Shown here: positions 1 through 64,000 of the stretch, piece by piece
Numbering within the stretch: position 1 is the stretch's first letter
How the letters are laid out: each line of letters opens with the position of its first letter
Assembly: GCA_002699585.1 (NCBI GenBank)
Contig: PABP01000036.1
Location: 250,333-314,332 of the forward strand
Source: Anaerolineaceae bacterium
Lineage (GTDB): Bacteria; Chloroflexota; Anaerolineae; Aggregatilineales; Phototrophicaceae
DNA length: 64,000 nucleotides
Direction: 5' to 3'
The notes under the pieces: generated by a model
Databases searched by the model: none
The model's input: the letters and a program-made list of their open reading frames with translations, nothing else
What the model was told of the DNA's origin: nothing
Translations under genes and position numbers: made by a program

Positions 1-578
1 AAATTCACCTCAAACAACCAACACTCGCCCGACGCGATCAGGTGGTCGGTAAGCTGCTGGCCGATGCGCGCGTCGATCAGGTCATGTGGCGCGTCCATGA
101 CTTCGACGAAAGCAAATACGGTTTTTATATCAAAACAGCAGATCGCGGCCAGATTCACTTCTGGGCGGATGATGAGGGCACAGCCTGCGATGCACAGGGG
201 CAATATTGGCGCTGGGATGGTGACTTAAGCGCCGTCGATGCGCAGGTTGAGGGCGACCGACTCATCTTCCGGGATTACCCGAACATCTTCGAGCGAGTGG
301 CGTGCGCGCTCAATGTCATCGACAGCGGGCACATATGGGTATTGGCCCACCCCGGCTATGAAATCACCCTACCGCGCACCGACGTTCACGAAGGCGGGTC
401 ACACGGGTCACTGCACCGCTCCGACTCAGAAACCGTCCTGTTTGTGGCGGGCGCACCTGACGATCTGGCGATTCCAGAACAGCCCCGGTCGGTCGATGTG
501 GCACCGATTTGCCTGGATATACTGGGCGTGACGTCGCCGCTCAAGACAGGCGTCAGCCACATCAGGGAACAAGATTAA
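1..578 (+). CDS. Alkaline phosphatase superfamily protein (type I phosphodiesterase-like), C-terminal part
   Basis: The reading frame is open to the left edge of the window (in phase from base 3), so the gene begins outside and only its C-terminal ~190 residues are seen. A GTG at 42 could be read as a start but coding-like sequence continues upstream. The stretch GGSHGSLHRSD followed by a short strand (ETVLFVAG) and then VDVAPICLDILGV resembles the C-terminal metal-ligand His region and the terminal helix of type I phosphodiesterase/nucleotide pyrophosphatase and related alkaline-phosphatase-fold enzymes. Substrate cannot be inferred. Its TAA overlaps the TAA of the converging transporter gene, sharing the palindrome TTAA. 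Confidence 0.6.
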   Translation, partial: IHLKQPTLARRDQVVGKLLADARVDQVMWRVHDFDESKYGFYIKTADRGQIHFWADDEGTACDAQGQYWRWDGDLSAVDAQVEGDRLIFRDYPNIFERVACALNVIDSGHIWVLAHPGYEITLPRTDVHEGGSHGSLHRSDSETVLFVAGAPDDLAIPEQPRSVDVAPICLDILGVTSPLKTGVSHIREQD

Positions 579-2821
579 CCTGGCGTGCCGACTTGCAATA
601 CATGCAGCGTCAGCAAGAGCAGTTCCTGACGCTCATCACCGTGTTCGGCCAGGGCTAATGCGCAGCGATTCAACAGCTTTTGTGCGACCAGCGTCAGACC
701 CAGCTTGGCCAGCGGCTCTTGCATCAACAGCACCAGGTGAGCGACACCTGTTTTCATGTCATCGGCGGCAAAGGCGTCTGATGTCTGCGTGATGAGCTTG
801 ATAATCTCAGGGTCGGCATCCTTGCTAATGCGTTGGCGCACGCTGAGCATGACCTGGGCCGACGCCGTGCCGGGGTCATCGCGCAGTTGGCGCATGAGGC
901 TGATGAACTGCTTCTCGTGGCCGACCATACGCGACAGCGATAGGGCCAACTCCATGCGCGCCCCCTCATTCTCGAAATCCTGTAGCAAATCGAAAATCGT
1001 ATCAATCGACTCCGCAGCTTCCAGGTTACCGAGCGCGGCAGCATACGCCATCTGCAAGCCTTTGTCCTGCTCTACCTTGAGGCGCTCTAGCAGCAAAGGA
1101 CGGACGACCTCATCGTTGAGCGTGCCCAGGGCGCGGGCACAGTGGGCACGCACCGACCGATAATCAGAATCAAGCCTATCGCGCAGGGCGGCAACCGCTT
1201 CCGGGTCGCCAATGCGGCCCAGTGCCCAGGCCGACACGTTACTTAAGGACAGCTCGGTGCCATTCAGAATTTCGATGAGGGCACTCGTCAGGCGGGGATT
1301 ACTCGGCGTGCGCGCAATCGAGATGATGGCCTCGTAGCGCACATTAAAGCGCGGATCTCCCAGAGCTTCTACCAGTTCATCGACTGTCAGTGGGCTATGA
1401 GACAAACCCATTTTTTCCGTCATGACGACCGTTGAACGCTCATCACGGGCGCGATAGAAACGCACCATACTTTCAAGGGCGTTAATGGGATTCCCCTGAA
1501 TGAACATACCCGCATATTCGGACACACTCACGTTGCTATCGCCACGCACCGAGCGGAAGATCAGCAAGCTAAGGGCCGGGAGCACGACGCTGGCCAGCAT
1601 CAAGGGACTGAAGGGGTTGAGTTCTATGAATAGGAATTGGCCGGATAAGCCACTGAACCAATCAATCAAGTTACCGCCGATGAGCTGGCTAAGGCCACCG
1701 ACGATCCCCACAGCAGCATAGTAAACAGCCATATAACGACTGCGTTCATTACCGGGCACAATCGTGCCAAACAGCAAGCGGTTCGAGCCAAGCATCCAGG
1801 CTGTGCCGGCGACACCTCGGAATAAGGCAATGGCGAGCGCAATCGGTAAACTGAGTTCGGTCCCCTTGGGCATGAACAACCAGCCAAAAGGCAACACAAT
1901 CATCAAGATCACACCCAGGATCATGATCGGCTTGCTACCATAGCGGTCTACAGACCAGCCAAGCAAGTTCGAGAGCAACAAGCCGCCGACCAGTGTCGCC
2001 GTCGGCAGCAACACAACCTGGCTTTCTGTCAGCCCAACCTGTTCTTTCATGAAAAGGGGCAGGAATGAATATAGCGGCCCAGTGCCAAAGGTAATTAGCG
2101 CAATGCCAATCAGATAGTAGATGAGGTTCTTATCGCGCAGGGTACGCAGCATATCGCTATAAGTGGCTGGCTTTTCTTCGTCGGTTTCATCAAGGGGCGC
2201 GCCACCGGGTACATGGCTAAACGACCATACGGACAACAAGCCAAACAGGACGCCAATCACGATCAGAAATTGGAAGCGCTCCAGGCCACCGGGCAAGCCG
2301 AGAACAAAGCTAGCGACAGTCACAGCCACAATCGCAGTGATACTGGACAGCACATGGTTATTTGCTGTGTATTTGCCACGTATCGAAATCGGGATGTACT
2401 CTTGCGCCCAGGGATAATAACCGACTTCCGCGATAGCTCGGCACAATCCAAAGCCAATCACCACGATAGACGCCACGACCAGCGTCACTTGCGGACCAAA
2501 TTGGACCGACACCCAGGGTAAGACGAGCAGGAAGATCGTGACAAATTTGCGAATACCGAAAAAGGTAATATAGGTGCGCTTATACCCAAACCGAGCGACC
2601 CTCGGCGCGATGAATAGCGCAACCAGCCCCAAAAACGGGAACATTGCCAGCAAGAAACCAATTTGCGAAGTGCTGATTTCCAGTTCATTCAAAAAGAGAA
2701 TGAAAGTGGACCCAAAGAATGTAAATTGTACAAATACAGAATTTAAGGCCCCAGCCGCGAGGCTCCAGGGCAAAGCGCGAATCTTCTGGGTGGTGGTTAT
2801 GGGGGCGGTTGTGGTGGCCAT
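575..2821 (-). CDS. MFS transporter fused to C-terminal HEAT repeats
   Basis: Residues ~1-425 form a typical 12-helix major facilitator superfamily permease. After a ~50-residue linker, residues ~480-640 contain repeated helical pairs of the PBS-lyase/HEAT type (for example DPRFNVRYEAIISIAR, GDPEAVAALRDRL, DYRSVRAHCARALG). At 748 residues it is far longer than the usual ~400-450. The HEAT part would lie in the cytoplasm and probably mediates protein contact; the transported substrate is unknown. ATG at 2821 is used. It converges on the upstream phosphatase gene with a 4-base overlap and is divergent from the TetR gene, whose AT-rich promoter lies in the 212-bp gap, so TetR may control this exporter as well. 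The fold calls are firm, the role is inferred. Confidence 0.88.
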   Translation of the reverse strand: MATTTAPITTTQKIRALPWSLAAGALNSVFVQFTFFGSTFILFLNELEISTSQIGFLLAMFPFLGLVALFIAPRVARFGYKRTYITFFGIRKFVTIFLLVLPWVSVQFGPQVTLVVASIVVIGFGLCRAIAEVGYYPWAQEYIPISIRGKYTANNHVLSSITAIVAVTVASFVLGLPGGLERFQFLIVIGVLFGLLSVWSFSHVPGGAPLDETDEEKPATYSDMLRTLRDKNLIYYLIGIALITFGTGPLYSFLPLFMKEQVGLTESQVVLLPTATLVGGLLLSNLLGWSVDRYGSKPIMILGVILMIVLPFGWLFMPKGTELSLPIALAIALFRGVAGTAWMLGSNRLLFGTIVPGNERSRYMAVYYAAVGIVGGLSQLIGGNLIDWFSGLSGQFLFIELNPFSPLMLASVVLPALSLLIFRSVRGDSNVSVSEYAGMFIQGNPINALESMVRFYRARDERSTVVMTEKMGLSHSPLTVDELVEALGDPRFNVRYEAIISIARTPSNPRLTSALIEILNGTELSLSNVSAWALGRIGDPEAVAALRDRLDSDYRSVRAHCARALGTLNDEVVRPLLLERLKVEQDKGLQMAYAAALGNLEAAESIDTIFDLLQDFENEGARMELALSLSRMVGHEKQFISLMRQLRDDPGTASAQVMLSVRQRISKDADPEIIKLITQTSDAFAADDMKTGVAHLVLLMQEPLAKLGLTLVAQKLLNRCALALAEHGDERQELLLLTLHVLQVGTPG

Positions 2822-2932
2822 AAGTCGTTCCAGATGAAGTGGCTAAGGCATCCACGCATATTATAGGCCAACCCCCCTCAGATGGTAGCGGTTGGTCCTA
2901 TAAACCTTGTGATTGACCACCCATTCGACTGC

Positions 2933-2996
2933 TTGACATTTAAAAAAAATTACATTAATCTAATTCCATTAGTTTAAACTATTGTCATTAGTTTAA
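2933..2996 (+). promoter_or_regulatory. Promoter and operator-like repeats of the TetR gene
   Basis: TTGACA (2933-2938) and TAATCT (2956-2961) are spaced by 17 nt. Overlapping and following them are CTAAT-tcc-ATTAG (2960-2972) and AAACTA-7 nt-TAGTTT (2976-2994), both perfect inverted repeats, and the direct repeat CATTAGTTTAA at 2967-2977 and 2986-2996. This is the arrangement expected of an autoregulatory TetR operator. The same gap must hold the promoter of the divergent transporter gene. Confidence 0.6.
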
Positions 2997-3033
2997 TTGC
3001 GAAGAAGTTCGTCAGCACATAAGTGGAGGGCGT

Positions 3034-3666
3034 GTGGAGAAAAAAAAGCGACTGCTTACACCAGAAGAGCGGCGTCAGCGCAATCATGATGAGATGGTCG
3101 CCAATATCTTAGAAGCCGCGCGTGAGGTCATGCGCGAACAGGGCGTAGCTGACCTGAATTTGCAGGAAATCGCACGACGTGTCGGCATGCGGGCCCCATC
3201 GCTTTACAACTATTTTTCGAATAGGAACGCGATCTATGATGCCCTGTTCACGCTGGGGATGCAGATGTATCAGGCTCACTTAGCTCAGCTCCTGGCCCAG
3301 TACGGTACCACCTGGGAGGGCATCGAGCGCATTATCGAGGGCTACTTGACATACGCCCTGGAAAATCCAGAACTTTACCAACTGCTGTTCGAGCGGCCTA
3401 TCCCCGGCTATGAACCCTCTGCCGACGCGCTGGCCGAGTCGCGCAATCTACTGACTATCGCTCATGAGATGGTCGCCACTGCGATGGCAACAGGCACGAT
3501 ACAGACGACGCAATCAGCAGAGGTGGTGACGAATATGATTATCGTCATCATGCATGGCATCGCAGCCCAACATCTAGCTAATGAACCCCATCTACCGGTT
3601 GGGACAGGGCGCTTTGGCAGTCTGGTCCCGATTGCTGTCGATATCCTCAAAAAAGCCTGGTCGTAA
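3034..3666 (+). CDS. TetR/AcrR family transcriptional regulator
   Basis: A 210-residue protein with an N-terminal helix-turn-helix at ~residues 20-60 (ILEAAREVMREQGVADLNLQ, then IARRVGMRAPSLYNYFSNR), the hallmark of TetR DNA-binding domains, followed by an all-helical ligand-binding domain of normal length. GTG start preceded by GTGGAGGG. Operator-like inverted repeats directly upstream suggest autoregulation. It is followed after 79 bp by a DinB/mycothiol-type enzyme gene, probably co-transcribed, and is divergent from the MFS-HEAT transporter, so either could be its target. The effector is unknown. Confidence 0.9.
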   Translation: MEKKKRLLTPEERRQRNHDEMVANILEAAREVMREQGVADLNLQEIARRVGMRAPSLYNYFSNRNAIYDALFTLGMQMYQAHLAQLLAQYGTTWEGIERIIEGYLTYALENPELYQLLFERPIPGYEPSADALAESRNLLTIAHEMVATAMATGTIQTTQSAEVVTNMIIVIMHGIAAQHLANEPHLPVGTGRFGSLVPIAVDILKKAWS

Positions 3667-3745
3667 CTGTAGACAGCACCTACATCAAAATTAACCGTTA
3701 GCAGCTTATCGTTGGCACACAATCGTTGGCACAGAGAAGAGGAAA

Positions 3746-4624
3746 ATGACCATGCAGCAGGTTCAGATAACGGCACAGCCCATGACGACACCCCATCTAA
3801 GTGGGGTGGAAATCGCCCCGCTAACTCATGACGAAGCGATGCAAATGAGCACGGAAGAACTTCGGCGCTTCCAGGCATTGGTTGGATCACTATCCGACGC
3901 CGATTGGTCACAGCCGACCGCGTGTGACCTATGGACTGTCAAAGATATCGTCGCCCATCAGGCGGCACATGTACGCGGGTTTACGTCTTTAGGGAGCTTT
4001 TTGGGGCAGCTTTCGCCGGGACTGTTACGCCCCTATCTAAAACAGGGAATGAGTATGCTCGATGCCTGGAACCAGAGTCAGGTCGATTTACGGCGCGACG
4101 CGACCCCTGCCCAATTAATCGCAGAAATCAACGACCACGCGACGGCATCTCTGCGGGGACGTGATCGCATTCCGGCATTTGTGCGCGGCATCACCTTACC
4201 TGCTCCCGGTCTGGACCAGCCACGCTCGATGGGCTATGTCTTCGATCTGATTTATACGCGCGATATGTGGATGCACCGCATGGACATCTGTGTCGCCACA
4301 GGCCGCGATATGCCAATGGACAGCGACCATGACCAGCGCATGATTTCCCTCATCGTACGTGACCTGGCCGAAAAAGCTGTCAAAGGCCTGAACGGTGGCG
4401 CGGCACTAATCAACCTGCCCGGCCCCGCTGGGGGACGCTACCGCATCGGAAGCGATGCGCAACCCCAAGCCACCCTCAAACTAGACGTGCCAAGTTTTGG
4501 TTTGTTAACATCAGGCCGGGAAAAAGCAGCTAACCTGTTAACGGACTCCCGCTTGCACATCAGCGGTGACTTGGCGTTTGGCCGGATAGTGCTGGACTTC
4601 TGTGAAAATCGGGTGCTGTATTGA
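3746..4624 (+). CDS. Maleylpyruvate isomerase family (DinB/MDMPI_N) protein
   Basis: Residues ~30-200 match the MDMPI N-terminal (DinB-like four-helix) fold: an opening helix with FQALVGSLSDADWSQPT, then DLWTVKDIVAHQAAHVRGF and a later IYTRDMWMHRMDI helix, giving the three histidines expected to bind metal. The ~60 C-terminal residues look like the alpha/beta sterol-carrier-like tail of this family. Family members are mycothiol- or other thiol-dependent transferases or isomerases; the actual substrate here is unknown. ATG at 3746 follows AGAAGAGG. It sits downstream of the TetR gene in the same orientation. Confidence 0.78.
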   Translation: MTMQQVQITAQPMTTPHLSGVEIAPLTHDEAMQMSTEELRRFQALVGSLSDADWSQPTACDLWTVKDIVAHQAAHVRGFTSLGSFLGQLSPGLLRPYLKQGMSMLDAWNQSQVDLRRDATPAQLIAEINDHATASLRGRDRIPAFVRGITLPAPGLDQPRSMGYVFDLIYTRDMWMHRMDICVATGRDMPMDSDHDQRMISLIVRDLAEKAVKGLNGGAALINLPGPAGGRYRIGSDAQPQATLKLDVPSFGLLTSGREKAANLLTDSRLHISGDLAFGRIVLDFCENRVLY

Positions 4625-4641
4625 GTTGACTTGTGAAATCA

Positions 4642-4674
4642 AACAGGAGCCATATGGACGAAGTGGCTCCTGTT
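4642..4674. terminator. Hairpin between converging genes
   Basis: Perfect 11-bp stem AACAGGAGCCA (4642-4652) / TGGCTCCTGTT (4664-4674) with an 11-nt loop, between the stop at 4624 and the end of the converging aldo/keto reductase gene at 4705. T-tracts are short on both sides, so it may serve both directions weakly. Confidence 0.6.
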
Positions 4675-4704
4675 TCCCCTGTGGCCAGGGCTGGTAAGTG
4701 AGAT

Positions 4705-5682
4705 TTAATCACCTGCTTGTGGTATACGACCCAGAATCTGGTCGATCTGGTGCATCTGGTCAGGTGTCAGGGGACCGTACTGCATGGCCGCACAGTTTTG
4801 CTCTACCTGGGCTACATTACGGAAGCCAGGAATGGGCAGGGTCAGGTGGCTGCGTGCCCATAACCAGGCCAACGCACCCTGGGCCAGCGTCCGGCCTTCG
4901 CTGCGCAGGATTTCGCCGACAGCCTCAACCATCTTGAGCCATTCCGGGTTGGGTTTACCATCTTTGAAATACTTCATCCATTCCGGGGCGTTGGGACCGC
5001 GTACATCGTCATCGGGCAGGGATTGACCGGGCTGATATTTGCCCGTCAGCAAACCCATCGCCAGAGGCCCGCGATTGATAGCCGCCAGATTGTATTCTTC
5101 GCAGACGGCGATTACTTCAGGGGCATCGTCGATGACGTTCATCTCGACCTGGATAGCAGCACAGTTTGGCCCCTGGGCGAAGATACGGGCACTCTCAGCA
5201 AAGTCAGTGCTCCAACCATAGCTGCGGATTTTGCCCTCGGCTACCAATTCTTCCAACGTGTTGCGGATGGCTTCCGCGCCTTCGGTGCCGAACCCGTTCC
5301 AGTGGAATTGGAACAGGTCCACATAGTCGGTTTGCAGGCGCTTGAGCGAACCTTCCAACGAGGCACGGATGGCTTGCGGGCGCACATCCGGCCCGGTGTC
5401 TTCCTTGGTGGCTTCGTCCCAAGTATAGGCGAATTTGGTCGCAAGGACGACCTTATCGCGACGGTCGGCCAGGGCTTGCCCCAGTACCGTTTCGCTGTGG
5501 CCTTTGCCGTAGACATTGGCCGTATCGTAGAAGTTGATGCCTAAGTCGAAGGCTTTGTGCAGTGCACGGATGGACTCAGCGTCATCAGCACCACCACCCC
5601 AGGCGTCACCACCCATCGCCCAGCAACCCATCCCCAACGGGCTGACGTCGATACCACTACGGCCTAATTTACGATTTTCCAT
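4705..5682 (-). CDS. Aldo/keto reductase
   Basis: 325 residues, full length for the AKR superfamily. Starts MENRKLGRSGIDVSPLGMGCWAMGG, has the D-x4-Y motif DTANVYGKGHSE, the lysine in KVVLATKF and the His in LFQFHWNG, which together make the Asp-Tyr-Lys-His catalytic set, and a C-terminal NADPH-binding segment (LPIPGFRNVAQVEQN). Predicted NADPH-dependent carbonyl reduction, cytoplasmic. It is the last gene of a three-gene operon with a paralogous reductase (34 bp upstream) and a MerR regulator; both reductases end with a similar LTPDQMHQIDQILGR / LTPEQMQEIDQILGR tail, indicating local duplication. Confidence 0.92.
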   Translation of the reverse strand: MENRKLGRSGIDVSPLGMGCWAMGGDAWGGGADDAESIRALHKAFDLGINFYDTANVYGKGHSETVLGQALADRRDKVVLATKFAYTWDEATKEDTGPDVRPQAIRASLEGSLKRLQTDYVDLFQFHWNGFGTEGAEAIRNTLEELVAEGKIRSYGWSTDFAESARIFAQGPNCAAIQVEMNVIDDAPEVIAVCEEYNLAAINRGPLAMGLLTGKYQPGQSLPDDDVRGPNAPEWMKYFKDGKPNPEWLKMVEAVGEILRSEGRTLAQGALAWLWARSHLTLPIPGFRNVAQVEQNCAAMQYGPLTPDQMHQIDQILGRIPQAGD

Positions 5683-5716
5683 GTGATTATCTCCCTAATT
5701 CTTAGAAGCGTTTTTT

Positions 5717-6709
5717 CTAGTGTGATGCCTGCTGCGGCATCCGGCCCAAAATCTGGTCAATTTCTTGCATCTGCTCCGGCGTCAACGGGCCGAACTGCAT
5801 GGCCCCGGCGTTTTCAATAGCTTGTTTGGGCGTGCGGATGCCCGGAATCGGGATGGTCGTTTCGCTGCGTGCCCATATCCAGGCGAGTGCGCCCTGGGCC
5901 AGGGTGCGGCCTTCGCTGGTGAGGATGTCGCGCAGGGCGTCCAGGGCATCATAAGCGGGTTGCAGAACGTACTCCTGCGCCCAGGGGTCATTGCGGACAT
6001 CATCCTGACCGAAGGTAGACTGAGCGTTGTATTTGCCCGTGAGTGCACCACGCGCTAGCGGCGTCCGATTGAGGCTGGCCATGCCCTTTTCTTCGCAGAG
6101 AGCCAGCATATCAGGCGCGTCATAGACCACGTTCAGATCGTGCTGGATAGCGGCACAGTTGCTTGCTTCCGTAAAGGCGCGGGCTTCCGGCACGAAGTCG
6201 GTGCTCCAACCATAGGTGCGGATTTTGCCCGCCTGCACCAGTTTTTCCAGTTCATCAACCAGACGCACAGCATATTCGGTGGGGTACTCATTGACGTGCA
6301 ACTGGTACAGGTCGATGGTTTCCACACCCAGGCGGCGCAGACTTTTCTCGCACTCGGATTGCACAATCTGGATAACGGTTTCCAGTTCCTCATATGCCGA
6401 AACGCGTTTCTTATCGTAGTCAATTTGATGGCCGAACTTGGTCGCGATCACTGCTTTGTCGCGCTTGCCCTTGAGCGCCTTGCCGAGGACGGTTTCGCTG
6501 TGGCCAGTGCCATAGTTGGCGGCGGTATCGAACAGGTTGATGCCACTGTCAATGGCATGATGAATGGCGCGGATAGATTCGGCATCGTCAACTTCGCCCC
6601 AGCCAGCTTGAATATCCATATACAGGAAGGGTCCGCCGATGGCCCAACAGCCCATACCCAGGGCACTAACGGGCATATCGATTCCGGGAATAGTACGTGT
6701 CATCGTCAT
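5717..6709 (-). CDS. Aldo/keto reductase, paralogue of its neighbour
   Basis: 330 residues; DTAANYGTGHSE, AVIATKFGHQ and LYQLHVNE give the AKR catalytic Asp, Tyr, Lys and His, and IPIPGIRTPKQAIEN the cofactor segment. An insertion near residue 30 (FLYMDIQAGWGEVDDAES) distinguishes it from the downstream copy. The ATG overlaps the stop of the MerR gene by four bases (ATGA), so translation is coupled. Likely a MerR-induced stress or detoxification reductase; substrate unknown. Confidence 0.92.
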   Translation of the reverse strand: MTMTRTIPGIDMPVSALGMGCWAIGGPFLYMDIQAGWGEVDDAESIRAIHHAIDSGINLFDTAANYGTGHSETVLGKALKGKRDKAVIATKFGHQIDYDKKRVSAYEELETVIQIVQSECEKSLRRLGVETIDLYQLHVNEYPTEYAVRLVDELEKLVQAGKIRTYGWSTDFVPEARAFTEASNCAAIQHDLNVVYDAPDMLALCEEKGMASLNRTPLARGALTGKYNAQSTFGQDDVRNDPWAQEYVLQPAYDALDALRDILTSEGRTLAQGALAWIWARSETTIPIPGIRTPKQAIENAGAMQFGPLTPEQMQEIDQILGRMPQQASH

Positions 6710-7527
6710 GATGGGTTCTCCACTTTTTTGATTGGGAATTGCAGTTCAAAAGCGGCCTTGCTGTTGTCGGTGACATCATCATGCAGGAAGATCTCGCGGA
6801 ATGGCCCAGCGATGGCATAACCATTGCGTTGAATCCACTCATTGAGGGCGACCCAACCGGGGGCCATGTCATATGGCCCGGTGTGGATGACAGCGGCGAC
6901 GGTCATGGCGGGAAAGATGTCTTCTTCGACGCCATCGTCGCCGCGCAGACGCACGCGGCTGTCGGTCGGTTGGGCCACCGCTATCGGGATATCTGTCGGC
7001 GGGTGGATGTATGCTGTGAAGATGGCCATATCGGGCGCGGTCGGGTAAGCGTTGTAAGCGGCTACTCGCTGGCGCAGGTTGGCAACCGTCACGCCGACAT
7101 CTTGCTTTAAGGGCGCAGCCCCGCGCGCGATGAGCACCTTCATGGGTTCCAGGCGCTTGACCATGACTTCGTAAGCGGCCATGTGACCGTCCATCTCCAC
7201 TTCATAGATCTTGTTATCCAGGTATGCGATTTGCTCTTGCAACAGTCTGAGCTGGTCGGCCAGATCAGCGCGTTTGGTACGCAGGAAGCGGCGTGTCGGT
7301 CCGGCAGTCATCTTGCCATCGAGCAGTTCACCGATTTCATTCAGCGCCAACCCCATATTCTTGAAGGCCGACAAGCGATAGGCACGCGCCAACTGGGCAT
7401 AGTCGTAGTAACGATAGCCCGTTTCTGGATCGACAGCGACCGGCTTGAGCAGGCCGATGTCGTCGTAGTAACGCAGCGTCTTGATACTCATGTCTGCCAG
7501 GCTGGCAAATTCACCGATTTTTAGCAT
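6706..7527 (-). CDS. MerR family regulator with GyrI-like effector domain
   Basis: Residues 1-70 form a MerR winged helix-turn-helix (MLKIGEFASLADMSIKTLRYYDDIG) with the RYYDDIGLL signature, residues ~75-115 a dimerising coiled coil, and residues ~120-270 a GyrI/BmrR-C-like ligand-binding domain (VIHTGPYDMAPGWVALNEWI). This BmrR-like architecture senses hydrophobic small molecules. First gene of the operon with two aldo/keto reductases. The promoter has the 19-bp spacer typical of MerR-regulated genes, which supports autoregulation. ATG at 7527 follows AAGGTGA. Confidence 0.92.
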   Translation of the reverse strand: MLKIGEFASLADMSIKTLRYYDDIGLLKPVAVDPETGYRYYDYAQLARAYRLSAFKNMGLALNEIGELLDGKMTAGPTRRFLRTKRADLADQLRLLQEQIAYLDNKIYEVEMDGHMAAYEVMVKRLEPMKVLIARGAAPLKQDVGVTVANLRQRVAAYNAYPTAPDMAIFTAYIHPPTDIPIAVAQPTDSRVRLRGDDGVEEDIFPAMTVAAVIHTGPYDMAPGWVALNEWIQRNGYAIAGPFREIFLHDDVTDNSKAAFELQFPIKKVENPS

Positions 7528-7557
7528 GATGTCACCTTGTAGAAGCTTCTGAGTGTG

Positions 7558-7588
7558 AGCATAAACTATGCAGCCACAGGAGAGTCAA
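7558..7588 (-). promoter_or_regulatory. MerR-type promoter with 19-bp spacer
   Basis: On the minus strand TTGACT (7588-7583) and TATGCT (7563-7558) are separated by exactly 19 bp, 31-58 bp upstream of the merR-like start. A 19-20 bp spacer is the signature of promoters that need a MerR protein to unwind the DNA. A 10-bp palindrome AGAAGCTTCT lies just downstream at 7541-7550. Confidence 0.6.
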
Positions 7589-7737
7589 GTTTAACGAAGC
7601 GTTATATTGGCAAATTGGTCGTTATGCGTGACGGCGTAGGGCCATTTGGCCTCGTAGCAGAGTATAATTACTAGAGTTTTGAGTTGTTAGTCGTTAGTCG
7701 GATTCCCGATTTTACTTACTCATTTGGAAAAACAATC

Positions 7738-8490
7738 ATGTCTATTAAACAATCGATATGCTGGTGGTGTTTTGAAAATCTATCCCCGGAAACAATCTGC
7801 ACGGCGGCGGTCGATATTGGCTATGCCGCGGTCGAGCTGGTTCCTGAAGAATACTGGCCGCTAGTCAAGGATCATGGGCTGGCGATTGCGTCATTTGGTG
7901 GTCATGGGCCACTGGAAGATGGCCTCAACAAGCGCAGCAACCATACGCGCATTCAAGGCGAGATCGAGGCCAATCTGGAGAAAGCTGTTAAGTGGGGCAT
8001 CCCTAACCTGATCGTCTTCAGCGGCAATCGCGACGGAATGAGCGAAGAAGAGGGGTTGGCCAATACAGTCGAGGGGCTGCAATTGGTGGCCAAAGCCGCT
8101 GAGGAAGCCGGAGTCACGCTGGTGCTGGAACTGCTGAACAGCAAAGTCGATCATCCTGATTATCAGTGCGACCATACCGCCTGGGGCGTGCAGGTTTGCC
8201 AGCAAGTCGGGTCGTCGCGTGTGAAGCTGCTGTATGACATCTACCACATGCAAGTCATGGAAGGCGACGTCATCCAGACAATACGAGACAATCACCAGTG
8301 GTTCGGGCATTACCATACAGCAGGTGTGCCTGGGCGACATGAGATCGACGAGACACAGGAGCTATATTATCCGGCGATTGTACGGGCTATCCAGGCAACG
8401 GGTTATGATGGATACCTGGGCCAGGAGTTCATCCCGACACGAGGTCCGCTGAGTGGGCTGCGTCAGGCGTATGCGGCGTGTGACATCTAG
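7738..8490 (+). CDS. Hydroxypyruvate isomerase-like TIM-barrel protein
   Basis: About 250 residues of the AP-endonuclease-2-like TIM-barrel family (xylose isomerase-like). Start set at ATG 7738 ([12 protein letters not shown]), with GGAAA 7 nt upstream, rather than the in-frame 7684, because family members begin at this point. Probable metal ligands are the Glu in VLELLNS, the Asp in LLYDIYHMQ, the histidines in [14 protein letters not shown] and the Glu in LGQEFIPT. Expected reaction is hydroxypyruvate/tartronate semialdehyde isomerisation or another ketose epimerisation or isomerisation; the exact sugar is uncertain. It stands alone. Confidence 0.85.
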
Positions 8491-8590
8491 ATTTGTTGGC
8501 CCATAAGACATGATCAACCTACACTTCGTCTGGCTGTGGGGTCGCATGTTGGCAGATGCGTGCTTTGTGCATATCGTCACCGAGTAGCTA

Positions 8591-8596
8591 TATAAT
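8591..8596 (+). promoter_or_regulatory. -10 box upstream of serine hydrolase gene
   Basis: A perfect TATAAT lies 31 bp before the GTG start at 8627. No convincing -35 is seen. Confidence 0.35.
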
Positions 8597-8626
8597 TGGT
8601 TGAATGGGTCGCTCGGGGAGGTGTAA

Positions 8627-10150
8627 GTGTCGATACCCGATTTGACATCTCGGCTTGAACATGCGGACGACATCGTACGAGAAGGTTTTGGTGACAATCC
8701 GCCACCGGGATTCGCGCTCGGCGTGGTAGATGAGAGTGTGCCTGTCCTCGAAAGCCATTATGGTTACGCTGATCTAGAAACCAGGCAGCCTATCACAAGT
8801 AATACGGTGTTTCGTATCGGGTCTATCTCCAAGACATTTACAGCCATTGCCGTCATGCAACTCTGGGAACGTGGCTGTTTTGAACTGAATGACCCGATCA
8901 ATGATTATCTCAAAGCATTCGGACTTCATCCGCCAAATTCCGATGCACCAGCGATTACCATTCACCACCTTCTTTCACACACATCAGGGTTAGGACGCGG
9001 CGAGACATTCCGTGAGTTCGTAGACGTCTATGGGCATTTCAGCGGCAGATGGAAATCTCGTTTCAGATCACTCAATGAATTTTATGGGCCGCAGGGTTTA
9101 CATCCGATGATCCCGGCAGGAGAGAAATACAGCTATTCAAACAATGGCTATGCCATACTCGGCCAACTGATTGAAGACGTAAGCGGACTGTCCTTCGCTG
9201 ACTATATGCGTCAGCAGGTGTTTGACAGCCTGGGCATGACCGCGAGTGATGTTGTCATGCGTGGGGGTGTGGGACGTGCTCTAGCTGGCGGCTATCGAGG
9301 ACGGTCCGGGCAGTATGTGCCTATTCGCCCAACCGAGATTCTCCAGCAAGGCGCAGGTGCCTTGCTGTGCAGCCTGAAGGATCTGATGTCCTTCGTCATA
9401 GCGCTTATTCGACAGGATGAACGGCTGCTGCGTACAGAGACCTGGCAGTTGATGCAGCAACCACACTGGCAACTTGATCCCCGGCTGTGGGCAGAGGCGT
9501 ATGGCGTTCAATTCTACACGTTAGAGGAACACAAAATTTACAATCAATCAGGCGGTGCTGGCGGCTTCAATGCAAACATCACGTTCAGTCCTGATCATCA
9601 GCTAGGCATCGTCACACTGTCCAATCGCACGCTGACAATAGAAACCTACCGGATCGCCAAAGCGCTAATGCGCCATCTTTTAGACGCGCGACCTGCGATT
9701 TCGGAGGCTGATCGCCATGCAAGCAGCCCCCGTTTATCAAAGAATCAGTTGGAATCGTTCACCGGTTATTACGCACCCTCACCTGGATGGAAAATCAACA
9801 TCGACTTTTACACGGACTTCGGGTTTGCTGGCGTAACTATCGCCATTGAGGACGGTCTGCTGAGGATGCATACAGATTTAGGTCGTCTTGCGGATGGCAT
9901 CCACCTCTATCCCGACGCAGATGACCCTTACCTGTTTCATGGTCAACTGGGCGGTTGGTGTCCATTCATTTTTCATCGCAGCGCAAGGGGCCAGATTGAC
10001 GGCCTGCTATTCGATTTTCATCACCATTTGCATCGCCATCCTCTTACTACCAGCCTGAAACATCGCCTGAGATATGTCATGGGGTGGAGCCTTGCTACGA
10101 TCATATTGCTTGGCGTGCTGCTCCACCGGATGCGCAAATCACGATATTAA
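8627..10150 (+). CDS. Serine hydrolase, beta-lactamase (class C)/penicillin-binding-like, membrane anchored
   Basis: 507 residues. The N-terminal ~350 residues are a class C beta-lactamase/PBP4*-like domain: SISK (nucleophile Ser and Lys, residue ~66) in RIGSISKTFTAIAV, YSN at ~168 in YSYSNNGYA, and a degenerate third motif in YNQSGGAGGF. Residues ~370-480 form a lipocalin-like or accessory C-terminal domain, and a single hydrophobic helix close to the C-terminus (WSLATIILLGVLLHR) probably anchors it. No N-terminal signal peptide is evident, so the orientation is unclear. GTG start with GGGGAGG upstream. Likely a peptidase or esterase rather than an antibiotic resistance enzyme. Confidence 0.86.
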   Translation: MSIPDLTSRLEHADDIVREGFGDNPPPGFALGVVDESVPVLESHYGYADLETRQPITSNTVFRIGSISKTFTAIAVMQLWERGCFELNDPINDYLKAFGLHPPNSDAPAITIHHLLSHTSGLGRGETFREFVDVYGHFSGRWKSRFRSLNEFYGPQGLHPMIPAGEKYSYSNNGYAILGQLIEDVSGLSFADYMRQQVFDSLGMTASDVVMRGGVGRALAGGYRGRSGQYVPIRPTEILQQGAGALLCSLKDLMSFVIALIRQDERLLRTETWQLMQQPHWQLDPRLWAEAYGVQFYTLEEHKIYNQSGGAGGFNANITFSPDHQLGIVTLSNRTLTIETYRIAKALMRHLLDARPAISEADRHASSPRLSKNQLESFTGYYAPSPGWKINIDFYTDFGFAGVTIAIEDGLLRMHTDLGRLADGIHLYPDADDPYLFHGQLGGWCPFIFHRSARGQIDGLLFDFHHHLHRHPLTTSLKHRLRYVMGWSLATIILLGVLLHRMRKSRY

Positions 10151-10201
10151 CTGATGGGCCTTGGCCAGAACACGCAAACAGTAGCTGTCGTCTTAACGAA
10201 C

Positions 10202-10612
10202 CTATGCGTTTGATGTTGCCAAGTCAGGCTTGATGTCCACGACAGGCGTGCCGTCGATAGCTTCTATTGGGCCGATTTTGAGGGAATTGCCTTCGATTTC
10301 CAGCACAGTGACGGGATGTAAGCCAATCGGATTGGGGCGATCTGGCGAGCGTGTGATGAATACGCCTTTGGCCGGGTTCTGGATTTCCCCGCGTGGGTGC
10401 ACTTTGAGCACATCGCGCACAGATTGGTGCAGCCATGTCAAGACAATGAGCGAGTCACCAACAACGATACCATCGAGCGCGGGCAGGAATTCCGGCACCA
10501 TAACAATCCAGGCATCGGGTGCGCCTTCATGACTGCGGGGCGCGCCCTTGCGCAATTTCAGTTCCGAGCGAATAAAGCCAATCGGGTGCAGTGCGTAATC
10601 GATATCTGCCAT
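10202..10612 (-). CDS. tsaA: TrmO/TsaA-like tRNA N6-methyltransferase
   Basis: 136 residues covering the whole TsaA (YaeB/TrmO) beta-barrel: opening YALHPIGFIRSELKLRKGAP, central HPRG, the signature TRSPDRPNPIGLHPV, and closing EAIDGTPVVDIKP. The Escherichia coli member methylates t6A37 of tRNA-Thr using S-adenosylmethionine; other members may act on other substrates, so the tRNA role is by homology. Shorter than E. coli TrmO because it lacks the C-terminal domain. It converges on the serine hydrolase gene, and no clear terminator was seen between them. Confidence 0.85.
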   Translation of the reverse strand: MADIDYALHPIGFIRSELKLRKGAPRSHEGAPDAWIVMVPEFLPALDGIVVGDSLIVLTWLHQSVRDVLKVHPRGEIQNPAKGVFITRSPDRPNPIGLHPVTVLEIEGNSLKIGPIEAIDGTPVVDIKPDLATSNA

Positions 10613-10749
10613 GTTTTTTGCCTTTGTGATTTTCTTCTGCCATGTTCGTTAAATCGTAGTCCTAGGATAGGCATTCGGTCAATTGGCCTCATTGCCAAAA
10701 CTGCACTCTTTATGCAGAATGGCGCTATACACATTGAGATAGGTTGGCT

Positions 10750-12063
10750 ATGTCGGAAATCCCAAAGAAAAAGCCCCTTTCGCCGGAAGAGCGCGAGGGC
10801 ATTTATCGTAAAAATTTTGCTTATTTGTTGATTGATGGCATTTTGTTCATGGTGGCCCTGAACGGCTTTATGGGTGCCACCACTGTGATTCCAGACTTTG
10901 TCCGGCGGCTAACCGATTCAGAAATTCTGATTGGCTTATCGGGCAATCTATTCGGCATTGGTTTTGCGCTGCCGCAGTTGTTCATCGCCCGCTATATCGT
11001 GCGATCCGCCAGCAAGAAGTGGTGGTTCATTGGGCCGAACATCCCGGTGCGCTTCGTGATGCTGATCTTCGGCATACTGGTCTTGCTCATCGGGCCTGAT
11101 CAGCCTGAGTTGATCCTGCTGGCGTTTTTCCTGGCGTATGGTATTGCTGCCCTGGGCGATGGTCTGGTGGGCGTACCCTGGTCGGACCTGATCGGGACCA
11201 GCCTGGACAGCCGCTGGCGCGCGCGTATGTTCGGCCTGACCAGCGCCATTACGGGTGTGCTGATGCTGGCTATCACGCCGGTTATCGCCATCATCCTGGG
11301 GGAAAGCGGCCCTGGATTCCCGTATAATTATGGGCTGTTATTTTTGATCGCCGGTGGGATTTTTGCGACATCCATTTTGCCCGTGATATTCGTCAAAGAA
11401 CTGCCGGGTGGCAAAGCTGTAGAAAAGATCCCGCCGATTACAGAGTTCCTGCCGGACCTGGGGCGCGTTCTCAAGCATGATATCCCCTATCGGGCCATGA
11501 TTATCATTCGTCTGCTGACAGCCCTATTCTTGATGGCAGCGCCCTTCTACATCGGGTTCGCAACGGAAAAGCTGGGGCTCACCAGCGAAGTAGCCGTACC
11601 GAACTTGCTGGCCATGCAGACCGCTGGTGGTATCTTCGGCGCGATGTTGTATACCTGGATCGGTGCGCGCAGCAATGCCCGTTATCTGCGGCTGGCGCTG
11701 CTAGCCTCCGCGATGTTGCCCGCCAGTGCCCTGCTTGCCGACACGCTCGGCCCGCTGCCGCTGTATTTCGGTTTCTTCATGTCTGGCATTGGTACAACCA
11801 ACCTGATGTTTGGTTATACTAACTGGATCGTCGGCTATGCCAACGACGATGAACGCCCGATGTACGTCGGCTTGAACAACACCATCTTTGCTGTTTTCTC
11901 CATGATTACGCCGATTATCGCGGGTCTGGTCGCGCAAAGCGCCGGGTACGAAACATTGTTCGGCATTGCGCTGGTGATGACGTTGGCGGCACTCCTCATG
12001 ATGATGCGCTATATTCATGATCCTAAGGAAGAGCCTCCGATGGTTGTTGTTGCGGGGGATTAA
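10750..12063 (+). CDS. MFS transporter
   Basis: A 12-helix permease of ~437 residues preceded by a charged cytoplasmic N-terminus (SEIPKKKPLSPEEREGIYRK). Start set at ATG 10750; an in-frame TTG at 10744 adds two residues. It lacks the HEAT extension of the other MFS protein at the left end. Clear helices include FALPQLFIARYIV and PLYFGFFMSGIGTTNLMF. Substrate unknown. It precedes the LarA-like gene by 109 bp in the same orientation, so a link to hydroxy-acid uptake or export is possible but unproven. Confidence 0.88.
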   Translation: MSEIPKKKPLSPEEREGIYRKNFAYLLIDGILFMVALNGFMGATTVIPDFVRRLTDSEILIGLSGNLFGIGFALPQLFIARYIVRSASKKWWFIGPNIPVRFVMLIFGILVLLIGPDQPELILLAFFLAYGIAALGDGLVGVPWSDLIGTSLDSRWRARMFGLTSAITGVLMLAITPVIAIILGESGPGFPYNYGLLFLIAGGIFATSILPVIFVKELPGGKAVEKIPPITEFLPDLGRVLKHDIPYRAMIIIRLLTALFLMAAPFYIGFATEKLGLTSEVAVPNLLAMQTAGGIFGAMLYTWIGARSNARYLRLALLASAMLPASALLADTLGPLPLYFGFFMSGIGTTNLMFGYTNWIVGYANDDERPMYVGLNNTIFAVFSMITPIIAGLVAQSAGYETLFGIALVMTLAALLMMMRYIHDPKEEPPMVVVAGD

Positions 12064-12172
12064 GCAAAGAATCATTGAGTGAATCGTCATTGGTTTGGCA
12101 GTTTTTGGTACCTGCATCACAGATAAACTAACGACTCATAATCAAAAACTAGATTTATGAAAGGCCCTCATC

Positions 12173-13426
12173 ATGGATATGGTCCCGATTCCGCCGATGG
12201 TACACATCAAGCAAACCTTGCCGACCGCGCCTGTGGTTGATGTCGATGCCAAGCTCGAAAGCGAGTGGGCACGGCTGGGTTTGAGTGAGCAAGTGAAGGG
12301 TAAGCGGATCGCGTTGGGGTTCGGCAGCCGGGGCGTATCCAAAATCGACCAGATCGCCCGCAAGCTGGTGTCGCTGGTCAAAGAAGCAGGCGGTCAGCCG
12401 TTCATTGTGCCTGCGATGGGCAGTCATGGTGGGGCCACGCCAGAGGGGCAAATCGATGTGTTGGCCGGGTTGGGCATCACCGAAGCCAGCGTGGGCTGCC
12501 CGATTGAAGCCACGATGGACGTGGTCGACCTGGGTATGACCGAGTGCGGCCTGCCAGCACTCATCGACCGCAATGTGGCTGAAGCCGATGGCTTCATGGT
12601 GGTCAACCGCATCAAGGTGCATACCGATTTCCACGGCAAACATGAAAGCGGCCTGCTCAAGATGATGGGCATCGGCCTGGGCAAAGAACGTGGTGCGAGT
12701 GCCATTCACCGTTTCGGCGTGGAGGGCCTGCGCGATTATATGCCGGTTATCGCCAAGCACATGGTCCAATCGCTAAATTTCGTGGCCGGGTTTGCCACCG
12801 TCGAGGATGGTCAGCATCAGGCCGTGTATTTAGAAGGTTTTGATAGCGATAGCCTGGTGGCCGGGGAACAACGCCTGCTGGAAATCTCCCGTGACTTGAT
12901 GCCACGCCTGCCTGTCGATGACATCGATGTGCTGATTATCGATGAGATGGGCAAGGACATCAGTGGCGCGGGTATGGATACAAACATCATCGGGCGCTGG
13001 TATATCGCGGGTGAAGCCGAGCCAGAAAGCCCACGCATCAAGCGTATCGTCGTACTGGATTTGACCGAGGCATCACACGGCAATGCTACCGCCTATGGGT
13101 TGGCGGATTTCACTGTGCGCCGTTTGTTCGACAAAAGGGACATCGCCATCACGACGAAAAATCTGTTTACAAGCGGCTTTTTGTTGCGGGCACGCATGCC
13201 CCTGGTTTTTGCAACCGACGAAGAAGCCATTCGTTCAGCGATTTTCGATGCGTTCCGGCGGACGCAAGAATTTGCTAATGCGCGGGTCATGCGCATCAAA
13301 AACACGCTGGAAATCGAAGATGTGTGGGTCAGCCCGAATATCGCCGACGAGCTGCGTGGCAAGTCGAATATCACAGTGGATGGTGACGCGCAGCCGATGG
13401 CGTTCACTGAGGGGCATTTGTTTTAG
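12173..13426 (+). CDS. LarA-like (DUF2088) isomerase-family protein
   Basis: 417 residues related to the nickel-pincer lactate racemase LarA. An N-terminal Rossmann-like half ends in AMGSHGGATPEGQ, which lines up with the LarA catalytic His loop (xGTHRPxTPEE); the second half has NRIKVHTDFHGKHESG then LLKMMGIGLG, which matches the region holding the second catalytic His and the cofactor-linked Lys. LarA homologues racemise or epimerise hydroxy acids and sugar acids with a nickel-pincer cofactor. No cofactor synthesis genes (larB, larC, larE) are in the window. Its end carries copy A of the paired-hairpin repeat. Substrate unknown. Confidence 0.75.
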   Translation: MDMVPIPPMVHIKQTLPTAPVVDVDAKLESEWARLGLSEQVKGKRIALGFGSRGVSKIDQIARKLVSLVKEAGGQPFIVPAMGSHGGATPEGQIDVLAGLGITEASVGCPIEATMDVVDLGMTECGLPALIDRNVAEADGFMVVNRIKVHTDFHGKHESGLLKMMGIGLGKERGASAIHRFGVEGLRDYMPVIAKHMVQSLNFVAGFATVEDGQHQAVYLEGFDSDSLVAGEQRLLEISRDLMPRLPVDDIDVLIIDEMGKDISGAGMDTNIIGRWYIAGEAEPESPRIKRIVVLDLTEASHGNATAYGLADFTVRRLFDKRDIAITTKNLFTSGFLLRARMPLVFATDEEAIRSAIFDAFRRTQEFANARVMRIKNTLEIEDVWVSPNIADELRGKSNITVDGDAQPMAFTEGHLF

Positions 13427-13433
13427 ACCACGA

Positions 13434-13530
13434 ACCCCCATCCTCAGTCCTTCCCCCAAAGGAGGAAGGATGCCTTTATTATGGAATTTGTTGCAAATTG
13501 AAATCCCCTCGTTATAGAGGGGATTTTTTG
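13434..13530 (+). repeat. Paired-hairpin 3'-end repeat, copy A
   Basis: Begins 7 nt after the stop of the LarA-like gene. It opens with CCCCCATCCTCAGTCCTT, then GGAGGAAGGATGCCT, a ~25-nt variable spacer, and the stem AATCCCCTC/GAGGGGATT. Copies B (25186-25282, minus) and C (57405-57501, plus) share both conserved blocks and the order. Confidence 0.7.
13502..13529 (+). terminator. Intrinsic terminator after LarA-like gene
   Basis: AATCCCCTC (13502-13510), 6-nt loop, GAGGGGATT (13517-13525), then TTTT. It is the second hairpin of repeat copy A and faces the converging SMP-30 gene. Confidence 0.8.
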
Positions 13531-13550
13531 GTAACAGAATGATGCGAGTC

Positions 13551-14459
13551 TCAGTGGCTAAAACCGCGCGTGTTGAGGTTGATGGCATACAGCGAAGTCG
13601 TCGCCGTGATGTACAGGCGATTGCCCTCAGGGCCACCGAAAGCACAGTTGGAAATGGTCTCTGGGACCCGAATTTTGCCCAGTCGCACGCCATCTTCAGC
13701 ATAGACCTGGATGCTATCGGCGGAACTGGTGAACAGGTAGCCGTTCTGATCAAAGCGGAAGCCATCGGCCATGCCGGGGTCAATGTGGCAGAAGGTGCGG
13801 CCATTGGTCACGGATTTACCATCGACCACATCATAAACGCGGATGACACGCTCGACATTGGGGTCATGTGAAGCCCCGGTATCAGCCACGTACAGGCGCT
13901 GTTCATCCAGCGAGAAGGCGATGCCATTGGGCTTAATCATGTCGTCGATGACGAGCGTCGTTTCACCAGTCGCGGGATCATGGCGGAACACATAGCAGCC
14001 GTCTAAATCCGGGTCGGATGCATAGCCTTCTTTGGTTCCGGGCAGGATGCCATAAGGCGGGTCGGTGAACCAGATAGTACCATCGGATTTAACGACGACA
14101 TCGTTGGGTGAGTTGAACTTTTTGCCCTGGTAGTTATCGACCACAACCTGCACCGTACCATCGTGTTCAGTGCGGGTGACGCGACGTTTGCCATGCTCGC
14201 AGGTGACCATACGCCCTTGTAGATCGAGCGTGTTGCCGTTGCTGTAGTTCGATGGTTCGCGGAAGAGGCTGACCTCGGCTTTTTCATCGGACCAGGCCCA
14301 CATGCGATTACCGGGCACATCACTCCAGACGAGCAGGCCACTCTTTAAGTAAACGGGGCCTTCCGCCCAGGTGCAATTGGTGACGAGCTTCTCCAGTTTG
14401 GCATCCGGCAGCAGCAAATCCTTGAAGCGATCATCAAAAATCTCAAATAAATCTGACAT
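13551..14459 (-). CDS. SMP-30/gluconolactonase family protein
   Basis: 302 residues forming a six-bladed SMP-30/gluconolaconase/LRE propeller. Metal ligands expected in the family are visible: the Glu in CTWAEGPVY, the Asn in KFNSPNDVVV, and the late Asp in LYVADTGAS. IWFTDPPYG is a typical blade motif. Predicted Ca/Zn-dependent lactone hydrolysis in sugar-acid metabolism, in the cytoplasm as no signal peptide is present. It converges on the LarA-like gene, so shared pathway is possible but they are not an operon. Confidence 0.9.
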   Translation of the reverse strand: MSDLFEIFDDRFKDLLLPDAKLEKLVTNCTWAEGPVYLKSGLLVWSDVPGNRMWAWSDEKAEVSLFREPSNYSNGNTLDLQGRMVTCEHGKRRVTRTEHDGTVQVVVDNYQGKKFNSPNDVVVKSDGTIWFTDPPYGILPGTKEGYASDPDLDGCYVFRHDPATGETTLVIDDMIKPNGIAFSLDEQRLYVADTGASHDPNVERVIRVYDVVDGKSVTNGRTFCHIDPGMADGFRFDQNGYLFTSSADSIQVYAEDGVRLGKIRVPETISNCAFGGPEGNRLYITATTSLYAINLNTRGFSH

Positions 14460-14514
14460 GGTTGTTTTGTCTCAGTCTAAGTTATCCATAACCTAGTACT
14501 CATTATAGCCAACA

Positions 14515-14546
14515 AGAAAATCGCCCGCACATGTGTACGGGCGATT
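14515..14546 (-). terminator. Terminator of the secreted small protein gene
   Basis: Stem AATCGCCCG (14519-14527) / CGGGCGATT (14538-14546); on the minus strand it is followed by TTTTCTTG. It serves the minus-strand gene ending at 14604. Confidence 0.7.
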
Positions 14547-14603
14547 GGTTACTTTTGTGAACCGTAGCCTGTTTGATTGTCTACGGCTTAGAATCCAAGC
14601 AGG

Positions 14604-15077
14604 CTAGCCGTTGCGGCCATGGCCATTGTTGTTCCGGTTGCTCTGGCCATTCTGATTGGCGTGTTCAGCGCCGGGTGCGCAGTTGACGACGGCCGTCTCG
14701 CGGTGAATGACCACTTCTGGCAGGCCATTGCCGGCGCTGCTCGTCCAGATGAAGACCAGACGGTTGCCCTTGGCTGTACCCAAATTGAAGGGGAGTACAT
14801 CGGTACCCGCGAATCGCGCTTCACCGACGATATTCCTAGCCGTATGATCGTGAATCACGGTGCCGGAGCTATCCGTAATGATGATACGATGTTCTTCTTT
14901 TCCTACGCCTGTATTATCACGATCTGCCATATAGTTGTGGCTGGCGTAAGTCAGGCTATCACAACGCCATTCTGTGATACTAAACCCGTCCAGATCCATT
15001 GCCGAAACCACCTGGCCGAGGAAGGCCAGCATCAACACGATGAGTGTTACCCGTATTGCTATCGCTTTGTGTTTCAT
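14604..15077 (-). CDS. Secreted protein of unknown function
   Basis: 157 residues with a signal peptide (MKHKAIAIRVTLIVLMLAFL, cleavage likely after VVSA). The mature part is a small beta-rich domain with two cysteines (WRCDSLTY and VVNCAPGAE) and it ends in a low-complexity Asn/Gly/His tail (NQNGQSNRNNNGHGRNG). I do not recognise the family. Start ATG 15077 follows GAGGGGATACACC. A single transcription unit with its own terminator at 14515-14546. Confidence 0.7.
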   Translation of the reverse strand: MKHKAIAIRVTLIVLMLAFLGQVVSAMDLDGFSITEWRCDSLTYASHNYMADRDNTGVGKEEHRIIITDSSGTVIHDHTARNIVGEARFAGTDVLPFNLGTAKGNRLVFIWTSSAGNGLPEVVIHRETAVVNCAPGAEHANQNGQSNRNNNGHGRNG

Positions 15078-15399
15078 GGTGTATCCCCTCTTTTGCAGAT
15101 GTCCCTCCTAAATTGCCGCGTCCGTGTTCGGCGTCGTGCAATGGTGTGTAAGTGCCAACTTATAGGGTCTGCAAAACAAATTAAAACGAAAAGTAATTTT
15201 TAACACATGAACAGCTTACATTAAGTAACCTAACGGCAACCTATCAAAAAATGGTCGTTGATTTACGAAAAACCTTACAAAATATAAGAGCATGTAATAT
15301 ATACGCTAATAGCATCATGCCAAGAGGACAAGATGTTACTGCGGGTAATCCAGTTATGTATTTTTAGCGTCCTGCTTCGCTTAAATACGGAGACCGAAG
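15078..15399. other. Intergenic region, no assigned gene
   Basis: An AT-rich 322-bp stretch containing the leader of the minus-strand secreted protein. I see no convincing gene or hairpin. A short plus-strand ORF beginning at 15333 runs antisense into the next gene and is treated as a shadow. Confidence 0.5.
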
Positions 15400-15807
15400 T
15401 TATTCCTGCGCTGCATCTTCTGCACGCCACTGGTCGAAGAGGGCATCGGCAGCGGCCTCGTCCGCGACAAAGTAGACCGCCCCATCGGCGGTGGGAATCA
15501 TATTGCCGACGTGGACATGCACGGCATCGAGTTGGTCCATTGGATAGCCGAGGACGACCGCTTTGCCACTCATCGCGGGGGTGTTGATTTTGCCGAAGCT
15601 GCGCACATGCACCGCCGCGCCCGACGGCATCTTAGTCCGGGTGCCTTTGCGCAGGTCGATCAGCATGTGTACCGGATGCGGCAGGCGCAGCATAGAGAAG
15701 GAACAGGCCCGCGCCGCATGATGGTAATCACGCCAGTTCCAATCGCCCTCAGCGATGAGCTGCATCACTGTTTGTCCTTCGTCGCGCCACTCAAAATGGA
15801 AAGCCAT
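15400..15807 (-). CDS. STAS/SpoIIAA-like small protein
   Basis: Start set at ATG 15807 (MAFHFEWRDEG), which has AAGGA 8 nt upstream, rather than TTG at 15852. The 135-residue protein has an alternating beta-alpha layout: a first strand (TVMQLIAEGDW), an amphipathic helix, a strand MLIDLRKG, a helix, the strand KAVVLGYP, then VYFVADEAAADALFDQW. The last segment matches the end of SpoIIAA/STAS-like domains, where a strand is followed by an Ala-rich helix. Distant relative of the array at 17218-20393. Function unknown; family members often serve as protein-interaction modules. Confidence 0.6.
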   Translation of the reverse strand: MAFHFEWRDEGQTVMQLIAEGDWNWRDYHHAARACSFSMLRLPHPVHMLIDLRKGTRTKMPSGAAVHVRSFGKINTPAMSGKAVVLGYPMDQLDAVHVHVGNMIPTADGAVYFVADEAAADALFDQWRAEDAAQE

Positions 15808-15989
15808 CCGTCTGTTCCTTATCCGTGCATCCCTTATGGGCTGGGAAACCAATCATGGCCCTACTTTAAACCGCCGATGGATCCCTGTCCACAGGCGACT
15901 GAGTCATGATGCGCCATCCAGTTCTTAACTACGCCCTCAACCCAAAATATGGTACAGTTCTGCCAGATAGACACATCAGAAGTTCCCAC

Positions 15990-16745
15990 ATGACCACGAC
16001 CGGATTTGACAGCCCTGTATTTGACGACGACCCTATTCTGGGCCGTTTTGTCGCTTATTTCCCCAGCTATCGACTGCGGCTACTCATTATTGGCGGGCTG
16101 CTGTATGGCATCCCGGTGCTGGTGCTGCAAGTGCTGCTGGCCAATGTTGAAGGCGCCAGCGTACTGATTATCGGCAGCTACGCGGGGATTGCCCTGCTGG
16201 TCGGCTGGTATGTATTGCACCTTTGGAACCGCGAGGTCATCGTCTACGAGAACGGCTTTACCTATCGACAAGGCAGCCAGATTGGCTATTTTCGGTTTGT
16301 GGACATCACGCGCATTCATCAGCACGCGGAACGGGTATCGTACTTCGGCATCTTCAAGCGCGATGTGATTACCTATACGCTGCATACCGACCAAGCCGAG
16401 GTCTTGCATGTGAATGCGGTTTACAAAGATGTGGCCAAGCTGGGCCTGCTGCTGGAAAGCAAAATCACAGCAGCGCGGCAGCCGATTGTCGAAGCACAAT
16501 TGGAAGCGGGTAAGCTGGTTGAGTTTGGCAGTTTAACAATGACTGACAAGGGCCTGCGCTATGCTGAGCATGTACTGGCCTGGGATGATTTTGGCAAGGT
16601 AGCCATCGAACGTGGCGCCCTGCGGCTCCTAGATCACAATCAGGTGGAACATGTGAGCATTCCACTGGCTGAACTGGATAATCTGATGCTGCTGGTCAAG
16701 TTGCTGCGCGACCATCAGCCGACTGCTGAAAGCACGCCTGCATGA
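15990..16745 (+). CDS. Membrane protein with PH-like cytoplasmic domain, unknown function
   Basis: Start set at ATG 15990 (MTTTGFDSPVFDDDP); the frame is open from 15906. Two adjacent transmembrane helices at residues ~31-52 and ~58-78 precede a beta-rich part with YENGFTYRQGSQIGYFRFVDITRIHQ, which resembles the bacterial PH-like domains found in DUF6585-type proteins, followed by a second similar beta segment (LTMTDKGLRYAEHVLAWDDF). The family assignment is tentative. It overlaps the next gene by four bases (ATGA), so the two are translationally coupled. Confidence 0.65.
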   Translation: MTTTGFDSPVFDDDPILGRFVAYFPSYRLRLLIIGGLLYGIPVLVLQVLLANVEGASVLIIGSYAGIALLVGWYVLHLWNREVIVYENGFTYRQGSQIGYFRFVDITRIHQHAERVSYFGIFKRDVITYTLHTDQAEVLHVNAVYKDVAKLGLLLESKITAARQPIVEAQLEAGKLVEFGSLTMTDKGLRYAEHVLAWDDFGKVAIERGALRLLDHNQVEHVSIPLAELDNLMLLVKLLRDHQPTAESTPA

Positions 16746-17212
16746 TCTACGAGATTCACCTGTATGTCCCCAAGGCCAAGCACCTCAGCCCTAAGATGAT
16801 CGACTGGTTGTACGAAAACGGACAAGGGCAATCGCCGGAGTGGCACTGGCCCGTTCGGAAAATCCGGCAGAAAGCTTTAGCACGGCATATGCTGCGCCTG
16901 GACCCTTCCCTGGTGCCGATACAGGCCCCTGGCGGCGATGTCGAGCTGCATTATCCAGATGAGCGTATTGGCCTGGTAATGTATATCCATGACCGGGGCG
17001 TGATTGTGTTCTTCCCGTATATGGCCTACAGCATTTATTCGCGGGTGGTGTTGGGGATTTGCTATACGTATATTCGCTTTTTGTACGATGCAGCCGGCTT
17101 CTGGAGTTTTGACCCACAGTTGAACGTCATTAGCTATGCCGACGATTTCGTCAGCATTGAAGATACGGCGGCCCTCATGGACCAGATGCTGCCCAAGCAG
17201 TTACAGGGGTAA
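16742..17212 (+). CDS. Conserved-looking hypothetical protein
   Basis: 156 residues, translationally coupled to the preceding membrane protein through ATGA. Sequence is rich in aromatic residues, with alternate strand and helix segments (MIYEIHLYVPKAKHLSPKMI; VELHYPDERIGLVMYIHDRG; VIVFFPYMAYSIY) and one moderately hydrophobic segment (VVLGICYTYIRFLYDAAGFW) that is too polar for a confident membrane call. I do not recognise it. The tail SYADDFVSIEDTAALMDQM looks helical. Coupling implies it works with its partner. Confidence 0.6.
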   Translation: MIYEIHLYVPKAKHLSPKMIDWLYENGQGQSPEWHWPVRKIRQKALARHMLRLDPSLVPIQAPGGDVELHYPDERIGLVMYIHDRGVIVFFPYMAYSIYSRVVLGICYTYIRFLYDAAGFWSFDPQLNVISYADDFVSIEDTAALMDQMLPKQLQG

Positions 17213-17217
17213 GCGCC

Positions 17218-17622
17218 TTACAATTGCCCATTCGCCTCAAACAGAGTGTGACGTTCATCTAACCAGGCCAGAGCTTCTTGCTCTGACTTGCACAAGCGGA
17301 TAAAGTCCACACGCTGGGCCTGCTGCATGGCAAAGCGCACAACACCAAACATCAAAGAATTTTCTGAGATCATAGCGGCAGATATGGACAAGGATTTAGG
17401 TCGATCCCTTAGCATGGAGATTGCTTGTGACGTGGAATAGGGCGTGGGTAGCGCACTTTCAGAAAAATAGGCTAAGCAGCGAAGGTGCTCGTTTCGGGTA
17501 TCGTATTCATTCATGACCTGGCGCAATGTACAGATCCATTCATCAGTTGTATCGCGCTTGAAATCCATAAAAGCCCAGACATAGATGCCATCTGGCCGGA
17601 CATCCACCTTTAAACCACTCAT
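17218..17622 (-). CDS. STAS/SpoIIAA-like protein, array member 1
   Basis: First of six tandem paralogues. Start ATG 17622 (MSGLKVDVRPDGIYVW) is chosen over TTG 17625 because all members begin MSG/MTG. The shared layout is strand (PDGIYVWAFMD), helix (TTDEWICTLRQVMNEY), strand (HLRCLAYFSE), the motif ALPTPYSTSQAI, strand (SLSISAAMISEN), helix, then a strand followed by EALAWLDERH. The final strand-helix unit resembles the end of SpoIIAA/STAS domains. Length 134 residues, no signal peptide and no other domain. Function unknown; likely a cytoplasmic protein-interaction module. The gap to member 2 is 32 bp. Confidence 0.7.
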   Translation of the reverse strand: MSGLKVDVRPDGIYVWAFMDFKRDTTDEWICTLRQVMNEYDTRNEHLRCLAYFSESALPTPYSTSQAISMLRDRPKSLSISAAMISENSLMFGVVRFAMQQAQRVDFIRLCKSEQEALAWLDERHTLFEANGQL

Positions 17623-17654
17623 CAATGACCTAACTTTGGCTCTCGCTCTGTCGA

Positions 17655-18086
17655 TTATGTCTCAGTACTTGTCAACTCATAACGCATCAAGTTCTTGGCT
17701 AAAAATACGTTCTGACATTCCGTTAACCAGTGTATGGCTTGTTCGTCCGTATCAAAAAAGTGAATGTAGTCGATGTTTGATACTGTATTCATCGCAAAAC
17801 GAACGATATTGAACATCATCTTGTTTTCAGAAACCATCGCAACCGACATGACAAGGTTCGGCGGAATAACTTTCATGGCCTCAATGGCTTCTTTGGTCGC
17901 ATAGGGAGTTGGCAACGCTTCCCTATCGAAATGGACAAGGCAACTGAAATGGCCTTGTTCCTCATCTAATTTTTTTAGCGTCTGACGAAAGAGACTTATC
18001 CACGCATCGGTTGTGTCTCGGCGCAAGTCTTTATAGTGCCAGTATAGAATGCCATCGGGTCTTTCTGTCGGCATAAAACCTGTCAT
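17655..18086 (-). CDS. STAS/SpoIIAA-like protein, array member 2
   Basis: 143 residues beginning MTGFMPTERPDGILYWHYKD, with TTDAWISLFRQTLKKLDEE, the motif ALPTPYATKEAIEAM and the strand LVMSVAMVSENKMMF. The C-terminal signature is diverged (IHWLTECQNVF instead of AWLNERHxxF), and the protein has a short extra tail. ATG at 18086 follows AAGGTCC. Upstream is a 274-bp AT-rich gap, so it and member 1 probably form their own transcript. Confidence 0.7.
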   Translation of the reverse strand: MTGFMPTERPDGILYWHYKDLRRDTTDAWISLFRQTLKKLDEEQGHFSCLVHFDREALPTPYATKEAIEAMKVIPPNLVMSVAMVSENKMMFNIVRFAMNTVSNIDYIHFFDTDEQAIHWLTECQNVFLAKNLMRYELTSTET

Positions 18087-18360
18087 TTGGACCTTCTCTT
18101 AGAGAGGAAGAACTACTCTGCATATCCATTATCAAGTTGCACATTCAGACTTACTGCCTCACCAGATCCTTGCGCGGCATTTTCTTATTGACGATCTGTG
18201 TCAGAAGTCGTTACTGACTGCTACGTAGACAAGTATATCGTTGAAATAGGCATTACTTCGTAAACTTTTAGGCGATGAAGAAAATCAGTCTATTACGCAA
18301 GATTAAAAATGACATCTGTCATCTCGGAAAAATACGAGGGGCTTCGAGCTTGCACTCGGA

Positions 18361-18771
18361 TTATTCGTCCAGGGGCAACCTTTGTTGGAATTTGCGATGA
18401 CGCTCATTTAGCCAGGCATTCGCCTCATCGACGCTCTCCACCAGATGGATACTACGGCCGTTGTAAACATGGGTGACAACATGTTGAGATGAGTTCATCA
18501 GAATGCGGGTAGGTATAACTGCAGCAATCGAGAGCTTTAGGTCTGGATCAGCCGAACTGAGGACACTTATGGAGCGCATAACAAGATAGGGGGTCGGCAA
18601 GAGATCGGCATCAAAGGTATAGAAGACCCGCAAGTGCTGGTCGGTCTCGTGATAAGTGCGCTGTAGGGCCATGACTGTCTCAGCCCATTCGCTGACTGTT
18701 TCGCGTTCCATGTCCGCGAAGTGGAAAGAATGAACTCCATCAAATCGTAATGTAACACTTAGTCTACTCAT
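18361..18771 (-). CDS. STAS/SpoIIAA-like protein, array member 3
   Basis: Start set at ATG 18771 (MSRLSVTLRFDGVHSFHFAD) with AGGTG upstream; the frame is open further but family members start here. It carries ETVSEWAETVMALQRTY, LLPTPYLVMRSISVL, LSIAAVIPTRILM and ANAWLNERHRKFQQRLPL. The PTPYL variant is shared with member 4, indicating that these two are the most recent pair or belong to one subgroup. Stop at 18361. Confidence 0.7.
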   Translation of the reverse strand: MSRLSVTLRFDGVHSFHFADMERETVSEWAETVMALQRTYHETDQHLRVFYTFDADLLPTPYLVMRSISVLSSADPDLKLSIAAVIPTRILMNSSQHVVTHVYNGRSIHLVESVDEANAWLNERHRKFQQRLPLDE

Positions 18772-18935
18772 AAAGCACCTATATAATAATATATTATTTA
18801 ATATACATTCTATCTCATTAATCAATTGATAAGTCTAGTGATTACTATCGTTGATCTAGACGTTTGTATAATTAACTTGAACACCAGCAAGGCGTCCTAA
18901 AACCTGGTGGTTAATCGTAAGCTACGATAAGCAAG

Positions 18936-19346
18936 TTAACGCTCAAGCGCACTCCCTTGCTGATATTGACGATGGCGCTCATTCAACCAGCCGTTACCCT
19001 CTTCCACCTTTGTTACCAGATGGATGTGTTTAGAGCGATGGATCCGCTTCATGACATGCGTGATACCCATTGTAATATTCGGGTTCTTAACTGTCATAGC
19101 AGCCGAGATTACAAGGTCGGTTGGTCGGGCATTAAGTACACCAATGGCACGCTTAAGGAGATAAGGCGTGGGCATAATGTCTGGATCAAATATATACAAC
19201 AAGCGTAGATGACGGGCGTCTACGTGATAAGCGTGATAGAGGGCCTGGATTTGTTCAGCCCACTCATTGACTGTTTGACGGGACAGATCATGAACATGTA
19301 TGACGATAACGTCATCGGATCTTGTTTCAATGTGCAAGCCGCTCAT
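18936..19346 (-). CDS. STAS/SpoIIAA-like protein, array member 4
   Basis: 136 residues starting MSGLHIETRSDDVIVIHVHD, with QTVNEWAEQIQALYHAY, IMPTPYLLKRAIGVLN, LVISAAMTVKNPN and EGNGWLNERHRQYQQGSAL. It lies 10 bp downstream of member 5 in the same direction, so members 6, 5 and 4 are likely one transcript. Weak ribosome-binding site before ATG 19346. Confidence 0.7.
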   Translation of the reverse strand: MSGLHIETRSDDVIVIHVHDLSRQTVNEWAEQIQALYHAYHVDARHLRLLYIFDPDIMPTPYLLKRAIGVLNARPTDLVISAAMTVKNPNITMGITHVMKRIHRSKHIHLVTKVEEGNGWLNERHRQYQQGSALER

Positions 19347-19356
19347 AGTCTCACAT

Positions 19357-19764
19357 TCAATACTCTAGCCTGATACCCTGTAGGTATTTAGCATGACGTT
19401 CGTTCAACCAGGCGATACCTTCTTTGACACTTCTGACGAGCCAGATGTTACCGGGTTTGCGAATCCGTTTTAGGACGTAATCAGCGGCTAACAGCAAGTG
19501 AAAACTCAGAAGAACAACGGCAGAAGAACTACGCAGTGTTGGTGGCGTCATTGCTGCCAACTGAATCGCTCTTTGAGTCGCGTAGGGCGTGGGCAACTTC
19601 AAGCAACTAGATAAATAAAGTACCCGTAAATGCCCATCTGTTTTGAAATCATTTTGGATTATCTGACTATATCGCACCCAATCGTCAATAGTTTCATTAT
19701 CCAGTTCTGTTATACGAAATATAAATAACTCATTAGGCCGTTCTTCAGCCACGAAACCACTCAC
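19357..19764 (-). CDS. STAS/SpoIIAA-like protein, array member 5
   Basis: GTG at 19764 (VSGFVAEERPNELFIFR) is chosen: it has AGGAG 7 nt upstream, matches the family N-terminus, and removes an overlap with member 6 that the longer reading (19791) would create. The protein has TIDDWVRYSQIIQNDF, LKLPTPYATQRAIQL, SSAVVLLSFHLLL in place of the usual AMxxxN strand, and GIAWLNERHAKYLQGIRL. 135 residues. Confidence 0.7.
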   Translation of the reverse strand: MSGFVAEERPNELFIFRITELDNETIDDWVRYSQIIQNDFKTDGHLRVLYLSSCLKLPTPYATQRAIQLAAMTPPTLRSSSAVVLLSFHLLLAADYVLKRIRKPGNIWLVRSVKEGIAWLNERHAKYLQGIRLEY

Positions 19765-19774
19765 GCGCTGTCTC

Positions 19775-20203
19775 CTAGATATGATCGTCACTTACCAAGG
19801 GCAACCCCTGTTGAAATCTGCGATGGCGTTCATTCAACCAAGTGACGGCTTCTTCGAAATCCTTGAATGGATGGATGTGTTCTGAGTAAGGTATGCGCTT
19901 ATTGATATACTGTACAGCCATATCAAAGTATAGGTTTGGGATGATTATGGCAGAGGAAAAGCTCAACGTCGATGATCTTGATCCCACAAGGCTTATCGTT
20001 TGACGCACTGCATAGGGAGATGTAGTTGACAATGACCCGGTAGGTAGTTGATGGATTACACGCAAATGACGATGGTTCGTATCGTATTCCTCTTGTATTT
20101 TTAGGCTTTTCTTGACCCAATCGTCAATTGTATTTTTCTCAGAATCCTTGAAAGAATAGACTAATATACCATCAGGCCGTTCTGCAAAATGAAAACCACT
20201 CAT
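19775..20203 (-). CDS. STAS/SpoIIAA-like protein, array member 6
   Basis: 142 residues starting MSGFHFAERPDGILVYSFKD, then NTIDDWVKKSLKIQEEYDT, HLRVIHQLPTG, SFSSAIIIPNLYFDM and AVTWLNERHRRFQQGLPLV. Its central motif is altered by a small insertion (SLSTTSPYAVRQTISL instead of LPTPYA). It ends 10 bp before the member 5 start and lies just downstream of the decayed member 7, whose N-terminus is most similar to it. Confidence 0.7.
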   Translation of the reverse strand: MSGFHFAERPDGILVYSFKDSEKNTIDDWVKKSLKIQEEYDTNHRHLRVIHQLPTGSLSTTSPYAVRQTISLVGSRSSTLSFSSAIIIPNLYFDMAVQYINKRIPYSEHIHPFKDFEEAVTWLNERHRRFQQGLPLVSDDHI

Positions 20204-20227
20204 ACTGTTGTCTCAGATAAGCTAGTG

Positions 20228-20393
20228 AACAATTAAAGGCAACGCCTCGCCGATATTAGCTATGGCGCACTTGTAAACAGGCGTTACCCTCGTCCACACT
20301 TTTAAACAAAAGTATGTATTAGGGCGATGGATCGGTTTCATAGTCATAGATCAGAATGCCATCGTGTTGTCTTTCAAGATAGAACCCACTCAT
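20228..20393 (-). pseudogene. Decayed STAS/SpoIIAA-like array member 7
   Basis: From ATG 20393 the frame reads MSGFYLERQHDGILIYDYE, matching the first strand of the family, and stops after six further codons. Immediately downstream, in mixed frames, family C-terminal sequence appears: LLFKSVDEGNACLQVRHS, comparable to the HLVTKVEEGNGWLNERH of member 4. The middle ~70 codons are missing, so it is an internally deleted and frameshifted relic. It was found by hand translation and is too short for ordinary ORF calling. Confidence 0.75.
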
Positions 20394-20594
20394 CGAACAC
20401 CTACACACCTATTCTCTTGTAGTACCTTTAGTGTATTATCAAACGCAATTCAGGAACATTAAGTATATTCTTAACGATCATTCTAAACATATTTTGCTAA
20501 AGCACAATGAGCTAAGTATCAACCTGATATGAGTAGTTATAGCCATTACAAATAATAATGAGTCATGTACATACGAGCTGTACATATATGAAAA
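20394..20594. other. AT-rich intergenic region upstream of the array
   Basis: A strongly AT-rich 200-bp gap between the decayed array member and the terminator of the lipoprotein gene. It contains two TGTACA palindromes at 20566-20571 and 20579-20584. No gene is seen. Confidence 0.4.
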
Positions 20595-20618
20595 CAGGTG
20601 TGCCAGATGACACACCTG
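20590..20618 (-). terminator. Terminator of the SH3/CARDB lipoprotein gene
   Basis: Stem CAGGTGTG (20595-20602) / CACACCTG (20611-20618) with an 8-nt loop; the minus strand continues with TTTTCATATA. It lies 35 nt after the stop of the lipoprotein gene. Confidence 0.75.
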
Positions 20619-20652
20619 CTGATTTTAGCGAGGCCGAAGCCCTTGGTTGCTG

Positions 20653-21897
20653 CTAACATCCGCCTTTTTGCAACGTATAGTCGAACTGGCGAGTGTTATT
20701 GTCTTCGTTGATTTCCGCAACGGCATTATCAGGATCGACAGTCGCCAGGTAACGATGGCCTTCCCCGAAGAATGTCGAGACAGTCAGCGTAATCTGTACG
20801 GTGACGTTCTGGCCCGGTTGCAGCGCCGGGATGGTCGCAGAACTGACAGCCTGCTCATTGCCATTATGGATATCTTGCAGCACGACATTGGTCTGGGTGC
20901 TGGGCGATGTCCCGCTGTTGGCAACCGTGATGGATGTGGTCGCGGTTTGCAAGCAGCTTGGCGTTGGCGGGTTGGTGGACCAATCAACAATGCTCAGGTC
21001 AACTTCCGCAACAGGAACCGGCGTGTTAGTGGGTGCTGGCGTAGCCGTCGGTGGCGGTGGTGGCGGATTTTCTACGGGAAGGTTGCCAATATCGCCGTTA
21101 ACCTCAACTAGCCAACCCGCAATCCAACCGGATGAGTTGAAAACTTCAATGCGGAACCAAGCGCGATCGGCGTTGGGTTCCGGGTTGCGTGCCAAAATAC
21201 GGAAGCTTTCCCCGGCGGCGACACTGCCCAGGGGTGGTTCGTAATTGACACCGGGACCTCGCCGGATATTGGCGCCTTGCAATGTGGTCGCTGTCGGGAA
21301 ACTCTCGGTGGGGGGAACGGCAGTTGTTGGCTCTGGCGCGGCTTGCTGCGGCTGCGTGGGCGCGGTAGTCGCTGTTGCGGCAGGCTGAGCGGCATTATCC
21401 GTGCCGTCGCCATTGGATGTGGTATCAGTCTGGGATGCGGCATCCTCGGTGGGGGTTTCCGTCACCTGCGGCTCAACCTCACCCTGTACGCTGAACATGA
21501 CCGATGCAGGGTCGCTGGTGGTGCCATCATCGCGCATGGCGACGACTTCCAGCGTGTAGTCGCCAAGTGTGGTCGCTGGCCAACTGGTTTCGACAGAAAA
21601 GGCTGCGGCTGTCTGGGCGCTGGCATCGGTGGTGCCAATATTGACACCGTTAATCGTCAGGGAAACGGTCGCCATATCCGGCCCAGCATTTTCGATACGG
21701 GTCGAGATCACGACGGAGGCATCTTTTAAGTAAACCGCATTGGGCTGTGGCGACATGATGCGCACCTGCGGCGGACCTTCAAAGGCGGTTGTTTGGCTTT
21801 CACCATCTTCGGCTGTCGAGGTGCAGGCCGCTAAGAGGGCCACAACAGCGATTAACAACAGGGTGGCTGTTCCACGCCGGAAAATCGCAGCTTTCAT
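20653..21897 (-). CDS. Lipoprotein with SH3b and CARDB-like domains
   Basis: Start set at ATG 21897 (MKAAIFRRGTATLLLIAVVA), preceded by GAGGAGA; the frame is open for 54 codons upstream but that part lacks signal-like sequence. A lipobox LAAC follows the hydrophobic helix, so the protein is probably lipid-anchored outside. Next come an Ig-like beta domain (PQVRIMSPQPNAVYL), a Thr/Ala/Pro-rich linker, a bacterial SH3 domain (LQGANIRRGPGVNYEPPLGS to GWLVEVNG) and a C-terminal CARDB-like adhesion domain (VDLSIVDWSTNPPTPSCLQT to AEINEDNN). Likely binds cell wall or surface polymers. 414 residues. Confidence 0.85.
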   Translation of the reverse strand: MKAAIFRRGTATLLLIAVVALLAACTSTAEDGESQTTAFEGPPQVRIMSPQPNAVYLKDASVVISTRIENAGPDMATVSLTINGVNIGTTDASAQTAAAFSVETSWPATTLGDYTLEVVAMRDDGTTSDPASVMFSVQGEVEPQVTETPTEDAASQTDTTSNGDGTDNAAQPAATATTAPTQPQQAAPEPTTAVPPTESFPTATTLQGANIRRGPGVNYEPPLGSVAAGESFRILARNPEPNADRAWFRIEVFNSSGWIAGWLVEVNGDIGNLPVENPPPPPPTATPAPTNTPVPVAEVDLSIVDWSTNPPTPSCLQTATTSITVANSGTSPSTQTNVVLQDIHNGNEQAVSSATIPALQPGQNVTVQITLTVSTFFGEGHRYLATVDPDNAVAEINEDNNTRQFDYTLQKGGC

Positions 21898-22077
21898 AGA
21901 GTTCTCCTCATTGTGCGCAGACAGGCATCGACCGTGAAAGAGGGTCATGCCGTGCGTCAAAAGATCCTTTTCATGCGCCACAGACTGTAGCGCATCGCGC
22001 ACATTTAGGCGAGGGTTATTGCCATTTACCAACGATCCCCTTACGTAGTAGATGGGCAATCGGTGGGCGAATCGACC

Positions 22078-23067
22078 CTAATTCACGCGCTGCTCAACCA
22101 GCCAATCATGGATGATCTGAGCGGTTTGCTGGTAGCTGGCTTCGGTCATCAGGTTGTGACCGGAATTCGCGATGATGCGATGGTCGGCGTTGTAGAGCTT
22201 GGCCATACGCTTGTGACCGTTTAGCGTGACGATGGCATCGCGCTGGCCAGAGAGCAGCAACATGGGTGTCTGGACAAGCTGCGGTGGTGACCAGAACGGC
22301 GGGTTATGCTGGTAGACTGCCAGGATCGACTCGTTGCTGAGATGGGCGGTCAATTCCTGTGGGGAAAGACGCGCGCCTTCGGTGATGAGGGCTTCTTTGG
22401 CACGCTGCGGGTTGCGCACCCAGTTACCAGCGCTCCAGCTTAGCATGGAGAGTGGAAGCACCAGCGGATCGCGCTTGACCATCGGCCAGAAGCCATCGGC
22501 AATGACGCTGTAAGCGGCCCAGGGAGCAACCAGTATTGTCGCGGGCAGGTCATCAGACACGTAGCGCAAATACCACTGGGCGAGTGCGCCGCCCATGCTG
22601 TGGCCCATCAGGACGGGCTTGACGGGCATCCGCTTGATTTCATCGACGAGGAAGCTGAGATAGTAATCCAGGGTACACAGCCAGATCGGTTTCTGCGGCA
22701 GCGACCCGGCGTGCCCCGGCAGACTGTGCGCATGGCTCTCCCAGCCCCAGGTCGCCAATAACGCCTGCCAGCCATCCCAGCACCAGGCCCCGTGCCACAT
22801 GCCATGCTGCATAATGATCGGCGTATCGAATTTGCGCTCATGGGGCGTGTAGGTCAGGCGCTCGATGCCATCCTCAATGCGCCGGGTGACGGTGTAGGCG
22901 TCATAGCGCTCGGTATGCTCATAGATGACGCCCCTGGGGGCCGTATTTTGTTCGCTCGCTAGCGATTGCCTGACATTCCGGCTAGCCAGATAAGCGAAGG
23001 CAAAGCCCTGTTGCGCAGCCGCATACAGCGCCCCCAGCTTGAGCAATCGGGTGAGGGTGTTGGCCAT
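22078..23067 (-). CDS. Alpha/beta hydrolase
   Basis: Start set at ATG 23067 (MANTLTRLLKLGALYAAAQQ) with AGGAGG upstream. 329 residues of the alpha/beta hydrolase fold: oxyanion region IIMQHGMWHGAWCWDGW, nucleophile elbow GHSMGG (residue ~155), and the catalytic His in NSGHNLMTEASY near the C-terminus. A hydrophobic N-terminal segment may associate with the membrane. Esterase or lipase activity is expected; substrate unknown. It follows the secreted propeller gene by 11 bp and belongs to the same operon. Confidence 0.87.
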   Translation of the reverse strand: MANTLTRLLKLGALYAAAQQGFAFAYLASRNVRQSLASEQNTAPRGVIYEHTERYDAYTVTRRIEDGIERLTYTPHERKFDTPIIMQHGMWHGAWCWDGWQALLATWGWESHAHSLPGHAGSLPQKPIWLCTLDYYLSFLVDEIKRMPVKPVLMGHSMGGALAQWYLRYVSDDLPATILVAPWAAYSVIADGFWPMVKRDPLVLPLSMLSWSAGNWVRNPQRAKEALITEGARLSPQELTAHLSNESILAVYQHNPPFWSPPQLVQTPMLLLSGQRDAIVTLNGHKRMAKLYNADHRIIANSGHNLMTEASYQQTAQIIHDWLVEQRVN

Positions 23068-23078
23068 AAGACGTCCTC

Positions 23079-24779
23079 CTACTCGGTGGCTTCGTAATAT
23101 GCGGAATCGTAGAACAGCGGCTGGCCCCATTCCACAGCGACAATCGGGCTATCTATGATGCCTGTGAGGTCCACATAGTCGCCCTGGAACTCCCAGCCAT
23201 TCTCAGCCTTACTAGCAAAATCGAAACTCAATCCGATGATATAGTCCTGTACGGCAATAGCTGGTCTGCTATAAACACGATCATAGTCCAGAGCATTTAT
23301 TATGGGCATGATGAACCGCAAGTGATCGCCTCTGGATGGACTGTGAATTTTGCTAACGTCCCAGCGTTTTGAACGTACATAGCAGTTTTCATAGTCACTG
23401 CTGCACGTCACAATAGCAATTTCTTGATTCTGATGCCAAAATAAAAAGTCGATTGGACGTGCATCTGGGAATTTTATAGGGCAAGAAGCTTGTAATGGAG
23501 CTTGGCATTCACCAGATAAGCCTGATGCCATCTCATTATCTGTTTCCAAGGGAAATAAAACAACATTCTGCTCATCGAGCGTAGAGAGCGCATTCGGTGT
23601 TGTCTCGCCTGTTTGAGTGTCTAGTAGTAACCATTCAGATTTATCACCATAGCGAACATAGCGCCCGGTTAGGGACAGCTCTAAAAGAGATACGCCATCA
23701 TCTGGCACAATCCGTTCTGGCTCGGCAGCAATAAACAATGGCCAACGCCAGATGCCAGTATCATCAGCGAATGCCAACACCGCGCTGTTCTGGCTCCAGG
23801 CGACTAATGGGACAGTATTTTCTGTGAGGTTGAGTTCATGCTCACCAATCAACTGCATGCCAAGCGCCTGCCCATATCCGCCACGTTCAAAATTATCGAA
23901 CATATAGACACGCAACAACTGGTCATCCCAAATCGCAATCAAACTACTATTGGGCGAAAAGAGCAGATCATCGCCAGTCAGTGTGTGTGAAAACCGTGTT
24001 GAAAAATAATCTCCGTCAGGCTGAAGAACGAGTTCGTAGTGCTGCACAATGAGTTCATTTCCCTGACGAAAAACAACATGGCTGCCATCGTGAGAGATTG
24101 CAATGGGCGCGGTTGCTAAATCTATGGGTGTAATACTGCGATCAGGATTGAGGTGGTATTGACTGCCGGATTCTGTGGTGATGGTCAGCCAGCGCTTAAG
24201 TGGATATGGAACATCTTCGCTTGGTAGGATTGCTTCATCATAGGTACTGAAACGCTCTAAAAAAAGCTCTCTAAATGCTTCCGGAGAGACTTCGAATACT
24301 TCTGATTCCCCGTCTATAGACTCACTGTAAAAGATGCTTTCGCCAACTGTGTCATAATCGGGTGCATGCAAATAGTCGGTTTGATAATGCGTGTACGTAC
24401 CATCACCATTGGATTTGAGCGCGAAGTAACCGCGTTGCCCTGCATATAGATAGGGTCCACTGCCCCCATACAAACAATCTGTTGTGTAGCCACGCACGGC
24501 TGAAGTGACTTCTAGCGCAGGTCGCCAACGCATGATAGGCAGAAATTGGGGGCCACTGCCTTTGAAATAATGATCCACCAGCATGACGGCGCTGAAACCC
24601 CGTTTGTCAATTTCTAGCACCATGCCGTATATGATGGCATCGTAATCCGGCAACAAATTGAGCGCCAATACATCCACGCCGCCACTACATGCCTGGGCAG
24701 GAGCAGATACGGACACAAAAATCAGCAGCGCCAGGAAGCCCAATATACCCTGGCGCGGCCAACTTTTCAGGATAGTCAT
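23079..24779 (-). CDS. Secreted propeller-like protein of unknown function
   Basis: 566 residues with a signal peptide (ILGFLALLIFVSVSAPAQAC; cleavage near AQA, Cys next to it could also be a lipidation site). N-terminal ~180 residues contain three further cysteines (TTDCLYGG) and resemble tissue-inhibitor/netrin-like OB domains only loosely. The remainder shows repeated strand patterns ending in polar turns (VVFRQGNELIVQHYEL, LIAIWDDQLLRVYMFD, WSQNSAVLAFADDTGIWRWP) typical of a beta-propeller. Middle gene of a three-gene operon. No enzymatic motif seen. Confidence 0.75.
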   Translation of the reverse strand: MTILKSWPRQGILGFLALLIFVSVSAPAQACSGGVDVLALNLLPDYDAIIYGMVLEIDKRGFSAVMLVDHYFKGSGPQFLPIMRWRPALEVTSAVRGYTTDCLYGGSGPYLYAGQRGYFALKSNGDGTYTHYQTDYLHAPDYDTVGESIFYSESIDGESEVFEVSPEAFRELFLERFSTYDEAILPSEDVPYPLKRWLTITTESGSQYHLNPDRSITPIDLATAPIAISHDGSHVVFRQGNELIVQHYELVLQPDGDYFSTRFSHTLTGDDLLFSPNSSLIAIWDDQLLRVYMFDNFERGGYGQALGMQLIGEHELNLTENTVPLVAWSQNSAVLAFADDTGIWRWPLFIAAEPERIVPDDGVSLLELSLTGRYVRYGDKSEWLLLDTQTGETTPNALSTLDEQNVVLFPLETDNEMASGLSGECQAPLQASCPIKFPDARPIDFLFWHQNQEIAIVTCSSDYENCYVRSKRWDVSKIHSPSRGDHLRFIMPIINALDYDRVYSRPAIAVQDYIIGLSFDFASKAENGWEFQGDYVDLTGIIDSPIVAVEWGQPLFYDSAYYEATE

Positions 24780-24785
24780 TTTCAG

Positions 24786-25154
24786 CTAATCCGACTCGCT
24801 GGTGAGCAAGTCATCATCGGCAGCGGTGGCGACACCTGTCGTCGCGGATTTGCCGGAGCTATCCGTTTTCAGGTCAGCCGTAACGGTCGGTTCAGTTTGG
24901 GCCGTGAAGCCGCCCGTCTGCTGCACGTCAACGCGCTCGCCTTCCAGTTCACGTGGGAGCACATCTTTGGGATCGAGTTGGGCGACAGGCAGTTTGACCG
25001 TGACCATCACGACCAGGGCGGGTGTTTCCGTATAGAGGCCATCTTTCATCGCCAAGCCAATACCACAGCCGACGACATTGGCATGGGCCATCAGTTCATC
25101 CGCATGGCGTGCCTGAATATCGGTGAGCTTCTTCATGGTTTCGTCAGACATCAT
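24786..25154 (-). CDS. Small protein resembling the N-terminal segment of Nal1-like/trypsin-like proteases
   Basis: 122 residues. Residues ~8-80 (HADELMAHANVVGCGIGLAM, then ALVVMVTVKLPVAQLDPKDV, VLPRELEGERVDVQQTG) resemble the segment found in front of the catalytic domain in some bacterial trypsin-fold proteins. Here it stands alone, followed by a polar Thr/Asp/Ser tail, with no protease domain. ATG 25154 follows AGGGGAAC. It is 6 bp upstream of the secreted propeller gene, so it is operon-linked. Function unknown. Confidence 0.6.
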   Translation of the reverse strand: MMSDETMKKLTDIQARHADELMAHANVVGCGIGLAMKDGLYTETPALVVMVTVKLPVAQLDPKDVLPRELEGERVDVQQTGGFTAQTEPTVTADLKTDSSGKSATTGVATAADDDLLTSESD

Positions 25155-25185
25155 GTTCCCCTATAAATCAGACTTTACCCCACCC

Positions 25186-25282
25186 CTGTTTCCCCTCCCC
25201 GAAGGAGAGGGGATTTTGCCTGCAATCGACTCGATTTTGAGGCATCCTTCCTCCTTCGGGGGAAGGACAGGAGGATGGGGGT
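25186..25282 (-). repeat. Paired-hairpin 3'-end repeat, copy B
   Basis: On the minus strand it begins 22 nt after the stop of the PfkB gene and reads CCCCCATCCTCCTGTCCTTC, GGAGGAAGGATGCCT, a spacer, then a hairpin AATCCCCTCTCC/GGGGAGGGG. Same order and orientation relative to the upstream gene as copies A and C. Confidence 0.7.
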
Positions 25283-25304
25283 TGTGCGAACAGGATAATT
25301 TATC

Positions 25305-26228
25305 TTAACTCAATAGCGCCTCAACGCGATCTCGTGTCGGCAGCGCGGGGATCGCGCCGCGCTCGGTGGTGGTGATAGCCCCAACCGCGTTGGCGAAGCG
25401 CAGCAGGGCATCATAATCGGGCTGATCGCCCATCTCTAGCAGGCTGACCAGCAGCGCTGCGACGAAGGAATCACCCGCGCCGGTGGTATCAACGGCGGTC
25501 ACACGATTGCCGGGTTGATGGTATTCGGCATCGGCGGTGTAGAGGGTAGCCCCACCTGCGCCATGCGTCACCACAATGATTTCGGTTGGGTCGCGCCAGA
25601 GAGCACGGGCATCGTCGCTGCCTGTCAAAAAGACGACCTCTTCCTCGCTGACTTTGACGATATGGGCATAGTCCAGCCCACTGAGCAGACCCGCCCGCGC
25701 GGCGTCCTGACTCGGCCAGAGTGCTTCGCGCAGATTGGGATCATAAGAGATGCGCAAGCCCTTCTCCTGAGCGTATTTAACGGCGGCCCAGGTAGCATCG
25801 CGTTCGGGAGCATCAATCAGCGTGATGCTGCCAAAGTGGAAAATCTGGTGCTGGTCGATGACATCATAGGCCACGTCCTGGGGGGTCATCAGCATGTTGG
25901 CGCGGGGATTGCGGTAAAACTGGAAGCTGCGCTCCCCATCAGCAGCCAGCGAAACGAAAGCCAGCATGGTCCGGGCTTTGTCGCTAAAGCGCAGGCCCGT
26001 GACATCAACATCTTCCGCGGCCAGCACATCCGCCAGATAATGGCCGAAAGGATCATCCCCTACCTGGCCGAGGAAAGCACTTTTTGCCCCCAGCCGCGTC
26101 ACGGCCACCGCCACATTGGCGGGTGCGCCACCGGGCGCTTTCTGGAAGCCGGATGCCTCCCCAACAGTGACGCCGCTCTCCTGGGCGACAAAATCAATCA
26201 GCAGTTCTCCCATCGATACCACGCTCAT
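25305..26228 (-). CDS. PfkB family carbohydrate kinase (fructokinase-like)
   Basis: Start set at ATG 26228 (MSVVSMGELLIDFVAQESG) with AGGAGA upstream; the longer frame to 26306 is not supported. 307 residues with the two PfkB signatures: substrate loop KAPGGAPANVAVAVTRLG and the ATP-binding DTTGAGDSFVAALL (residue ~249, catalytic Asp). Predicted to phosphorylate fructose or a related sugar at the terminal hydroxyl in the cytoplasm. Alone in orientation with the downstream operon, separated from it by repeat copy B, which likely terminates its transcript. Confidence 0.9.
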   Translation of the reverse strand: MSVVSMGELLIDFVAQESGVTVGEASGFQKAPGGAPANVAVAVTRLGAKSAFLGQVGDDPFGHYLADVLAAEDVDVTGLRFSDKARTMLAFVSLAADGERSFQFYRNPRANMLMTPQDVAYDVIDQHQIFHFGSITLIDAPERDATWAAVKYAQEKGLRISYDPNLREALWPSQDAARAGLLSGLDYAHIVKVSEEEVVFLTGSDDARALWRDPTEIIVVTHGAGGATLYTADAEYHQPGNRVTAVDTTGAGDSFVAALLVSLLEMGDQPDYDALLRFANAVGAITTTERGAIPALPTRDRVEALLS

Positions 26229-26299
26229 GGCGGTGTGTCTCCTGTGTGTTGGACTGGTGCGAGTCGGGCGCAAACTGATACATAATCTGTCTTTGTTTC

Positions 26300-26323
26300 G
26301 GGGCACAATATATTTGCCCCTAC
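26300..26323 (+). repeat. Palindromic CCCCTAC-tailed repeat (GGGGCACAAT type)
   Basis: GGGGCACAAT-ATAT-TTGCCCC followed by TAC. Member of a family of short dyads ending CCC(C)TAC; other copies at 36784, 40010 and 40076, all on the plus strand. Confidence 0.55.
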
Positions 26324-26381
26324 CTACATGAATGATTTGCTACCCCTAAACCACACCAGCAATCAAAATCAGTCTTTGCAA

Positions 26382-26420
26382 ATAAAAAGGGTATGGTCCT
26401 CATGTTGAGGCCACACCCTT
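26382..26420 (-). terminator. Terminator of the membrane protein gene
   Basis: AAGGGTATGG (26387-26396) pairs with CCACACCCTT (26411-26420), with an inner CCTC/GAGG stem; on the minus strand it is followed by TTTTTATTT. Confidence 0.65.
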
Positions 26421-26465
26421 AGTTTATCGCAAAAACAGGTTGTTCGGTGATGTTTCCGGCAACGA

Positions 26466-27176
26466 CTAAATTTCCTCCGGCCACCAGGGGCGACGAATGA
26501 GGGTCAGCAGGAAGAGCATCGTAAAGCCAGTAATGATCCCCGGCGAGAGCACCAACACGATCAATCCCAGCCAGCCGACGAAGATAAACAGTCCGCCTGT
26601 CAGGATGAGGGTATAAAGCAGCGTCGAGAAGACAATCGCGCTGACGATATGGGCCAGCACCCACAACCAGGCGGCGCGCGTATAGAGGCGCAGGACCAAG
26701 GTCTGCAGCAGGCTCATCATCACAATCGGCGGGCTGTAGATCAATACCGCGTAGATTGCTACCGCGCGGACATCTGGCGGACGGACATTATTTAAGTTAC
26801 GAAGTTCTTGCAGATAAGCCCCCATGTGATCGACCATGATGAAGGTGGCAAACTCGGAGATGACCACACCGAAGATCGCGCCCAGCACGCTGACGAACAA
26901 CCACCAGCGGAAATCCGCGTGGAATTTCTGGCGCATCAGGCCCTTCTGGACGCTGCCAATGAGCAAGCCCAGGGGCGTACCACAGACAATGGCGATAAGA
27001 GCCATGTAGATAACGATTTGGGCCGTCCCAGCAGCAGGCAAAAATGGCAAGGAAACCATCAGCCGGGTCAATAGGGGCAGCAATACGGTAATGCCAACAG
27101 TCGCGCCGAAAATGCTGGCACATAGACCGATCATCCACAAGATCATAAATCGTAGGCTAGTCAGGACGTGATACAT
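26466..27176 (-). CDS. Polytopic membrane protein, unknown function
   Basis: 236 residues with about six predicted transmembrane helices, the clearest being MILWMIGLCASIFGATVGIT, IVIYMALIAIVCGTPLGLLI, WLFVSVLGAIFGVVISEFA, IVMMSLLQTLVLRLY, VLAHIVSAIVFSTLLYTLIL and GLIVLVLSPGIITGFTMLFL. A soluble loop (residues ~120-140) lies between helices 3 and 4. I do not recognise a family. Terminated at 26382-26420. On the minus strand an extended -10 (TGGTATAGT, 27322-27314) lies 138 bp upstream of the ATG. Confidence 0.7.
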   Translation of the reverse strand: MYHVLTSLRFMILWMIGLCASIFGATVGITVLLPLLTRLMVSLPFLPAAGTAQIVIYMALIAIVCGTPLGLLIGSVQKGLMRQKFHADFRWWLFVSVLGAIFGVVISEFATFIMVDHMGAYLQELRNLNNVRPPDVRAVAIYAVLIYSPPIVMMSLLQTLVLRLYTRAAWLWVLAHIVSAIVFSTLLYTLILTGGLFIFVGWLGLIVLVLSPGIITGFTMLFLLTLIRRPWWPEEI

Positions 27177-27406
27177 AGGGGAACGTTGCCTTCAAAGCTA
27201 GCAACAACAAAAAAGCTTTGCATCACTGAATGCATAAGGAGAGAAGCTGCCAAGCCGCAATATTGAAGTCTGTTTCTTTTTGAGAGTGCTTTATCAGCAC
27301 ACTCCAATGACTTACTATACCATATTTGGCCCTCTGACGATACATCTGGTCGCCAAAACAGCCTCAAATTGACGCGGTTTATTGCTGACTGTTGCCCCGG
27401 CGTACT
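27177..27406. other. Divergent intergenic region
   Basis: Region between the minus-strand membrane protein and the plus-strand acetyltransferase. It holds an extended -10 for the minus strand (27314-27322) and no gene that I can see. Confidence 0.4.
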
Positions 27407-27434
27407 AAAAATCAGCCTTTCCTGCTATATACTG
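27407..27434 (+). promoter_or_regulatory. Shared-type promoter of GNAT gene 1
   Basis: AAAAATCAG, seven variable bases, then TGCTATATACTG, an extended -10 pattern. A 28-bp sequence at 28468-28495 before the second GNAT gene matches at 24 positions. Confidence 0.55.
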
Positions 27435-27476
27435 AGTTTGTTTTCAGCACGTGTGTGGTTGAATCGATGTAACCCC

Positions 27477-28415
27477 ATGCGCATGGCTCATCCATCTGAG
27501 GCAAAAATAGTGCCATATCTTGATTATGACCGTAACGCTCAAACATATCCTTTAACAGATGCGTTTAAACTCGTAAAAGCCCCAAGTGAAAAATTCGCCC
27601 AATACTGGGCCATTTACCGCAATATCAATGAGGATTTCACGCTTGACTATGCTGTCCAGGCCAATGAGATTGCTGATGTCCCTTTTTGCTATTGGATACA
27701 ACAAAACAACCAGACTATCGGCGGCAGTATTCTGCTGCCCAATAACCTTGGCGATATGTTCCTCGTTCCACCCTTTTCCGATTGGGATACAGCTTTAGGG
27801 GCGGTATTACCGCTGCTGCATCATTGGTCCGATAAGCCCATACAAGCCCAGCAAATTACGCATCCACAGATGGAAGCATTGGTCAGGCATGGGTTCCGCG
27901 TGACGAGCAGCCGTCGCTGGATGATTCGTCCGACGCAGACCTATTCAGACAGGTCAATTGCCCCTTACACCGTTGCCAGCATCAGCAAAGATCAAACTGA
28001 TACTTTAGCCAAGCTCTTTTATGATGCCTTCAGTCAAAGCGACGATGTGAGCTATCGTGATCGCCCACTTGAGCAACATCAGGATTCTGTTGAGAATTAC
28101 TTCGATCAACTTACAGAGGGTGATCGCTGTTACGAGGCTTCAAAAAGCGTATATGACGATGACAAGCTGATTGCAACGGTCCTTGTCCAGATGCACAATG
28201 ACATGCCCTCCATCCGATTTGCTGTGACGCATCCAGCGTACCAACGGAAGGGGCTGGGCAAGCACCTCATCGAGCAGGCTATCCATACGCTGGCTGCGGA
28301 TTTCACAGCCGTCAAGCTGGCAGTCACCGATGGTAATCCGGCACAAGCGATCTACTATCACATGGGATTTATGCCCGGAGATCCCATTTACAGCCTGGTA
28401 CATGACGGTGATTAA
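27477..28415 (+). CDS. GNAT family N-acetyltransferase
   Basis: Start is uncertain: ATG 27477 (MRMAHPSEAKIVPYLDYDRN) follows the promoter at 27407 and is used here, ATG 27483 is an alternative, and the frame is open from 27369. The C-terminal ~140 residues are a complete GNAT domain with the acetyl-CoA pyrophosphate loop HPAYQRKGLGKHLI and AVKLAVTDGNPAQAIYYHMGF. The N-terminal ~160 residues form a second, degenerate GNAT-like half (PFCYWIQQNNQTIGGSILLP), giving a tandem architecture of ~310 residues. Acceptor substrate unknown. Confidence 0.85.
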   Translation: MRMAHPSEAKIVPYLDYDRNAQTYPLTDAFKLVKAPSEKFAQYWAIYRNINEDFTLDYAVQANEIADVPFCYWIQQNNQTIGGSILLPNNLGDMFLVPPFSDWDTALGAVLPLLHHWSDKPIQAQQITHPQMEALVRHGFRVTSSRRWMIRPTQTYSDRSIAPYTVASISKDQTDTLAKLFYDAFSQSDDVSYRDRPLEQHQDSVENYFDQLTEGDRCYEASKSVYDDDKLIATVLVQMHNDMPSIRFAVTHPAYQRKGLGKHLIEQAIHTLAADFTAVKLAVTDGNPAQAIYYHMGFMPGDPIYSLVHDGD

Positions 28416-28467
28416 CAGCAGGCCAGTGTCCTATGATCAGGCGGTAACGAGATTATAGCCACTTGCC

Positions 28468-28495
28468 AAAAATCAGTATATCTTGCTATATACTG
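28468..28495 (+). promoter_or_regulatory. Shared-type promoter of GNAT gene 2
   Basis: AAAAATCAG-7 nt-TGCTATATACTG, 35 bp before the start of the second GNAT gene; near copy of 27407-27434. Confidence 0.55.
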
Positions 28496-28529
28496 TGAAC
28501 AGATCTGCTAACTTCAGGATAGCCGTTCG

Positions 28530-29063
28530 ATGACGAATGCCCCTACAGATTACGAGCTGGTCGCTTTCACCTACGATTCCCCGCTGTTGCTGGATGCGGT
28601 TAAGGTCTATACGCATGTGTGGGCGCAGCGCACCTACGGTGAAAGCGTCGATTTCTTCCGGTCGAATGCGCGGCGGCAGGATTTTTATGGCTATGTGGTG
28701 AAAGCTGGCCCGCAGACCATCGGCATGGGCTTTGGGACACGCTCGCTGCCGGGGCAGTGGTGGCACGATAAAGTTGCTAGGCGCGTGGGCCAGGCTCATG
28801 AAGCGCTACAAGATGCCTGGGTGCTGGTCGAACTGGCGATCATGCCCGCCTATCGCAGTCGAGGATTGGGCCTGCGCATCCACGATGCCTTGCTAGCGGC
28901 CCAACCTCACCCACATGCCCTGCTCTCGACCCAGGTCGAGAATCGGGGGGCACGCCGCTTTTACGAGCGTCACGGTTGGGATTATCTACATCCCGGCTTT
29001 GCTTTCTTCGAGAACCATCCCCTGTTCTGCATTCTGCATAAGTCCTTGCCAGAGAAAGCATAA
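28530..29063 (+). CDS. GNAT family N-acetyltransferase
   Basis: 177 residues, a single GNAT domain: VLVELAIMPAYRSRGLGLRI holds the acetyl-CoA-binding Arg/Gln-x-x-Gly loop, and NRGARRFYERHGWDYLHPGF the terminal beta-bulge. ATG 28530 follows AGGAT. It has its own promoter, a near-copy of the one before the preceding acetyltransferase gene, so both are probably co-expressed. Substrate unknown. Confidence 0.88.
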   Translation: MTNAPTDYELVAFTYDSPLLLDAVKVYTHVWAQRTYGESVDFFRSNARRQDFYGYVVKAGPQTIGMGFGTRSLPGQWWHDKVARRVGQAHEALQDAWVLVELAIMPAYRSRGLGLRIHDALLAAQPHPHALLSTQVENRGARRFYERHGWDYLHPGFAFFENHPLFCILHKSLPEKA

Positions 29064-29099
29064 ATAAGTGTTGAGTGATGAGTCTGTATCGGGAACAAG

Positions 29100-30011
29100 A
29101 TGACCACACAAGATGAACTCACCCAATTAATAGGCACATTGGTCAATGGGGACTCACTAGAAGAACAAATAGCAGTTGGTCACAGGATCCAGAATTATGG
29201 TGACGAAGCTGTTGAACCTCTGATTGCATTACTAAAGAATCCCGATCATGCTCATTTGTGGTGGCTAATAGTTGATGCTCTCGGTCGCATTGGAGATCAG
29301 CGAGCAGTTGAGCCGATTATTGCCATGCTGGAATCGCCTCTTTCTCATGATCCCTGGAAAGCCATGCTCTCAAGGCGCTATGCAGCTTGGGCACTGGCAA
29401 AGCTGAAAGATCCGCGTGCAATCGACGCATTGCTTGAGATGTTCAATGACCGACTTTATGACGAAGAAGATGATGGTGAAGTCGTTGATGAGCCTGACAT
29501 AGAGAACATCGAAGCGGCTGTATGGGCGCTGACTGAAATTGGTGACTTAAAAACACTACCCCAGATTATAGAAGTCATTTTCGACAAATGCTGTATCTAT
29601 AATGTTTTCAATGAATGGGGAGAACCTGCTTTTCAACTCCTCTTGCAGGAACTCAGAAACAGTGACGATCATAGACGTTCTAATGCTGCTCATCATCTTG
29701 GTGAGTACGGGGACCATCGTGCCATAGAACCACTTATACATTTGCTAAAAAACGATAAAAGCAACGATGTGAGAGATAGTGCAGCTTATGGTCTAGGCTG
29801 TTTGCGTGATCCCTTAGCTTTTGATGTCCTCACCGAGGCCCTAAATGATCCTTACGAACAAGTTCGGATGCACGCCGCGTTTGGACTCTTGGGACTTAAA
29901 GATCGGCGGGCGATTGAACCACTTAAGAGAGCAATCGAAAAAGAGAGCTCCTATATTCTTGAGCACCTCAAGCGATCTTTGCAGTCACTAGAAGAATCAA
30001 CAGCAGAATGA
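29100..30011 (+). CDS. HEAT-repeat protein
   Basis: 303 residues built almost entirely of PBS-lyase/HEAT repeats: YGDEAVEPLIALLKNPD, IGDQRAVEPIIAMLESP, KDPRAIDALLEMFND, YGDHRAIEPLIHLLKNDKS and LRDPLAFDVLTEALNDPYEQ. An acidic loop (EEDDGEVVDEPDIEN) interrupts the array. Such solenoids act as scaffolds or as lyases for bilins, but no bilin context is present. Cytoplasmic. ATG at 29100, 36 bp after the acetyltransferase gene. Confidence 0.87.
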   Translation: MTTQDELTQLIGTLVNGDSLEEQIAVGHRIQNYGDEAVEPLIALLKNPDHAHLWWLIVDALGRIGDQRAVEPIIAMLESPLSHDPWKAMLSRRYAAWALAKLKDPRAIDALLEMFNDRLYDEEDDGEVVDEPDIENIEAAVWALTEIGDLKTLPQIIEVIFDKCCIYNVFNEWGEPAFQLLLQELRNSDDHRRSNAAHHLGEYGDHRAIEPLIHLLKNDKSNDVRDSAAYGLGCLRDPLAFDVLTEALNDPYEQVRMHAAFGLLGLKDRRAIEPLKRAIEKESSYILEHLKRSLQSLEESTAE

Positions 30012-30039
30012 CCTGACCTTATTGGCATAACGTGAAATG

Positions 30040-31170
30040 CTAGCTTGCACGCAGCTCATCCATGAGTTCTTTGGTCTTTTCGATGGCCTGAGAGGGGATG
30101 CTGTGGCCTTTGTTATGCACTTCCCAGTACCACAATGGCGTTCCGCGACGGTTCAGTTGACCTGCGAGTTCGCGCAAGTATTGACCTAATGTCGTATCCT
30201 GCCAGCTTTCATTTTCCCCGGCGAACGCAGCATATTTGACTTCGCTGTTCATCGGTGGCAAGGGATAAGGTGGCGCGCTGGCCAGTACCGCCCCGGAAAA
30301 CATGCGGGGGTAGGTATGGGTATAGAAGTAGGACATGTTGCCGCCCCAGCTAAAACCCATGATGATATTGGCATACACATCAACCGGATAGTAGGCTTCG
30401 ATCTCGTCCATCATATCATTGACGGACCTGAAAGCCGGATAGAAGTTGTTAGACGCAAACTGATTATTGTCGAACTCGGTAGCGACCAGCAGGACGCCTG
30501 CATGCTGCGCCCAACTGTAATAGGGCGCGGCCATCGTCGCGGCATCCATCCCCCACCCATGATTAACCAACAACAGCGGCCACCCATCAGGCGGCGTCGG
30601 GCCGCGCGGCTCAAAGATGGTATAGGTCAAGTAGCTGGATGCCTCACGCTGGTAGACCACGCCCGTGAGTTCTGAGGGCGCTTCTGAATCCGGCGGGAAG
30701 GGTTTGGCATTGGACATACTGTACATCATGTACGGCAGTGAGCCTAAAATTTGATCTTGTAAGACGAGGGCCGCCACCGCAATCACAACAATGGTGAACA
30801 GGGCCAACATCAGCAGTCTACCGCGCGTATAGCGACGCGACTGCGGCTCATGATGCCGGGGTTGCAGTTTCTTAAAATCGACCGACTTGCTGGTAACACG
30901 CTTGATGCTGGTGGGCTGGCTGGCCGCCAGCGGAGCGAGCGGCTTGTTCAGCGGTTTGATAACATCCGCTTTGGGTTTGAGAGACGACTGCTGCAAAAAT
31001 TCGACTGTTTTTTCTTCGAGGGTCTTTAAATAGGGGTCCGGCTCTATAGAAGCGAGCTTTTGCAGCACACGGATGTAATCCGTCTCGCCGGAGCGCCCTG
31101 CAAGCATGACACCCTGCTTACGGTCGGCAGGGTTCCTGGATTTGAGTAAGGCAATGACTTTGGTATTCAT
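30040..31170 (-). CDS. Membrane-anchored alpha/beta hydrolase with cytoplasmic N-terminal region
   Basis: 376 residues. Residues 1-65 are helical and HEAT-like (ALLKSRNPADRKQGVMLAGR), residues ~65-115 a basic Pro/Lys-rich linker, residues ~117-140 a single transmembrane helix (LLMLALFTIVVIAVAALVL), and the rest an extracytoplasmic alpha/beta hydrolase with the oxyanion region LLVNHGWG, the nucleophile elbow GFSWGG (~residue 273) and a terminal His (NKGHSIPS). N-in/C-out topology is expected from the basic flank. Probably an esterase acting outside the cell. Converges on the HEAT gene. Confidence 0.83.
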   Translation of the reverse strand: MNTKVIALLKSRNPADRKQGVMLAGRSGETDYIRVLQKLASIEPDPYLKTLEEKTVEFLQQSSLKPKADVIKPLNKPLAPLAASQPTSIKRVTSKSVDFKKLQPRHHEPQSRRYTRGRLLMLALFTIVVIAVAALVLQDQILGSLPYMMYSMSNAKPFPPDSEAPSELTGVVYQREASSYLTYTIFEPRGPTPPDGWPLLLVNHGWGMDAATMAAPYYSWAQHAGVLLVATEFDNNQFASNNFYPAFRSVNDMMDEIEAYYPVDVYANIIMGFSWGGNMSYFYTHTYPRMFSGAVLASAPPYPLPPMNSEVKYAAFAGENESWQDTTLGQYLRELAGQLNRRGTPLWYWEVHNKGHSIPSQAIEKTKELMDELRAS

Positions 31171-31428
31171 ATCACGACGATTTGATCTGCACTAAACAGT
31201 TTTTCGTATTGTAACGGAAAGCTATGACATCGCTCCGTAAAGAAGCGTCGGAAAGCGCGTGTCAAATGACACGTTTTTGGAAAGCCAAACGGCTACAGGG
31301 AACAGATTCGTCCAGTCGGACGATAGGAACTGATGTTTGTTGCGGCTGATCTCCATCATCCAGAGATTAAACTCGCTTTATAATGTTGAAAACCTCTCAT
31401 CAACCTGAAAAGGCGAGTTGTACTTAAG

Positions 31429-31881
31429 ATGGAAACATCCTACCTATATCCTAAGAACATGACCATCGTGACCGATTGCTTTCGGCATGGCTGGACCGCC
31501 TACGGAGATGAACCCATCCTCATTGTTGAATTGGACGCAGTTGATCGTCATACTATTGAACAATGGTTAGCGTTCACTATCGACCTGCGCAGCAACTGGC
31601 CTGACGCGGCGAAACCCATTTACTCCATCATGGATCTGTCCAAGAATGACGTTTCCATGACTCATCTGGCACAAAAAGGTGTCCATGACCTCTCGCAGTA
31701 CAATCCAGACCTCATAACGCATACCGGGTTGGTCACACAGCAATCCGTCCTGGGCACTATACTAAACACCACAACGACCCTCCTCAGCCGCACCATGAAG
31801 ACCTTCAATATCAGGGTTTTTAATAATCACGACAAAGCCTTTCAATGGCTGGTTGGGCTTATGGAACAGAACCAGCACTGA
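31429..31881 (+). CDS. STAS/SpoIIAA-like small protein, distant array relative
   Basis: 150 residues with the same strand-helix order as the array at 17218-20393: DEPILIVELDAV, HTIEQWLAFTIDLRSNW, PIYSIMDLS, a helix, ITHTGLVTQQS, then TFNIRVFNNHDKAFQWLVG. The last block matches the strand-plus-helix end typical of SpoIIAA-like domains. It lacks the PTPYA motif. ATG at 31429. Located away from the array, plus strand, 60 bp before a secreted esterase gene. Confidence 0.6.
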   Translation: METSYLYPKNMTIVTDCFRHGWTAYGDEPILIVELDAVDRHTIEQWLAFTIDLRSNWPDAAKPIYSIMDLSKNDVSMTHLAQKGVHDLSQYNPDLITHTGLVTQQSVLGTILNTTTTLLSRTMKTFNIRVFNNHDKAFQWLVGLMEQNQH

Positions 31882-31941
31882 GACCCTATAGTGTCTCCAA
31901 ACGTATAGCGTTTATCGTGATAACCGCGTGAGAGCAGCCCT

Positions 31942-32838
31942 ATGTCCCGATGGCTAATGAGCGTATTTGTGATCCTGCTGCTGGTGGTGCCTGTAGCAGC
32001 GCAGGATAACTTGCATACGCGCGTATTGCAGCATGATGGCCAGGAGCGCACGTATCTGGCTTATGCGCCGGATACCCTGCCCGATGGCCCGGTCCCGGTA
32101 TTGATTGGGCTGCATGGGGGCGGCGGCCATGCGCAGCAGTTCATGACATCCACCGGATTCAACGCAATCGCTGACGCGCGCGGATTCATCGCCGTGTATC
32201 CCGATGGCATCGACCGCACCTGGAACGATGGCCGCGATGGGCCGGACCCGAATGTACAAGCACGGCTGCTAATCGACGATGTGGGCTTCATCGAAGCTGT
32301 GCTAGATGACGTGGCAAGTCATTACTCTATCGACCCAGATCGCGTCTACGCAACAGGGATTTCGAACGGTGGGCATATGGCGTTCCGGCTGGCATGTGAC
32401 GTCAGCGAGCGCATTGCTGGCATCGCGCCAGTGGTGGCCCTGGTTCCGGCGAATATCACCTGCGAGCCACCGAATCCAGTCTCGGTGCTGCTGATGAACG
32501 GCACTGACGATCCGCTGGTGCCCTGGCAAGGTGGCACGCTGCTAAGAGATCGCGGTGAGGATTTATCAACATGGGAGAGCATGGCGCTGTGGGCCGGTAT
32601 CAACAGGTGCAGCGAGGAGATCGAGGCGGAAACGCTGCCGAATACCGTTCTGCGTGACCTGACCCTCACACAGGTGCATACGTATCAGAATTGCGACGTG
32701 CCGACCGTGCTATACGAAGTCGGCAATGGTGGGCATACCTGGCCCGGTGACGAACATAGCCTGCCACGCTTCATCGTGGGACGCACCAGCCTGGATTTTG
32801 ATGCCAGTGAAGTCATTGCCGACTTTTTTGAACTATAA
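31942..32838 (+). CDS. Secreted LpqC/PHB depolymerase-like esterase
   Basis: 298 residues with a signal peptide (MSRWLMSVFVILLLVVPVAA, cleaved after AQ). The fold is that of CE1-type esterases and polyhydroxybutyrate depolymerase-like LpqC proteins: GLHGGGGHAQQFM (oxyanion hole), YATGISNGGHMAF with the nucleophile Ser at ~138, an Asp in LMNGTDDPLVPW and the terminal His in GNGGHTWPGDEH. Four cysteines may form disulfides. Expected to hydrolyse feruloyl or polyester esters outside the cell. Confidence 0.9.
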   Translation: MSRWLMSVFVILLLVVPVAAQDNLHTRVLQHDGQERTYLAYAPDTLPDGPVPVLIGLHGGGGHAQQFMTSTGFNAIADARGFIAVYPDGIDRTWNDGRDGPDPNVQARLLIDDVGFIEAVLDDVASHYSIDPDRVYATGISNGGHMAFRLACDVSERIAGIAPVVALVPANITCEPPNPVSVLLMNGTDDPLVPWQGGTLLRDRGEDLSTWESMALWAGINRCSEEIEAETLPNTVLRDLTLTQVHTYQNCDVPTVLYEVGNGGHTWPGDEHSLPRFIVGRTSLDFDASEVIADFFEL

Positions 32839-32844
32839 AACTAA

Positions 32845-32872
32845 AATAGAGTAACCCGAAGGCTACTCTATT
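32845..32872. terminator. Hairpin between converging genes
   Basis: AATAGAGTA (32845-32853) / TACTCTATT (32864-32872) with an inner CC/GG. On the minus strand it is followed by TTTAGTTTTATAG, so it best terminates the fasciclin gene; on the plus strand the T-tract is poor. Confidence 0.65.
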
Positions 32873-32904
32873 CTGCAGGAATGTGTACGTTCTTGCTTCC
32901 TAAA

Positions 32905-33462
32905 TCAGGGTAGAGCAAAGGGCAGTACCACCAAGTCGATTGCGTGGATGACACCATTGGACGGGGCGGTTACATCTGGAACGATAATATTGGCATTGCG
33001 GCCGACTTGATCAGTCAGAATCGTACCGTCCACGAAGAGGAAACTACCCTGCAGCGTGCGAATGCGGTTCGAATTCGTCACTGCAGACGCTTCACGATTT
33101 CCACGTGCCACATGATAGAGCAGGATTTCAGTTACAGCATCCTGGCCGTAAGTTTCCACCAGGAATGTTGCGCTATCTTCTGCCGCAGTGGCGGAACTAC
33201 AATCCAAACCAAGCGCTTCGAACGCTGGATCTATGGGTGCGAAGACCGTGAACTGACCATTTCCACTGAGGGGAGCATCCAGGCCTGTACCCACAACAGC
33301 AGCGATTAAGCAATCAAAAAGTCCTTCGTATTCGCCACCGGGGGCGTTAGCAGCAACAGCCACATCGACAATTGTCGGACCTGGCGGTGCGGCAAATACA
33401 GGAACAGCCAACACAGCAACCATCGCAAAGACGACCATCAAAGTACCAAGACGTTTCTTCAT
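32905..33462 (-). CDS. Secreted fasciclin domain protein
   Basis: 185 residues: a signal peptide (LGTLMVVFAMVAVLAVPVFA) followed by one complete FAS1 domain. Recognisable blocks are GNGQFTVFAPIDPAFEAL (H1 box), VTEILLYHVARGNREAS (YH motif) and GVIHAIDLVVLP (H2 box). Single-domain FAS1 proteins are adhesion or surface proteins. Two cysteines in the middle (GLFDCLIA, GLDCSSAT) probably bond. A -35/-10 pair lies upstream at 33555-33583. Confidence 0.92.
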   Translation of the reverse strand: MKKRLGTLMVVFAMVAVLAVPVFAAPPGPTIVDVAVAANAPGGEYEGLFDCLIAAVVGTGLDAPLSGNGQFTVFAPIDPAFEALGLDCSSATAAEDSATFLVETYGQDAVTEILLYHVARGNREASAVTNSNRIRTLQGSFLFVDGTILTDQVGRNANIIVPDVTAPSNGVIHAIDLVVLPFALP

Positions 33463-33554
33463 AACCGTTATCTTTCGGCTAATTTCGAGTGCTCAGAGCT
33501 TGCAGAAATTGAGTGAGAATTGGCTGAGCCAGCGCTTCAAATGTAATAAGATAA

Positions 33555-33583
33555 TTATTAGTGTGATTAATCATTACGTTGAA
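33555..33583 (-). promoter_or_regulatory. Promoter of the fasciclin gene
   Basis: On the minus strand TTCAAC (33583-33578) and TAATAA (33560-33555) are spaced 17 bp apart, about 93 bp upstream of the ATG. Confidence 0.45.
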
Positions 33584-33713
33584 CATTACCCTCATTAGTA
33601 TTATTCTCTTGCGTACTGCTGAAGCTCTATGTGTGAGAATCCCTCTGTTTCACGATTTGGGTCACCACGATTTTGTGCTTGACTTCAAATCATTTGCAAT
33701 TTCTATCGTCAAA

Positions 33714-33750
33714 CCAAAAACGAGCGCACTCCATAGAGTGACGCTCGTTT
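33714..33750 (-). terminator. Terminator of the HerA-like ATPase gene
   Basis: AAACGAGCG (33718-33726) / CGCTCGTTT (33742-33750) with an inner CACT/AGTG stem; the minus strand continues TTTTTGGTTTG. Strong intrinsic terminator 22 nt after the stop. Confidence 0.8.
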
Positions 33751-33771
33751 GTTGTTGATTTATCCCAAATT

Positions 33772-36510
33772 TTACCCAAATGCTGGCACGACGAGGGGTT
33801 GCCCGCCTGTGTTGACGTAGTAATGCGGAATCCAGCCCACGCCATAGACATCCAGCGCGATGTCCTTTTTATAGGGCGAGATGGTCTGTTCTTCGATGTC
33901 GGCAGCGATCTCGACCCACTTCTGATTGATCTCGTTCAGCTTCTGCTCGTACTCGGCTTCCAGATCGACCATTTCGCGTTCCAGCTCGCTGATGACCTCG
34001 TGGCTTTCCTCGATGTCCGCTTCAGTCTGGCGCTTATAGCGATTGGCGCGCGACATACGCGACAGCGTGTAGTTGGTCCGGCCTTTGAAGATGCTCAGGA
34101 CGGCTTCACCGGTAGTATAGAGCGATTCCCGCTTGCGGTCTCGGATTTCCATGCGCTCGGCTTCGAGTTCGCGCTCTTTGCGGCGCAGCTTCTCTTCCAG
34201 GCGATCCATGGCGGCACCGTATTTCTGGTTGAGCTTGTCCATCTCATCGTCACGGGCTTCGCGGGCTTGCTGCGTCACGCGCGCCTGATAGTCGCTCATG
34301 TCCGTGTCCGGGTCACCATACAGCTTGAACTTCTTATGATACGGAATAATGAGCCGTGCTGTGTTATACAGGAAATCGACCACATCTTTTTGAAGCGCCT
34401 TGACCCGCTTGGGGTCGGTCAGCCCAGCAGTGGGTTCCTGATAAACGGCCACATTGGCGTTGAATGGCTCCCGCGAGAGCTGGCGCGAATCGACCACAGG
34501 CGCGACGTGCTCATCCCAGTGGACCAAGCCCGATGGCATGAGTTCTGGCACATGGAAGGCATAACGGCGCGTGGTATAAATCTGGGCCGATTTTTGCGAA
34601 TAGCGCACGGTTGTCTGCGCGACCAGCACCGGGACATAGGCCAGCAAGACCTGTCCACCAGAGAAACGCTGTCCGGCCTGGCTGAACGCCTGCTGGTCAG
34701 TCAGGGTCGTCGGCAGGAAGTACTGGTCGATCTCATTGGGGATCGGAGGCGGCGAAGGCGACTGTATGAAGTTCCCCGGTAGCCGACCAGACTGCGAGCT
34801 ATTGCCTGCCTGTTGCGCCCCATAAGCGGGCTGCGCTGGCGCACCGTAGGGCGGCGTGCCTTGTTGAGGTGGCGTGCCATAAGGCGGTGTGCCCTGCGAC
34901 GGTGCGTTGAACCCGGGTGGCGGTGGTGGCGTCATGCCCCCCATCGCGTTATTCATCGGCGGCGCTGACTGGGCACCGTAACCCATCGGCTGCGTCATGG
35001 CACTGGCGTAGCCCTGCTGGGCCTGTTGCCAGGGATTATGCTGTAGCTGCGGCTGGGCATACGGATTTTGCTGCATCATTGATGAAAGCTGCTGCTTTTT
35101 GCCCGCCATCAACTGGCTGATCTGTGGGCGCGTCAACGGGCCAGCCAGGTAATTCATGGCCCAGCGCGTATGCACCAGCAGTGGGCCGCCCCGGTTGTGC
35201 ACGTTACGCATGAGGAACACGCGCGGCTTGAGTTCAGCGATCAACTGGCCGGATTCTTCAATATTGAGGTCATCCTCAGCGGTAGCTAACTCCCGCAGGC
35301 CAGCCATCACGCGCTTATAGTCGTTTTCGCTCTGCAATCGCCCGATGAACCAGGTACCCGCATTGGTCAGGCCCTTGTAATCGAGGTCGCCGGGGTTCTG
35401 CGTCGCCAAAATCAAGCCCACACCGAAAGCGCGCGCCTGTTTAAGCAGACGCATCAACGGGTCTTTGGTGGGCGGGTTCTTGGGATAGGGCGGGAAATAG
35501 CCGAACATCTCATCCACGTAGAGCAGGGCACGCAGGCTGGATGTGCCGCTTTGCATGCGCATCCAGGCATTCATGCTCTCCAGCAGCAGGGTCATGATGA
35601 ACATGCGCTCCTGGTCACTGAGGTGGGCGATGTAGAACACGCTGACCTTGGGCTTGCCATCGGGCGTGTAGAGCAAATGCTGAATGTCGAGCGGCTCACC
35701 CTGAATCCAACTAGCGAAAGAAGGCGCGGCAATCACGCTGTTGAGTTCCATCGCCAGGTTGTAGCGCTTCTTCTCGCTGATGTACTGATCGACCGCGAAC
35801 ACGCCCAGTTTTTCAAAAGGCGGCTGCTGTATTTGCAGGATGATGTCCTCGATGGTCATGTCGCGGCCCATGCGCCAGTTGTACTCGATGATATTGGCCA
35901 TCAGCACATGCGGCTCGTCCGTGACTGGGCGCATGTTCATGCCAGCCAGCGCATAGATAGCCGTCACCACGCCGTTGATGCGCTCACGAATCAGTTCAGT
36001 CTGGGTGTTCCAATCCATACGCGGCGCTTTGAGCGATGCCAAAATGCTGATCGGCAGGCCCATATCGGAACCGGGCGTATAGATGCTCAGGCGGGTCGCC
36101 AGCTTGAGCCACTTGAGGCGGTCGGGCACGATATCCCAACGAGCGAGGCCATCGCGCCATTTGGCGGCTTCGTGGGCCGCAAATTGGTCGGGTGACATAT
36201 TGGCACGACGGGCGTCGTCTTCCATAATCCAGGGTCGGAATTCCTGCGGGTCCAGGTTGGGGAAGGTCAGTGCCAGGTTGGTGATGTCGCCTTTAGGGTC
36301 GATGACAATCGCCGGAATGTTATCCAGAATGGCTTCTTCCAGCATACTGATACACAGACCGGTTTTACCACTGCCGGTCATGCCGACCACGACAGCATGC
36401 GTCGTCAGATCACGCGAGTCATAGTAGACTACGTCGTCGGTCAGCTTTTTGGCGCGATTGTCATACATGCGGCCCAGGTAAAAATTGGTAGGGGCTTCAA
36501 TAAATGCCAT
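33772..36510 (-). CDS. HerA/VirB4-like P-loop ATPase, large form
   Basis: 912 residues. Walker A GMTGSGKT (~residues 43-50), followed by IVIDPKGDITNLALT, and Walker B LLYVDEM (~330) then TQNPGDLDYKGLTNAG and an arginine-rich region: a HerA/FtsK-type hexameric motor core (DUF87/DUF853 class). A Pro/Gln/Gly linker of ~110 residues (477-590) joins it to a C-terminal part with a long charged coiled coil (~750-870, DKLNQKYGAAMDRLEEKLRR). ATG 36510 follows AGGAGA. HerA-type ATPases drive DNA translocation; no nuclease partner or other defence gene adjoins, so I do not assign a defence role. An operator-like palindrome lies upstream. Confidence 0.85.
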   Translation of the reverse strand: MAFIEAPTNFYLGRMYDNRAKKLTDDVVYYDSRDLTTHAVVVGMTGSGKTGLCISMLEEAILDNIPAIVIDPKGDITNLALTFPNLDPQEFRPWIMEDDARRANMSPDQFAAHEAAKWRDGLARWDIVPDRLKWLKLATRLSIYTPGSDMGLPISILASLKAPRMDWNTQTELIRERINGVVTAIYALAGMNMRPVTDEPHVLMANIIEYNWRMGRDMTIEDIILQIQQPPFEKLGVFAVDQYISEKKRYNLAMELNSVIAAPSFASWIQGEPLDIQHLLYTPDGKPKVSVFYIAHLSDQERMFIMTLLLESMNAWMRMQSGTSSLRALLYVDEMFGYFPPYPKNPPTKDPLMRLLKQARAFGVGLILATQNPGDLDYKGLTNAGTWFIGRLQSENDYKRVMAGLRELATAEDDLNIEESGQLIAELKPRVFLMRNVHNRGGPLLVHTRWAMNYLAGPLTRPQISQLMAGKKQQLSSMMQQNPYAQPQLQHNPWQQAQQGYASAMTQPMGYGAQSAPPMNNAMGGMTPPPPPGFNAPSQGTPPYGTPPQQGTPPYGAPAQPAYGAQQAGNSSQSGRLPGNFIQSPSPPPIPNEIDQYFLPTTLTDQQAFSQAGQRFSGGQVLLAYVPVLVAQTTVRYSQKSAQIYTTRRYAFHVPELMPSGLVHWDEHVAPVVDSRQLSREPFNANVAVYQEPTAGLTDPKRVKALQKDVVDFLYNTARLIIPYHKKFKLYGDPDTDMSDYQARVTQQAREARDDEMDKLNQKYGAAMDRLEEKLRRKERELEAERMEIRDRKRESLYTTGEAVLSIFKGRTNYTLSRMSRANRYKRQTEADIEESHEVISELEREMVDLEAEYEQKLNEINQKWVEIAADIEEQTISPYKKDIALDVYGVGWIPHYYVNTGGQPLVVPAFG

Positions 36511-36625
36511 ACACAGCGTCTCCTATGTGCCTACGCGGAGGCTCCGCGCACGCTGTTGCCAGTCAATCAACTATGGGCAGATGGGTTTTTGGATCGTTAT
36601 AAAATCCGATTGTTTGTTCTACGTT

Positions 36626-36656
36626 AGTATAGCACAGGTTTCATGTCAACCTGTGC
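36626..36656 (-). promoter_or_regulatory. Operator-like palindrome next to -10 box of the HerA-like gene
   Basis: GCACAGGTT (36632-36640) and AACCTGTGC (36648-36656) are perfect inverted arms 7 nt apart. Directly downstream on the minus strand is TATACT (36631-36626), a good -10. No T-run follows, so an operator is more likely than a terminator. A second palindrome, CGCGGAG-G-CTCCGCG at 36534-36548, is in the leader. Confidence 0.5.
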
Positions 36657-36890
36657 GACGGCGGTCAAGTTTTTGCTAATTATTATCTAGTCTATCCGCT
36701 ATACTCGGATTGAGGCAAACGAGAGACGCGCTCATGCTGACGATTAGGTTAGCAAAGGGCTAAAACATGTATGCAAGCAAGCCGGGCGCAGCGTGCTGCG
36801 TCCCTACGATACAAATGCACCGTTATGTGTTAGCAAAATCAGTTTTTGTAGCGACCCATTGACGATGACCTATCCTGGAAAGAGAGCACT
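36657..36890. other. Intergenic region with short repeat
   Basis: AT-rich divergent region between the HerA-like gene and the HAD gene. It contains the palindromic repeat at 36784-36808 and no further gene. Confidence 0.4.
36784..36808 (+). repeat. Palindromic CCCTAC-tailed repeat (GCGCAGC type)
   Basis: GGGCGCAGC-GT-GCTGCGTCCC followed by TACG. Nearly the same dyad as at 40010-40034. Confidence 0.6.
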
Positions 36891-37574
36891 GTGACTTACG
36901 ACGACAAGCTGTTCATCTTCGACTTTGACGGCACACTGGCCAATTCCCGCAAGAACATCGTCAACAGCTTTAATCATGCGCTGCAACTGCATGGGTTCAC
37001 TCCCTACGACCCGGCGCGCGTCCATCCCATGATTGGCAAGTACACGCTGTTGGAGATGTTCGAGGAAGCCTGCCCGGATAGTGATCCCCAGGAGCTGGAT
37101 ACCTATATGGCATCCTTCTCGGACTATCAACTCAGCCATGTCGACACGGAGATTGAACTGTTCCCACATGTGCGCTCAACGCTGGTCGAACTGATCAAGC
37201 GAGGGGCCACGTTGGCTATTGCCACCACCAAGCGCACCCACCAGATCGAAACGATCCTCACAGAGATGGACCTGGCGAAGCTCTTCAAGGTGGTGTTCGG
37301 GCAGGGAACGCTGGCTGTCCATAAGCCGGACCCGGCCTGCATTCAATATATATGGGACAATCTCGATAAGCCGTTCAGCACAGACAACACGGTCATGATC
37401 GGCGATTCTATGACCGATGTGAAGACAGCGATGAATGCCCATATCAAGATGATCGCTGTCACGCATGGCACCGACACGCCTGATACGATGCGTCAGCATG
37501 GCGCGGAACATTTCATTGAGTCGTTTGATGAACTGCTGGATGAGCCGTTAATTGAACAAGTCTTCACCAGCTAA
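36891..37574 (+). CDS. HAD family phosphatase
   Basis: 227 residues with all HAD motifs: nucleophile pair in IFDFDGTLANS (motif I), IATTKR (motif II), the Lys in VHKPDP (motif III) and MIGDSMTDVKTAMNA (motif IV). A four-helix cap between motifs I and II makes it a C1 type similar to phosphoglycolate phosphatase and PpaX. GTG start with AAGAGAG upstream. Likely a small phosphate-ester phosphatase in the cytoplasm; substrate cannot be read from sequence. Confidence 0.92.
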   Translation: MTYDDKLFIFDFDGTLANSRKNIVNSFNHALQLHGFTPYDPARVHPMIGKYTLLEMFEEACPDSDPQELDTYMASFSDYQLSHVDTEIELFPHVRSTLVELIKRGATLAIATTKRTHQIETILTEMDLAKLFKVVFGQGTLAVHKPDPACIQYIWDNLDKPFSTDNTVMIGDSMTDVKTAMNAHIKMIAVTHGTDTPDTMRQHGAEHFIESFDELLDEPLIEQVFTS

Positions 37575-37619
37575 GGCTCCATTAAACAGCCCTATGCTTA
37601 TTTCGCGTTGCGTAGAAAC

Positions 37620-37651
37620 AAAAAACGGCTGCCCTATTACAGGCAGCCGTT
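37620..37651. terminator. Bidirectional terminator
   Basis: AACGGCTGCC (37624-37633) / GGCAGCCGTT (37642-37651), perfect 10-bp stem. The minus strand continues TTTTTGTTTC (strong), the plus strand GGTTTATAT. It lies between the converging HAD and HYR genes. Confidence 0.8.
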
Positions 37652-37687
37652 GGTTTATATACCAAGAGACCGGAAGGTCGGCTTACT

Positions 37688-39550
37688 TTAGCAGCCTAGT
37701 TCGGTCTGGATGGCATGGGCGAAGTTGATCAACAAGTCGGCCTGGGCCTGGGTGATGCCACCTTCGGCCAGGTTGTCTGCGACATGCACGAGGAACTCGT
37801 CTAGCTTATTGCACACGGCCCCGTCATTGCTCGGATTGTTATCATTCAACAAACGATCCGCTTGGTTGACAGGCCCAACAAGGCTATTTTCCACACCATT
37901 GGGCAGGCCCATATTCTCAATTCCCTGGCTCAAAGTACCCGTTGAACCTGTATCAACGCCCACCGTCACATTGAAGGATGCTGTGCCCGTATTGCCAGCA
38001 GCATCCTGCGCGGTGCAGGTCACTGCGACGGTCCCCAGATAGAAGGTGCTACCTGAAGCCGGACTACAACTCGAGCTTGTCGCGCCCACGATGTCGGATG
38101 GTGTTGCGGTGTAGCTCACGACTGCACCCGATAGGCCTGTAGCGATGACTGAAATGTCAGCGGGTACGGTCCAGGTGGGAGCGATTGTATCTTCGACGGT
38201 TACATTGAACGATGCTGTGCCCGTGTTGCCAGCAGCATCCGCTGCCGTACAGGTCACGGGGGTTGTACCAATTGCAAAGGTACTCCCTGAAACTGGACTG
38301 CAACTTGAACTGGCCACACCCACAATATCGGAGGCACTCGCTGTGTAGTTCACGACTGCGCCGGAAGCCGAGGTGGCTTCTTCTGTGATGTCAGCGGGTA
38401 CGGTCCAGGTGGGGGCGGTCGTATCCTCGACGGTTACATTGAAGGATGCTGTGCCCGTGTTGCCAGCAGCATCCGCTGCCGTACAGGTCACAGGCGTTGT
38501 CCCAATTGCAAAGGTGCTCCCTGAAACTGGGCTACAACTTGAACTGGCCACACCCACAATATCGGAGGCACTCGCTGTGTAGTTCACGACTGCGCCGGAA
38601 GCCGAGGTGGCTTCTTCTGTGATGTCAGCGGGCACGGTCCAGGTGGGGGCAGTCGTATCCTCGACGGTTACTGTGAAAGTTGCTGTGGCTGTATTGCCAG
38701 CAACATCCGTCGCTGTACAGGTCACAGTTGTTGTCCCGATAGCAAACGTACTGCCTGACGCCGGGACACAGCCGAAAGTCGCCAAACCAACATTATCAGT
38801 TGCACTCGCTGTGTAATTGACGACTGCGCCAGCGGCAGAAGTTGGGTCTAACGTGATGTCAGCAGGCATCGTCAAATTCGGTGGCGTCGTATCCTCAACG
38901 GTCACTGTGAATGATGCTGTGCCCGTATTGCCAGCGGCATCCGCCGCCGTGCAAGTCACAGTTGCCGTGCCGATAGTGAAGGTACTGCCTGAAGCCGGAC
39001 TACAGCTTGAGCTGGTCACACCGACATTATCAGATGCTGTCGCAGTGTAGTTGACTACCGCACCCGCAGCAGACGTCGCGCTAACTGTGATATTGGCAGG
39101 TACCGACCAGCTTGGTGCTTCCGTATCGGTTGGCACAGGCTTGTTCTGGGTGACGATGGTCACCGTCCAGCCTGACGCATATTCGGCAAAGTTGGTGTTG
39201 ATGAACCAGGATAATTGGCATCCCGAGTTATTGGCAGAAAATGACTGATTAAGGTTACTTGTGCCAGTTAGACCGCAGCCAACCAAATTATGCGGTCCAC
39301 CGGGTCCACTATAGGCAACACTTGTCACTTCAAGATTCGATGGAATGTTCACATTGAATGGATCTTGACCATCAGTGGGCGTCGGTCCGAGAGAACCTGT
39401 AATGGTTTGGGAACCGAGCGCAGCGGTGAAAGTTGGCGCATTGGGATAGGCCCAATCACCAGACTCAGTTGCAAGGCTTCCGGCAAAGACGGTGGTCGTC
39501 AATGCACCTAACAACAAGACAATTATAAGTACTAAAATCGATTTTTTCAT
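37688..39550 (-). CDS. Secreted HYR-repeat protein with FIMAH-like C-terminal domain
   Basis: 620 residues: signal peptide (KKSILVLIIVLLLGALTTTV), an N-terminal domain with two cysteines (residues ~25-140), then five HYR (hyalin) repeats of ~78 residues. Each follows the pattern DTTAPTWTVPADIT, GAVVNYTASASD, SSSCSPVSGSTFAIGTTPV and CTAADAAGNTGTASF. Two central repeats are virtually identical. The C-terminal ~75 residues (DEFLVHVADNLAEGGITQAQ and ADLLINFAHAIQTEL) resemble the FIMAH helical domain found with HYR repeats. Probably a surface or extracellular adhesin. ATG 39550 follows GAGGGG. Confidence 0.9.
   Translation of the reverse strand: MKKSILVLIIVLLLGALTTTVFAGSLATESGDWAYPNAPTFTAALGSQTITGSLGPTPTDGQDPFNVNIPSNLEVTSVAYSGPGGPHNLVGCGLTGTSNLNQSFSANNSGCQLSWFINTNFAEYASGWTVTIVTQNKPVPTDTEAPSWSVPANITVSATSAAGAVVNYTATASDNVGVTSSSCSPASGSTFTIGTATVTCTAADAAGNTGTASFTVTVEDTTPPNLTMPADITLDPTSAAGAVVNYTASATDNVGLATFGCVPASGSTFAIGTTTVTCTATDVAGNTATATFTVTVEDTTAPTWTVPADITEEATSASGAVVNYTASASDIVGVASSSCSPVSGSTFAIGTTPVTCTAADAAGNTGTASFNVTVEDTTAPTWTVPADITEEATSASGAVVNYTASASDIVGVASSSCSPVSGSTFAIGTTPVTCTAADAAGNTGTASFNVTVEDTIAPTWTVPADISVIATGLSGAVVSYTATPSDIVGATSSSCSPASGSTFYLGTVAVTCTAQDAAGNTGTASFNVTVGVDTGSTGTLSQGIENMGLPNGVENSLVGPVNQADRLLNDNNPSNDGAVCNKLDEFLVHVADNLAEGGITQAQADLLINFAHAIQTELGC
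38160..38630. repeat. Near-identical tandem HYR coding repeats
   Basis: Two consecutive 234-bp units inside the HYR gene differ by few bases and encode identical protein over the full repeat; the flanking units are more diverged. This points to recent duplication or gene conversion. Confidence 0.75.
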
Positions 39551-39771
39551 TTGTACCCCTCATTTGGATATATAGGCCAACGCAAATTTAACAGCTTACT
39601 TATTTTTATATAAGCAGAAAAACTTACTTAAGCCCCACCTTAATCTTGCGTTATCAACCTTGCGTCAGCCTTGCGACATATAGATATTCGTCCAATTAGC
39701 GACACACAAACAAAAACGCACCAAATGGAAAACCATATGGAACACATTTAACAGAACATTCGTGCTACTGT
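39551..39771. other. AT-rich leader of the HYR gene
   Basis: This stretch holds the minus-strand leader of the HYR gene and the start region of the candidate RNA on the plus strand (TGCTACTGT at 39763-39771 is an extended -10-like sequence). No gene is seen. Confidence 0.35.
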
Positions 39772-39918
39772 AAGGACGTCACACTTCCCCAGGCGCCGCG
39801 AGAGGCACGGACGGCGATTTGCCAAGGCCGTAACCGTTACACAGCCGGACGGCAAGCTTCCGCAGGCAGCCGGGGACATCTCAGGGCGAGTTGGCCCACC
39901 ATCCGGCTCGCCCTGTTT
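39772..39918 (+). ncRNA. Candidate structured RNA with kissing loops and 3' hairpin
   Basis: Folding by eye on the plus strand gives a closing stem TCCCC-a-GGC (39786-39794) with GCC-GGGGA (39869-39876). Inside are a 9-bp hairpin ACGGACGGC (39807-39815) with GCCGT-aa-CCGT (39827-39837), and a hairpin CGGA/TCCG (39846-39849 with 39859-39862). Loop 1 contains TTGCC (39819-39823) and loop 2 GGCAA (39851-39855), which are complementary. A terminator-like hairpin CAGGGCGAG (39882-39890) / CTCGCCCTG (39907-39915) followed by TTT ends it. I could not match it to a known riboswitch or to 6S, SRP or RNase P RNA. The GC-rich block stands out from its AT-rich flanks. Confidence 0.5.
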
Positions 39919-40009
39919 AGGCAAAATCAGTGCTGAGGACTGAGATCCGAGTGCTGAGGAAAAGATCACCACAAAGGCACATAGGCCAAAGAGAGATACG
40001 TGAGCTATC

Positions 40010-40034
40010 GGACGCAGCATACTGCGTCCCTACG
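40010..40034 (+). repeat. Palindromic CCCTAC-tailed repeat (ACGCAGC type)
   Basis: GGACGCAG-CATA-CTGCGTCC followed by CTACG. Same family as 36784-36808. Confidence 0.6.
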
Positions 40035-40075
40035 CTGCATAACTAGCAAGGCAAATCACTCATGCGTGATATGGA

Positions 40076-40100
40076 GGGACACAATGTATTGTGCCCCTAC
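40076..40100 (+). repeat. Palindromic CCCCTAC-tailed repeat (ACACAAT type)
   Basis: GGGACACAAT-GT-ATTGTGCCCC followed by TAC. It resembles 26300-26323 and lies 41 bp from the previous copy. Confidence 0.55.
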
Positions 40101-40168
40101 AGAGGGCTGACCACTGAGACCTTTTACCAAAAACTGTCAACTGATGACTAACGACTGGCTTTTTGACG

Positions 40169-40777
40169 ATGGCACAAAACTACAGCTTAACCGACAAAAT
40201 TGCGGCATTGGATACGTTAGCGGCGCATAACGAGGACCTCAACGCGGCCAGTGATGCCTGCGGCGTCAGTGTGAAGACCCTGCGCAAATGGCAGCAGCAA
40301 GAGGCGACGATTCGGCAGCAGCAGGCGCAGCGGTCGATTTTGCTTGCTCGGCAACAGATGGCCGATAAAGCACTCAATCTGGTGCAGGCCATTGATGGCG
40401 AGATGATCGCCAAAGCGCCGCTGAACCAGATCGCCAGTGCGTTAGGTGTACTGGTGGATCGTTACCTCAAGCTGGAAGACGCCGTGCCGGATGACGACAC
40501 AGAGAAAGTAGTTCGCTTTGAGTATTTCTACGACGGCTCAACTCATGTGGCCCCACCCTGGGCAAACCCGGATTATCGAAGCGACGAGCCGCTTCAAGGT
40601 GGTCGCGTGCGGTCGCCGCTTCGGCAAGACGGCGCTGGCACGGACCTTGTTAACGGAAAAAGCCGTTCAGCATGGGATGAAGACCTGGTGGCTGGCCCCG
40701 ACCTATCCGATGGCGACCCAGGTCTGGCGCGACTTGAAGACGGGCCTGACGAGCCTCGCCGCGACTGGTCGGATTAA
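40169..40777 (+). CDS. Terminase small subunit-like protein
   Basis: Start ATG 40169 (MAQNYSLTDKIAALDTLAAH); an upstream in-frame TTG is ignored. The N-terminal ~60 residues hold a helix-turn-helix (NEDLNAASDACGVSVKTLRKWQ) like those of phage terminase small subunits, followed by a helical region (ILLARQQMADKALNLVQAID) used for oligomerisation. The last ~75 residues lie in the same DNA as the start of the large-subunit gene in another frame and have composition of a shadow reading, so the true C-terminus may be near residue 130 and the natural stop lost. It sits directly upstream of the large subunit, as in phage. Confidence 0.6.
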   Translation: MAQNYSLTDKIAALDTLAAHNEDLNAASDACGVSVKTLRKWQQQEATIRQQQAQRSILLARQQMADKALNLVQAIDGEMIAKAPLNQIASALGVLVDRYLKLEDAVPDDDTEKVVRFEYFYDGSTHVAPPWANPDYRSDEPLQGGRVRSPLRQDGAGTDLVNGKSRSAWDEDLVAGPDLSDGDPGLARLEDGPDEPRRDWSD

Positions 40778-41750
40778 GGACATCGCTATCAGCGAAACGC
40801 ACAACCGCATCGACTTCGCCCCCAGCGGCGGCTCCATCGAGATACACAGCACCTTCAATGCCGACTATCTGCGTGGGGCGGGCCTAGATTATGCTGTTCT
40901 GGACGAAGCGGCCTATATGGACCCGACTGTCTGGCCGGAAGTGGTGCGGCCGATGCTGCTCGACCGTCGCGGTGGGGCCATCTTCCTGAGCACGCCCTTT
41001 GGCCGCAACTGGTTTTACCACCTGTTCCAGCACGGCAGCGACCCATTACAGCCAGATTGGGCCGCGTTTCAATTTCCGACGCACAGCAATCCGCTCATCA
41101 GCCCGGATGAACTACGCGATCTAGAGCGCATGACGCCCAGCCGCGTCTGGCGCGAAGAATACCTAGCGGAGTTCATCGACGACGCGGGGGCGGTGTTCCG
41201 GGGCGTGCGCGAGGCCCTCTATACCCCGCCGCTGCCCATCGAGCGCGAAGAAAGCCATCGCTATATTATGGGCGTCGATTGGGGGCGTGATAACGACTAC
41301 ACCGCCCTGGCCGTGCTGGATGCCACCAGCGGCGAACTGGTCGATATGGAACGTTACAATCAGGTGGGGTGGCAAGTGCAGCGCGGTTACATTCGGGATG
41401 CGTATCTGCGCTGGCAGCCACACGTCATCTGGGCGGAAGCCAACAGCATCGGCAGCGTGAATATCGAAGCGTTGCAGCAGGATGGACTGCCCGTGCGTCC
41501 CTTCATGACCACCAGCCGCAGCAAACCGCCGCTGATCGAAGGGTTGGCACTGGCCATCGAACGGCGCGACATCGCCCTTTTACCGGACCCGGTGCTACTC
41601 AATGAGCTGGAAGCCTACACTCTGGAACGGCTCCCTGGCGGCGGCTATCGTTATAGTGCGCCATCGGGCATGCACGATGACACGGTCATTGCGCTGGCAC
41701 TGGCCTGGTATGGGGCACAGCAAGGCAGCCTACGCCTGGACTTCGCGTAA
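40545..41750 (+). CDS. Phage terminase large subunit (TerL-like)
   Basis: Start set at ATG 40545 (MWPHPGQTRIIEATSRFKVV); a TTG at 40518 in the same frame is less likely. 401 residues with an adenine-binding region, Walker A-like GRRFGKT (23-29), Walker B with catalytic Glu LDEAAYMD (~119-126), the coupling motif FLSTPFGRNW, and the RNase H-like nuclease acids in MGVDWGRDNDYTALAVLD and at the end MHDDTVIALALAW. All key residues of ATPase and nuclease appear intact. No portal, capsid or tail gene is nearby, so this is a phage relic or domesticated pair with the small-subunit gene. Confidence 0.88.
   Translation: MWPHPGQTRIIEATSRFKVVACGRRFGKTALARTLLTEKAVQHGMKTWWLAPTYPMATQVWRDLKTGLTSLAATGRIKDIAISETHNRIDFAPSGGSIEIHSTFNADYLRGAGLDYAVLDEAAYMDPTVWPEVVRPMLLDRRGGAIFLSTPFGRNWFYHLFQHGSDPLQPDWAAFQFPTHSNPLISPDELRDLERMTPSRVWREEYLAEFIDDAGAVFRGVREALYTPPLPIEREESHRYIMGVDWGRDNDYTALAVLDATSGELVDMERYNQVGWQVQRGYIRDAYLRWQPHVIWAEANSIGSVNIEALQQDGLPVRPFMTTSRSKPPLIEGLALAIERRDIALLPDPVLLNELEAYTLERLPGGGYRYSAPSGMHDDTVIALALAWYGAQQGSLRLDFA
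41672..41746 (+). repeat. 75-bp direct repeat, left copy (TerL 3' end)
   Basis: Begins GCACGATGACACGGTCATTG and ends at CTTCGC just before the TerL stop. Matches 42785-42859 at 70 of 75 positions. Confidence 0.85.
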
Positions 41751-41824
41751 CACTTTGCTCTTAAATTGTGCTAATATCAAATGGCGTGATGTGTTGAAAT
41801 TGTGGTCGATACTACAGGTGAAAA

Positions 41825-42784
41825 ATGCACACCGCCCTATTGGTAATAGCAACTCTCATGCTATTCATGATGCCTAACACCTCAGAGCAGACGGATGTGA
41901 AATCACTCGCGATTAGTCCAGATAGCCGCTTCGTTGTTTCGGCAAGGTCGGATACCCTAACCGTCTGGGACATTGAAAGCTGTTCCTTGCTTTCTGTTTT
42001 TGGGACACATCAAGGCATCGTCAACAGCGTATCCTATAGCCCAGATGGACAGCACGTTGTCACAGGCAGCGACGATCAAACGGCTATCATCTGGAACGTT
42101 ACTACAGGCGAAAAAGTGCATACTTTGCATCATGCCGATGTTGTGACTGTCGTCAACTATAGCCCGAACGGCCTTTTGATCGTAACCGGAAGCAGAAACG
42201 GCATCCTCACTATCTGGAACGCTAGCACAGGAGAGGAGTTCGCTCATCTCGTTCTTGATGGCAGAATCTGGAGTGCTGAATTTAGCCCGGATGGTCAGCG
42301 TATTCTGATTGCAAATGGCCACTATGCGTTAATGCTGGATGTGGCCACGGAAACAATTTTGTATCGTGTCAGCAATCCACATGCTGCAAGTTTAGAATAT
42401 GCGACGTTTCATCCAAATGGCCAGTTATTCGCAACGACAGGATATCAATCCGCTCTCGCTTTTGTTTGGGATTCTCAAAGCGGTGAATTACGCATAGAAA
42501 TGTCCCGGCGACTGGGCGATTTTTATCATCTTGCATATTCACCCGACGGAGAACTCATATCCGGTATAGAAAGAAGCGTACCAATTAATCTTGACGTCCA
42601 ATATAATTGGGTTATACGAGATACAAGGACCGATGAGAGAGCTTTCAGTGCTTTTGATTTCGACTCAGTTAATGTTTCAGAATTTAGTCCTGATAATCGG
42701 TATTTCGTTATCAACTCTGGTGAAGAAATAAGCGTTTACGATACCTCGTCATGGAAAATCATCTGTAGCTTACGTTCAAATTGA
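41825..42784 (+). CDS. WD40-repeat protein inserted at the TerL 3' end
   Basis: 319 residues with a hydrophobic N-terminal segment (ALLVIATLMLFMMP) that may be a signal or anchor. Repeats of the WD40 type follow: AISPDSRFVVSARSDTLTVWD, SYSPDGQHVVTGSDDQTAIIWN, NYSPNGLLIVTGSRNGILTIWN, EFSPDGQRILIAN and later weaker ones, about six blades. ATG 41825 follows AGGTGAAAA. Its sequence is clearly richer in A and T than the surrounding genes. It lies wholly between the two 75-bp repeats, indicating that it arrived as a unit. Function unknown. Confidence 0.85.
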   Translation: MHTALLVIATLMLFMMPNTSEQTDVKSLAISPDSRFVVSARSDTLTVWDIESCSLLSVFGTHQGIVNSVSYSPDGQHVVTGSDDQTAIIWNVTTGEKVHTLHHADVVTVVNYSPNGLLIVTGSRNGILTIWNASTGEEFAHLVLDGRIWSAEFSPDGQRILIANGHYALMLDVATETILYRVSNPHAASLEYATFHPNGQLFATTGYQSALAFVWDSQSGELRIEMSRRLGDFYHLAYSPDGELISGIERSVPINLDVQYNWVIRDTRTDERAFSAFDFDSVNVSEFSPDNRYFVINSGEEISVYDTSSWKIICSLRSN

Positions 42785-42859
42785 GCACGATGACACGGTC
42801 ATTGCGCTGGCGCTGGCCTGGTATGGGGCACAACAAGGCAATTTACGCCTGGACTTCGC
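42785..42859 (+). repeat. 75-bp direct repeat, right copy (orphan TerL tail)
   Basis: Second copy of the TerL 3' end, encoding HDDTVIALALAWYGAQQGN and then LRLDFA plus a stop, but with no gene in frame before it. It starts at the base right after the WD40 stop. Differences from the left copy are mostly silent. Confidence 0.85.
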
Positions 42860-42888
42860 ATGACAAGTCCTACCTGAGATTGCATCTC

Positions 42889-42914
42889 GCCTGACCTTAG
42901 GGTCGGGCTTTTTT
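42889..42914 (+). terminator. Terminator after the terminase/WD40 island
   Basis: GCCTGACC (42889-42896), TTAG loop, GGTCGGGC (42901-42908), then TTTTTT. Strong intrinsic terminator, 27 nt after the stop of the orphan TerL tail, so it was probably the original TerL terminator. Confidence 0.85.
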
Positions 42915-43002
42915 GCATATTTTTACGCATGTGGCCCCATATTAGCGGCATATCTGCGGCATAATTATGGGAATGAACACCTTCACTCTGGAGTGAATCC
43001 CT

Positions 43003-44196
43003 ATGCAAAAACGCTTGAGCGTCATCGGATTGGCGCTGGTGCTGACACTGGTTGTATGGACAGTGGCCGCGCAGGACGAGCCAGACATCGACAGCCTGGT
43101 GGTTGTGAACACGATTGAAACAGACCTACGAGGTGGCCCAGGCGCTACGGCTGGGTATCTATCGCCAGATGGCAGCTTGCTGGCCCATAATGATGGCAGC
43201 AGTTTTTGTTTCTATACGCTGCCGGATCTAGCCGAAACGAGCTGCACACCCTTCCTTGAAAATCGCCGCCCACAAGCAGATTCAGTCATTTGGTCGCCGG
43301 ACAGCCGCTACCTAGTCTTTATGGATAATGACCTGCTGCGTATGTTCCGGGACAGTGACATCTGGATTATCGATAGTGCCGATGGCAGCATGACCAACCT
43401 GACTGAAGATGACACCTTCGATGTGGCCCTCATGAGAGAGCCAGAGGGTCCCGTTGGGTTAATGGACCTGTCCCCACAGTGGGTCGATGACACGACAATT
43501 GCCTTCATTCGCTACACCTATTTAGAAGACGAAGAGACCTATTCAACGGCTGAGTTATTTACGGTCTCGGTCGATGGGGGTGACGCCACGCTCCTATATT
43601 CCATCCCCCAGAGCAACGGGCGCCTGGATATGTATTACATGGGCTGGCGGCCTTATAGCAACCAGTACGTCGTCAACATCTGGCAGCGCAATGATGAGGT
43701 CGATGCGTATGGCTTGCTGATGTCCCAGGATGGCGATACACCAGTATCCGTGCTAGCGAGTACCGACCCCACCAGCCGCGCGGCAAACATCCAGACGATT
43801 ACCATCGCCCCCAATGGGGAAAGTGTGCTGCATTATGATGGTCAGATGTTGGGTATGGGCAGACCGCCTACTTCCCCAGAAGACAGCGTGGCGATGGTCA
43901 CGCAATTTGAGGATCGGGCAACGGTTTTAATTGACCCAGAACGCCCAGCCTGGGAAGCAGGATGGGCACCGGATGGCCAGGGCATGGTCTATACGGTGCG
44001 CTCACCACAAGATGAGCAAAGCGAGGGCCTTTACCTGACTAGCGCAGTCGGTGAGCCAGGGCATATGATCCTAGAGGGCCGCTTCGGTGGTACGACGCCC
44101 TATCGCCAGCAGCCGATCCAATGGGCCAGCAACAACACGATCCTGGTGACAGACGGAGAAAGTCAACTGGTTGTAGTCGAATTGGGTACAGAGTAG
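43003..44196 (+). CDS. Secreted beta-propeller protein (TolB-like)
   Basis: 397 residues with signal peptide (MQKRLSVIGLALVLTLVVWT, cleaved near AAQ). The mature part shows blade motifs of the TolB/WD-like type: ATAGYLSPDGSLLAHNDGSS, VIWSPDSRYLVFMDND, MDLSPQWVDDTTIAFIRYTY, GWAPDGQGMVYTVRSP and PIQWASNNTILVTDG. Two cysteines in the N-terminal part (SSFCFYT, TSCTPFL). No catalytic motif. Likely a periplasmic or exported binding protein. It has its own terminator at 44212. Confidence 0.8.
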   Translation: MQKRLSVIGLALVLTLVVWTVAAQDEPDIDSLVVVNTIETDLRGGPGATAGYLSPDGSLLAHNDGSSFCFYTLPDLAETSCTPFLENRRPQADSVIWSPDSRYLVFMDNDLLRMFRDSDIWIIDSADGSMTNLTEDDTFDVALMREPEGPVGLMDLSPQWVDDTTIAFIRYTYLEDEETYSTAELFTVSVDGGDATLLYSIPQSNGRLDMYYMGWRPYSNQYVVNIWQRNDEVDAYGLLMSQDGDTPVSVLASTDPTSRAANIQTITIAPNGESVLHYDGQMLGMGRPPTSPEDSVAMVTQFEDRATVLIDPERPAWEAGWAPDGQGMVYTVRSPQDEQSEGLYLTSAVGEPGHMILEGRFGGTTPYRQQPIQWASNNTILVTDGESQLVVVELGTE

Positions 44197-44211
44197 ATCA
44201 GAGTCGATTCA

Positions 44212-44243
44212 AACAGGTGCGGCCCTGGCTGCACCTGTTTTTA
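44212..44243 (+). terminator. Terminator of the TolB-like gene
   Basis: AACAGGTGC (44212-44220), 10-nt loop, GCACCTGTT (44231-44239), then TTTTATTT. Confidence 0.85.
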
Positions 44244-44268
44244 TTTGCCTGGATATAGCAATAAGGCA

Positions 44269-44886
44269 TCAGTCATCCATGCTATCGAGGATGGCCTGAC
44301 GAACACGATCATATTCTTCTTTGGTAATCAGGTTTTTGTTATAGGCATCTTTGAGCTGCTGCAAACGGTCGCTGAGATCGTCTGGGCCTGTTTGGTGGAC
44401 GGTCGCTGCGGTCACGCTGCTGAGGACCTGTTTGAGCAAGTCTTGCGTTTGCGGGTCCAGGTCGCCACGCTTGATTTTCACATCTTTGTTGTTCATATCA
44501 ATCAGGTTGACGGTGCCAGAGTCATAAGCAAAGGTATTTTTTGATTTTGTGCTGCTGGCTTTGCTCGCAGCCCCAATCGTCATGAGGATGCCGACTGTTA
44601 GCAAGCCGCCGAAGCCAACAATCATGATGGGGATCATGCTATCGGAGATATTGCGCTGCTCCCCGGCCTGGTCCTCACACAGATAAATGATATTCTGGCC
44701 ACTTTCCCCATTAGGCATCGACCAGTTCTGGCGCAGAGCGGTCATGGTTTCGTCACTATCACACAGGAACGAGCCGTAAAATCCGGTTAGCCATTCGCTA
44801 TCGGCAAAAATAAAATTGCCTACGAGGAACACAACCGCCGCAAGAATTAGAAATCCGCCTAAAAAACCCGATAAACGTGCTGACAT
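44269..44886 (-). CDS. SHOCT-domain membrane protein
   Basis: Start set at ATG 44886 (MSARLSGFLGGFLILAAVVF) with AGGGAG upstream. 205 residues: transmembrane helix at ~5-27, an extracytoplasmic loop with two cysteines (FYGSFLCDSDE, IIYLCEDQAG), a second helix at ~90-112, a cytoplasmic region, and a C-terminal SHOCT motif (DRLQQLKDAYNKNLITKEEY). SHOCT is a short oligomerisation motif. Function unknown. Confidence 0.8.
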   Translation of the reverse strand: MSARLSGFLGGFLILAAVVFLVGNFIFADSEWLTGFYGSFLCDSDETMTALRQNWSMPNGESGQNIIYLCEDQAGEQRNISDSMIPIMIVGFGGLLTVGILMTIGAASKASSTKSKNTFAYDSGTVNLIDMNNKDVKIKRGDLDPQTQDLLKQVLSSVTAATVHQTGPDDLSDRLQQLKDAYNKNLITKEEYDRVRQAILDSMDD

Positions 44887-45098
44887 GATCGCTCCCTTGT
44901 TGCTAAAAGACCATGAATAACCCAATAGCCCGATGTAAAAATACTAAGTCGCGTCGCTTGCATTAAACTAAATAAGCGCATTGTACTCAATAAAGAAGCC
45001 ATTGAACTGGAAGCTAGCAGCACTAAGGAAGAACTGCACGCGACCGTATTTTATTACAAAATTCTAGGGGAATCCTGAGGTATTCGTTTAGCAAGCAT

Positions 45099-45124
45099 AA
45101 AAAAAGGCGCGAACATGTCGCGCC
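45099..45124 (-). terminator. Terminator of the Met-rich protein gene
   Basis: GGCGCGA (45106-45112), 5-nt loop, TCGCGCC (45118-45124); the minus strand continues with TTTTTTTATGC. Confidence 0.8.
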
Positions 45125-45148
45125 CCTATAACTAATTGAAGTTGGTAA

Positions 45149-45697
45149 TTACATATCGCCCATCATGCTCATGGAAGTGAGGATGTGGGCCAGCAGGAAT
45201 TGTTCGACATCGGCACGAACAGCAGTACACGCCGGGTCTTCGTCAGCCAGCGCGCCAGTCGGCAGGTCGGACATCATGTCCATTGTTTCCATATTCATGC
45301 TCGACATGTAGGCATCGACGGCATCGGCAGCCGACATACCCATCATGTTACCGAGCATTTCGTCATGGGCCATCATATCTTCGTCAGACATGCTGTCATC
45401 GGACATATCGTCTTCTTCCATCATGTCCATCATCATCGCCGTAATTTCATCAGCGACGGGTTGCAGCACGCCCAGATCGATGTGCAGCGCCGGGTCGTCC
45501 ATCATATCCATTGCCATTTTTTCAGAAAGATAATCGTAATTGTATTCTGCGACCAGGAGCAGCGTTGCCAGGGTGCTGTCGCAGGTGATGGATTCTTCCA
45601 TCATATCGTCCTGGGCCTGTACCGCAGCCCCAAACACGAACCCCGCCACAACAGCAATAACCAGCAGTACCGAAGAGAACCGAGTCACCGTACGCAT
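45149..45697 (-). CDS. Secreted Met/Asp-rich protein, unknown function
   Basis: 182 residues: signal peptide (VLLVIAVVAGFVFGAAVQAQ) and a mature chain extremely rich in Met, Asp and Glu (MMMDMMEEDDMSDDSMSDED, MMAHDEMLGNMMGMSAADAV). Two or more cysteines (SITCDSTL, DPACTAV) flank the acidic core. Met-rich acidic sequences can bind copper or other metals, but no known family is recognised and this is a composition argument only. Own terminator downstream. Confidence 0.75.
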   Translation of the reverse strand: MRTVTRFSSVLLVIAVVAGFVFGAAVQAQDDMMEESITCDSTLATLLLVAEYNYDYLSEKMAMDMMDDPALHIDLGVLQPVADEITAMMMDMMEEDDMSDDSMSDEDMMAHDEMLGNMMGMSAADAVDAYMSSMNMETMDMMSDLPTGALADEDPACTAVRADVEQFLLAHILTSMSMMGDM

Positions 45698-45839
45698 GTG
45701 TAACCTCCTTGAAATATAGGAAAAAAGGGAAAAGGTGTTGCGCCTTTACCCTAGTTCCCATCTCTTACACAGCGATTGCCGATGTATTACGAGTCTCTTA
45801 CGAAAGTATTACGGGAAAATCCGGTGCATGGTCCAGTAA

Positions 45840-45869
45840 ACTAAAAGAGGGCACGAATCATGTGCCCTC
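45840..45869 (-). terminator. Terminator of the GH43 gene
   Basis: GAGGGCAC (45847-45854) / GTGCCCTC (45862-45869) with a 7-nt loop; minus strand continues TTTTAGTTTACTGG. Confidence 0.75.
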
Positions 45870-45906
45870 AACATAGGTACGAAAAGACATTTTGTGGCAG
45901 AGATGT

Positions 45907-46980
45907 CTAGCTATCGTCCTCGTCTTCTTCAGGGAGCATGCTAGCGACGAAGGGCCAGCCCTCATCATCGAATTGCAACGGGTCAATGCGCAGGGTCGGC
46001 GTGCCGCCCTGGACCGCATCATAGGCATGGTAAACGATATAGTCCTGGCCATCGTCATCGGTGAAGATGCCATTATGCCCCGGCCCACGATAGCGTCCGC
46101 GGCCTTCTTCCCACCAAAGAAGCGGCGTACCGCCATCTTCCATCATGGGCACGCCCTCGCGGTCCACATAAGGGCCTGTCACCGCTTCCGAGCGACCGAC
46201 ACGCACATTATAAGTGCTGTTGATGCCGCTACAGCACTGGTCGAAGGAGACAAACAGGTAGTACCAGGGTTCACGGTAGATGATGAAAGGCGCTTCTATT
46301 GCCCGTGGATGAACAGCACGCGAGGCGATGTCGTAGAGCGCGGTGTCCTCTTCTGATTGCAAGCCGGTTTCAGCGTCAATCTTAATCATCTTGATGCCGC
46401 TCCAATGGCTGCCGAAGACCAGCCAGGGTTCGCCATCTTCATCGATAACCAAGTTGGGGTCGATGGCATTCCAATTGCTTGAGCTGTTCGACTTGATGAC
46501 GATGCCATGATCGACCCACTCGTAAGCCTCATCGTCGTAATTGAGCGTGGTATTGGTCGCCAGGCCGATAGCCGAGTGGCTAGAGCCGAAGGTCGAGACC
46601 GAATAATACATGTGATAGAGGTCGTTCCAGTAAGAGATGTCCGGCGCCCAGATGTCGGTCGCACCAGGGACATACTCAAACGGTTCTGGCTGCGACTGGA
46701 AAACGTTGCCGCCACGTGCAACCCCCCAGGTGATCATATCCTGCGAACGCTTTATGGGGATGCCCGTGCCAGTATGATACAGATAGTAGTAATCTTCGTG
46801 CTTGATGACCACTGGGTCGTGGACGTTGAGAATCCCCCCTTTGACAGGCAACGACATCATGTCGTCACCGGGGACATCGTCCTGGGCGAAGGTCGAAAGC
46901 GTGGGAAAAAGTGGAATGCCACCACCGAGGGCGGCACCCAGGCCAACCAGACTATTGCGCAAAAAATCTCTACGTTTCAT
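45907..46980 (-). CDS. Glycoside hydrolase family 43, Tat-exported arabinanase-like
   Basis: 357 residues. The N-terminus MKRRDFLRNSLVGLGAALGG carries the twin-arginine motif. The GH43 five-bladed propeller shows its three catalytic acids: Asp in NVHDPVVIKHEDYYYLYHTG (general base), Asp in WNAIDPNLVIDEDG and Glu in IEAPFIIYREPWYYLFVS (general acid), plus the blade motif DIWAPDISYWND. This subgroup includes endo-1,5-alpha-L-arabinanases. The LacI regulator gene lies 221 bp upstream in the same orientation, probably controlling it. Confidence 0.92.
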   Translation of the reverse strand: MKRRDFLRNSLVGLGAALGGGIPLFPTLSTFAQDDVPGDDMMSLPVKGGILNVHDPVVIKHEDYYYLYHTGTGIPIKRSQDMITWGVARGGNVFQSQPEPFEYVPGATDIWAPDISYWNDLYHMYYSVSTFGSSHSAIGLATNTTLNYDDEAYEWVDHGIVIKSNSSSNWNAIDPNLVIDEDGEPWLVFGSHWSGIKMIKIDAETGLQSEEDTALYDIASRAVHPRAIEAPFIIYREPWYYLFVSFDQCCSGINSTYNVRVGRSEAVTGPYVDREGVPMMEDGGTPLLWWEEGRGRYRGPGHNGIFTDDDGQDYIVYHAYDAVQGGTPTLRIDPLQFDDEGWPFVASMLPEEDEDDS

Positions 46981-47201
46981 GAGGGTTCCTGCATCCTGAA
47001 TTTGTTTACAAATAAGTTTCGTTGGTTTTATTACTCAGCCTGCTCATATAACTCGCGATGTATTCGTATGCCGTTAATCGTATACTGCAGCAGCGCCAAT
47101 ACACCAACGTTGTAAGGTAACAAACAACCTTGTCATTTATTGTACCGTAATTAGGACAACAAATGGGCTTTTCTTAAGGACATCGGTACGGAAGATTGGC
47201 A

Positions 47202-48242
47202 CTAGGCCGAGTCGCGCACGATGAGGTGCGAGGGACTTTCCAGAATGCGGCGCGGCATAGCGAGGTCGCCTATGCGCTCGAAGAGACAGGTCGCCAGTTT
47301 GCGGCCTATATCGGCAGGTTCCTGGGCAATTGTGGTCAATGCTGGGCGCACGATGGTCGCTTCAGCAATGTCGTCAAACCCAATCACAGCGACATCATCC
47401 GGCACACTATAGCCGGCTTCTTGCAGGCATAGAATCGCGCCAATCGCCATCAGGTCGTTAAGCGCAACCAGGACAGTGGGTAGCTTATCGGTCGTTTCTA
47501 ACAACTGTTGAACTGCGCGTCGGCCCCCTTCCAGCGTAAAATCGCCAGGGAGCAAGTGGGCCGGATTGACAGGAATTTGCAACTCGTTGAGCGCATCGAC
47601 AAATGCCTGGGCACGGCGTGGACCAGGGGGTAAATCATCCAGTGAGCCAATCAGGCCGAGTTCACGATGGCCGCGCTCTTTGACAAGCCATTGGGTGGCG
47701 TCATAAATCGCCTTGTCATCACGGGCGAAGACGACATCAATCAGGGGATGATCCACATGCTGGCCGAGAACAGCCACTGGCGTATTCGTCCGGGTGACAA
47801 ATTCACCCAGGAATTGATTGGTGATATGGATCGGCACCATGATGACCCCATCGACCGGGCGACGGGTCACAGCCTCGATAAAATGCAACTCGTTGCTATA
47901 GACCTGATCGCTGTTGGCGATCATCACATCAAAGTTGCGTTCGCGGGCGACGTCCTGGATTGCGCGCGCAATCGGATGGAAGAAGCTATTGGAGATATCC
48001 GCAATCATGACGGCAATCATCTGCGTTTGCTGGGTGCGCAAGCCGCGCGCCAACACATTAGGCCGATAGTTGAGTTGCTCGACAGCGGCCATCACTTTGA
48101 TGCGCGTTTCTTCGCTGATGGAAATGGCTGTGTTCGATTGGTTCAGTACCCGTGAGACAGTCGGCTGCGAGACACCTGCCAGTTTGGCGACATCACGCAT
48201 GGTTGCCGGACGATTGCTCGGATTGGACTTTTCTTTTTTCAT
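47202..48242 (-). CDS. LacI family transcriptional regulator
   Basis: 346 residues: N-terminal helix-turn-helix TMRDVAKLAGVSQPTVSRVL followed by the hinge helix (AVEQLNYRPNVLARGLR), then a periplasmic-binding-protein-like sensor domain (MIAVMIADISNSFFHPIARA, VAVIGFDDIAEATIVRPALT). Usually a repressor of sugar-use genes that responds to the imported sugar or its breakdown product; the adjacent GH43 makes an arabinose-type effector plausible. An operator-like dyad is present upstream. Confidence 0.93.
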   Translation of the reverse strand: MKKEKSNPSNRPATMRDVAKLAGVSQPTVSRVLNQSNTAISISEETRIKVMAAVEQLNYRPNVLARGLRTQQTQMIAVMIADISNSFFHPIARAIQDVARERNFDVMIANSDQVYSNELHFIEAVTRRPVDGVIMVPIHITNQFLGEFVTRTNTPVAVLGQHVDHPLIDVVFARDDKAIYDATQWLVKERGHRELGLIGSLDDLPPGPRRAQAFVDALNELQIPVNPAHLLPGDFTLEGGRRAVQQLLETTDKLPTVLVALNDLMAIGAILCLQEAGYSVPDDVAVIGFDDIAEATIVRPALTTIAQEPADIGRKLATCLFERIGDLAMPRRILESPSHLIVRDSA

Positions 48243-48316
48243 TATGACGGATACCTGCCGTGTAGAGTCTTCCCTGTGCTATATATATCACAAATTACCT
48301 CATTAAAGCAGTGACA

Positions 48317-48336
48317 ATGCATACGATTGCATGCAT
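48317..48336. promoter_or_regulatory. LacI-type operator-like dyad
   Basis: TGCATA-CG-ATTGCA (48318-48331) has a central CG flanked by TGCA half-sites with 10 of 14 bases symmetric, within a wider ATGCAT...ATGCAT arrangement, 75 bp upstream of the LacI-family start. The central CpG is typical for LacI operators. Confidence 0.45.
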
Positions 48337-48489
48337 AAAGACGAATAGACCTTGCGCTTTTCTCATTTTCTCTAATAGAAAAATAATACGGATAAGCTAA
48401 GACCCTTATGGACAGATGTTAAAGTTCAAACATATTGTTCATATGGAGACATCTGTTTAGGTGTATCCATTTAGTCAGTGGGAGGGAAT

Positions 48490-48870
48490 ATGAATACGCT
48501 AGGTAATATCCTCTGGTTTATTTTCGGAGGATTTTTTACGGGTTTAGGCTATGCCTTTGGTGGGCTGATGGTCTGTTTGACAGTGATTGGCATCCCCTTT
48601 GGGGTCAAAGCCATTCAATTCGGTTTTTCCATGATGACGCCCTTCAATAAAGAAGTCAGGGCAAAAGAGGATGCGGGTTGCCTTGCTTTCTCTTTGAACA
48701 TCATCTGGCTACTCTTGTTTGGTTGGGAACTGGCCTTGCTGCATGTGGCCTTCGCTATCGTGTTGGGTATCTCTATTGTCGGCATTCCGTTTGCGCGTCA
48801 ACATCTCAAACTCGTTCCTGTCGCGTTGCTGCCGTTTAGCCATCGCCTGAGCGAGATTGCGAGCGAGTAA
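48490..48870 (+). CDS. YccF domain-containing membrane protein
   Basis: Start set at ATG 48490 (MNTLGNILWFIFGGFFTGLG), with GGAGG just upstream; the frame is open from 48478. 126 residues with two YccF repeats: YAFGGLMVCLTVIGIPFGVK and LLHVAFAIVLGISIVGIPFA. Inner-membrane protein of unknown function, conserved in bacteria. It ends immediately before the next gene (ATG at 48871), so they form one transcript. Confidence 0.9.
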   Translation: MNTLGNILWFIFGGFFTGLGYAFGGLMVCLTVIGIPFGVKAIQFGFSMMTPFNKEVRAKEDAGCLAFSLNIIWLLLFGWELALLHVAFAIVLGISIVGIPFARQHLKLVPVALLPFSHRLSEIASE

Positions 48871-49983
48871 ATGGAGGCTACCTATCGTAGTATCTTCCAA
48901 TGGGTGATCAGTGCCGTCGCCATTGTGGCAGTAGGGCTGATCCTCATCACAGTAAAAGACATTTTACTGCTGATACTGTTGGCCATCCTGATTGGTATGG
49001 CTGTTGATTTCCCCATACGCGGCTTACAAAAGTTAGGGCTATCGCGCCAGATCAGCACGCCGATTGTGATTTTAGCCATAGTTGCATTTTTTGTTATGTT
49101 AAATGTGCTGGCCGTACCGACGCTGGTGCGTCAGACAGAGCGCTTCGCTAATGAAGTCATCCCGGATAGTATCAACCGCTTTGATCGCTGGTATACCATC
49201 CAAATACGCGGCCTCCAGAACAACCTTGACGACGTCGAAGTCGCCGAAGACGTGGACGTCCAGGAAATCAGCAGCAACATTACCGGGCAATTGGGGAATG
49301 CAGCTGCGAGCTTCGCCCAGGCGTTGCCACCGATATTTACAGGCGTGCTCAATACGTTGGCCAGCTTCTTGATTATCCTGTTCCTGGTGATTTATATGCT
49401 GGCAGAGCCAGAAACCTACCGCCGGGGGGTGATGCAGCTCTTCCCTAAGTCTTACCAGAAGCGGGCCAGCGATATTCTGGAAAACCTCGATCATAATTTG
49501 CGTGGCTGGATACGCGCGACCTTTTGGGGTGTCGTTTTCATGGGGACGGGCAGCTTCATATTGCTGATGCTGGCCGGGGTACAGGATGCCTTTTTCCTAT
49601 CCGTGAACGCAGCGCTATCCTCGCTCATCCCCAACTTTGGCATGGTCATTGCCCTGCTACCCGCCCTGGCAGTGGGGGCCGCTACACCCGATGTCAATAT
49701 CTTGCTGGTGTTTGCGATTATCATCGGCATGACCTTTTTGCAGAACCAGATTTTGCTGCCCCTGCTGATGAAGGATCAGGCGAAGGTCCCACCCATATTG
49801 GTCTTGATCGGGCAGGTTGTTTTTGGCCTCTTGTTCGGCTTCCTGGGGCTGCTACTGGCAGTGCCGCTGACTGTCATTACCGCCGTATTGGTTCGGGAAA
49901 TCTATGTGGTGGATATGCTAGGCAACGTTGAAGACCCAACCCAAGATGATGATGCGCCAGAACTTAACTTATCTGAGGGATAA
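48871..49983 (+). CDS. AI-2E family transporter (permease-like)
   Basis: 370 residues with about eight helices in the AI-2E (YdiK/PerM) pattern: two early helices, a soluble segment (VIPDSINRFDRWYTIQIRGL), then NTLASFLIILFLVIYMLAEP, and a terminal conserved part GLLFGFLGLLLAVPLTVITA. Members export signals or small molecules or are Na/H antiporters. The start codon touches the YccF stop. Ends with an acidic tail. Confidence 0.9.
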   Translation: MEATYRSIFQWVISAVAIVAVGLILITVKDILLLILLAILIGMAVDFPIRGLQKLGLSRQISTPIVILAIVAFFVMLNVLAVPTLVRQTERFANEVIPDSINRFDRWYTIQIRGLQNNLDDVEVAEDVDVQEISSNITGQLGNAAASFAQALPPIFTGVLNTLASFLIILFLVIYMLAEPETYRRGVMQLFPKSYQKRASDILENLDHNLRGWIRATFWGVVFMGTGSFILLMLAGVQDAFFLSVNAALSSLIPNFGMVIALLPALAVGAATPDVNILLVFAIIIGMTFLQNQILLPLLMKDQAKVPPILVLIGQVVFGLLFGFLGLLLAVPLTVITAVLVREIYVVDMLGNVEDPTQDDDAPELNLSEG

Positions 49984-50013
49984 CCCAGTTTAGCATCCCA
50001 CATCCGACCCAAA

Positions 50014-50040
50014 AAACGGGCACCATGAGGGTGCCCGTTT
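50014..50040. terminator. Bidirectional terminator
   Basis: AAACGGGCACC (50014-50024), 5-nt loop, GGTGCCCGTTT (50030-50040); plus strand continues TGTATTT. It lies between the converging AI-2E and SDR genes. Confidence 0.8.
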
Positions 50041-50083
50041 TGTATTTGTGCATTTGTATTTGCGCTAGCGAGCACCCCCCACA

Positions 50084-50863
50084 TTAGCCCTGCAAGAGTG
50101 ACTCTGCCCCATCGATCCAGACTTCGGTGCCCGTGATGTGGCTGGATGCATCCGAAACGAGGAAATACACCAGGTCGGCCACTTGCTCTGATGTGCCTGG
50201 TTTTTTGCCCGTCAGCGGGATCTTCCCCTTGGGGAATTCGACAGGCATGCCGATTGTATCTAACCCCTGCTGCTCGGTGTTGTCGCTGATTTCGGTTTCA
50301 ATCGCGCCGGGGCAAATGACGTTGATGCGAACGTTATGCGGCGCGAACTCGATTGCGGTCATCTTAACGAAGGCGACCTGAGCGGCTTTGCTACAGGCAT
50401 AGGCTGTCGCGCCAGTATTGCTGAAAATGCGCGTGCCGTTGACGGACGCCGTCACGGCGATAGCGCCGCCCTGCTTTTTAAGATGCGGATAAGCGTATTT
50501 GACCGTGTAAAAGGTACCCGTCAGGTTGATGTCGAGAGTCTTTTGCCATTCATCGGCAGAAAGATCCTCAATCGGTGCCCAGACGCCATTGATACCTGCA
50601 TTGGCAAAGACGATATCCAGGCGGCCCCAGGTATCGATGATTTGCTGTATAGCTGCTTGCATCTGCTGCTCGTCGGAAATATCTGCCACAACCGGGATAG
50701 CTTCGTGGCCAGCGTCGGTCAGCGTTTGTACATAGGCCTCAAGTTCATCCTGAGAGCGGCCCAGGGCAGCGATGCGTGCGCCTTTTTCGGCCAGCAGGCG
50801 CGCAGATGCCGCGCCAATGCCAGAGGATGCGCCTGTCACCAGGGCAACTTTGCCTTTTACCAT
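50084..50863 (-). CDS. Short-chain dehydrogenase/reductase
   Basis: 259 residues with the classical SDR signatures: cofactor motif TGASSGIG near residue 10, NAG in FANAGINGVW, catalytic Ser in VTASVNGT and the YxxxK pair in ATAYACSKAAQVAF. The C-terminus (SSHITGTEVWIDGAESLLQG) is canonical. NAD(P)-dependent oxidoreductase of unknown substrate, cytoplasmic, transcribed alone. Confidence 0.93.
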   Translation of the reverse strand: MVKGKVALVTGASSGIGAASARLLAEKGARIAALGRSQDELEAYVQTLTDAGHEAIPVVADISDEQQMQAAIQQIIDTWGRLDIVFANAGINGVWAPIEDLSADEWQKTLDINLTGTFYTVKYAYPHLKKQGGAIAVTASVNGTRIFSNTGATAYACSKAAQVAFVKMTAIEFAPHNVRINVICPGAIETEISDNTEQQGLDTIGMPVEFPKGKIPLTGKKPGTSEQVADLVYFLVSDASSHITGTEVWIDGAESLLQG

Positions 50864-51098
50864 GTTGTGTCTCCAATGCTTTGTATGCGGTCATCAGCAG
50901 GTATTGATGGAATGACTGTAGATCAGGCAGCTTGAGTCGACGTTCAGCAAGTGTTGGAAGTGCATTAACAGCAATGAGCATTAAGTTAAAGTCAGATAAA
51001 ACTTATCAATCACTTAGCCTTGCGACCTATAATTGCCATTCGAGAGATATGTATTTTAAGCATGGGTTTTTAGACATGCACCCTGAGGAAGCCATTGC

Positions 51099-53381
51099 AT
51101 GAATAGCAGTACCAAGATTGAGATGCAGTTGAGCGAGTTGAGGGAGCAAGTCGCCAGCTTGCAGCAAGAAAACGAACGACTGTTGTTGGAAAATGCAACG
51201 TTTGATGCCATTGCCGATGGCATCCTTGTGATTGGTTCCAACGGCAATATTGTTCGTATGAATGCAGCCTTCATCGATATGTGGCAGCTCACCCCGGATG
51301 TACTTGAATCCTGGCATACACATGAGGATATGCGCTCCTGGATCATAGACCAGATCCATCCAGATACCACGACGGAAGCGCTCCAGAAAATCTTGGCCCC
51401 GGTTGATCAAACAATTGGCCTGATCGACATCACGCTGAAGAATGACAAGGTCTTTGAGCAGTTTGCGGGAGCCAAGCGCATCAACGACGAAATCATGGGC
51501 TACGTCTGGACATTCCGTGATGTGACGGACCGGCGTCACGCAGAAATACGTTTGCGGCGCAACCAGCAATTCTTACAACGGGTCATCCGCGATGCACCTG
51601 TCATACTCTATACGATTGATTCTGAGGGCATCATCACTTTTTCCCAGGGTAGAGCTTTAAAACGGCTGGGGCTGGCAGAAGGTGAGTTGGTTGGCCAAAG
51701 TATCTATGAACTCTATAAAGATCATCCCATCATAGAGCATATCAAATGGGCGCTGAACGGCGAAACCACACGCGGCACATTCGATTTTGATGGCATATAC
51801 CTTGAAGCGTATGTTGCTCCTATGTTCAATGATGCCGAGGAGCAAAGTGGCGTGATCGGCATCAGCATGGATGTCACCGATAAGCTGCGCGCGCGCGAAG
51901 CGCTAGAATATGCACGCGAACTGCGCGAAGCCAAAGAAGCGGCTGAAACTGCGCGGCGAGATGCTGAAGCGGCGAATGTGGCTAAGAGTACGTTCCTGGC
52001 CAATATGAGCCACGAACTGCGTACGCCCTTGAATTCAATCATTGGATTTTCCCAGTTTTTGGTGCGTGATGAAAAGCTGAATGTCGAGCAGCGTGAATAC
52101 GTCTCGTTGATTTCTCGCAGCAGCGATCATCTGTTGACGCTCATTAATGACATTCTGGATATGTCCAAAATCGAATCCGGTCGCTCTCAGCTTGATCCGA
52201 TGGACTTCGATCTATGGGAGATGCTGGAATATCTGGATTCGATGTATTATGCCAATGCTGGCAGCAAAGGCCTGGAATACGTCAGTGAGTATTCATCGAC
52301 ACTGCCACGCTACGCACGCGGTGACCGGGGGAAAATCCGCCAGATTCTGGTGAATTTATTGAGCAACGCCGTTAAATTTACTTATGAAGGCACGATTACC
52401 ATTCGTGCCCATCCTGAGTCGTTACCCGGTGTAAGTAACGACCAATTCACAGTGGTCTTTGAGGTTGAAGATACGGGGACGGGCATCGACGCAGCCGATC
52501 TGGAGACGCTATTTGAGCCATTCGTCCAGGCGCGCGATGGTAAAAAGCAGATGGGAACCGGCCTGGGGCTGGCGATCTGCCGCGAGTTTGCGACCATGAT
52601 GCAGGGCGATATTATGGTCCAGAGCGAAGTGGGCAAAGGCAGTTGCTTTACCGTGCGCATCGTCCTGGAGAAGGCGATGACAGAAACCACCACCTTGCGG
52701 CCCAAACGCAAGGGGCAACAGCGGGTGGTGGGCATTGCCCCTGACCAACCCAATTACTCTATGCTGGTTGTGGATGACAAATGGGAAAATCGCCTGATGC
52801 TGGTGCGCATGCTGCAAAAAATTGGCTTCACCGTTTACCAGGCGGATAATGGTAAAGAAGCTATCGAGAAGTGGAAGAAATACAAACCCGACCTGCTCTG
52901 GATGGATATGCGCATGCCAGTTATGGATGGTTATGAGGCGACGCGTGCCATCCGTCAGGAAGCCAACGGGGATGATTCACCAAAGATCATCGCGCTCACA
53001 GCCAGCGCCTTTGAACATGAACGGCGTAAGGTCATCACGGCGGGCTGCAATGACTTTATGGCAAAACCATTCCATGAAAACGATTTGTTTGAGAAGATAA
53101 CCCAGCACCTGGGCGTCACGTTTGTCTACGAGGATGACAATGAACTGCCCGTGGACGAGACGACGACCAAGCTGCCCAAGATCACGCTGAAACCGTCAGA
53201 GGTTTCCGAAGAAACGCGCGACCTCTTGATACGGGCCGCCGAATCATTGAGTTTTAACGATGTGCAGCGTGCTGTGGCTTTAATACCGGAAGACCTCGAA
53301 CTCTTAAAGCGCCATATCAACCAGTTGGCACAAGAATTCGACTTTGGCGCGATCATTGATTTGCTTAACGAGGACAAATGA
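51099..53381 (+). CDS. Hybrid sensor histidine kinase with PAS domains and receiver
   Basis: 760 residues. A short coiled coil (ELREQVASLQQENERLLLEN), PAS domain 1 (~35-150), PAS domain 2 (~155-275), coiled linker, then HisKA with NMSHELRTPLNS (phospho-His ~305), HATPase_c with N-box NLLSNAVKF (~419) and G-box GTGLGLAICREF, and a receiver domain (MLVVDDKWENRL) with phospho-Asp at ~603 in LLWMDMRMPVMDGYEA. The ~85-residue C-terminal tail is helical without an obvious Hpt His. No transmembrane segment, so it is a cytoplasmic sensor. In an operon with the next gene, 51 bp away. Confidence 0.93.
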   Translation: MNSSTKIEMQLSELREQVASLQQENERLLLENATFDAIADGILVIGSNGNIVRMNAAFIDMWQLTPDVLESWHTHEDMRSWIIDQIHPDTTTEALQKILAPVDQTIGLIDITLKNDKVFEQFAGAKRINDEIMGYVWTFRDVTDRRHAEIRLRRNQQFLQRVIRDAPVILYTIDSEGIITFSQGRALKRLGLAEGELVGQSIYELYKDHPIIEHIKWALNGETTRGTFDFDGIYLEAYVAPMFNDAEEQSGVIGISMDVTDKLRAREALEYARELREAKEAAETARRDAEAANVAKSTFLANMSHELRTPLNSIIGFSQFLVRDEKLNVEQREYVSLISRSSDHLLTLINDILDMSKIESGRSQLDPMDFDLWEMLEYLDSMYYANAGSKGLEYVSEYSSTLPRYARGDRGKIRQILVNLLSNAVKFTYEGTITIRAHPESLPGVSNDQFTVVFEVEDTGTGIDAADLETLFEPFVQARDGKKQMGTGLGLAICREFATMMQGDIMVQSEVGKGSCFTVRIVLEKAMTETTTLRPKRKGQQRVVGIAPDQPNYSMLVVDDKWENRLMLVRMLQKIGFTVYQADNGKEAIEKWKKYKPDLLWMDMRMPVMDGYEATRAIRQEANGDDSPKIIALTASAFEHERRKVITAGCNDFMAKPFHENDLFEKITQHLGVTFVYEDDNELPVDETTTKLPKITLKPSEVSEETRDLLIRAAESLSFNDVQRAVALIPEDLELLKRHINQLAQEFDFGAIIDLLNEDK

Positions 53382-53432
53382 CTAACGTCTTAACTTGTCG
53401 GTTAGATCAGATAGACTAGAGAGACTTAACTT

Positions 53433-54578
53433 ATGGAACAGACCAATTATGGGTCCGATACCATCCTCATCGTCGACGATGAACCCCGCAACCTGAAACT
53501 GTTGAACGACCTGCTGCAACGCAATGGTTATATCGTGCAGGCCGCACGCGATGGCCATACCGCCCTGGCAGCCGCAGAAAATCATCTGCCGCACCTTATC
53601 CTGCTGGACATCAACATGCCGGAAATCAACGGCTTTGATGTCTGCAAAAAACTGAAAGAGAGCGAGTCCACGCGCGATATTCCGGTGATTTTCATCAGCG
53701 CGCTCAGCCGCACCGACGACATCGTCGAGGGCTTCCGCGTGGGTGGCGTCGACTACATTACAAAGCCGTTCCAGTTTGAAGAAGTGCTGGCGCGTATCAC
53801 CACGCATCTGACGCTGGTGCATCAACGCGACCAGTTGATCTTCCAGCAGGAGCAAATCGAGGAAATGCGTCACCGTGACCGCGAGCGCTTTGATAAGCTG
53901 ATGCAAATGCGCGAGCAGTTCGTGCGGGCTGCTGCCCATGACCTCAAGAATCCGCTGACGCTGGTATCCGGTTATGCGCGGATGATGCGCCAGGAGCAGA
54001 AGGTGCGTACCGACCCAGATTTGATCCATTTTGTGGATGAAATCGAGCACAGCGGCAAGGATATGCTGCACCTCATCAACAGCATGCTGGACGTGATTTA
54101 CATCCAGAACAGCGTTGATTTGCAGCGTGAACCCATACAGATTAAGTACTTCTTGCAGGAAGCGGTCAAATCGCACGAGATGAATGCCGCCGACCATGAC
54201 ATCAAGCTGACGATGGACCTGCCTGACGACGAAGCTGTCGCTGATATTGACCAGAAGTTCATGCGGCGTGTGATCGACAATCTGGTGTCGAATGCGATTA
54301 AGTACAGCGAGGATGGCAGCGAGATCAAGATCATCATGGAAGCCGAAGACAATTGGATTTCCATCCACGTAGAAGACGAAGGCGCTGGCATCCCTGAATA
54401 CGAACTGCCGCACCTGTTCGAGCCATTTTACCGGGCTAAACAACCTCGTGAAGATATTGAAGGCTCTGGCTTAGGGCTTTCCATCGTCAAGGAAGTTGTC
54501 GAGCGCCACCGGGGCCGAGTCGCCGTCCAGAGCGAAGTGGGCAAAGGTAGCAAGTTCAGCATCTTCTTCCCGATGTAA
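53433..54578 (+). CDS. Receiver-histidine kinase hybrid
   Basis: 381 residues: N-terminal receiver (TILIVDDEPRNLKLLNDLLQ) with phospho-Asp at ~60 in ILLDINMPEINGFDV and the Lys in YITKPF, a coiled linker, HisKA with FVRAAAHDLKNPLTLVSG (phospho-His ~170) and HATPase_c with VIDNLVSNAIKY and GSGLGLSIVKEV. This order (REC-HK) is typical of partners that receive phosphate from an upstream hybrid kinase. No DNA-binding output. Probably forms one cascade with the preceding gene. Confidence 0.92.
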   Translation: MEQTNYGSDTILIVDDEPRNLKLLNDLLQRNGYIVQAARDGHTALAAAENHLPHLILLDINMPEINGFDVCKKLKESESTRDIPVIFISALSRTDDIVEGFRVGGVDYITKPFQFEEVLARITTHLTLVHQRDQLIFQQEQIEEMRHRDRERFDKLMQMREQFVRAAAHDLKNPLTLVSGYARMMRQEQKVRTDPDLIHFVDEIEHSGKDMLHLINSMLDVIYIQNSVDLQREPIQIKYFLQEAVKSHEMNAADHDIKLTMDLPDDEAVADIDQKFMRRVIDNLVSNAIKYSEDGSEIKIIMEAEDNWISIHVEDEGAGIPEYELPHLFEPFYRAKQPREDIEGSGLGLSIVKEVVERHRGRVAVQSEVGKGSKFSIFFPM

Positions 54579-54614
54579 AACAGATAATAAACGCAGCATC
54601 CCTGGCAATACCCT

Positions 54615-54655
54615 AAGTCCCTTCTCCCTTGTTTGGCATTGTGGTGAAGGGGCTT
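54615..54655 (+). terminator. Terminator-like hairpin after the kinase pair
   Basis: AAGTCCCTTC (54615-54624) pairs with GAAGGGGCTT (54646-54655), with one G-U pair, followed by ATTTG. It shares the CCCTTCTCC theme of the paired-hairpin repeats but not their first block. Confidence 0.5.
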
Positions 54656-54823
54656 ATTTGCAGGACTTCTGTACCCCGCTTTTGCTCACATCCGCGCCAT
54701 TACCCCTAAATAAGTTAATTCTCATGTGAGTTGATTTAAATCCAACAAGCGACTCATAGGCGTTTTTCCTCTACTTGCTATCTTGACAGTATAAAGTCCA
54801 TATTCAAAGTAGGTAATTGCCTT

Positions 54824-55282
54824 ATGGGTACGTATGAGTATGCAATTGATGTCAATGTCCCGCTGAATACCGCTTACAATCAGTGGACGCAGTTCGAAGA
54901 GTTCCCGCTGTTCATGGATGGCGTAGAAAGCGTCGAACAGATCGATGAGGAAACGCTCTACTGGCACGCGGAAATTGCGGGTGTTGACCAGAAGTGGCGC
55001 GCCAAAATAACCGAGCAGACGCCCGACCAGCGCGTCGCCTGGACGAGTGTCGAAGGCGCCAAGAACGCTGGTGTGGTGACGTTCCACCACATTGATGACG
55101 ATACCACCCGCGTCATGCTGCAAATGGACTATAACCCGGAAGGCTTCATCGAGAATGTTGGGGCTGCTTTGGGGATCGTCGAGCAGCGTATAAAGGGCGA
55201 CCTGGAACGCTTTAAGACGTTCATCGAACAACGTGGCGTCGCAACGGGTGCTTGGCGAGGCGAAATCGAACAACCTGGCTAA
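54824..55282 (+). CDS. SRPBCC (polyketide cyclase-like) protein
   Basis: 152 residues covering one START/SRPBCC fold: GTYEYAIDVNVPLNTAYNQW (first strand and helix), FPLFMDGVESVEQIDEETLY, DQKWRAKITEQTPDQRVAWT, and the long C-terminal helix IVEQRIKGDLERFKTFIEQR. Similar to the coenzyme Q-binding/COQ10 and cyclase/dehydrase group that binds hydrophobic ligands. Cytoplasmic. Upstream of YihY by 112 bp. Confidence 0.88.
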   Translation: MGTYEYAIDVNVPLNTAYNQWTQFEEFPLFMDGVESVEQIDEETLYWHAEIAGVDQKWRAKITEQTPDQRVAWTSVEGAKNAGVVTFHHIDDDTTRVMLQMDYNPEGFIENVGAALGIVEQRIKGDLERFKTFIEQRGVATGAWRGEIEQPG

Positions 55283-55394
55283 ACCAAAATCGCATAGCAA
55301 ATGACGAGGGGCTTGTTGATACGGCAAGTCCTTTGTCGCATTTACATAACGCTTTAAATGACCTTAATTTTACACACCTATCGGAGGAGAAAGG

Positions 55395-56312
55395 ATGACG
55401 ATGCTACGTCAATGGTTCGACCTGTTTAAGACCACTTTCCAGGAATGGAGTGAAGACAATGTGCCCCGTCTGGCGGCGGCATTGGCCTACTACACGGCAT
55501 TTTCAATCGCGCCCATGCTGATTGTGGTCATCGCGATTGTAGGCCTGGTCTATGGTGAACAGGCTGTGGAAGGCGAAATCGTCAGTCAGATTCAGTCGGC
55601 AGTGGGCCAGGATGCAGCGGCAGTCGTCCAGGACATTATTAAGAACGCCTATCAGGGCGGTGGTGGTGTGATTTCCACGATTATTAGTGTGGGCGCGCTG
55701 TTATTAGGTGCCCTGGGTGTCTTCGACCAACTTCAGATGGCGCTCAACAAAATATGGGACGCTTCGCCAGATACGACATCCGGCTGGTGGCTCATTGTGC
55801 GCCGTAAACTGATTTCGTTCGGCATGATATTGGTCATCGGTTTCTTGCTGCTGGTGTCTCTACTGGCCAGTGCCTTTATTGCCACCCTGAATGTCTACGT
55901 AGCTAATCTACTCCCTTCTGTACAAATCGCGAGCTTCATCATCAACACGGTATTTTCATTTGTGCTGACAACCGTGCTGTTCGCCCTTATTTTCCGCTTC
56001 GTGCCGGATGCTGAGATTGACTGGAGTGAGGTCTGGGTGGGGGCGACCTTGACGACTGTGTTGTTCACGATTGGCCGCATGGTATTGAGCACGTACCTGG
56101 CCAACAGCAGTGTGGCCTCGGTCTATGGGGCTGCCGGCTCATTCCTCGTGATTTTGTTATGGGTCTACTACTCGGCTCAGATTGTGCTATTTGGTGCCGA
56201 ATTCACCCAGGTGTATGCACGTCGTCAGCGTAAAAAAGCAATAGAAGGCGATGACATCGTGGTTGGGGCAACCCCTTCCAGCCCGATGAATCAGCCAGCT
56301 AGGGATAATTAA
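55395..56312 (+). CDS. YihY/BrkB family membrane protein
   Basis: 305 residues, six helices. Recognisable family blocks: NVPRLAAALAYYTAFSIAPM near residue 25, ALLLGALGVFDQLQMALNKI, and the end AAGSFLVILLWVYYSAQIVL followed by FGAEFTQVYARR. Function in the family is unsettled. ATG 55395 is preceded by GGAGGAG. Confidence 0.93.
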   Translation: MTMLRQWFDLFKTTFQEWSEDNVPRLAAALAYYTAFSIAPMLIVVIAIVGLVYGEQAVEGEIVSQIQSAVGQDAAAVVQDIIKNAYQGGGGVISTIISVGALLLGALGVFDQLQMALNKIWDASPDTTSGWWLIVRRKLISFGMILVIGFLLLVSLLASAFIATLNVYVANLLPSVQIASFIINTVFSFVLTTVLFALIFRFVPDAEIDWSEVWVGATLTTVLFTIGRMVLSTYLANSSVASVYGAAGSFLVILLWVYYSAQIVLFGAEFTQVYARRQRKKAIEGDDIVVGATPSSPMNQPARDN

Positions 56313-56367
56313 AGCGTCAAATAGACACGCGATGCGGTTGGTCGCTAGTGGTTGAGGCTCATTCAAC

Positions 56368-57393
56368 ATGCAGATACGCACTGAGGAAATTGATCTGAAA
56401 GCGGCTGACCTGCGCTATGTCAGCGATGACGAACCGGGCTACACGCGCTTGCGTTGGGGCCAGGGTTTTACTTATCGCGATGCAGATGGCGAAACGGTCA
56501 CGGATAGCGATTTACGTCGCTGGTTCGAGTCGCTGGCGATCCCGCCTGCCTGGGAAGATGTCTGGATTTCAGCCTATCGTAACGGCCATCTGCTGGCGAC
56601 CGGACGCGATAGCAAGGATCGTAAACAATACATATATCATTCCCGCTGGCAAGAGCTGCGCAATCAGACCAAGTTCCATCAGCTCGCCGATTTTGGCAAG
56701 GCCCTGCCGAGGCTGCGGCAGGCGGTCGAGGCTGATTTACGCAAGCGCGGCATCGTGCGCGAACGGGTGCTGGCAGTGGCGGTGCGCCTATTGGAAGAAA
56801 CGCTGATTCGCATCGGCAACGACGCCTATACCCAGGCCAACACGACCTACGGTCTGACCACCTTGCGCGACAAACACGTCAATATCGACGGCCAGAAAAT
56901 CACCTTCGCCTTTGTTGGCAAAAGCGGCAAAGAACACCAGATCAAACTCAAAGACAGGCAGTTGGCGCGCATCGTCAAAGCCTGCCAGGACATCCCCGGC
57001 TATGACCTGTTCCAGTATTATGACGCCGATGGCCAGCGCCAGCGCATCACATCGGGCGACGTCAACGCCTATATTCGGGAGATCACGGGCCGCGATTTTA
57101 CAGCCAAGGACTTCAGGACATGGGGTGCGACCACACGCGCGCTGTCTATTTTGGCCATGTGTGAGTCCGACCCTTGCGAGGATGAAGTACGCACCTGCGT
57201 CCAGCAGGTGGCCGATGAACTGGGAAACACGGTAGCGGTCTGCCGAAAATACTATATTTATCCGGCGCTGTTTGATGCCTTTTTAGAGGGCCAACTGCCC
57301 AAACTGCTCAAGCGCGTCAAACCACGAGACAACCTGTACCCGGAAGAAGTCGCCCTCATCAAGCTAATTGAAGCGCAAGCGAAGGCGACTTAG
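56368..57393 (+). CDS. DNA topoisomerase IB (poxvirus type)
   Basis: 341 residues. All catalytic residues of type IB are visible: Arg and Lys in GRDSKDRKQY (~79-88), Lys in FVGKSGKEHQ (~185-191), Arg in DFRTWGAT (~248-254), and the nucleophile Tyr in VCRKYYIYPALF (~295). N-terminal domain RYVSDDEPGYTRLRWGQGFT matches bacterial members. Relaxes supercoils through a 3'-phosphotyrosine link. Followed 11 nt after its stop by repeat copy C. Confidence 0.94.
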   Translation: MQIRTEEIDLKAADLRYVSDDEPGYTRLRWGQGFTYRDADGETVTDSDLRRWFESLAIPPAWEDVWISAYRNGHLLATGRDSKDRKQYIYHSRWQELRNQTKFHQLADFGKALPRLRQAVEADLRKRGIVRERVLAVAVRLLEETLIRIGNDAYTQANTTYGLTTLRDKHVNIDGQKITFAFVGKSGKEHQIKLKDRQLARIVKACQDIPGYDLFQYYDADGQRQRITSGDVNAYIREITGRDFTAKDFRTWGATTRALSILAMCESDPCEDEVRTCVQQVADELGNTVAVCRKYYIYPALFDAFLEGQLPKLLKRVKPRDNLYPEEVALIKLIEAQAKAT

Positions 57394-57404
57394 TTCTGTA
57401 CCAG

Positions 57405-57501
57405 ACCCCCATCCTCAGTCCTTGCCCCGAAGGAGGAAGGATGCCTTTTTTGACCATCCTGAACTGTAAAATCCCTTCTCCTTCTGGGAGGGATTTTGAG
57501 G
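57405..57501 (+). repeat. Paired-hairpin 3'-end repeat, copy C, with terminator
   Basis: Begins 11 nt after the topoisomerase stop with ACCCCCATCCTCAGTCCTTG, then GGAGGAAGGATGCCT, spacer, and the terminator stem AAAATCCCT (57468-57476) / AGGGATTTT (57489-57497). Matches copies A and B. Confidence 0.7.
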
Positions 57502-57524
57502 TCAGGTTTCACATAGACTCTCAT

Positions 57525-58538
57525 TTACAGCCACTTATTAAACCACTCAACCGAGGCGGCCAGATCATAACGATGGCCTGCGGGATGCACATAGAGCGAA
57601 AGATCATCTTGCGCGTCGGCTAAGGCATAGGCGCGTTCGACGGTTTTGTAGGCTTTGTGGACGCCTTCAATCGGGAAGATAGGATCGACCTGGCCATTGA
57701 TGAAGCGCAGCGGCTTGGGGGTAATCAACGCGCCCACGTCAGCGACATCACCCAGCGGCAGCAGCCCCGGCACATAATTACATTCGCAGTGTGACATGCC
57801 CAGGATCGAATAGTAGTAATCACAGAAGTAGCAACCAACGACGGAGGTCGTGATACGATCATCGAGGGCTGCCAGGTAGAGGGCGGTCGTGCCGCCGCCG
57901 GAGTGCCCGGTATTGCCGACGATACCCGGTACGAGGTCATCGCGCTGTTGCAGCCAACTCAGGGCTGTCATGGCGTCAAAGAGGCGCTCACCGAGCAGCG
58001 TTTTGCCATGCATCATGTAGTCGAACGCGAGGTGGCGGCAGCTATTGTGATTATCCGGCTTGACCTGATCCGTCAGACGCTCACCAAAGCCGCGCTGTTC
58101 AACTGCACACACCAGATAACCAGCCCTGGCCAATTCCTGGGCGAAATTGTCTTGATTGTCGATCATCGCCTGCTGAACAGTAGGGTCGGGATGTTTGCCC
58201 AAAATCGTACCGACACCAGGGCCGTGCCCATGAAAAGCCATGATGAGCTTAAAAGGTGGCTCCGCTTTGGGGACCAGCAGGTAAACAGGCATAGGGCCAT
58301 CTGGCATCTGGAAAGCATATTTCTCTTCGATATAGTCGCCACAATCTACTGAATCCAGCAATTCAGCCGCAAAGGACTGCGGAAGGGGTCGATCAGCGAG
58401 ACCAAGCAATTGGGCCAGTTCTGCGCGGAAAGTTTGCTGCCATGTGCGCAAGTCATCAACAGACTGGGCCGCAAAGGTATATTTCCCCTGATGGGCCTCA
58501 TGCTCCTGCTCAACACCGGGTTGCATATTAAACATCAT
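57525..58538 (-). CDS. Alpha/beta hydrolase (acetyl-xylan esterase/dienelactone-hydrolase-like)
   Basis: 337 residues. LIMAFHGHGPGVGTI provides the oxyanion hole, GNTGHSGGGTTALYLAALD the nucleophile Ser (~210), and FINGQVDPIFPIEGV and YVHPAGHRYDL the acid and His. A ~100-residue N-terminal extension is present, as in AXE1-like deacetylases. No signal peptide. Likely carbohydrate or plant-ester hydrolysis in the cytoplasm. ATG 58538 follows AGGAAG. Confidence 0.87.
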   Translation of the reverse strand: MMFNMQPGVEQEHEAHQGKYTFAAQSVDDLRTWQQTFRAELAQLLGLADRPLPQSFAAELLDSVDCGDYIEEKYAFQMPDGPMPVYLLVPKAEPPFKLIMAFHGHGPGVGTILGKHPDPTVQQAMIDNQDNFAQELARAGYLVCAVEQRGFGERLTDQVKPDNHNSCRHLAFDYMMHGKTLLGERLFDAMTALSWLQQRDDLVPGIVGNTGHSGGGTTALYLAALDDRITTSVVGCYFCDYYYSILGMSHCECNYVPGLLPLGDVADVGALITPKPLRFINGQVDPIFPIEGVHKAYKTVERAYALADAQDDLSLYVHPAGHRYDLAASVEWFNKWL

Positions 58539-58613
58539 TTATTTCTTCCTAAGAGTTTCTTTTTTCGCCCCCAGATCATACCGCGTTCCGGTGACAGGGC
58601 AACTGTATACGGC

Positions 58614-58640
58614 AACAAAAAAAGCCTGGCGAACCAGGCT
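58614..58640 (-). terminator. Terminator of the YflT-like gene
   Basis: AGCCTGG (58623-58629), CGAA loop, CCAGGCT (58634-58640); minus strand continues TTTTTTTGTTGCC. Confidence 0.85.
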
Positions 58641-58667
58641 TCTTCATCTTGATTATTCGCAACGGCG

Positions 58668-59198
58668 TTAGCGTACCGGATGATACCCGTATACGTACAC
58701 CGGATAGGCTGCACCCGCGACCGGGGCCGGGACGACAAGGTCTTCTCGGCGGGCGGCGATTTCCTCACGCGTGTAGAGCGGTGCGTCAGGATCATAGCTG
58801 GTCCAACCTTCAGAGCGCCATTCTTCCATACGCTTCGTCAGGTCAACCGGATTGTGGCGCGCCATAATCTGCTGGGCGCGTTCCACACCTTCTGCAGGCG
58901 TCTTCACGCTGACGACGAGTCCGCCACGACGGATGTGCTCTTTAAAGCGATCCTGCTCTTCATCGGAGATGCTGGGTTCGCCACTGAAGAAATCGCTAAT
59001 GGCGTCGGCAGCTCTTTCGAGGAAGTTGTCGTCGCTGTCGCTACGATCTTCTTTCAAAGCCGCTTCGAGGTCGTCATTTTCGTTGGCTGCAAAGCCAATA
59101 TCATCGCGTTGGAAGCCACCATTGTATAGTTCGCGGATGGTCTTGTGTGCGTCATGAATGTTATCATAAGCTGCTAAGATAAATGTCTTGTTTGCCAT
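58668..59198 (-). CDS. General stress protein-like (YflT/GSP17M) protein
   Basis: Start set at ATG 59198 (MANKTFILAAYDNIHDAHKT) with GGAGG upstream. 176 residues: an N-terminal YflT-like alpha/beta domain (IRELYNGGFQRDDIGFAANE) as in the GSP17M family, then an acidic stretch and a region with GGLVVSVKTPAEGVERAQQIM. The C-terminal ~40 residues are Pro/Tyr-rich. Cytoplasmic. Adjacent to a baeRF-like gene and probably part of the same stress module. Confidence 0.75.
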   Translation of the reverse strand: MANKTFILAAYDNIHDAHKTIRELYNGGFQRDDIGFAANENDDLEAALKEDRSDSDDNFLERAADAISDFFSGEPSISDEEQDRFKEHIRRGGLVVSVKTPAEGVERAQQIMARHNPVDLTKRMEEWRSEGWTSYDPDAPLYTREEIAARREDLVVPAPVAGAAYPVYVYGYHPVR

Positions 59199-59328
59199 GA
59201 TTCGTCCTCCATATTTGAACTCTTGAATCATTCAACTATAGGTTAGCAAGCGGGCTTGAGGTGGGTTTTAACTGTGTGTTAGAGATGTATCTCAAGAGAT
59301 GAGTAAGCCACAAAGCGACCTCGGCAAC

Positions 59329-59354
59329 AAAAAAAGAGCCTGCTTAGCAGGCCC
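59329..59354 (-). terminator. Terminator of the baeRF-like gene
   Basis: GCCTGC (59338-59343), 3-nt loop TTA, GCAGGC (59347-59352); minus strand continues CTCTTTTTTTG. Confidence 0.8.
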
Positions 59355-59377
59355 TTTCGCGTTGATTTTTGCAGTGA

Positions 59378-60460
59378 CTAGCTGGAGACAGGCACATAAT
59401 ACAAGCGTGCCGCGACGCTGCCTTCTTTGCGCAGCTTGTCGGCAGGTTCGCCATGCACCAGTTCGACGTGGCTGTTAGCCTGCATGGTCTTCAGCGTCAG
59501 TTCGCTGGCCAGGGCTTCGTCTTCCGGCGGGAAGGGTAGCACGAGCAGCTCGACCTGCTGCATCTCAAAGGCGTGTTCGACGGCGTCCTTGCCTAATGCA
59601 CCACGTCCTTCTGCTTTGGCAAAGCCGATGATCTCATCGACCAACTGACTTTCCTGCTGGCGCTCATGCTCGGTACCGATTTCCAGCACCATGTCCGTAA
59701 CCTGCTCATCGGTCGCGTTGTAGTCTGTCGGATGGATGGCAACCTGATATTTAGCAACCGACTCGTGCAGCTTCTCGCTGACATGATGGGCGGCACGTTC
59801 GTTACCCGCCAGGATGAAGCGCTTAATACCGGATTCTTTCACCAGATCAGCCAACTGATCGGCCACATCCTGGTAAAAGCGGTCCACATGGGCGTCGATC
59901 ATATCTTCGAAGGCTTCGCGGTTGCTGCCTTCGCGCAGAGCACGGCCATCACCGGAAGATGCAGGCATGAGCGTACGCTCGCGCCAATCATAATTGAGGT
60001 CGATGTGCATATCGCCCTGCTTGTTGGCACGGCCCAGATAGGTGCTGATGAAGCGCGCTTTTTCCTGATCGACAAAGGCGATCAAGTACTGCTCGTACTC
60101 GTCCAGTGCCCAGATCAACGGCGTTAGCAGCGGTTCACCGAAAGCATGGTCATTTTCCAGCGTTACTGGTAAATCGTAGGCAATCGTATCGTCCGGGCTG
60201 GCAAAGAGCACCAGCGTCTTGCTGCTGACATCATAATCATTCAGGAAAGTTTCGACTTGAGATTCGATGGCATCCCAAGCCTCAGCGTGTTCCTCTTTAG
60301 CCTGTTCGGCGGCGTCACTGAGGGCATTTTTGAGATAAATTTCCCAGGCGGGCTTATTGGATTGATTCTGCTGGTAGCCCGCATCGACATGCAGATACAG
60401 CGACAAAACCGGGCGCTGCATCGACGAATAAAGCTCATGAATCTCAGCATGCTTAATCAT
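59378..60460 (-). CDS. baeRF-like (release-factor-1-fold) protein
   Basis: 360 residues resembling bacterial archaeo-eukaryotic release factor (baeRF, e.g. baeRF10) proteins: N-terminal RPVLSLYLHVDAGYQQN, a central domain with ALDEYEQYLIAFVDQEKARF, then RFILAGNERAAHHVSEKL and the C-terminal DAVEHAFEMQQVELLVLPFP with EGSVAARLYYV. The GGQ peptide-release tripeptide of true release factors is not present at the loop position. Possibly a translation or stress factor; function in the family is largely predicted. ATG 60460. Confidence 0.75.
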   Translation of the reverse strand: MIKHAEIHELYSSMQRPVLSLYLHVDAGYQQNQSNKPAWEIYLKNALSDAAEQAKEEHAEAWDAIESQVETFLNDYDVSSKTLVLFASPDDTIAYDLPVTLENDHAFGEPLLTPLIWALDEYEQYLIAFVDQEKARFISTYLGRANKQGDMHIDLNYDWRERTLMPASSGDGRALREGSNREAFEDMIDAHVDRFYQDVADQLADLVKESGIKRFILAGNERAAHHVSEKLHESVAKYQVAIHPTDYNATDEQVTDMVLEIGTEHERQQESQLVDEIIGFAKAEGRGALGKDAVEHAFEMQQVELLVLPFPPEDEALASELTLKTMQANSHVELVHGEPADKLRKEGSVAARLYYVPVSS

Positions 60461-60800
60461 AGTTCACCTTTCTAACGCACCTTGGCTCAATGCACATTGC
60501 ATTGATCGATGTGAACTCACTACATCCATTGTGCGTTTGATCTAGTATGAATGTGTGATCTATGAATAGCATAAACGATGGGACAGAATGCCAGGGGAGT
60601 TACGAATTATTTTTTTGTAAAAGCGTGGTACGTATCTTCATAAGTCTCTTATCTGCACGCCTATTCAGGCACTTATCCATGAGATAAGCCCTTACTCATT
60701 ATTTTCTTTCGCATTTTATATATCGCTCGTGCGCCTTACCAACATAAGGTTGCTACGCTAGTCGTATGATATTTCTTGTCTGGAAACGAAGGAGGACACC
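60461..60800. other. Divergent intergenic region
   Basis: A 340-bp gap between the baeRF-like gene (minus) and the PRC-barrel-like gene (plus), AT-rich, presumably holding promoters for both. The site GGAGGACACC (60789-60798) is the ribosome-binding site of the plus gene. No other gene or hairpin is convincing. Confidence 0.4.
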
Positions 60801-61190
60801 ATGTTTGAGCAACCCGTACCGATTAACGATGGTATGCGTATTATTGATGTGAATGGCGAGTACGTCGGCAGAGTGAAGTTTATGCAATTTGAAACGGCAC
60901 AGGGCGATGGCGCCGATGCCGATCTTAAAGATACTGCCGCGGAACGTTACAATAACGATGATTTCTTCAGACAGTTGGTGGATGATCTGGTTGGAGAAAG
61001 TCAGACGCCTGAGGTCGTTGCTGAGCAACTCATGCGGAACGGCTACATCCGCGTTACCGAACGCGACACGAGCGGCCCCGCAAAGCATGTCGTCGTCACC
61101 AATAAACAGGTCGACCGCATCGAGAATGGCGAGCTGCACCTCAATGTGGAGAAGGACCAACTTATCCTGGGAAATACGGCTCTTTCGTAA
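60801..61190 (+). CDS. PRC-barrel-like stress protein
   Basis: 129 residues. The opening PVPINDGMRIIDVNGEYVGR is the pattern of PRC-barrel/DUF2171 domains (a surface beta-barrel), followed by a long helix (NDDFFRQLVDDLVGESQTP) and a C-terminal strand part (YIRVTERDTSGPAKHVVVTN, then ENGELHLNVEKDQLIL). No signal peptide. Genes with such domains are often stress-induced; here it lies divergent to the YflT/baeRF group. Good Shine-Dalgarno. Identity of the domain is tentative. Confidence 0.65.
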   Translation: MFEQPVPINDGMRIIDVNGEYVGRVKFMQFETAQGDGADADLKDTAAERYNNDDFFRQLVDDLVGESQTPEVVAEQLMRNGYIRVTERDTSGPAKHVVVTNKQVDRIENGELHLNVEKDQLILGNTALS

Positions 61191-61258
61191 AAAAACGAAC
61201 TCCACTCCCTAAATTCCCTTCTCGTAAGGCTGAGGAGCGGACACCTTTTAATATCATC

Positions 61259-61297
61259 GTTTGTCTGAGACAAAACAGGTTTCAGACAAACCTTTTT
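61259..61297 (+). terminator. Terminator of the PRC-barrel-like gene
   Basis: GTTTGTCTGA (61259-61268) / TCAGACAAAC (61282-61291), then CTTTTTG. Confidence 0.8.
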
Positions 61298-61328
61298 GTT
61301 ATAAGGCATAGTCAGCAAAGGGTTAACG

Positions 61329-61880
61329 TCAGGGTTGATTGCACGTCAGCCACGCTCGCAGCGATGCATCATCCCACACCTGGGCTTCGATATACCGATC
61401 TGGTCCTAGCTTCCCATCTGGATTGCAAATCTGAGGCAGGCCAAACTCCGCTACCAGCACTGGCAGTTCCGCCATTGTATAGACCTTGCCGCGCGTCGGC
61501 TTGCCATCGCCATAGCGCATCGCCGGGAAGGTATCCCCATAGGTGAAGCTCACATGTTCCGCCGCGAAGTTCGCGATAGGGATACAAAGCTCGCAACCCG
61601 CAACATACCAGCTTTTTACCCAGTCACACGCGCCAAGGATCATGTAATGGGGACGCTCACGCCGAGGTTGACCGCCCTTCTCAATGAACAGTTCTCGGAC
61701 ACGCTGCTCCAGGCCGCGACGAATCGACAGGTAATCAACGGCACGTTGACTGGCAAAGCCCATGCCCTGCGCCCGAATTGCATTCAAGACACGCTCTGCT
61801 TCGGCCTCTGGCAAATCAGACAAATTGCGAAACGGCCCCTGTGAGCAATCATAATAGTGACACAGATCAAGCGGCAGCAT
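61329..61880 (-). CDS. Conserved hypothetical protein
   Basis: 183 residues. Sequence begins MLPLDLCHYYDCSQGPFRNL and runs SDLPEAEAERVLNAIR, GFASQRAVDYLSIRRGLEQR and GGQPRRERPHYMILGACDWV; this mixture of a Cys/His-rich start and an Arg-rich helical region is shared with proteins of unknown function in Bacillota, as far as I recall. The C-terminal half has VSFTYGDTFPAMRYGDGKP, possibly a beta-rich domain. No signal peptide or membrane helix. Function not assigned. The next gene begins 69 bp further on the minus strand. Confidence 0.6.
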   Translation of the reverse strand: MLPLDLCHYYDCSQGPFRNLSDLPEAEAERVLNAIRAQGMGFASQRAVDYLSIRRGLEQRVRELFIEKGGQPRRERPHYMILGACDWVKSWYVAGCELCIPIANFAAEHVSFTYGDTFPAMRYGDGKPTRGKVYTMAELPVLVAEFGLPQICNPDGKLGPDRYIEAQVWDDASLRAWLTCNQP

Positions 61881-61948
61881 GCCGGTTATCTTTTCTTCAA
61901 ATACCCGTATCGACTAACATACTCAATGCGTATCCGACTTAAGGTCAT

Positions 61949-64000
61949 CTACAACGAGACACCCAGCAGGCCGCGCGTCACCTGGAAGTAGACATTGCCG
62001 GATTGCACGACTTTGGGCGTGTAACGCTGGGCCAGTGTTTCGACAAGGTAATTCAGCAATTGCTGCGTATTGGCGTGGGCATCATCGGTCAGGGTGATGT
62101 CCACGTTTGCGTTTTGGGTGCTGGCTTGCACCATCGGGATCATAGGATGACCGGGCATGGGTTGGCCATCGCCGTAGCTGAGGATGGCCTCAACACCTGC
62201 CGCGCCTAAGCCGGTGAGCATTTCGCCCCAATCACGGGTGGGCATGGCCATCAGATGGAAACCGGGCTGCTGCACGGTCTGAGCATAGCTCAGGCTAGGC
62301 TTGACGCTGTGGGGCAGCACGACCTGTTCCGCGAACAGGGTCTTCAGCAGGGGGTCCTGCTCATTGACAACCACTGTGCCACCTGCCGCCACAATCATGC
62401 GGCTGAGGTCCGCCAGGGCAACCGCCGAAGCATCCGGCGGTGTGGATTGGCTAATCAGGGCCAGACGCACCGCGCCCAGGTCGGCATCCGTCTTTTGCGG
62501 CAGCGGATCTTGGGCGATCTGCCCCGCGAACCAATCGACCATTTTATGCACCACGTTCTGGATGCCACCATCAAGCTGAATGCTAGCCCAGCCATAATCC
62601 TGGGGATCATAACCACGGGCGATCATCGCCTGCCGGAAAAAGTCATTATGTGTGGATTCGCAGCCGTGTTCCAGCAATAAGACATGGCGCGCAAAGGGAT
62701 GCCCCAGATAACCCAACAAGGTGCTACGGAATTCATCCGTGACGGAGCCGCCGCAGCCTTCGGTATGCACCAGGGTCACGAAGCGCGACAGGCCGCTATC
62801 GGCTAGCAAGCTATGCTTGTTGAGCAGTTCGACGCACATGCGCGCGATTTGCCCGGAGCACAGGCTGGTCGGCAGAATCAGGCCGACCTGATCGGTGGCC
62901 GTGACGCCATGATTGTCATACACTGGTATGCTGACATCGGCCACGGCGATTTGCGTGTCAATCGTGATGGGTTTCCCGCTGGACTCGGCACTTTGCAGCG
63001 GCTTGAGTTCGACTGGATGCGTCTGGGGCCAATCTCGCCACAACTGCACCTGCGAATGCCCCGCTTTTTCCCCGACAGATAACATGCCCGATGCCACATC
63101 GACGGTGTAATCCAGCATGTGGGCACCGAGTTCATCCAGCGGCGTACCGTCGAGGTAGGCCCCGGCGTTGATGTCCATATCGTGCGAGAGCAGCGTGAAG
63201 CGCTCGGTGGTGGTGATAATCTTGACGGTTGGCACAAAGGGGAAATTGGTGATCGAACCATTGCCCGTCACAAAAAAGATCATGTTGCAGCCGGAAGCCA
63301 CCTGTCCGGCGATGCTCTCCAGATCGTTGCCAGGGCTGTCCATGAAGTAGAAGCCGCTGGCCTGCATCGGCTCGGAATAGTCGATGGCGTAGTCCAGGCG
63401 CACATCGGGATGACGCTTGGTGGCCGCACCAAGTGACTTCAGGTAGATGTTGTACAGGCCGCGATATTTGTTGCCACCGGAGGGATTGCCATCGGCGGTT
63501 TGGCCATGCCACGCGACGCGCTCCTTAAAGCGGTCGATCATGCCCAGGAATTTTTTGGCAGTGGCCGCATCGCGGACTTTATCGAGTACGTAGGTTTCCG
63601 CGCCGATGAGTTCGTCAGTTTCCGCTAGGTTGGCTGCGCCGCCATATTGGATCACCTGCTTGGCGACCCATGACGCCAGCGGGTTGCCACTCACGCCCGA
63701 AAAGGCATCGGAGCCACCACACTGCAACGCGATCTTGAGCGCACTCAAGGGCTGAGGGGTACGTTCCAGGGCATTGACCTGTGGCAGCCAGCCCTCGATG
63801 ACCGCTTCGGCGGCGGCGATGTCATCCGCGAAGGCGTGCGTCAGGCTCATGACATGATGGGGCACGGCATCCAGCGGATAATTATGCTGGCGCAAATAGT
63901 CCAGCAGCAAGGCATTATTGACCGCCTCGTCACCACGATCCACGATCAGCACAGCGGCCACATTGGGATGCACGATGAACCCGGCCAGGGTGCGCAGCAG
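61949..64000 (-). CDS. UxaA-family (altronate/galactarate dehydratase-like) hydratase, N-terminus cut by window edge
   Basis: The frame is open to the right edge of the window and the codons before the GTG at 63973 encode LLRTLAGFIV, which fits the family, so the true start lies outside. About 680 residues are seen. The N-terminal part has HPNVAAVLIVDRGDE, KIALQCGGSDAFSGVSGNPL, GFYFMDSPGNDLESIAGQVA and MIFFVTGNGSITNFPFVPTV, all UxaA catalytic-domain motifs. After ~residue 330 a second part (VGLILPTSLCSGQIARMCVE, LVHTEGCGGS, ARHVLLLEHGCESTHND) resembles the N-terminal UxaA half again. Fe-S-dependent sugar acid dehydration in the cytoplasm is expected. Confidence 0.85.
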   Translation of the reverse strand: MLRTLAGFIVHPNVAAVLIVDRGDEAVNNALLLDYLRQHNYPLDAVPHHVMSLTHAFADDIAAAEAVIEGWLPQVNALERTPQPLSALKIALQCGGSDAFSGVSGNPLASWVAKQVIQYGGAANLAETDELIGAETYVLDKVRDAATAKKFLGMIDRFKERVAWHGQTADGNPSGGNKYRGLYNIYLKSLGAATKRHPDVRLDYAIDYSEPMQASGFYFMDSPGNDLESIAGQVASGCNMIFFVTGNGSITNFPFVPTVKIITTTERFTLLSHDMDINAGAYLDGTPLDELGAHMLDYTVDVASGMLSVGEKAGHSQVQLWRDWPQTHPVELKPLQSAESSGKPITIDTQIAVADVSIPVYDNHGVTATDQVGLILPTSLCSGQIARMCVELLNKHSLLADSGLSRFVTLVHTEGCGGSVTDEFRSTLLGYLGHPFARHVLLLEHGCESTHNDFFRQAMIARGYDPQDYGWASIQLDGGIQNVVHKMVDWFAGQIAQDPLPQKTDADLGAVRLALISQSTPPDASAVALADLSRMIVAAGGTVVVNEQDPLLKTLFAEQVVLPHSVKPSLSYAQTVQQPGFHLMAMPTRDWGEMLTGLGAAGVEAILSYGDGQPMPGHPMIPMVQASTQNANVDITLTDDAHANTQQLLNYLVETLAQRYTPKVVQSGNVYFQVTRGLLGVSL

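Follow-up and report, generated by a model that had tools for sequence, protein, structure and literature searches.

Introduction

Several groups of small proteins with a SpoIIAA- or STAS-like fold have been described. In SpoIIAA, RsbR and RsbS, an equivalent Ser/Thr at the start of helix alpha2 is phosphorylated (PMC7367683). MlaB, the STAS subunit of MlaFEDB, is a single-domain regulator that contacts its protein partner via a helical face; its Thr52, at the start of helix alpha2 and near the centre of the MlaF interface, is important (PMC7367683). The Shewanella proteins 2ook and 2q3l represent the SpoIIAA-like family PF11964 (DUF3478), whose second conserved cluster is made up of Ala88, Phe114, Ala120, Trp123 and Leu124 (PMC2954212). 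DUF7793 (PF25056) is a domain without a described function. SiaC is an activator of the diguanylate cyclase SiaD.

The window analysed here, a stretch of 64,000 nucleotides from an Anaerolineaceae bacterium (Chloroflexota; genus Phototrophicus), carries a tandem array of small proteins comparable to these. With PF11964 (PMC2954212) they have in common the fold, the order of its elements and a single domain of 125–140 aa, as well as a conserved Ala in beta4, a Phe in beta5 and A-x-x-W-L in alpha4. On the other hand, they have [T/S]-P-Y instead of the Trp-Asp-Asp switch of alpha2, score below the Pfam cut-off and occur in tandem arrays of variable copy number. SpoIIAA and RsbS (PF01740) share the fold and, by order of elements, the conserved Ser/Thr at the alpha2 start, but there is no sequence match, T-P-Y replaces the usual Ser-Gly motif in the array, and no kinase, phosphatase or sigma operon is linked to it. 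MlaB lacks beta5 and alpha4 and works in a transporter complex, whereas no transporter is linked to the array. DUF7793 is the nearest Pfam sequence match, but no array-family member reaches its 26-bit cut-off. SiaC has a similar fold (TM 0.52–0.57; Foldseek E only 0.06–0.16) and differs in that no SiaA/B/D-like operon and no family match were seen.

The tandem array

Six intact paralogues of 134–143 aa lie side by side on the minus strand at 17218–20203, followed by a broken seventh copy. The features referred to below are as follows.

16742..17212, plus strand: conserved left flank gene, 156 aa, function not assigned; 85% identical in Phototrophicus methaneseepsis
17218..17622, minus strand: G1, SpoIIAA-like paralogue, 134 aa; open reading frame (ORF) and array-profile match (E 1.8e-62)
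17655..18086, minus strand: G2, SpoIIAA-like paralogue, 143 aa; ORF and profile match; the array member closest to Pfam DUF7793 and to SpoIIAA-like
18361..18771, minus strand: G3, SpoIIAA-like paralogue, 136 aa; ORF and profile match; ATG start at 18771
18936..19346, minus strand: G4, SpoIIAA-like paralogue, 136 aa; ORF and AlphaFold2 model
19357..19764, minus strand: G5, SpoIIAA-like paralogue, 135 aa; ORF and profile match; GTG start, 10 bases after G6
19775..20203, minus strand: G6, SpoIIAA-like paralogue, 142 aa; ORF and profile match
about 20250..20393, minus strand: seventh copy, broken; N- and C-terminal profile pieces in one frame
20653..22059, minus strand: conserved right flank gene, CARDB/SH3 lipoprotein-like; 57% identical in P. 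methaneseepsis
31429..31881, plus strand: distant dispersed family member without the T-P-Y triad; E 1.6e-6 with the array profile and 1.3e-12 with a wider profile

An earlier note, made from the sequence alone, had described six consecutive minus-strand paralogues of about 134–143 residues, and the six intact ORFs and their mutual homology bear this out. When G4 was used as the query, the five other array proteins were matched at E values of 7e-34 to 4e-12, far beyond chance, with identities of 26–43%. For G3, an alternative longer ORF with a TTG start begins at 18825. Neighbouring copies differ at codon positions 1, 2 and 3 by 0.43, 0.36 and 0.61, which is a coding pattern, and dS between copies is saturated. 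Promoter matches inside the array were at chance level only. Since the array lies inside a 437-kb contig, away from its edges, an assembly artefact is unlikely.

The motifs that the note had listed were retained in part. The T-P-Y triad is invariant, with a two-residue insertion ahead of it in G6 (STTSPY), while the MSG/MTG start is found in five of the six proteins (G3 begins with MSR) and the C-terminal AWLNERH motif is real but only loosely conserved. T25, W29, T60, P61 and Y62 are invariant in all six copies; the rest has diverged.

Fold and nearest families

The AlphaFold2 model of G4 (pLDDT 91.9, pTM 0.85) confidently predicts a SpoIIAA/STAS fold, as the earlier note had expected. Its topology, beta1-beta2-alpha1-beta3-alpha2-beta4-alpha3-beta5-alpha4, is the order of the SpoIIAA-like fold (PMC2954212). 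In the PDB, the model matched RsbS, SpoIIAA, a Mycobacterium anti-sigma-factor antagonist and a Dyadobacter STAS protein (best Foldseek E 5.9e-4; VIA Z 12.1 to 10 over 106–119 residues). Across STAS/SpoIIAA-like entries, VIA Z was 9.7–12.1, with 11.0 for RsbS, 10.4 for SpoIIAA and 9.7 for Shewanella 2q3l.

Scans of the array against Pfam, NCBIfam, PHROGs, PADLOC and Rfam gave no family over the cut-off, and a profile search of PDB sequences gave nothing related. No credible PADLOC match and no PHROGs match pointed to anti-phage defence or a phage identity. By sequence score, the nearest library families are DUF7793 and SpoIIAA-like (PF11964), not canonical STAS (PF01740). Seven of 20 members matched DUF7793 at E below 0.01 (best G2, 1.7e-4), with a top score of 22 bits, below the curated cut-off of 26 bits. 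G2 matched PF11964 with 19.7 bits (E 0.0014) and the best family member reached E 5.1e-4, both below the cut-off of 25 bits. The family is real and largely undescribed.

The weak PF11964 match and the fit to 2q3l are also what the main rival reading would lead one to expect, namely that nonpolar ligands are carried or sensed by these small proteins, on the model of the CRAL-TRIO-resembling Shewanella SpoIIAA-like proteins, with a different ligand for each paralogue. Tocopherol transfer proteins and Sfh2 appeared in Foldseek at E of about 0.1–0.2. Moreover, the second conserved cluster of the Shewanella proteins (PMC2954212) is matched, by element and spacing, by A83 (48 of 49 members), F111 (44/49), A117 (43/49), W120 (49/49) and L121 (44/49). 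However, this cluster concerns alpha4 packing outside the ligand region, no counterpart exists for the switch residues of the Shewanella proteins (Trp71-Asp72-Asp73 in alpha2, and His6-Gly7), and no lipid-related partner recurs beside the family. We consider the carrier reading rather doubtful.

Family signature and proposed role

The family has two signatures, [T/S]-P-Y where helix alpha2 starts and A-x-x-W-L in alpha4. Among 49 non-redundant members, position 60 is Thr in 40 and Ser in 6, and in none is it Asp or Asn; P61 is found in 42 and Y62 in 47. Beyond the triad, alpha2 is variable, often with basic residues. In the G4 model, position 60 stands just ahead of the helix at 61–72, and by secondary-structure order, rather than by a residue-level structural alignment, Thr60 may correspond to the Ser that is phosphorylated in SpoIIAA. 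By the same order, Thr52 of MlaB and the phosphorylated Ser/Thr of RsbR and RsbS fall at this helix start. [T/S]-P-Y is a candidate contact or phosphorylation site. Thr-Pro pairs are frequent at helix starts in general, and therefore the conservation of the triad may be structural.

We propose, at about even probability, that each copy is a soluble protein-binding switch or adaptor and that the array arose as a genus-specific tandem expansion through repeated local duplication, divergence and loss. At an edge where alpha1 begins, strand beta3 ends and [T/S]-P-Y opens alpha2, each protein would bind a partner encoded elsewhere and would act in trans, and the paralogues would have diverged to suit distinct partners or signals. 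The adaptors or sensors that the earlier note had suggested would fit as well. The conserved Thr/Ser could be phosphorylated, as happens in SpoIIAA and RsbS, but the data do not require this. While homology, fold prediction, signature, copy-number change between conserved flanks, the broken copy and coding constraint were computed here, we infer partner binding, action in trans, copy specialisation and any phosphorylation. If the copies are partner-binding switches, a regulatory network would be widened by tandem duplication of the adaptor only, with no duplication of kinases or receptors.

Distribution and gene neighbourhood

The earlier note had regarded the array as the window's best candidate for an undescribed system. 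The array is not unique or isolated: its locus is an expanded one within a family that numbers about 17 proteins in this genome and is present in 69 of the order's 154 genomes. In environmental Chloroflexota genomes, small SpoIIAA-like proteins without annotation are numerous. A search of genome contigs for related loci by peptide patterns found no relatives, and a plasmid search gave none. Two large open frames that resembled domain fusions (L059 and L065) were rejected as spurious; their N-terminal halves are arginine-rich and not protein-like.

The note had also considered the missing embedded kinase or enzyme gene unusual, but this is normal for the family: 54 of the 66 loci examined are singletons, and a Ser/Thr kinase gene was immediately beside a member in 0/66. 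Such kinase genes recur within several kb of some loci and are never adjacent, and kinase linkage was dropped. No conserved partner gene was found beside the family, and no kinase, phosphatase or sigma factor gene is linked to the array. Two-component genes account for 9 of 165 immediate neighbours compared with 12 of 610 other genes at the same loci, a weak enrichment (p 0.02, uncorrected for two gene classes and with loci that are not independent). A stronger value (p 0.0003) was discarded because the query kinases were themselves neighbours; the p of 0.02 is from independent queries.

These neighbourhoods bear on the possibility that the array proteins are anti-sigma-factor antagonists of a classical partner-switching network, in which a serine kinase would phosphorylate T60, a PP2C phosphatase would reverse this, and the unphosphorylated form would free a sigma factor. 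The SpoIIAA/RsbS fold and the conserved Ser/Thr agree with it, as do the RsbT/RsbW-like kinases and SpoIIE-type phosphatases encoded in the genome and an ECF sigma factor gene some 2 kb from a second, four-copy cluster. Nevertheless, PF01740 was not matched at E up to 1 by eight proteins including all six array copies, and profile-profile comparison with the genome's own canonical STAS domains was not significant. The RsbR/S/T-SpoIIE-like module (contig C7) and RsbV/RsbW (contig C35) are both unlinked to the arrays, no RsbW/RsbT-type gene lies beside any array, and about 17 members stand against few such kinases. This reading appears unlikely. An extension of the adaptor proposal, which we regard as quite unlikely, is a Chloroflexota-specific, fast-turnover set of phospho-switchable adaptors. 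Kinases or histidine-kinase systems common to the copies, with genes elsewhere, would read the shared T-P-Y edge, and the rest of each copy would be client-specific. If it were true, duplication would directly add branches to the signalling network.

Copy number and duplication history

Paralogue turnover, which the earlier note had suggested, is evident in the seventh copy. Profile positions 1–19 lie at 20322–20408 and positions 107–125 at 20259–20318. The two pieces share a frame, are separated by 4 bases and have stop codons both between and behind them; about 85 codons have been deleted between the pieces. Position 20393, where the array had first been taken to end, is the start codon of this copy. 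The broken copy, the strong divergence of the others and a G+C of 44–46%, compared with 51–59% in most of the flanks, could indicate that the array consists of decaying, largely functionless duplicates under relaxed selection. This is very unlikely, as six open frames keep codon-position constraint, the fold and edge residues are retained, and the second locus is likewise expanded.

The protein-binding switch reading includes repeated duplication and loss, and the comparison of flanks, run as the note had suggested, found the variable copy number that the note had named as support for an evolving array: between the same flanks there are six copies and the wreck here and two copies in the sister species P. 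methaneseepsis. This copy-number change between conserved flanks is birth-and-death evolution. The left flank gene had no array member beside it in the eight other genera checked. A further flanking protein (15400–15807), predicted from its single sequence, reached a pLDDT of 34. In trees, neighbouring copies pair (G1/G2, 98/95; G3/G4, 98/93), and the two P. methaneseepsis copies pair together (99/98); AU p was about 0.4 for placing that pair with G1/G2, with G3–G6 or outside all six. The cultured P. methaneseepsis, with two copies, and its relative, whose corresponding locus holds six, provide a natural experiment. The second locus of the family has four copies here and two there.

Array genes and the broken seventh copy

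The source genome comprises 6.70 Mb in 42 contigs, and the window corresponds to 250333-314332 of contig C5. The array of six minus-strand paralogues described in the earlier note was confirmed: six intact, mutually homologous genes are present, and G4 as a query matched the other five members at E-values of 7e-34 to 4e-12, the copies showing 26-43% identity to G4.

Genes of the array, numbered by rising window coordinate
G1, 17218-17622 (-), intact gene
G2, 17655-18086 (-), intact gene
G3, 18361-18771 (-), intact gene
G4, 18936-19346 (-), intact gene
G5, 19357-19764 (-), intact gene
G6, 19775-20203 (-), intact gene

The columns invariant across G1-G6 include T25, W29, H46, T60-P61-Y62, A83, W120, L121 and E123. 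The G+C content of the array is 44-46%, compared with 51-59% for most of the flanks. Upstream of G6 there is a broken seventh copy, in which profile positions 1-19 and 107-125 share a reading frame and are separated by 4 bases, stop codons being present; its start codon is position 20393, which had been noted earlier as an end coordinate. When neighbouring copies are compared codon position by codon position, the differences (0.43, 0.36 and 0.61 for G3/G4) indicate coding constraint. With the broken copy on one side and this constraint on the other, we regard decay as a very unlikely account of the array.

Fold and family signature

The AlphaFold2 model from the six-sequence alignment (pLDDT 91.9, pTM 0.85) has the elements E4-8, E14-18, H23-42, E46-53, H61-72, E79-85, H89-101, E108-111 and H114-129, and their order is that reported for the SpoIIAA-like fold, beta1-beta2-alpha1-beta3-alpha2-beta4-alpha3-beta5-alpha4 (PMC2954212). 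Among PDB entries it is closest to anti-sigma-factor antagonists and STAS domains, both in Foldseek (4qtp, E 5.9e-4; RsbS 6jhk, 1.8e-3; SpoIIAA 1h4z, 2.7e-2) and in VIA (4xs5, Z 12.1, rmsd 2.7 over 117 residues; RsbS, 11.0; SpoIIAA, 10.4; Shewanella DUF3478 2q3l, 9.7). Because VIA also gives Z about 9 for carboxy-terminal proteases and crotonase-fold entries, assignment to this fold class depends on the highest-ranking matches together with the exact element order. The confident model, its element order and these matches agree with the STAS/SpoIIAA-like fold predicted earlier.

In the library scans, no model exceeded its cut-off for family members, the nearest being DUF7793 (7/20 members at E <0.01, best 1.7e-4) and SpoIIAA-like PF11964 (3/20, best 5.1e-4). 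PF01740 had no match in the array proteins, and profile-profile comparison of the family with the canonical STAS domains of this genome was not significant. In the Shewanella SpoIIAA-like proteins, Ala88, Phe114, Ala120, Trp123 and Leu124 form the alpha4-packing cluster (PMC2954212), which is matched here, by element and spacing, by A83, F111, A117, W120 and L121 (48, 44, 43, 49 and 44 of the 49 non-redundant members counted). In place of the Trp-Asp-Asp switch of those proteins, the array family has T-P-Y at the start of alpha2: position 60 is T in 40/49 and S in 6/49 members and never D or N, while P61 occurs in 42 and Y62 in 47. The shared cluster and the different triad show that the family is related to the SpoIIAA-like group but divergent, and that it has its own signature. 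That the array proteins carry ligands, the role proposed for their Shewanella counterparts, seems rather doubtful.

The conserved edge residues are R23, D27 and W29 where alpha1 begins, D52 where beta3 ends and T60-P61-Y62 where alpha2 begins; from the topology, the elements bearing them probably come together at the same end of the sheet. It was reported that the equivalent Ser/Thr of SpoIIAA, RsbR and RsbS is phosphorylated, which disrupts partner binding, and that Thr52 of MlaB sits near the middle of its contact surface with MlaF (PMC7367683). Together with the conserved edge, these precedents suggest, with roughly an even chance, that the array proteins act in trans as protein-binding switches or adaptors.

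Neighbouring genes

No partner gene is conserved beside members of the family. A Ser/Thr protein kinase gene adjoins none of the 66 separate loci compared, so the absence of an embedded kinase, which the earlier note had called unusual, is ordinary for this family. A two-component gene is adjacent in 9/66 loci (9/165 adjacent genes vs 12/610 other genes of the same loci and 15/626 genes in randomly chosen stretches of related genomes; p 0.02 without correction). Strict partner switching is considered unlikely; the genome does encode an RsbR/S/T-SpoIIE-like module (contig C7) and an RsbV/RsbW-like pair (contig C35), neither of them linked to the arrays. The C7 operon (L026:10469-13229) is stressosome-like, with an RsbR-like PAS-STAS protein, an RsbS-like protein, two RsbT/RsbW-type ATPases and a SpoIIE-type phosphatase. 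The four-copy cluster on C28 (L023:5435-10003) comes after genes for an ECF sigma factor, a protein whose N-terminus is anti-sigma-like and a NUDIX protein; about 1.7 kb past it there is a large Ser/Thr kinase-AAA-TPR gene.

Distribution and copy-number change

With a 20-member profile (E <1e-6), the family was found in 69 of the 154 genomes of the order; in other Chloroflexota, thinly sampled, one diverged copy occurs in many genomes of one further family of the class, with little else. The 66 loci comprise 54 singletons, 10 pairs, one array of four and one of six, both large arrays belonging to this genome, which has 16 members at this threshold plus a distant, dispersed one (31429-31881, +) that has SMTHL instead of the T-P-Y triad.

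The earlier prediction of turnover, with variable copy number between conserved flanks, was borne out: in Phototrophicus methaneseepsis the locus is bounded left and right by the same genes (57-86% identity) and holds two copies, against six and a broken one here. Inserted there between the conserved left flank and the array (L021:6257-8655) are two unrelated genes that the window lacks, one for a sulfotransferase and one for an SGNH-hydrolase-like protein. A second cluster, also between conserved genes, has four copies here vs two in P. methaneseepsis. In eight further genera or species of the same taxonomic family, no member of the protein family lies in the 1.5 kb inspected beside the conserved left flank gene. 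Trees pair neighbouring copies (G1/G2, 98/95; G3/G4, 98/93), unite G3-G6 (99/96) and pair the two P. methaneseepsis copies (99/98); the order of the split among these three groups is ambiguous (AU p about 0.4). In each lineage, the array has evolved through local tandem duplication, divergence and loss. The copies are more diverged than the flanking orthologues, which points either to ancient duplications followed by loss in the sister species or to fast evolution of the family. Taken together, this is an undescribed, divergent SpoIIAA-like subfamily with lineage-specific tandem expansion.

Elsewhere in the window, ORFs at 40163-41750 (+) resemble, by eye, the small and the large subunit of a phage terminase; no further phage gene is obvious nearby. 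The gene at 15400-15807 (-) belongs to a second family of proteins of about 135 residues, 72% identical in P. methaneseepsis and present in several copies in relatives (8 matches in this genome and 11 in that of one relative). This second family shows a ...LIDLR...PAG... motif and an alternating strand/helix look, and is possibly another SpoIIAA-like family.

Follow-up and report, generated by a model that had tools for sequence, protein, structure and literature searches.

Insertion with long target duplication was described for Helicobacter pylori (Nobusato et al. 2000, Gene 259:99, as cited in PMC1643837, PMC3031569, and PMC4978471). According to the excerpts available, a gene-sized insert, frequently with restriction-modification genes, has long direct repeats of target sequence on either side, the repeat varies in length, and no transposase is invoked. 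Mobile ORFs (mORFs) of fungal mitochondria are associated with a C-terminal duplication and a homing endonuclease (PMC3630166); as far as the accessible text goes, such an insert brings another gene end with it, the native end is displaced downstream, and a hybrid gene is in use. In homology-facilitated illegitimate recombination, known from transformation and conjugation, one end is joined by homology and the other is not (PMC3240628, in excerpt). Flanking repeats are likewise reported for transposed genes of Arabidopsis in the accessible part of PMC2869330. Gene transfer agents, finally, are phage head genes kept by the host, which can be spread over several small loci, some of them with one or two genes (PMC11841831, in excerpt).

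The locus reported here lies in a stretch of 64,000 nucleotides, called the window, from an Anaerolineaceae bacterium (genome G000), and appears to resemble the first of these systems, a little-known integrase-free movement of single bacterial genes. Like the H. pylori cases as excerpted, it shows a gene-sized insert and a long direct target repeat, the length of which varies among similar cases, and no transposase has to be invoked. Unlike these, it belongs to Chloroflexota, the passengers are WD40, DinB, and HNH genes, and a terminase gene was hit repeatedly. With the mORFs it would share the arrival of another gene end, the displaced native end, and the hybrid gene in use, but mORFs are described as organellar and as carrying a homing endonuclease, which is absent from the window insert with WD40 as its sole gene. 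From integrase-driven integrative elements it differs by the absence of an integrase gene, as had been noted in a first-pass annotation of the sequence: family searches detected none in the insert, which was fully covered, or in sampled neighbour genes.

The TerL tails and the WD40 insert

The features of the region are the following.

40169-40777, + strand: candidate TerS ORF of 202 aa, overlapping the TerL start; conserved upstream of TerL in relatives
40518-41750, + strand: TerL, terminase large subunit, intact (PF03237, PF17289, i.e. Terminase_6N, Terminase_6C; phrog_2)
41672-41752, + strand: left TerL tail copy, which is in use (repeat alignment; silent differences)
41751-42784, + strand: inserted segment of 1,034 bp, without counterpart at the G001 site
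41825-42784, + strand: complete WD40 beta-propeller gene, the cargo (PF00400 and others)
42785-42865, + strand: right TerL tail copy, the native end now displaced and lacking a gene body (repeat, followed by the terminator as in G001)
42889-42914, + strand: terminator-like stem (42889-42908) and T run, which would close both arrangements; an equivalent exists in G001

The designation TerS is that of a candidate, given from position and a helix-turn-helix look alone; the ORF yielded zero Pfam or PHROG family matches. Overlaps of this ORF with TerL, in different frames, reach 260 bp (40518-40777 in the window). Further upstream, a protein with five HYR-domain stretches (37688-39550) and a HerA-like ATPase (33772-36510) are encoded, and a homologue of the ATPase is also found upstream of TerL in G001.

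A direct repeat of 81 bp, 91.4% identical (blastn E about 1e-28), connects positions 41672-41752 and 42785-42865. Its left copy consists of the last 79 bases of TerL and two bases beyond, and the second copy follows 1,113 bp downstream. At this E value, chance is ruled out as an explanation of the two tails. The first-pass annotation had reported the last 75 bp of TerL to recur at 42785-42859 with 70 of 75 bases identical; the count was correct, and the repeat really extends to 81 bp, with two further mismatches past 42859, GCG/GCA and TAA/TGA. Its description of the surroundings was borne out as well. The WD40 ORF is richer in A+T (G+C 0.43-0.48 vs 0.59-0.63 in TerL), the right copy abuts the TGA of WD40 directly, and a terminator-like stem lies beyond it.

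Insertion at the 3' end of a gene with reconstruction of that end had been proposed from this layout, in which case a relative might retain an empty site with one TerL tail. Such a site is present in G001, the single other genome of the same genus in the comparison, and supports the proposal. TerL of G001 is 76% identical to the window protein, and its single tail is followed by terminator-like sequence and a gene 43% identical to the window gene at 43003-44196. Because G001 has one tail and the same next gene, the right copy stands in its native downstream context and the insert corresponds to 41751-42784. At the G001 site this insert is missing. In the window, TerL is completed by the left tail, the cargo is an entire gene, and the right tail, a copy without a gene body, is joined to the native terminator and the next gene. 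The left tail is read as the incoming copy.

The WD40 gene occurs once in G000 at E 1e-20. Its nearest relative in 154 genomes is a degenerate copy elsewhere in G001, 64% identical over part of its length. DNA homology to this copy reaches 42771, which leaves 13 bp to the last base of the stop codon, so that the 3' end of the cargo is native.

Gene-end duplications at TerL and other genes

A comparison of 232 TerL tails, some of them from overlapping loci, with the DNA downstream of each revealed tail duplications at three loci, the window, G043, and G034, with repeats of 81, 80, and 93 bp, respectively, at both ends of the insert. In G043, which belongs to another genus, the 80 bp are 96% identical and surround a gene for a DinB/Pol IV polymerase of the Y family. 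Its empty site is found in G135, where the polymerase gene is missing and both flanks are about 89% identical. A paralog of this dinB, 80% identical, is present in the same genome; the homology spans the promoter region and nearly the entire gene and stops 7 bp short of the last base of the stop codon. In G034, again of another genus than the window, the 93 bp are 93.5% identical and surround ORF132 (132 aa) and an HNH endonuclease gene (PF01844, 5e-12); an empty site for G034 was not found. No transposase or integrase is contained in any of the three inserts. With the first base of the HDDT His codon taken as 0, the right copies start, as judged by eye, at about 0, +3, and +9. Among 80 terminase loci from IMG/VR, no tail duplication was detected.

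Tail-only matches at contig ends (G133, G144, G147, and others) were not counted as cargo cases, being multi-copy TerL paralogs cut by assembly, and a weak internal match of 28 bp in L128 was dropped upon inspection. Several near-identical TerL ends occur in genus g17 (L103-L110 in G133, L112-L113 in G144, L115-L118 in G147); in G133, the copies also share about 300 bp past the TerL stop, after which the similarity breaks off abruptly, as though the terminase unit itself moved. Close to the 3' end, a frame change or deletion disrupts TerL in L070 and L063 (G032, G051). The dinB paralog of G043 (L055:4119-5441, contig C14) adjoins a SRAP-like gene, so named by eye, and another TerL lies about 1 kb downstream of it.

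This kind of scar is not confined to TerL. A total of 102 loci (1,427,102 bases) were scanned for two-copy repeats of 40-150 bp with a spacing of 300-3000 bp and an identity of 85% or more, which yielded 17 direct repeats and one inverted; since the loci are terminase-centred except one, partly overlapping, and lean on genus g17, 17:1 is not the rate of a random sample. Besides the three TerL cases, two of the direct pairs, classified by eye like the rest, duplicate the 3' end of a gene around a passenger, namely asnB in G142 (83 bp) and an M42 peptidase gene in G147 (72 bp). Two more duplicate a 5' end (L105, and asnB in G052), two flank whole genes and lie between genes (L042, L071), and eight are intergenic repeats or paralogue fragments. 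With the same filter, 200 kb of G001 not chosen for TerL gave one direct and no inverted repeat: 67 bp of the 3' end of an AraC-like gene are repeated around a gene resembling, by eye, dihydrofolate reductase. The names asnB, M42, and AraC-like were also assigned by eye, without family search. In further controls, 200 kb of G163 gave neither direct nor inverted repeats, 200 kb of E. coli K-12 gave no direct and one inverted, and 831,203 bases of IMG/VR terminase contigs gave nine direct and no inverted, two contig pairs repeating each other. In 49 HNH-related loci no two-copy repeat of the scanned kind was present. An asnB-like gene with an end duplication is found in two genomes, once at the 3' and once at the 5' end (L137:2371-3212, L241:2021-2521).

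By a weak test, TerL may be struck more often than other genes: scars were present at three of roughly 110-165 TerL loci, the third coming from the targeted search, against two in the rest of 1,042 genes (P 0.01-0.03, depending on the denominator).

These additional scars bear on the likeness to integrase-driven elements drawn in the first-pass annotation. An integrative element that uses the TerL tail as its attachment site, and whose integrase was lost or acts in trans, would explain a tail rebuilt at a gene 3' end and a direct repeat bounding the insert. It is nevertheless very improbable, and the likeness did not hold up. The 1,034-bp insert is one gene with no integrase in the tested neighbours, the passengers differ in all three TerL cases, the repeats differ by 3-7 bases, and scars are present at unrelated genes, too.

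Silent differences and possible routes of insertion

The first-pass annotation had also seen that changes between the two tails are mostly silent. In frame, six codons are changed in the window, of which five are silent, counting the stop, and one leads from S to N. The other cases behave similarly, with 3/3 silent in G043, 5/5 in G034, 4/4 in asnB, 3/3 in M42, and 6/8 in the AraC-like gene, or 26 of 29 in the six cases pooled; under neutrality a silent share of about 0.28-0.32 is expected. For the first five cases (20/21 silent), the chance of such a result is 1e-9 with all changes placed in the dead copy and 2e-4 with about ten of them there, which makes decay in place after a simple duplication unlikely. 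With 26 of 29 changed codons silent, the two tails probably diverged as working alleles. Either the incoming DNA brought the gene end of another strain, or other alleles took the place of the working copy at a later time. A simple copying event followed by ordinary allele replacement could likewise produce silent differences, a point against insertion. When the window differences were polarised with G001, two bases were assigned to the left copy and four to the right, one being undecided. A diversity-generating retroelement was dropped from consideration, the differences not being confined to adenines.

Recombination between two TerL genes had been named as an alternative. The part of it that stood is that the tails look like diverged TerL alleles, and multi-copy TerL does exist in genus g17, but a second TerL body was not found in G000. 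A tandem pair of which the second gene lost all but its last 78 bp would, moreover, have to leave a remnant of similar length in three independent events, always directly at the cargo stop or no more than about 10 bp from it, and we give this history hardly any credence. Somewhat less improbable, though still clearly unlikely, is a replicative template switch, by which the fork would have left TerL, copied WD40 from another place in the genome, and come back to a point about 80 bp upstream, with a later allele exchange introducing the silent differences into the left tail. Outside DNA would not be required, and variable gene-end duplications at several genes are in line with it. The silent pattern would need the later recombination, however, and a copied source is missing, WD40 being present once in G000.

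The positions of the right junctions have to be considered as well. Lying within about 10 bp of one another in the three TerL cases, near the same HDDT codons, they would fit a specific cut site and speak against simple insertion. In a homing-type process, a nuclease would cut TerL at the HDDT codons and repair from a donor would bring the tail and a passenger, the nuclease gene having been replaced by WD40 in the window. The HNH endonuclease in the G034 cargo is compatible with such a process, as are the mostly silent differences, since synonymous ones are reported, in the accessible text, at an mORF-associated gene end, too (PMC3630166). Against it, the endonuclease is absent from the inserts of the window and G043, and similar scars are found at asnB, M42, and AraC-like genes. 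Duplications that share a length of 67-93 bp and are anchored at the gene end account for the clustering of the junctions without a cut site. We regard homing of this type, analogous to the mORFs, as unlikely here, albeit worth keeping in mind.

We consider it rather likely that WD40 came into the 3' end of the resident TerL by insertion with long target duplication, as a segment of gene size. The incoming DNA would have carried a related TerL tail followed by the cargo. Its left side would have entered by homology, and its far end would have been attached about 80 bp ahead of the TerL stop, with no homology or with a few matching bases. Because of the position of this joint, the last ~80 bp would now be present twice, and the left junction would be invisible because it lies inside the homology. 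An element-encoded integrase or transposase would be unnecessary, and TerL, its sequence being kept, could go on working, while the old tail would turn into untranslated spacer. That WD40 and DinB homology ends near the stop codons, the cargo having moved as whole genes, argues for insertion. No donor molecule or intermediate was seen. Homology-facilitated illegitimate recombination, as excerpted, would fit this joining; a gene-end duplication of ~80 bp as its usual product was not found described in the excerpts available.

Terminase, portal and capsid genes

Of 154 genomes of the order, 114 have TerL tails, 99 a portal gene (E 1e-80), and 103 a protease-capsid fusion (E 1e-60); in a sample of 396 genomes from the class, TerL tails were detected in 48. 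TerL relatives with named records are mostly from Anaerolineae or Chloroflexota, some from Aggregatilineales. The portal gene is single-copy in all listed genomes but one and the capsid gene in most, several extra entries being pieces of one gene. For the 98 genomes of the window's family, counting from the tables gave TerL in 85, portal in 79, and capsid in 81; portal and capsid are both absent from 15, portal alone from four, and capsid alone from two (Fisher P 3e-12). Among 19 genomes, protein distances correlate with Spearman coefficients of 0.62-0.78, a level that none of 2000 permutations reached. Comparison of G000 and G001 gave dN 0.18, dS 1.41, and dN/dS about 0.13 for TerL and dN/dS about 0.08 for the portal gene, with dS near saturation. 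The two Asp of the HDDT motif, which we take to be part of the nuclease active site, are invariant in 35 aligned TerL tails.

TerL, portal, and capsid genes lie near one another, in this order, at four loci of family f3 and one locus of f7. Within the family of the window, linkage is mostly absent, though some genera keep two or three of the genes in a span of about 20 kb. The unlinked loci of G000 (handles L335, L336, and L353) are these.

C28:456316-457731: portal
C5:290850-292079: terminase
C34 and C25: capsid

Genes so scattered could hardly travel as one phage, and a role kept by the host, for example as a gene transfer agent, is therefore the natural reading. Inherited together, mostly in one copy, grouped in sister families and dispersed in this one, TerL, portal, and capsid are candidates for a host-kept, gene-transfer-agent-like set, so far undescribed. 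As in the gene transfer agents of the excerpted literature, phage head genes appear to be host-kept and co-inherited in several loci. Unlike them, G000 has no intact particle-gene set: the capsid gene, whole in G001, is broken into two parts on different contigs (L353 near 8486, L336 near 9603) that share about 10 bases at the break, and the set may thus be dead in G000. It is possible, although doubtful, that the terminase is the packaging motor of an undescribed system of this type in Aggregatilineales-type Chloroflexota, with genes dispersed over the chromosome in one family, and that the short linear DNA passed by it from one relative to another yields gene-end duplications such as the WD40 insertion.

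Through its terminase, the locus also points to a candidate gene transfer agent of Chloroflexota, a phylum from which no such agent was found described in the excerpts of the literature searched. For the gain of genes, the scars would mean that single whole genes move into the ends of other genes, leaving the target intact and a recognisable scar of ~80 bp behind. Insertion with long target duplication would now be met outside Helicobacter and with ordinary passengers. Since the scar can be searched automatically and each event supplies paired alleles, the mechanism of integrase-free gene gain becomes testable.
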